Of a stretch of 15,981 nt of DNA, positions 1-15,981 are shown piece after piece (position 1 is the first letter of the stretch; the number at the start of each line of letters is the position of its first letter). This DNA comes from Desulfobacterales bacterium (GTDB lineage: Bacteria > Desulfobacterota > Desulfobacteria > Desulfobacterales > Desulfobacteraceae). The stretch lies in assembly GCA_022361135.1 (NCBI GenBank), contig JAKSBM010001053.1, positions 1-15,981 of the forward strand. The letters run 5' to 3'. The position numbers were made by a program, and so were the translations under genes. The notes under the pieces are model-generated. The model saw nothing but the letters and a program-made list of their open reading frames with translations, was not told the origin of the DNA and did not search any database.

Positions 1-842
1 ATGGCCTGCATGGACATTTTCTCCCTGGGGACCTCATTCTGCTCTATCAGGTATTTACCAACGGAATAATAGGCGTTACCGTTGGTACCGGCGTAGTGGA
101 CCCGCATTATGGTTCCGTCTGTCAGGGCCACCCTTCCGGACCCCTGGATCTCCAGAAAAAAACGGTCCACCCGGTTGGCCAGCCAGACCACGGGTGCGGC
201 ACGGTCATGGAAATCCGGGGTATGGTTGATTTCATGCCTTGAATAATAGGGCACCACACGATTGCGGTTCTCATCCACCCGGGCCATCAGGCGCTTGTGC
301 CCTTCATACTTGGTTGAGAATTTTGCCAGGTCGAGATGCATGAGGTCATCGGGCATGGAATAGACCGGATAGGGAAAATCCGGGCCGGGCTCCCGGCTGC
401 CCGGGTAGGTGGGTTCAAAATAGCCGGTGAAAAGCACCTCTCCTTTGGTGTTGCCGACACTCTGGTATACGATATAACGGTCCTTGATGAAACGGTTGAG
501 CCCAGATGCATCCGGCGATTTTTCCAGAAAGTTCAGGAAACCCTCAAGGGAGCGGATCATATGCCGCGCATCATACCGGTCTTTGCCATAGGTAAAGGTC
601 CTGGTTTTCGGCACCCGGTTGAAATAGAGCAGGCTCTGGCGGACAGAGGTTTCAAGATCCCGGAAATCCCGGCTGTCTGAAAACTTCGGATACTCCGGGG
701 CGGTCAGCCGCTTCATGGGCACCCCGGTACTATCGGTTTTCACCGGCTTATCGCACCCCCACAGAAAAAAAAGCCCCAGAACCAGACAAAAATAAAGGCA
801 AGGATAAAAACGGACAGGGACGATATTCAGTCGTCTTTTCAT
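1..842 (-). CDS. mltA: Membrane-bound lytic murein transglycosylase A (MltA), 3' end outside window
   Basis: Outer-membrane lipoprotein that cleaves peptidoglycan glycan strands to 1,6-anhydromuramyl products. The open frame runs off the left edge, giving 280 residues. The start at 842 is preceded by GAGGA about 7 bases upstream. The N-terminus is basic, then hydrophobic, then has a lipobox LWGC with lipidated Cys30. MltA hallmarks are FTGYFEP at about 138-144, IQGSGRV at 232-238, a YAGTNG segment at 250-255 and SMQA at the cut. The family's catalytic Asp lies further downstream and is not in the window, so activity cannot be judged. It sits 37 bases after rmuC on the same strand and is probably the end of the mobA-moaE-moaC-rmuC run. 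Family assignment is secure from the motifs. Confidence 0.9.
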   Translation of the reverse strand, partial: MKRRLNIVPVRFYPCLYFCLVLGLFFLWGCDKPVKTDSTGVPMKRLTAPEYPKFSDSRDFRDLETSVRQSLLYFNRVPKTRTFTYGKDRYDARHMIRSLEGFLNFLEKSPDASGLNRFIKDRYIVYQSVGNTKGEVLFTGYFEPTYPGSREPGPDFPYPVYSMPDDLMHLDLAKFSTKYEGHKRLMARVDENRNRVVPYYSRHEINHTPDFHDRAAPVVWLANRVDRFFLEIQGSGRVALTDGTIMRVHYAGTNGNAYYSVGKYLIEQNEVPREKMSMQA

Positions 843-879
843 GGGCGTATCCTCATATCAATTTGATTTCAATTCTGAT

Positions 880-2082
880 TTAATGTGATTCAGGCGCGTT
901 ATGCGCTGAGGGATCCGGCTGTTTCAGTTCCCGGGTCATTCCCTTTTCCACCGGAACCGGATCTATTTCCGGCAGTGGTTTTCCGGTGACGGCCAATTCA
1001 TTCAGTTTGCGTGCAGAGGCCATTACCCGGGTTTCCATGGCACCGGCCGTCCTGTTAAAGGTGGCGGCTGTCCGTTCGATATCCCGGCCCAGGCGGTTCA
1101 TATGCTCCGCCATGGTGGACAGCCGGCGGTAAAGCTCCCCGCCCAGATCCCGGATGGCCTCGGCATTTTCATATCCCTTTTGCTGCTGCCACGAATAGGC
1201 AACCGCCTTTAACAGCGCGATCAGGGTGGTGGGCGTCGCCAGGATCACCCCCTGGACAATGCCTTTCTCAATGAGATCCGGCTTCTGTGCCAGGGCTGCA
1301 GAAAAAAAATTTTCCCCCGGAATGAAAAGGACCACGAATTCAGGGCTGGGGCTGAAGCGTTCCGTATATTTTTTTGATCCCAGTTGGGCGATATGGGCCA
1401 GGACCTGGCGGGCGTGGGCCGTCATCCGGATATTGCGTTCATTCTCATCCTCTGCCTCAAGGGCATCCAGATAGGCGATGAGGGGCACTTTGGCATCCAC
1501 GATAATCCTGCGGTTACCGGGCAGGGTTACGACCATGTCGGGCCGCAGTGAACCTTTGCCGCTTCCCGCAGTCATCTGCTCGGTAAAATCGCAGTGTTCT
1601 GCCATCCCGGAAAGCTCGGCCACCTTCTTCAGGGTGATTTCCCCCCACCGTCCCCGCACATGGGGAACCCGCAGGGCCTTGACCAGATTTCCGGTTTCCA
1701 ATTGGAGGAGCTGCTGGGTCTGGCCCATCTGCTTCAGGGTCTGGGCAATGGCTCCGTTGGCCCGCTGGCGATCGGCCTCCATGGTCCGCAACCGTTCTTC
1801 GTAGCGATGGAGGGATTGCTGGACCGGGTCCATGGTCTGGCGCAGGGCACGGCCCTGGTGGTCCAGATCCCGGCGGGCCTGGTCCAGGTAGCCGGAAAAA
1901 TGATTCTGGGCCATCTCCATGAACCGGGCCCCCTGCTCGTTGAGTGCCTGGTCGGACAATTCCTGGAGCCGGTTGGAGAAGAAAAGGACCCCGGTCCGGG
2001 CCAGGATGAAACTCACCAGGAGTCCCAGAAGGAATCCCGAACCCAGCCAGATCAGGGCCTGGGGGGTGACCAGACTACTCAT
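880..2082 (-). CDS. rmuC: DNA recombination protein RmuC homologue
   Basis: RmuC family proteins limit inverted-repeat rearrangements. They have a nuclease-like fold, but their biochemical role is poorly defined. The 400-residue product has one N-terminal membrane segment (about 9-29), a long helical coiled-coil region rich in Gln, Arg and Glu (about 35-135), and the RmuC core. Core signatures are [20 protein letters not shown] at 141-160, [10 protein letters not shown] at 180-189, an IVDAKVPL segment at 194-201, and an FIPGENFF block followed by [10 protein letters not shown]. The start at 2082 has a strong GGGGAGG upstream and overlaps the end of moaC by 8 bases, so the two are likely translationally coupled. 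The C-terminal 40 residues are Pro-rich and look disordered. Confidence 0.95.
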
Positions 2083-2575
2083 CCCCCTCCCCGTACCGGG
2101 GTGCGGTGAAGGTGCCGCTCTTACCGCCGGTCTTGGATTTCAGATGGATGTCGGAAATCTCCATGGCCTTGTCATAGGACTTGCACATGTCATAGATGGT
2201 CAGGGCGGCCACGGAAACGGCGGTGAGGGCTTCCATTTCCACCCCGGTCTTCCCGGCCAGGGAAACCTCGGCTTCGATGTGGATGCCGCTGACGGCGGGA
2301 TCCGGGGTAAAATCCACCCGGGCATGGGTGATGTTCAAGGGGTGGCACATGGGGATGAGATCCGATGTTTTCTTGGCGGCCATGATGCCGGCGATGCGGG
2401 CCGCCTCCATGACATTGCCCTTTTTCACGGTTTCATCCATGATTTTTTCCAGGGTGGAGGGGGTCATGGTGATGCGACCACCGGCCACGGCGGTGCGTAC
2501 GGTGTCGGCCTTATCTCCCACATCCACCATGCGGACCTTGCCCTCGGCATCCAAATGGGTAAAATCTTGGCTCAT
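2075..2575 (-). CDS. moaC: Cyclic pyranopterin monophosphate synthase MoaC
   Basis: Second step of molybdenum-cofactor synthesis: converts the MoaA product, 3',8-cyclo-7,8-dihydro-GTP, to cyclic pyranopterin monophosphate. The 166-residue length is normal for the family. Conserved blocks are RMVDVGDK at 15-22, DLIPMCHPL at 72-80, [20 protein letters not shown] at 111-130 followed by Cys-Lys, and the C-terminal GGKSG at 150-154. Asp129 and Lys132 match the catalytic Asp and Lys of this family, and Lys51/52 sit where a further active-site Lys is expected. AAGGA lies about 8 bases before the ATG. It starts 1 base after the moaE-like stop and overlaps rmuC by 8 bases. No moaA is in the window. 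Confidence 0.97.
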
Positions 2576-2576
2576 T

Positions 2577-2942
2577 TTATTTATCCTTATAGAACTGGGT
2601 CTTTTGGGTGACCTCGGCCTTGATCAGGTTCAGGGTGTCTGTGAGGCATTCCAGGACATTTTCCCGGATATCCCCGGCCACCACCAGGTACATGACATCG
2701 TCCCCCACATCCAGGGGTTTGTCCTCTTCGATGTGGACCAGGATTTCGATGATGCCGGGCCGGGCCTTCTGCTGGGTGAGGATTTCTTCCAGCCGCTTGT
2801 GGTCCACGGTGAGGGAAAGGCCGGTGACGGGATCCCCTTCCCGGCTGTTTTCACGGACCACACCGTTGTGGGCCAGGATCATGCCTGCCTTGGGATAATC
2901 GGGGTGGGCCTTGATCCGGTCCACCAGGGTCTGGAGATTCAT
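2577..2942 (-). CDS. moaE: Short, divergent MoaE-like protein (molybdopterin synthase large-subunit family)
   Basis: The 121-residue protein resembles MoaE, which with MoaD transfers sulfur to cyclic pyranopterin monophosphate to make molybdopterin. Visible similarity is the [14 protein letters not shown] block at 20-33, a [17 protein letters not shown] segment at 80-96, and a Lys-rich end ([15 protein letters not shown]) in place of the usual PIWKKE tail. It is shorter than typical MoaE (about 150 residues) and lacks the usual HRxG block, having HIEED instead. The start at 2942 is chosen over a longer open frame reaching 3158, because AAGGAG lies about 11 bases upstream and the longer frame runs inside mobA. 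It lies between mobA and moaC; no moaD is in the window. The family call is fair, but catalytic equivalence is uncertain. Confidence 0.8.
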
Positions 2943-2956
2943 TATATTTGTACTCC

Positions 2957-3571
2957 TTATGTATTGGGTTTGCCGGGATCGGCCATCTTTTCGGCCTTTT
3001 CCAGATCTTCCGGGGTATTGACGTTGAACATGAACTGCATTGCAGGATCCAGTTGCCTCAGGGTTTCCGGGGGGATGTCCACCACCTTCCGGGGGTTGAA
3101 AAAGCGTTTGATCATATAGATCCGCTTGTCCAGATTTTCTTCGATCAAGGGGATACACGCCTTTGAGTACACCGCGGACAGGGGTTCCATGCCCTCGGGG
3201 GTCCGGGGAATCACCACATGGGTGCCGGGTTTGGCCTGGCCCACGGCATGGCGGATCACCGCCTCGCTGGCAAAGGGTACGTCACAGGCCGACACATAGG
3301 CAAAGGGATAAGAGGCGTAGAAGAGGCCCGCATGGAGGCCGGCCAGGGCACAGCGCAGGGGGCTGATGTCCGTGACCACTTCAACATCCCAATCGGCAAA
3401 ATCCCCGGGATCGTTGACCAAGATGAGGGTTTCTTCAAACAGCCGGTTAAACAACCGGTACAACCGTTGGAACATGGGCTCGCCCCCCACCGGGTGGAAG
3501 GTTTTTTTCTTCCCGGGAAGACGGCTGTTGGCTCCACCGGCCAGAATCACACCGGTACACTGAAATTTCAT
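2957..3571 (-). CDS. mobA: Molybdenum cofactor guanylyltransferase (MobA)
   Basis: Cytoplasmic enzyme that transfers GMP from GTP to Mo-molybdopterin, giving the MGD cofactor used by DMSO-reductase family enzymes such as formate dehydrogenases. The 204-residue product shows the nucleotidyltransferase signature LAGGANSR at 10-17 with Lys21-23, the metal-binding ACDVPF motif at 95-100, MEPLSAVYS at 128-136, and the C-terminal NVNTPEDL at 183-190, all typical of MobA. AGGA lies about 8 bases before the ATG. It is the first gene of a five-gene minus-strand run and its stop is 14 bases before the moaE-like start. A plausible promoter with a perfect TATAAT lies just upstream. Confidence 0.93.
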   Translation of the reverse strand: MKFQCTGVILAGGANSRLPGKKKTFHPVGGEPMFQRLYRLFNRLFEETLILVNDPGDFADWDVEVVTDISPLRCALAGLHAGLFYASYPFAYVSACDVPFASEAVIRHAVGQAKPGTHVVIPRTPEGMEPLSAVYSKACIPLIEENLDKRIYMIKRFFNPRKVVDIPPETLRQLDPAMQFMFNVNTPEDLEKAEKMADPGKPNT

Positions 3572-3610
3572 GGATAGAATCCTGGATAAAAGTCTGTATT
3601 ACTCCCTTTG

Positions 3611-3637
3611 ATTATAGGAAGCAGAGACGAAAATCAA
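3611..3637 (-). promoter_or_regulatory. Putative sigma-70 promoter for mobA-moaE-moaC-rmuC
   Basis: Read on the minus strand, a TTGATT box (3632-3637) is followed after 15 bases by a perfect TATAAT (3611-3616), about 40 bases before the mobA ATG. The -10 is excellent but the spacer is short, so the -35 assignment is uncertain. Confidence 0.5.
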
Positions 3638-3675
3638 GAGGTGTTGCCCGGGGTAAAAAAAGATGATACACCTCT
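3637..3675. repeat. 8-bp inverted repeat in the mobA/pyrR divergent region
   Basis: AGAGGTGT (3637-3644) and ACACCTCT (3668-3675) are perfect inverted copies separated by 23 bases that include a run of seven A. The repeat lies between the divergent starts of mobA and pyrR, next to the candidate mobA promoter. It could be an operator or a leader hairpin; nothing in the sequence decides which. Confidence 0.5.
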
Positions 3676-3711
3676 GGGATGTACGAATCACAGGACACAG
3701 AAAGGTGTGCC

Positions 3712-4251
3712 ATGAAACAAAATAAAACCCTTCTTACCGATCAAGACATCCGTCGCATCATCACCCGGATCGCATATGAAATCGTTGAAACCCATAAAGG
3801 GACCCAGGACCTGGCCCTGGTGGGCATCCAAACCCGGGGGGATTTCCTGGCCAATCGTCTGGCGGACCAGATCCAGGCCATTGAAGGCCCCAAGCTTCCC
3901 GTGGGGTCCATGGACATCAACATGTACCGGGACGACTGGACCCGCATCTCCCACCAGCCCATTGTCCGCCCCTCCAAAATCGACTTTGACGTGGATGGGA
4001 AAACCATCATCCTGGTGGACGATGTTCTCTACACCGGACGGACCATCCGGGCGGCCATGGAAGCCCTCATGGACTTTGGCCGACCCGACCGCATCGAATT
4101 GGCCGTACTGGTGGACCGGGGACACCGGGAATTGCCCATCCAGGCGGACTTCAAAGGCATCGTTGCCGACACGGACATTGAAGAAACCATCCAGGTCCAC
4201 CTCACCGAACACGACGGCCAGGATCTGGTCTTTAAGGAAGTGAACCCATGA
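3712..4251 (+). CDS. pyrR: PyrR: pyr regulator / uracil phosphoribosyltransferase
   Basis: PRTase-fold protein that makes UMP from uracil and PRPP; in Gram-positive bacteria it also attenuates pyr operons by binding mRNA. The 179-residue product has the PRPP loop IILVDDVLYTGRT at 99-111, the GIQTRGDFLA block at 38-47 and LVDRGHRELPI at 133-143, all PyrR signatures. The start at 3712 is chosen over an in-frame ATG 33 bases upstream because AAGG sits 8 bases before it and the length then matches the family. No pyrimidine gene is adjacent. Its stop overlaps the moaB start by 4 bases, so it leads a pyrR-moaB-hypothetical operon. I found no recognisable PyrR RNA-binding loop in the leader, so the regulatory role is unproven. 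Confidence 0.95.
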   Translation: MKQNKTLLTDQDIRRIITRIAYEIVETHKGTQDLALVGIQTRGDFLANRLADQIQAIEGPKLPVGSMDINMYRDDWTRISHQPIVRPSKIDFDVDGKTIILVDDVLYTGRTIRAAMEALMDFGRPDRIELAVLVDRGHRELPIQADFKGIVADTDIEETIQVHLTEHDGQDLVFKEVNP

Positions 4252-4751
4252 GCACCCTTCTCCATAAAAAAAACACCCCCAAGGATATCCGCGTGGCCGT
4301 GATTTCGGTTTCCACCACCCGGAGCCTGGCCGACGATAAAAGCGGCCATTGGATCAAAAAACAGGCCAAAAAAGAGGGCTGCGAAGTGGTCATCCACCAG
4401 GTGGTCACCGACGACACCGCAGCCATCCGGGATATCCTGGAGCATGTCACCACCAAGATCGCCCCGGATGCGGTGATCTTCACCGGGGGAACGGGCATCA
4501 GTCCCAAGGACGTAACCATTGAAGCGGTCCAGCCCTATTTTGAAAAGGCCCTTTCCGCCTTTGGTCCGGTCTTTGCCCAACTCAGTTTCGAAGAAATCGA
4601 TTCCGCCGCCATCATGTCCAGGGCAACGGCGGGCATCGTAAAAGGCTGCCTGATCTTTTGTATTCCAGGCAGTATCAAGGCCTGCAAACTGGCCTGCAAT
4701 GCCCTGATTTTCCCAGAACTCGGCCATCTGCTGAAACATATGAAGGAATGA
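4248..4751 (+). CDS. moaB: Molybdenum cofactor biosynthesis protein MoaB
   Basis: MoaB/MogA-family protein that binds molybdopterin and is thought to adenylate it before metal insertion. The 167-residue product shows RVAVISVSTTRS at 15-26, FTGGTGISPKDVT at 78-90, SRATAG at 124-129 and a CIPGS segment at 138-142, the conserved ligand-binding blocks of the family. It overlaps pyrR in an ATGA junction (4 bases), indicating coupled translation. Together with mobA, moaE-like and moaC on the other side of the divergent region it completes a local Moco gene set. No signal peptide or membrane segment is seen. Confidence 0.95.
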   Translation: MSTLLHKKNTPKDIRVAVISVSTTRSLADDKSGHWIKKQAKKEGCEVVIHQVVTDDTAAIRDILEHVTTKIAPDAVIFTGGTGISPKDVTIEAVQPYFEKALSAFGPVFAQLSFEEIDSAAIMSRATAGIVKGCLIFCIPGSIKACKLACNALIFPELGHLLKHMKE

Positions 4752-4755
4752 GACC

Positions 4756-5163
4756 ATGAGTACAGAACTGGATACCCTGCTGGAACAATGGACAGACAAT
4801 GATTCCAAGACCAAATTGGCCTTTACCGAACTTTTGGAGCACCTGAATACCCTGGAAGGGGTTGAGCTGGATTTCGACGCCCGCCCCGGGGTGACCTACA
4901 GTCTGCGCCCCCGCCACACCGGCCAGAAAAACCGGAAGCTCTTCGGCATGGTGGACGTCATCGACGACGACCCCGAAGACCGCTGGCTGTCGGTCTGCTT
5001 TTACAAGGAGTTCATCACCGATCCGGACGAAGCCGGAGACTCCGTCCCCGAAGGGCTCATGGGCGAAGATGCCCATTGCTTTGACCTCTATGAATTTGAT
5101 GCCGACGAGGTGGCCTATCTCAAGGCCCGGCTCACCGAAGCCGCCGGCAACGCCCCCGAGTAG
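4756..5163 (+). CDS. Conserved acidic hypothetical protein
   Basis: A 135-residue, strongly acidic soluble protein whose function I do not recognise. It has a helical N-terminus (1-35), then a compact part with ARPGVTYSLRPRH at 42-54, LFGMVDVIDDDPEDRWLSV at 62-80 and CFYKEFITDPDE at 81-92. GLMGEDAHCFDLYEFD at 100-115 and a C-terminal helix follow. Two Cys (81, 108) and two His are spread out with no metal-site pattern. It begins 4 bases after moaB, with AAGGA inside the end of moaB, so it is co-transcribed with pyrR and moaB. A strong terminator follows 30 bases later. Position hints at a housekeeping role linked to nucleotide or Moco metabolism, but that is inference only. Confidence 0.85.
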   Translation: MSTELDTLLEQWTDNDSKTKLAFTELLEHLNTLEGVELDFDARPGVTYSLRPRHTGQKNRKLFGMVDVIDDDPEDRWLSVCFYKEFITDPDEAGDSVPEGLMGEDAHCFDLYEFDADEVAYLKARLTEAAGNAPE

Positions 5164-5191
5164 CCTTTCTCCACCGTATTAAAGTGCGGAC

Positions 5192-5236
5192 AAAAAAATT
5201 GCCGGGCAGGAAACTGCCCGGCAATTGCGTTTTTTT
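5192..5236. terminator. Bidirectional rho-independent terminator
   Basis: A perfect 13-bp stem (AATTGCCGGGCAG, 5197-5209, with its complement 5214-5226) closes a GAAA loop. Seven T (5230-5236) follow on the plus strand and a run of seven A (5192-5198) precedes, which reads as T on the minus strand. It ends both the pyrR-moaB operon and the opposing ychF-HAD operon. Confidence 0.95.
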
Positions 5237-5248
5237 CTAATATTCAGG

Positions 5249-5668
5249 TCATATTTCGCTGATGATGCGCCCGGTGTTCCGCTCCACCTGGACACAGCGA
5301 TCATCGTAGAGGGTCTGCATGTTGTAATCCTTGACATTGGTCACATCAAGGACGGGAAGACCATTGGCCACCAGCCATTTCTTAATCATGGCCACCTGGC
5401 GGGGATCCCCGGCACGGGCCGTGAAAATCTTCACCTGGATACCGGTCTTCAACATGCGTTTGACGAATTCCAGCATGCCGGGGACCGGCTTACCGATGCG
5501 TCTCAGGCTGGATTGGTTGTCCCAGATCGCCAGGGTGCCGTCCAGGTCCACCCCCACCCAGGGACCATGGGACTCCCGGTCTTCCCCGGCCGGACTCTCC
5601 CGGCGGGGCCGGCGTACCGGTTCGGGCCGCTGGCTGCCCCCAAATATTTTCTTCATGACTTTAAACAT
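5249..5668 (-). CDS. Small HAD-superfamily phosphatase-like protein
   Basis: A 139-residue cytoplasmic protein with the core HAD motifs. Motif I is VGVDLDGTLA at 38-47 with nucleophile Asp41 and acid/base Asp43. Motif II is FTAR at 82-85 with Thr83. Lys113 lies in NVKD and a motif III-like YDDR at 121-124. The pattern resembles small HAD proteins of unknown substrate found in bacteria and phages. The first 35 residues are basic and low in complexity (many Arg, Pro and Glu) and look like a disordered lead. AGGA is 8 bases before the chosen ATG; a second in-frame ATG lies 12 bases downstream. It follows the YchF-like gene by 37 bases and shares its terminator. Confidence 0.82.
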   Translation of the reverse strand: MFKVMKKIFGGSQRPEPVRRPRRESPAGEDRESHGPWVGVDLDGTLAIWDNQSSLRRIGKPVPGMLEFVKRMLKTGIQVKIFTARAGDPRQVAMIKKWLVANGLPVLDVTNVKDYNMQTLYDDRCVQVERNTGRIISEI

Positions 5669-5705
5669 GGCGTGTATCCTAAAATGAGTATCCCAACAAT
5701 GGTAT

Positions 5706-6776
5706 TTATACGGAAAAACGAATGTTCAGGATATCGCCGTCCTGGACCTCATAATCCTTGCCTTCCACATTGAATTTGCCCGCCTTTTTCACCTCGGCTT
5801 CGGATCCCAGTTCGGTGACATCGGCATAGGTGAAGACCTCGGCCCGGATAAATCCCCGCTCCAAATCGGAATGGATCATGCCGGCGGCCTGGGGGGCGGT
5901 GGCGTTTTTACGCACCAGCCATTGGCGGACCTCGTCGGTGCCCACGGTGAAAAAGGAAATCAGATTCAGGGATTTCAGGCAAAGACCGGTGAGAACTTCC
6001 AGGGCCGTGGCCTTGATGCCCAGGTCCTCCAGGAATTCCTGTTTTTCCTCCTCCGTGTCCAAAAGGGCGATTTCGGCCTCCATCTGGGCACAGACCAGCA
6101 TGGCCTCAATGTCCTGGGCCTTGCAACTGTCTTCAAAGGATGCCAGCAGGTCCCCATTGTCCACATCATCCTCCCCCACGTTCACGGCAATGACCATCTT
6201 TTTAAGGGTGATGAAGGGATAGGAAGTAATCATCTTTTTATCGTCTTCGCCCAATTCCAGAAGACGCAGGGGCTTTTCCGCCTCCAGATGCTCCTTGAGC
6301 CGGGTCATGAGGACCAATTCTTTTTTCTTGTCCTCATCCTTGATCTTCTTTACCTCGGCTTCCAGGCGCTCAATGCGCTTTTCCACAAAGATCTGATCGT
6401 GCATGAGCAGCTCTGCGTTGACCATTTCAAAGTCCCGCATGGCATCCACGGAACCGTCGGCATGGTAGACGGCATCGTCTTCAAAGGCTCGGATGACGTG
6501 GCAGACGGCGTCCATGTCCGCAATGTCCCGGAAGATGGTGCCCTTGGCAATATTCTCCGACTCCATCTTGGGCAGCAGGACCAGGTCCAGCCGGGCCCGG
6601 GCCTCCTTTTTGGGTTCGTACATGTCCACCAACGTATTGAATCGGGAATCCAGGATGTCCGCGGCGCCGGGGACCGGCTTCATGGCCTTGGAAGGATCGG
6701 TGATTTCATTTCCCGTTAAAATCTGAAACAATGTTTTTTTGCCTGTCTGGGGCAGGCCGATGATTCCAACCTTCAT
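5706..6776 (-). CDS. Divergent YchF/DUF933-type P-loop NTPase with TGS domain
   Basis: Relative of YchF (Obg-family ATPase that associates with ribosomes), 356 residues, close to the usual 363. The start at 6776 gives MKVGIIGLPQTGKKT directly and has AGGAAG upstream; an in-frame ATG 60 bases earlier is unlikely. Seen are a P-loop variant at 7-15, FRDIADMDAVCHVIRAFEDD at 82-101, a helical arm at 130-165, NVGE at 199-202 in the G4-like position, and TAPQAAGMIHSDLERGFIRAEV at 293-314. It ends in a TGS domain closing with GDILNIRFSV. The switch region is odd: where YchF has DIAGL (G3), this protein has DLVLL (64-68) and the Gly-rich switch is missing. It may be a paralogue with altered nucleotide turnover. 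Confidence 0.9.
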   Translation of the reverse strand: MKVGIIGLPQTGKKTLFQILTGNEITDPSKAMKPVPGAADILDSRFNTLVDMYEPKKEARARLDLVLLPKMESENIAKGTIFRDIADMDAVCHVIRAFEDDAVYHADGSVDAMRDFEMVNAELLMHDQIFVEKRIERLEAEVKKIKDEDKKKELVLMTRLKEHLEAEKPLRLLELGEDDKKMITSYPFITLKKMVIAVNVGEDDVDNGDLLASFEDSCKAQDIEAMLVCAQMEAEIALLDTEEEKQEFLEDLGIKATALEVLTGLCLKSLNLISFFTVGTDEVRQWLVRKNATAPQAAGMIHSDLERGFIRAEVFTYADVTELGSEAEVKKAGKFNVEGKDYEVQDGDILNIRFSV

Positions 6777-6890
6777 GGTCGTTATACTTCCTTTTACATT
6801 TTTAGATTTTACTTCGTTTGGAAAATCATATATCAAATTTGCATCGTTTTAAACAGGACAAAAATCCCGCAGGACAAGGAGAAAGCCCCC

Positions 6891-7850
6891 ATGATTCCGA
6901 CGCCATACACCCCTCCCTTCCCCATGGCAAATGGACATATTCAAAGTATCTATCCTTCACTTTTTCGCAGGGTGGACGATCTGGTTTACACCCGGGAACG
7001 CATGGAAACATCGGATGGGGATTTCCTGGATCTGGACTGGGCACGCACAAGGGGCTCCTCCTCCAGGCTGGTGATCATCTCCCACGGGCTGGAGGGCTGC
7101 ACCCACAGGGCCTATGTCAAGGGCATGGCCCGGGCCTTCACCCAGGAGGGCTGGGATGCCCTGGCCTGGAACCAGCGGGGATGCAGCGGGGAACCCAACC
7201 GTCTCCTGCGCATGTACCACAACGGGGTCACCGACGACCTTGACCGGGTCATCACCCATGGGGCTGCCACGGGCCGGTATAAAGAAATCGCCCTGGTGGG
7301 CTTCAGCATGGGGGGAAACCTCACCCTCCTCCACCTGGGGCGGGACAAGGTACATCCCCTGGTCAAGGGAGCAGTGGTTTTTTCCGTGCCCTGCGATCTT
7401 TCGGCATCGGCCCGGGCCCTTTCCCGTAAAACCAATGCCATCTACATGAAACGATTCCTGCGCATGCTCCACGAAAAGGTCAAGGCCAAGGCCCTTTTAT
7501 TTCCCCATGCAGTGGACGCAAGGGGCTATGGGGAAATCCGGGATTTCAAGGCCTTCGACGATCGATACACCGCCCCCATCCACGGATTTAAAAATGCAGA
7601 GGATTATTGGGAAAAATGCGCCAGTGCCCCCCATTTGAAGGACATCCCCCTGCCCTGCCTCATGGTCAATGCCCTGAACGATCCCTTCCTGGAACCGGAG
7701 TGCTATCCCCATGAAGCAGCCCGGGCCAATCCCAATTTAACCCTGGTCACCCCAAAATCCGGGGGCCATGTTGGATTTATCCAATTCAACCGCCAGAATA
7801 GATATTGGTCGGAACAGGTTGCCGTGGATTTTCTGGGAACGAAAAGATAG
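6891..7850 (+). CDS. YheT-family alpha/beta hydrolase
   Basis: A 319-residue cytoplasmic serine hydrolase of the YheT/EMB8 type (COG0429), substrate unknown. The family-specific N-terminus is present (NGHIQSIYPSLFRR at 14-27). Catalytic elements visible are the oxyanion HGLEG at 65-69, the nucleophile elbow GFSMGG with Ser139, an Asp in NALNDPF (Asp264) and His293 in GGHVGF. AAGGAG lies 9 bases before the ATG. It is a single gene, divergent from the YchF-like gene across a 114-base AT-rich gap that must hold both promoters. It converges on the MBL-fold gene, from which it is separated by a hairpin at 7858-7882. Confidence 0.92.
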   Translation: MIPTPYTPPFPMANGHIQSIYPSLFRRVDDLVYTRERMETSDGDFLDLDWARTRGSSSRLVIISHGLEGCTHRAYVKGMARAFTQEGWDALAWNQRGCSGEPNRLLRMYHNGVTDDLDRVITHGAATGRYKEIALVGFSMGGNLTLLHLGRDKVHPLVKGAVVFSVPCDLSASARALSRKTNAIYMKRFLRMLHEKVKAKALLFPHAVDARGYGEIRDFKAFDDRYTAPIHGFKNAEDYWEKCASAPHLKDIPLPCLMVNALNDPFLEPECYPHEAARANPNLTLVTPKSGGHVGFIQFNRQNRYWSEQVAVDFLGTKR

Positions 7851-7857
7851 ATCTTCC

Positions 7858-7882
7858 GCCCACGGTCCATGGGACCGCGGGC
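7858..7882. terminator. Hairpin between convergent genes, possible weak terminator
   Basis: An 11-bp stem with one mismatch (GCCCACGGTCC pairing with GGACCGCGGGC) and a 3-base loop lies just after the YheT-like stop. No T-run follows on either strand, so it may be only a transcript end-protecting hairpin. Confidence 0.4.
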
Positions 7883-7910
7883 AGTGCAATCCCCGGGTTA
7901 CGATGAAAAA

Positions 7911-8780
7911 TTAGAATTCCAAATTCAGGCAGGGGGTGGCATCCCGGGGAATATGGCGTTTTTTCACCGGGTCCATATCCAGGCGGGAGGCGGCAAAATC
8001 GCCATCGTGGGGAAAAACCAGCCAGGCGTCCTGTTCCAGGGCCCGGGCCAGCATCTCGGCCTTTTCTTCCACCAGGGCCTCGGGGTAACGGTCATACCCC
8101 ATGGTGATGGGCAGGTTCACCCAAGGGGTTCCCGGCACCAGATCCCCGGTGAATACCAGGCAGGTCTCACCTATGGTGATGAAGGAAACCAGCATGCCCG
8201 GGGTATGGCCCTGGCTTTGGAAGAATGAAATGGAAACCGGTCCCAGGGAAAGGGTATCACCGGCGGAGACAAGATCCAACCGCCCGCTTTCCTCCAGAAG
8301 GGGAGCCAATTCCGGAATAAACGAAGCCCGGTCCCTGGTTTTGGGATCAATGGAACGCTCAAACTGCTCCCTTCCGGTGACAAAACGGGCATGGGGAAAG
8401 ACCAGCTCCGATTTGCTGTCGGGCACATGGGCCGATAAAAGGCCCCCGCTGTGATCAAAATGGAGGTGGGAAAGGATCACATGGGTGAGATCTTCCGGGG
8501 CCACCCCCTCGGCGGCCAAGGATTCCAGCAGCTCGTGCCGGTTGGAAACCACACCGAACCGCTCCTTCATTTTGGGGGAAAGATAGGCACCGGGTCCGGT
8601 TTCAAAGAGGATGACATGGGCCGGAGTTCGAATCAAAAGGCAATTGGCTCCGATGTTGATGCGATTTTCTCCATCGCAGGGGACCCAACGGTTCCACAGG
8701 GCCTTGGGGGCATTTCCAAACATGGCCCCCCCGTCCAACTTCATGGGGTTTCCCTTAATGGTCTTCAGCGTAACGGTCAT
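7911..8780 (-). CDS. MBL-fold (metallo-beta-lactamase superfamily) hydrolase
   Basis: A 289-residue metallo-hydrolase with a full dinuclear metal site. HLHFDH is at 105-110, His192 in GHTPG, Asp213 in FTGD and His258 in FPHDGD. The overall arrangement resembles lactonase or thioesterase-like MBL proteins, but the substrate cannot be read from sequence. The start at 8780 is chosen because AGGA is 8 bases upstream; an ATG 21 bases further up lacks this. No signal peptide is seen, so the protein is likely cytoplasmic. It follows yhbY by 63 bases on the same strand and may share its transcript. Confidence 0.92.
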   Translation of the reverse strand: MTVTLKTIKGNPMKLDGGAMFGNAPKALWNRWVPCDGENRINIGANCLLIRTPAHVILFETGPGAYLSPKMKERFGVVSNRHELLESLAAEGVAPEDLTHVILSHLHFDHSGGLLSAHVPDSKSELVFPHARFVTGREQFERSIDPKTRDRASFIPELAPLLEESGRLDLVSAGDTLSLGPVSISFFQSQGHTPGMLVSFITIGETCLVFTGDLVPGTPWVNLPITMGYDRYPEALVEEKAEMLARALEQDAWLVFPHDGDFAASRLDMDPVKKRHIPRDATPCLNLEF

Positions 8781-8843
8781 GGCAGCGTCCTTTATGAACA
8801 ATTGGCAGTTGAGGGGGGAGCAGACAAACGGGAAAACGCCGGA

Positions 8844-9149
8844 TCAGGGAAGGGTAATTTTACGCTTATCCGGATTCTTGTGGCGCCGGTAAAGAATGAC
8901 CACATGGCCGATCATCCCCACCATCTGGGCGTCTGTTTGTTGGGTGATTTCTTCGGTCAAGGCGGTTTTGCTCTCCTTGTCCTTGTATTCGATGAATTTG
9001 ATTTTGATGAGTTCGTTGGCATCCAATGCCAGTTCGATTTCATCCAGCAATCCCTGGACAAGTCCCTTTTGGCCCACATAGGCACTGGGATTCAGATGAT
9101 GGGCAAGTCCCCTAAGATATTTACGCTGGGCGCCTTTAAGTGCGGTCAC
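8844..9149 (-). CDS. yhbY: YhbY-family CRM-domain RNA-binding protein
   Basis: A 101-residue single CRM-domain protein that in other bacteria associates with pre-50S ribosomal particles. Family marks are LKGAQRKYLRGLAHHLNP at 4-21, the GxxG loop (GQKG, 26-29; usually GKxG), an ALDANELIKIKF block at 41-52, and a GHVVILYRR strand at 81-89. It starts with GTG, supported by AAGGAA 6 bases upstream. It lies between a Cys-rich protein gene (36 bases upstream) and the MBL-fold gene. Confidence 0.93.
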   Translation of the reverse strand: MTALKGAQRKYLRGLAHHLNPSAYVGQKGLVQGLLDEIELALDANELIKIKFIEYKDKESKTALTEEITQQTDAQMVGMIGHVVILYRRHKNPDKRKITLP

Positions 9150-9185
9150 AACTTATTCCTTATTCTTATCATTAAAAAACGGCTA

Positions 9186-9716
9186 TCATATCACAGGTTT
9201 GCCCTGGAGAACAGCGTATAATTCATTCTCCAACTCCCGACGGGCCTTCTGGACGGCCTTTATCTTCCCCTGGATCTCCCCGCTTTCATCCATGGACTTC
9301 ATCCCGGCACAGAGATACCAGGTGCAAATGAAGGGACGGTGGGAGCGGGAAAGGGTGCAGCCCAGGGCTCCCAGGCAGCGACAGACACGGTTCCCATCCC
9401 CTCCGTCCATTTTGGAAATCTGGGCCGGAGGCAATTGTCCATGGGCCAGGCCATGGAAAAGAAGATCGACGAAATCATACCCAATGACGGCCCGGCTGCA
9501 ACAATTGTCCGAACAGGTCGGGCAAACGGCCCGGGTCAAAAAATCCATGGCCGGATCCAACCCGTCATACCCCTGTTCAATGGTTCCCACATGGGGAAGG
9601 AGGGGGGAAAAATCATGGCCGGCGGAAAACAGGGCCTGAAAATGGGAAACCACCTGGTCCCAGGCCCGTGGATCCTGCCAGGAAACCGTATGGGGAGCGG
9701 AGCTGTCCATGCCCAT
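9186..9716 (-). CDS. Cys-rich protein with YkgJ-like CxxCxxxCC metal site
   Basis: A 176-residue soluble protein with two Cys clusters. The first is CPTCSDNCC (Cys65, 68, 72, 73), matching the CxxCxxxCC pattern of the YkgJ zinc/iron-chelating family. The second is CRCLGALGC (112, 114, 120) followed by SHRPFICTWYLC (Cys131, 136), like the C-terminal part of YkgJ proteins, where Arg-Pro precedes a Cys. A charged C-terminal helix (about 145-172) follows. Function is unknown; proteins of this kind are assumed to bind Zn or Fe. The start has no clear ribosome site, and Met3 is an equally possible start. It is divergent from the HMA-domain gene and 36 bases upstream of yhbY. Confidence 0.8.
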   Translation of the reverse strand: MGMDSSAPHTVSWQDPRAWDQVVSHFQALFSAGHDFSPLLPHVGTIEQGYDGLDPAMDFLTRAVCPTCSDNCCSRAVIGYDFVDLLFHGLAHGQLPPAQISKMDGGDGNRVCRCLGALGCTLSRSHRPFICTWYLCAGMKSMDESGEIQGKIKAVQKARRELENELYAVLQGKPVI

Positions 9717-9729
9717 GTTTAAAAGGAAT

Positions 9730-9757
9730 TTGACAAAGTTGCAACAGGGATTATGGT
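9730..9757 (+). promoter_or_regulatory. Putative sigma-70 promoter for the HMA-domain gene
   Basis: TTGACA (9730-9735, perfect) is followed after 16 bases by TATGGT (9752-9757), about 61 bases before the ATG. The -35 is strong and the -10 fair. Confidence 0.45.
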
Positions 9758-9818
9758 TAAACAGTCCTTAAAGCTTTAACTAACATTGTTTTAATCGCAC
9801 AGACAAAAAGGAGTTCCC

Positions 9819-10025
9819 ATGGCAGAATTTACCCTGAAGGTTGAAAACATGAACTGCGGCCATTGCAGCGGCATGGTGGAAAAAACCCTGGCCGGCATCC
9901 CGGGCATCACCGATATCCAGGTGGATCTGGAGGGTAAAACCGCCCGGTTCAACGCCCCGGAGGAAGGGCTGGTGGACCAGGCCATGGACGCCGTCACCCA
10001 GGCCGGGTACCCCGCATCCAAATAG
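9819..10025 (+). CDS. Small heavy-metal-associated (HMA, CopZ-like) metal-binding protein
   Basis: A 68-residue single HMA domain. The metal-binding loop is MNCGHC at 11-16 (Cys13, Cys16), followed by a helix, and the rest fits the beta-alpha-beta-beta-alpha-beta fold. Such proteins carry Cu(I), or Hg(II) in MerP, to P-type ATPases or regulators. The absence of a signal peptide argues for a cytoplasmic CopZ-like role rather than periplasmic MerP. AAGGAG lies directly before the ATG with good spacing. It stands alone: no copper ATPase or CueR/CsoR regulator is in the window. The hgc operon begins 1.65 kb downstream, but on a separate transcript. Confidence 0.92.
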   Translation: MAEFTLKVENMNCGHCSGMVEKTLAGIPGITDIQVDLEGKTARFNAPEEGLVDQAMDAVTQAGYPASK

Positions 10026-10043
10026 AACACACCTGTAATTAAA

Positions 10044-10098
10044 AAGGGGGAAGTCGACTTCGACCGGGTTCATCCCGGCGGAATCACACCTCCCCCTT
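10044..10098 (-). terminator. Branched stem structure, probable terminator of the HD-GYP transcript
   Basis: An outer 8-bp stem (AAGGGGGA, 10044-10051, with TCCCCCTT, 10091-10098) encloses a 12-base palindrome GAAGTCGACTTC (10050-10061) and a hairpin CCGGG/CCCGG (10064-10078). On the minus strand the outer stem runs into TTTTTAATT, which suits termination of the HD-GYP gene about 100 bases upstream. No T-run follows on the plus strand. The palindrome and outer stem overlap by two bases, so they cannot both form completely. Confidence 0.5.
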
Positions 10099-10199
10099 GT
10101 CCGGCCATGGCAGGGGCCTTGCCGGCCGAACCTTTTCCCCTTGGGAATAAATGGGCTGCCCCCCCCCACCAAAGGCCGTCCGCGGCACAACAGCCGGGG

Positions 10200-11426
10200 T
10201 TAAATCAAACTGGAAAATTCAAAAACCTCGGACCGGTTCATGGTTTTGATGAATCGCCGCAGCAGCTCCCTGTCAAAGCAATGGGACATGCCCTTGTCCC
10301 GGAGCTGTATCCTTGCCTTCACCCGTTTCCGGGCCTCCTCCTCCAACATCTCCCGTTCCCGGAGCCGTTTCAGCTTGGCCTCGTAGTCGTCCCGGACCAC
10401 GGTGACCAACGGCACGCGACGATTTTCCTTGGCTTCGGCCTCGAACTTGTGCAGGGCATCCACATAGGGATTTTCCCCGGACATGATCCGAAGGGCCTCA
10501 AAGGGGGTCTTGGCCTTTTTGTAGGAACGGCGGGAGGTCAGGGCATCAAAGACGTCCACAATGTGACAAATCCGAGCCATCAATGGGATTTCCTCCCCCT
10601 TTAACCCACAGGGATACCCGCTTCCATCCTGGTTTTCATGGTGGTAGAGGATGATTTCCAAAAACTTCCGGGAAAGCTGGGTTTTAAAGAGCAGGCCGAT
10701 GGAATAGGCCGCATGGGATTGGATGAGCACATATTCCAGATTATTGAGTTTCCCGGGTTTATTGATGACGTTTTTGGGAATCTTGATCTTGCCGATGTCG
10801 TGGAAAAAGCCGGCGGCCGTGGCCTGGATGATCAATTTCCTCAGTTCCAGGGAATCCACCCCGGGGAAAAGGTCCCGGTTATTATTAATGAACAGGGCCA
10901 GAAGCCACCCCACCTTGATGGAATGGGTGTGGGTATCGTAGTCGTGGCCCACCAGCAGGGCCAGCCCCTGGATGGAATCCACGTCGGAGATAAAATCCAC
11001 CACCGTGGTGATGAATTGGGTGATGTTTTTCAACATGCCCTGGGCTTCCGCATCCCGGGTCAGGTCCACCCGGAAGGATTCCTGGATCAGATCACTGGCC
11101 GACACCACCAGTGCGCGGCTCTTGTGGCCGGGGGCCACCTGGTCGTGGTTCAGGATGAATTCAAGGTTCTCCTTCACATAATCGCGGTAGGCCCGGCGCT
11201 GGGCCGTGTGCATGTAAACCCGGTCCCAGGAGTGGAGCAATCGAACCAACCGATCCCGGGGAATGGATCGGGTGTCCTTGAGCAGGCAACGAAACCGATA
11301 TTGATTGCCCCTGTGGGGCTGCCGTTCGTAGAGGGCAAATCCGGCAAGATGGTCCGGATCAATGGATTTGGGATCAATGACAAAAAACAGACTGCCATCA
11401 TTAAAATACTCTGTTGCCAGAGCCAT
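10200..11426 (-). CDS. HD-GYP domain protein, probable cyclic-di-GMP phosphodiesterase
   Basis: A 408-residue soluble protein. Its HD-GYP domain (about 150-320) has all key motifs: HDIGK with His209-Asp210, HS at 168-169, HHENQDGSGYP at 262-272 and DVFDALTSRRSY at 291-302. The family hydrolyses c-di-GMP with a di- or tri-iron site. The first 145 residues form an N-terminal region I do not recognise, without a receiver or transmembrane segment. The C-terminus (about 325-408) is a charged helical extension. AAGGAG lies 10 bases before the ATG. It is a single gene, divergent from arsR-hgcAB, with a possible promoter at 11463-11491. Confidence 0.93.
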   Translation of the reverse strand: MALATEYFNDGSLFFVIDPKSIDPDHLAGFALYERQPHRGNQYRFRCLLKDTRSIPRDRLVRLLHSWDRVYMHTAQRRAYRDYVKENLEFILNHDQVAPGHKSRALVVSASDLIQESFRVDLTRDAEAQGMLKNITQFITTVVDFISDVDSIQGLALLVGHDYDTHTHSIKVGWLLALFINNNRDLFPGVDSLELRKLIIQATAAGFFHDIGKIKIPKNVINKPGKLNNLEYVLIQSHAAYSIGLLFKTQLSRKFLEIILYHHENQDGSGYPCGLKGEEIPLMARICHIVDVFDALTSRRSYKKAKTPFEALRIMSGENPYVDALHKFEAEAKENRRVPLVTVVRDDYEAKLKRLREREMLEEEARKRVKARIQLRDKGMSHCFDRELLRRFIKTMNRSEVFEFSSLI

Positions 11427-11462
11427 GGTGACTCACTCCTTTTGCATGGGTACATTCTTCGA

Positions 11463-11491
11463 AATATAGCTGAATGGAATATAACGAACAA
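11463..11491 (-). promoter_or_regulatory. Putative promoter for the HD-GYP gene
   Basis: On the minus strand TTGTTC (11486-11491) is followed after 17 bases by TATATT (11463-11468), about 37 bases before the ATG. The -10 matches 5 of 6; the -35 is weak, so an activator may be needed. Confidence 0.4.
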
Positions 11492-11531
11492 ATGAGGAAA
11501 TTTTTGCCTTCTTTATCAGTAAATGAGGAAA
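11490..11531. repeat. 11-bp direct repeat AAATGAGGAAA, two copies
   Basis: Identical copies at 11490-11500 and 11521-11531 have a 31-base period, about three helical turns. The first touches the candidate -35 box of the HD-GYP gene. Position and phasing fit a regulator that binds as a pair upstream of that promoter. Confidence 0.55.
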
Positions 11532-11553
11532 GTGTAAAGACCGCCGCCCCCCA

Positions 11554-11565
11554 TTTTCCGGAAAA
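11554..11565. repeat. 12-bp perfect palindrome in the HD-GYP/arsR divergent region
   Basis: TTTTCCGGAAAA is perfectly self-complementary and lies 50 bases before the arsR -35 box. It could bind a dimeric regulator of either divergent gene; no direct evidence assigns it. Confidence 0.4.
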
Positions 11566-11614
11566 CAAGACTGGGATTACAAGGTCTTACCATCAAACCT
11601 CTCCCATTATTTCC

Positions 11615-11644
11615 TTGACGCCCCCCCGACCTTTGTTCTATCGT
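11615..11644 (+). promoter_or_regulatory. Putative sigma-70 promoter of arsR-hgcA-hgcB
   Basis: TTGACG (11615-11620, 5 of 6) is followed after 18 bases by TATCGT (11639-11644, 4 of 6), about 37 bases before the arsR ATG. The spacer contains a C7 run. The -10 overlaps the palindrome at 11639-11656. Confidence 0.6.
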
Positions 11645-11656
11645 TTTTAACCGATA
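11639..11656. promoter_or_regulatory. Candidate ArsR operator overlapping the -10 box
   Basis: TATCGTTTTTAACCGATA is an imperfect palindrome: arms TATCG and CGATA are perfect, with further TT/AA symmetry inside. It covers the -10 region and start site of the arsR promoter, where ArsR/SmtB repressors often bind AT-rich dyads. Binding by the adjacent ArsR protein is inference. Confidence 0.55.
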
Positions 11657-11680
11657 AAACCCAGAGGAGACAGGGATGCG

Positions 11681-11977
11681 ATGAACAGAGTCAAATCAGA
11701 GATGCAATTGCCCCCGCCGGATGCCATGGCACGAATTTTCAAGGCATTGGGCCACCCCACCCGCCTGGCCATCATCGCCCACCTCATGGAGGTGGAAACC
11801 TGCTTTTGCAAGGATATTGTCCACCGATTCCCCTATTCCCAGTCCACCATCAGCCAACACCTGAAGCTCCTCAGGGAATCGGGGATCATCCAGGGGCAGA
11901 TCCTGGGGGCCAAATCCCAGTTCAGGGTGGACAGGGAAATGCTGGCCCGGTTAAAATCCTTTGTAACCCAATTGTAA
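11681..11977 (+). CDS. arsR: ArsR/SmtB-family metal(loid)-responsive regulator
   Basis: A 98-residue winged-helix repressor. The DNA-recognition region is SQSTISQHLKLLRESGII at 53-70, and LGHPTRLAIIAHL at 23-35 is the usual ArsR opening. The metal-sensing site is ETCFCKDI (Cys41, Cys43) in the alpha-3 position of ArsR's ELCVC motif, so As(III), Sb(III) or a thiophilic metal is a likely ligand; Hg(II) is possible but unproven. GAGGAG lies about 11 bases before the ATG. It is 23 bases upstream of hgcA and almost certainly co-transcribed. ArsR-like regulators next to hgcAB are known from other methylating Desulfobacterota. Confidence 0.95.
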   Translation: MNRVKSEMQLPPPDAMARIFKALGHPTRLAIIAHLMEVETCFCKDIVHRFPYSQSTISQHLKLLRESGIIQGQILGAKSQFRVDREMLARLKSFVTQL

Positions 11978-12000
11978 CCCCCAAACCCCAAGGATATTCC

Positions 12001-13185
12001 ATGAATTTTCCCATGGCCCCCCAAAACGGGGAAGACCGCCCCAAAGGCTTGTCCTCCAGCAATGTCCAGCTCATGCCCACCATGGCGGCGGCCCAGGCCG
12101 GAGGCTGCGCCCCCCCGCCGGACCCCATGGACGCCCACCAGCGTCCCGGATACACCCTCATGTCCTATGTGGCCGATTTCATTTCCACCCCGGCCGGACC
12201 GGTCCCCCGGGTCCATACCCGGAAAAACCGGGAGGATCATTGGGGCACCTTCCTGGCCCGCACCGGCATTGAACGCTACCATTACCGGGTGGTCCCGGGC
12301 CTATACGCCGTGGGCAGTCCCACGGACCAGTCCGAGGTCCTGGTCACGGCCAATTTCAAACTCACCTTTGACCAGGTCCGGGAGGCGATGGACGGCTACG
12401 ATGCCTGGATCCTGGTATTGGACACCAAGGGCATCAACGTCTGGTGCGCCGCCGGCAAGGGCACCTTTGCCACGGACGAATTGGTGGCACGGATCCGTGC
12501 CGCCAATCTGGACCAGGTGGTGGCCCACCGACGCCTCATTGTTCCCCAATTGGGGGCCACCGGGGTATCTGCCGGTGGGGTCAAAAAACAATCGGGATTC
12601 CGGGTGGTTTACGGCCCCATCCGCTGCACCGATCTGCCCGAATACCTGGACAACCAACGCAGGGCCACCCCGGAAATGCGGCAGATCACCTTCACCCTCT
12701 GGGAACGCTTCATCCTCACCCCGGTGGAGGTGCAAATCACCCTGAAACCGGCCCTGATCACCGCCCTGATCCTTTTCATCATTTCGGGCTTCGGACCGGG
12801 TTTCTTTTCATTTTCCGCCGCCCTGGTCCGGGGATTCACCGCCATGGGGGCCATGGCCGCAGGCATCCTGGCCGGAGCCGTGGCCGCCCCCGTTCTCCTC
12901 CCCCATATTCCGGTGAAGGAATTTGCCCTCAAGGGGATCATCACCGGCGGAGTGGCCGCCCTGGTACTCATCCTCCTGCTGCCCGCCGGGGCCGTGGGAA
13001 TGGCCGGGGCCCATGCCCTGCTCCTGTTCACCATCGCCATCTCTTCCTTCCTGGCCATGAACTTCACCGGCACCACCCCCTTTACCTCCCCCTCGGGTGT
13101 GGAAAAGGAAATGAAACGTTATATGCCCTTCCAACTGGTCAGTCTGGTACTGGCTGCTGGTTTGTGGATCTATGCCGCTTTTTAA
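12001..13185 (+). CDS. hgcA: Mercury methylation corrinoid protein HgcA
   Basis: Membrane corrinoid protein that transfers a methyl group to Hg(II), forming methylmercury with HgcB. The diagnostic cap-helix motif NVWCAAGKG is at 146-154, with Cys149 as the expected lower cobalt ligand. The soluble corrinoid domain spans about 50-245, and five hydrophobic segments follow at about 250-270, 278-301, 308-330, 335-357 and 377-394. At 394 residues it is longer than the Pseudodesulfovibrio mercurii ND132 protein (338, Cys93), because of about 55 extra N-terminal residues with a Pro-rich stretch and a Cys at 36. The start at 12001 has AAGGA 6 bases upstream. An open frame extends upstream inside arsR but lacks support. 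hgcB follows after 12 bases. Confidence 0.97.
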   Translation: MNFPMAPQNGEDRPKGLSSSNVQLMPTMAAAQAGGCAPPPDPMDAHQRPGYTLMSYVADFISTPAGPVPRVHTRKNREDHWGTFLARTGIERYHYRVVPGLYAVGSPTDQSEVLVTANFKLTFDQVREAMDGYDAWILVLDTKGINVWCAAGKGTFATDELVARIRAANLDQVVAHRRLIVPQLGATGVSAGGVKKQSGFRVVYGPIRCTDLPEYLDNQRRATPEMRQITFTLWERFILTPVEVQITLKPALITALILFIISGFGPGFFSFSAALVRGFTAMGAMAAGILAGAVAAPVLLPHIPVKEFALKGIITGGVAALVLILLLPAGAVGMAGAHALLLFTIAISSFLAMNFTGTTPFTSPSGVEKEMKRYMPFQLVSLVLAAGLWIYAAF

Positions 13186-13197
13186 AGGAGTAAAAAC

Positions 13198-13488
13198 ATG
13201 AAAGGATTTCGACACCTGGAAGATGTGGCCACCCTGGCCCTGGACCAGGATAAATGCATCGGTTGCACTCTCTGCACCCAGGTCTGCCCCCACCAGGTCC
13301 TGGAAATGCAGGATAAAAAGGCCGCCATTGTGGATTTCAACGCCTGCATGGAATGCGGGGCCTGCGTCAACAATTGCCCCACCCAGGCCATCAGCGTCAG
13401 CCCGGGGGTGGGCTGAGCCTCCTATATTATCCAGGTCTGGATAAAGGGAGAAGAAAACGCATCCTGCGGCAGCGGCGGCTGCTGCTGA
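13198..13488 (+). CDS. hgcB: Mercury methylation ferredoxin HgcB, predicted selenoprotein (Sec73 at TGA 13414-13416)
   Basis: Partner of HgcA that carries two [4Fe-4S] clusters, supplies electrons to the corrinoid and delivers Hg(II). Cluster ligands are Cys20, 23, 26, 30 (CIGCTLCTQVCP) and Cys50, 53, 56, 60 (CMECGACVNNCP). A TGA at 13414-13416 follows GVG at residue 72, exactly where ND132 HgcB has the essential Cys73. Reading through gives 23 more residues: ASYIIQVWIKGEEN, then ASCGSGGCC, ending in the vicinal Cys pair (95, 96) before TGA at 13486-13488. The total of 96 residues is family-typical. A SECIS-like hairpin follows the first TGA. If that TGA is a true stop, the product is a 72-residue form ending at 13416 without the Hg-binding tail. 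AAAGGAG precedes the ATG. Confidence 0.88.
13414..13450 (+). promoter_or_regulatory. Selenocysteine UGA codon and bacterial SECIS-like stem-loop
   Basis: After the TGA (13414-13416), an outer stem CTCCT/GGGAG (13419-13423 with 13446-13450, one G-U pair) and an inner perfect stem TTATCC/GGATAA (13427-13432 with 13439-13444) are separated by a small internal loop. They present the apical loop AGGTCT (13433-13438). The loop sequence is the same as in the E. coli fdhF SECIS, and begins 16 bases after the UGA compared with 17 there. SelB recognises this apical loop. The E. coli bulged U is not reproduced exactly. Confidence 0.85.
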
Positions 13489-13516
13489 TACCCAGAATCA
13501 TCCACGCCAATTTGCA

Positions 13517-13536
13517 CCGGGCCATCACCGGCCCGG
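13517..13536. other. GC-rich hairpin after hgcB
   Basis: CCGGGCC and GGCCCGG form a perfect 7-bp stem with a 6-base loop 28 bases after the hgcB stop. No T-run follows. It may be a 3' transcript-stabilising hairpin ahead of the terminator at 13554. Confidence 0.45.
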
Positions 13537-13553
13537 CGCCTTCCCAAAACCAA

Positions 13554-13588
13554 AAATCCCCCCGCCACACCAGGTGACGGGGGGATTT
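13554..13588. terminator. Terminator between convergent hgcB and the DUF3360 gene
   Basis: An 11-bp perfect stem (AAATCCCCCCG with CGGGGGGATTT) is followed by a modest T-rich stretch on the plus strand. On the minus strand it runs into TTTTTGGTTTT. It probably works in both directions. Confidence 0.8.
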
Positions 13589-13613
13589 CTGTTTCTAAGG
13601 GATGCCGGGAATT

Positions 13614-15071
13614 CTAACCGATCAAGGCGGGAATTCCAGGAATCATGCCCACGATGGCCATGGCGCCGGTGCTGACCAAAAAGGCCACCCCGGGAATGAC
13701 CAAACGGTCCATGTGGGTGAGCATCTTGGAGCGATCCCCGTCGCCGATGAGGCTGTTATTGTCCAGGAACATGGTCAATGCCCAGCCAAATACCGGATTC
13801 ACAAAGGCCGAGGAGAAGATGCAGATGCCGGCGGTCTGGCAATCCTTGGTCTCCTTGACCATGGCCATGCCCGCTTCCAGCAACGGCAGATACACCCCCA
13901 CCAACAATGCAATACTGAGGACGGGCCGCCACACGGCAATGTCCATGGGATATCCCAGGACCAGCACCAGGATACTGATGATACCCGTGAGGATGGCGCC
14001 CCCGGGGATGGGCCGTTTGGCAATGGCCGCCGGGATCATATAGGTGCCCCAGGAGGAGGTGATGCAGCCGGAACCAAATATGGCGCAAACCACCTGGCGC
14101 AGGGAACAGCCGATCATGGTGTCATCCACTTCCATGACCACATCCTTGGCCTTTTCCGGATAGTTCATCTCCTGGAAAATCCGGTGGCCCAGGAAATCCG
14201 GCGGCCACATGGCCACGGCCAAAATGGCAAAGGGAAGGGAAGCAATGAAATGGGAGACACTGGGTAGACCAATCTTCCACCCAGTGTCGGCGCCCCACCA
14301 GTAAAAGGGATTCAGGTTGGGCAGGCCCGGGCCGGTGGTGAACTCAAAGGGTGCACCCAGAACCAATGCCACCACAGCGGCCAGGAAAGAACAAAGGGGG
14401 ATGGCCAGCCAGCGCTTTTTAATCCGCGCCAGATAGGCGTAAAGGATGAGGTTGGTAAAAAGGACCAGGGTACCGATGTACCCCATCTCAATGCCCGTGG
14501 CCCAGGTCATCATGGCCGCGGCCTGGCCCAGGGTGCCCTTGGCCCCCAGGAAAACCAGAAGACCGCCGGCCACCCCGGCACTGGTGGCATTGATCAGCCG
14601 GGACCCTCCCTTGGTAATGCTGAGGATCACCCCGAAGAGGGCAATGAGAATGCCCAGGGCCAAGGGATGGGTTCCCGAGGCGGCCATGAGGGGAATCAAG
14701 GGCATCATTGGCCCGTGTATCCCGGGCAAATTGGCCCGGGGGTTAAAGGTGCCGGAGAAGAGAATCACAAAAAACAGGGACACCACCAACATGTCAACCC
14801 GGACATTTTCCACAATAAAGGCCGTGTCCAGTCCATAGACATCGGCAAAGGCCCGGGTCAAAGCCGAACACATGACCACCAGGCCAATGGTTCCGGCAAT
14901 GGCCGGAATAAAATCCTCCAGCTCAATGCGGTAATCCCGAAAGGGGAGGTTAATCCCCCACCGCTTGGGCTTCATAATGGACAATTCATTGTCCAGGTAC
15001 TCCGAACGCGATGCAAAGCTGCTGCTCTTCCGGTGCAGCTTATTGTAACGCGTCTTCTGCGACTCTTCCAT
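13614..15071 (-). CDS. DUF3360-family polytopic membrane protein (putative permease)
   Basis: A 485-residue inner-membrane protein with about 10-12 hydrophobic segments. The N-terminal cytoplasmic part (1-50) has the conserved SEYLDNELSIMKPKRW (23-38) and NLPFRDYR (41-48). Further conserved blocks are IHGPMMPLIPL (118-128), KRWLAIPLCSF (219-229), APFEFTTGPGLPNLNPFYWWG (240-260) and SSWGTYMIPAAIAKRPIPGG. These recall the DUF3360 family of uncharacterised permease-like proteins, remotely like sulfate or xanthine/uracil permeases. The substrate is unknown. The ATG at 15071 is preferred over a TTG one codon earlier, because GGAGGG is then 6 bases away. It has its own promoter (15134-15163). Confidence 0.85.
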   Translation of the reverse strand: MEESQKTRYNKLHRKSSSFASRSEYLDNELSIMKPKRWGINLPFRDYRIELEDFIPAIAGTIGLVVMCSALTRAFADVYGLDTAFIVENVRVDMLVVSLFFVILFSGTFNPRANLPGIHGPMMPLIPLMAASGTHPLALGILIALFGVILSITKGGSRLINATSAGVAGGLLVFLGAKGTLGQAAAMMTWATGIEMGYIGTLVLFTNLILYAYLARIKKRWLAIPLCSFLAAVVALVLGAPFEFTTGPGLPNLNPFYWWGADTGWKIGLPSVSHFIASLPFAILAVAMWPPDFLGHRIFQEMNYPEKAKDVVMEVDDTMIGCSLRQVVCAIFGSGCITSSWGTYMIPAAIAKRPIPGGAILTGIISILVLVLGYPMDIAVWRPVLSIALLVGVYLPLLEAGMAMVKETKDCQTAGICIFSSAFVNPVFGWALTMFLDNNSLIGDGDRSKMLTHMDRLVIPGVAFLVSTGAMAIVGMIPGIPALIG

Positions 15072-15133
15072 CAACTACCCTCCAAGAGATATTTCTTTTA
15101 ATAAAAGCCATTTAGCCTTTAAACAAGGTTCCG

Positions 15134-15163
15134 CTTATAGGATAAATATCCCGGGGTTGTCAA
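15134..15163 (-). promoter_or_regulatory. Strong sigma-70 promoter of the DUF3360 gene
   Basis: On the minus strand a perfect TTGACA (15158-15163) is followed after 18 bases by TATAAG (15134-15139), about 63 bases before the ATG. A terminator lies upstream, so this gene is an independent transcription unit. Confidence 0.75.
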
Positions 15164-15254
15164 GATTTGATGTCACATCGTGGTATGGAATTTTTATTTT
15201 AAAGGGCCGGAAATTCAGAATTCCCAGGGCCGTCGGCCCGGGGAAACCATTTTC

Positions 15255-15293
15255 AAAAAAAAACCCATCCGACGCCCAAGGGCGCCGGATGGG
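15255..15293 (-). terminator. Rho-independent terminator of the Gate-like gene
   Basis: A 14-bp stem (CCCATCCGACGCCC, 15264-15277, with 15280-15293), in which the single mismatch becomes a G-U pair in the minus-strand transcript, runs into nine T on that strand (A-run 15255-15263). It lies 27 bases after the stop of the gene at 15320. Confidence 0.93.
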
Positions 15294-15319
15294 GTCATGA
15301 ATCATCCCGGGGTGGGAAT

Positions 15320-15981
15320 TTAAAGCAGAAAGGCCGTTAAAAAGGTGGCCACAAAGCCGGCGGTGAGCAATCGCATGACCGCACCGAGAACCGCGGCGCC
15401 CATGGCTTCCAGGTGACTTAAATCCGTGGATTCAGACCAGATGGCCGGAATCTGACCAAAGACCACGGACAGGGGGAAGCCCGAGGCGGCCAGGACCACG
15501 GAACCGATGACCAGCTTGGGATCCATTCCCGCTGCGGCCCCCTTGAGCTGGGCCGAAGCCAGGGTGGGGGAGGCCAGGATGCTGACGATGCCGGTTTTGG
15601 GATCAATGGACATGGCCGAAAGGAAGGAGGTGAGTCCGGACTTGATGGGGGCCCAGACGCCCACATATTCCAAGGCGCCGATCATGGCAAAGATCACCCC
15701 CACGGCGGGAATGATGAGGAGGAAGAGGAGTTCGGCCCCTTCCCGGGCCGCACCAAAAATGGTGGGCAGCACCCCGGTGTTGGGGGTGAAGCTGGGCATG
15801 TCCTCCAGGGGCACGGCCCGGGTGTCCCGCCACAGGGTTTTCCCCATGAGCCAGGGCACGATGACCAGGGGGGCAAACACGGAAATAAGGATGACCACGA
15901 AGACCTTGGCCTGGATGGCGGTGAGGGCGATGAGACAGAACATGAAGGTGGAAAAAGACTGCTGGGACTGGACCATGGTGC
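15320..15981 (-). CDS. Membrane protein, Gate/nucleoside-recognition-like, probably cut by window edge
   Basis: At least 218 residues are visible from the first in-window ATG (15976). The frame stays open to the edge and no ribosome site can be seen, so the N-terminus may lie outside. There are about five hydrophobic segments: 24-44, 83-103, 125-148, 155-176 and 193-218. The middle and end (LLIIPAVGVIFAMIGALEYV at 86-105, SGFPLSVVFGQIPAIW at 165-180) resemble the Gate (nucleoside recognition) membrane domain seen in YjiH-like proteins. The call is tentative and the substrate unknown. It precedes the DUF3360 gene on the same strand, but a terminator and a fresh promoter separate them. The pair may still work together in transport. 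Confidence 0.6.
   Translation of the reverse strand, partial: TMVQSQQSFSTFMFCLIALTAIQAKVFVVILISVFAPLVIVPWLMGKTLWRDTRAVPLEDMPSFTPNTGVLPTIFGAAREGAELLFLLIIPAVGVIFAMIGALEYVGVWAPIKSGLTSFLSAMSIDPKTGIVSILASPTLASAQLKGAAAGMDPKLVIGSVVLAASGFPLSVVFGQIPAIWSESTDLSHLEAMGAAVLGAVMRLLTAGFVATFLTAFLL

Follow-up and report, generated by a model that had tools for sequence, protein, structure and literature searches.

Does the in-frame TGA at codon 73 of hgcB end the gene, or does it encode selenocysteine (Sec)? The question matters because methylmercury is made by HgcAB, and the route by which Hg(II) reaches cobalamin is unsettled. In the window, by which we mean the whole 15,981-nucleotide stretch of DNA analyzed here, the hgcB open reading frame starts on the forward strand at an ATG at position 13198, preceded at 13186..13190 by an AGGAG that, as read from the sequence, is likely its ribosome-binding site. 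Standard translation gives 72 codons and then TGA at 13414-13416. With TGA read as U, the frame (13198..13488) encodes a 96-residue, ferredoxin-like HgcB that ends at a second TGA at 13486-13488. This protein carries two CxxCxxCxxxCP cluster motifs (C20/23/26/30-P31 and C50/53/56/60-P61) and a C-terminal Cys95-Cys96 pair encoded at 13480..13485. The predicted Sec73 lies within GVG-U-A (residues 70-74) and aligns with Cys73 of ordinary HgcB proteins. As for HgcB family members, the gene sits directly downstream of hgcA. The TGA at codon 73 and a frame that continues into an HgcB tail with a Cys pair and a second TGA had both been claimed in the initial annotation of this DNA, and both are borne out by translation.

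The read-through protein, with U entered as C, matches the HgcB model NF040864 at 125.3 bits against a cut-off of 99, and the 72-residue product also passes, at 104.3 bits. This result bears on a further claim of the initial annotation, that a standard gene caller would truncate HgcB and hide it. Truncation does cost the protein its tail, and thereby both U73 and the Cys pair, but hiding is the exception, as six of seven 72-residue proteins tested passed the NCBIfam cut-off and only P0108 fell below it, at 97.6 bits. The best of five structure models of HgcB had a mean pLDDT of 68.5 and the other four 42.9-48.2, too weak for the placement of residue 73. Searched by sequence against solved structures, HgcB matched other ferredoxins, with none named HgcA or HgcB among the matches listed. 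A search of plasmid DNA with hgcB gave no match.

How widely is this TGA shared? A scan of genome contigs yielded at least 568 confirmed relatives, and we retained the best 80. The set was then enlarged with the window itself, with 30 loci that a search within one related family had found, and with 76 regions retrieved from genomes; of these regions, 58 came from the 115 match rows of a phylum search and the other 18 belong to additional members of the family. The resulting 187 loci contain 161 distinct hgcB sequences. Codon 73 is TGA followed by an in-frame tail in 60 of them, including the window, and Cys in the other 101; the TGA share is not a frequency, because the first 80 loci were picked by their likeness to the window's HgcB. 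In the related family, an HgcB match was found in 55 of 86 genomes, one per genome, and codon 73 was TGA in all 55. Since each of these genomes has a single HgcB match, a Cys copy was not seen in them. Sec73 is not confined to this family, because four Sec73 genomes (G010, G019, G020, and G029) are absent from its list. In a sample of 395 genomes from the phylum, within which the whole distribution was sampled, 111 had an HgcB match and three had a TGA inside it. One was the centre genome, with TGA at codon 73. The other two, G386 and G374, were rejected as Sec73 forms, as the TGA falls after the CC pair in G386 and within the tail in G374. A further 54 phylum match rows outside the fetched set were listed without internal stops.

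Two individual loci have additional in-frame TGA codons. The G374 locus (L141) is a Cys73 form whose TGA lies in the Cys-rich HgcB tail (PPD-U-SDGCG) and is possibly another Sec position, judging from this one genome with a weak hairpin. A Sec73 form, L019/L106 of G017, has a second in-frame TGA at codon 91 (ASC-U-DSGCC), again in one genome and with a weak fold.

One alternative is the standard reading: TGA73 is a true stop, the product is a 72-residue two-cluster ferredoxin, and the tail is a relic. The 104.3-bit score of those 72 residues is in its favor. However, a relic would be expected to decay, whereas 60 distinct loci have kept the tail beyond TGA73, with the CC pair directly before a terminal codon (TGA, TAA or TAG) in 56 of them. 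The codon after the pair is TGA in 41 of the 60 Sec73 loci and TAA or TAG in 15, and the remaining 4 have altered tails. The same comparison led us to reject a second Sec codon at the end of the frame: TAA or TAG stands there in 15 of the 60 loci, and the TGA at 13486..13488 is most likely a plain stop.

The RNA downstream of TGA73 also appears to be conserved for its own sake. A SECIS-like hairpin, which the initial annotation had described, is present in the fold of the window at 13419..13450 on the forward strand, beginning two bases past UGA73. It has a lower stem of five pairs, an upper stem of seven pairs (13427-13444), and an apical GGTC. Its folding energy of −13.7 kcal/mol corresponds to z = −1.90, with 10 of 200 shuffled sequences folding as well or better, and a longer 58-nt piece gave z = −0.71, with 41 of 200 shuffles at least equal. 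An Rfam search at a loose threshold returned 11 matches across 13138-13644, all under their gathering scores and none at the hairpin. By itself, the energy of the hairpin is weak evidence, and it is conservation that takes the hairpin beyond chance. The seven-pair upper stem is complete, in the same position relative to the TGA, in 60 of 60 Sec73 loci versus 1 of 101 Cys73 loci. Of the 60 Sec73 loci, 50 have AGGTCT as their six apical bases, 8 more have AGGTNT, one has AAGTTT, and one AGGGCT, so that departures from the GGT loop are limited to two loci (L183 and L184). The SECIS of Escherichia coli fdhF likewise has AGGTCT as its loop.

In the alignment of relatives, the upper stem is invariant and left no covariation to detect, and the lower stem paired in 75.9% of the cells of the covariation test, a weak signal. 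Codon constraint was therefore used as the test. We considered the 39 degenerate codons for amino acids that are conserved at 95% or more within the Sec73 set. Only three lack synonymous variation: Ile77 (ATT), Ile78 (ATC), and Ile82 (ATA), each unchanged across all 60 Sec73 loci, and these are the codons whose third bases pair in the upper stem. The loop codes for residue 80, which is Val in 59 of 60 Sec73 forms versus 8 of 101 Cys73 forms. Since Val80 is nearly fixed in the Sec forms and is coded by the loop, the RNA appears to dictate a residue of the protein. This codon-level constraint on hairpin bases, like the conserved tail, argues against a true stop at TGA73, which we regard as very improbable.

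A second alternative accepts read-through but has UGA73 decoded as Cys, Trp, or some other residue, through a suppressor or a changed code. DNA cannot show which amino acid is inserted, and the 101 Cys73 loci do have Cys at this codon. Against this, TGA ends the frame behind the CC pair in 41 of the 60 Sec73 genes and so is not generally a sense codon, and simple suppression would have no use for a constrained hairpin. The machinery for Sec insertion also weighs against it. We searched for its components, using curated cut-offs, in 29 Sec73 genomes that are relatives of the window's organism. selB was found in 24, tRNA-Sec in 25, selA in 27, and selD in 27, and 22 genomes had all four. By comparison, 14 control genomes gave matches above cut-off for selB in 2, tRNA-Sec in 5, selA in 1, and selD in 2. 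At least one of the four components was missing from G004, G008, G010, G014, G017, G023, and G025, gaps that are likely due to incomplete assembly. The most extreme case is G008, in which a SelD fragment was the sole match above cut-off and selA, selB, and tRNA-Sec had none; this genome would fit a true stop at TGA73. The machinery does not tell Sec73 from Cys73 forms, because selB is equally common in both, being present in 20 of 21 Cys73 genomes in a search that took 50 of the best 80 loci. With these components in most Sec73 relatives, we give decoding as another residue only a slim chance. Least probable is a fault in sequencing or assembly at 13414-13416, or else a private nonsense mutation of a gene in decay: TGC and TGA do differ by one base, but the same TGA recurs in 59 other distinct loci, including loci whose contigs measure 4.96 and 6.04 Mb, which refutes error or private mutation as a general account.

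We thus consider it highly probable that hgcB encodes a 96-residue selenoprotein in which UGA73 is decoded as Sec by SelB, guided by the downstream hairpin. The relatives, in which TGA73, the in-frame tail, and the hairpin occur together in all 60 loci, along with the codon constraint, the hairpin itself, and the Sec machinery of related genomes, lend strong support to the Sec73 reading put forward in the initial annotation. We observed directly the frame, the extent to which relatives conserve it, and the constraint on the hairpin; insertion of Sec at position 73 by SelB is likely on this comparative evidence.

What partner does this protein have? The window's hgcA, which encodes the corrinoid partner, occupies 12001..13185 on the forward strand (from a putative start) and matches NF040863 at 436.1 bits against a cut-off of 275; the Cys codon of its NVWCAAG motif lies at 12445-12447. 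When HgcA was compared by sequence with solved structures, it matched chains of the corrinoid/iron-sulfur protein, and here too no entry among the matches listed bore the name HgcA or HgcB. We built a tree, by a quick search, from 147 rows of HgcA plus HgcB, leaving out codon 73 and the N-terminal part of HgcA. All 55 Sec73 rows group in a single clade (SH-aLRT 98) with one state change and no Cys73 row inside. With L141 as display root, the nearest outgroup row is L048, which combines Cys73 with a Cys-Cys pair in HgcA. On this tree, the predicted Sec73 form of HgcB has a single origin.

The N-terminus of HgcA holds a vicinal site that differs between these lineages. Outside the Sec73 clade it is Cys-Cys or Cys-Sec (for example, PCCGPP and PCUGPP), whereas the window's HgcA has a single Cys there (AGGCAPP). 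Cys-Sec (CU) HgcA was found in 37 distinct loci, in frame upstream of NVWCAAG (L045, L051, L055, L059, L069, L078, L121, and L128 among others), along with two Leu-Sec cases. In the predicted folds of all 37 CU loci, a candidate stem lies downstream of the HgcA TGA. An HgcA annotated from a later start codon would be without its N-terminal Sec.

Counts of Sec in the two partners were made over a narrower stretch in 146 resolved pairs, with 15 of the 161 loci unresolved and excluded and the Leu-Sec cases L142 and L149 scored as Sec; a broader count differs slightly. Sec occurs in the HgcA N-terminus in 39 of 91 Cys73 pairs, a figure that counts two with Leu-Sec, versus 0 of 55 Sec73 pairs, and in both HgcA and HgcB in 0 of 146. 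The HgcA site keeps its Cys-Cys or a Sec in 82 of 91 Cys73 pairs versus 9 of 55 Sec73 pairs. Fisher's test gives p = 7e-20 for this last contrast, but that value is no proof, because Sec73 arose once on the tree and the contrast is one event, not 146. Changes in the presence of the HgcA pair number nine within the Sec73 clade, over a summed branch length of 12.7, versus eight outside it, over 44.5, in a count that cannot separate loss from regain. These patterns suggest that the need for the HgcA pair may have been relaxed once HgcB carried Sec. They could reflect an either/or rule for selenium, in which Sec would sit in the vicinal site of HgcA or at HgcB position 73 but never in both, the two serving the same mercury-handling step, so that the HgcA pair would then become dispensable and be lost repeatedly. 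We offer this rule tentatively and rate its chances below even.

The surroundings of hgcAB show further differences. An ArsR/SmtB-type regulator gene lies upstream at 11681..11977 on the forward strand (NF033788, 68 bits, cut-off 55). Farther out are a small HMA/CopZ-like metal-binding protein at 9819-10025 and, on the reverse strand and divergent from arsR-hgcAB, an HD-domain (HD_5) protein at 10200-11426. Among the best 80 of at least 568 loci, whose flanks are of unequal extent, relatives of the ArsR protein occur near hgcAB in 23 of 36 Sec73 and 17 of 44 Cys73 loci, HMA/CopZ-like relatives in 11 of 36 and 0 of 44, and HD_5 relatives in nine Sec73 loci and one Cys73 locus. On the other side, a DUF3360 membrane protein (13614-15074, reverse strand; Pfam, 760 bits) converges with hgcB, and no relative of it is listed near hgcAB in the best 80 of at least 568 loci. 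Between the two convergent genes, a hairpin rich in G+C, with runs of A and T on its flanks (13555-13588), is likely their shared terminator; it was not among the entries of a separate scan of the window.

The predicted Sec would replace Cys73 at a site that follows the ferredoxin core with its two clusters and precedes the Cys pair at the C-terminus of HgcB. In this position its selenolate might bind Hg(II) and relay it between that pair and HgcA's cobalamin, to which the two [4Fe-4S] clusters of HgcB would pass electrons. This chemical role, as a relay ligand for Hg(II), is our inference. Stronger Hg binding and improved transfer, which the initial annotation raised as possible gains from Sec, are hypothetical. 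The Sec73 forms may be relevant in several ways. First, their clade, in which 55 of 55 tree rows keep Sec at a residue reported to be crucial, amounts to a natural experiment on the Hg(II) step. Second, the either/or pattern points to positions in HgcA and HgcB that may share one task. Third, the supply of selenium might limit methylation in bacteria with Sec73. Finally, there is a practical consequence, in that 72-residue gene calls omit both Sec73 and the Cys pair.

How do these findings relate to known systems? The statement in the initial annotation that a selenocysteine HgcB was undescribed is outdated. Table 1 of a 2026 review (PMC13188914) includes HgcB (NF040864, GVGU, WP_250697400.1) among predicted selenoproteins, tabulates HgcA likewise (NF040863, motif CU, WP_250697417.1), and cites Haft and Gwadz 2023 for the Sec forms of both. 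A 2024 PNAS paper (PMC11588087) mentions that certain homologues of hgcA and hgcB may encode selenoproteins, reports Cys73, Cys94, and Cys95 of HgcB as critical, and proposes electron delivery by the HgcB clusters. The either/or pattern was not found in the titles and abstract openings of the papers listed on hgcAB and selenium, but it may already be in print. What this analysis adds is the clade-wide fixation of Sec73 with a single origin, the codon-level constraint on the RNA, and the either/or pattern with HgcA.

Compared with the Sec form of HgcB tabulated in PMC13188914, the window's protein matches the same NF040864 model, has the same GVGU motif, and has Sec predicted in place of Cys73; as far as those table entries go, there is no difference in kind. 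The Sec form of HgcA (NF040863, CU) is similar in having a Sec within the HgcAB pair and a TGA followed by a stem, as folded in 37 loci, but its Sec is at the N-terminus and is seen only together with a Cys73 HgcB. Like the Cys73 HgcB of Pseudodesulfovibrio mercurii ND132 and its relatives, the window's HgcB has two CxxCxxCxxxCP motifs, a C-terminal Cys pair, and hgcA as its neighbor. Unlike them, it has TGA at codon 73, a constrained hairpin, and a fixed Val80. Overall, the window's HgcB adds one more well-supported member to a family of selenoproteins whose prediction had already been published.
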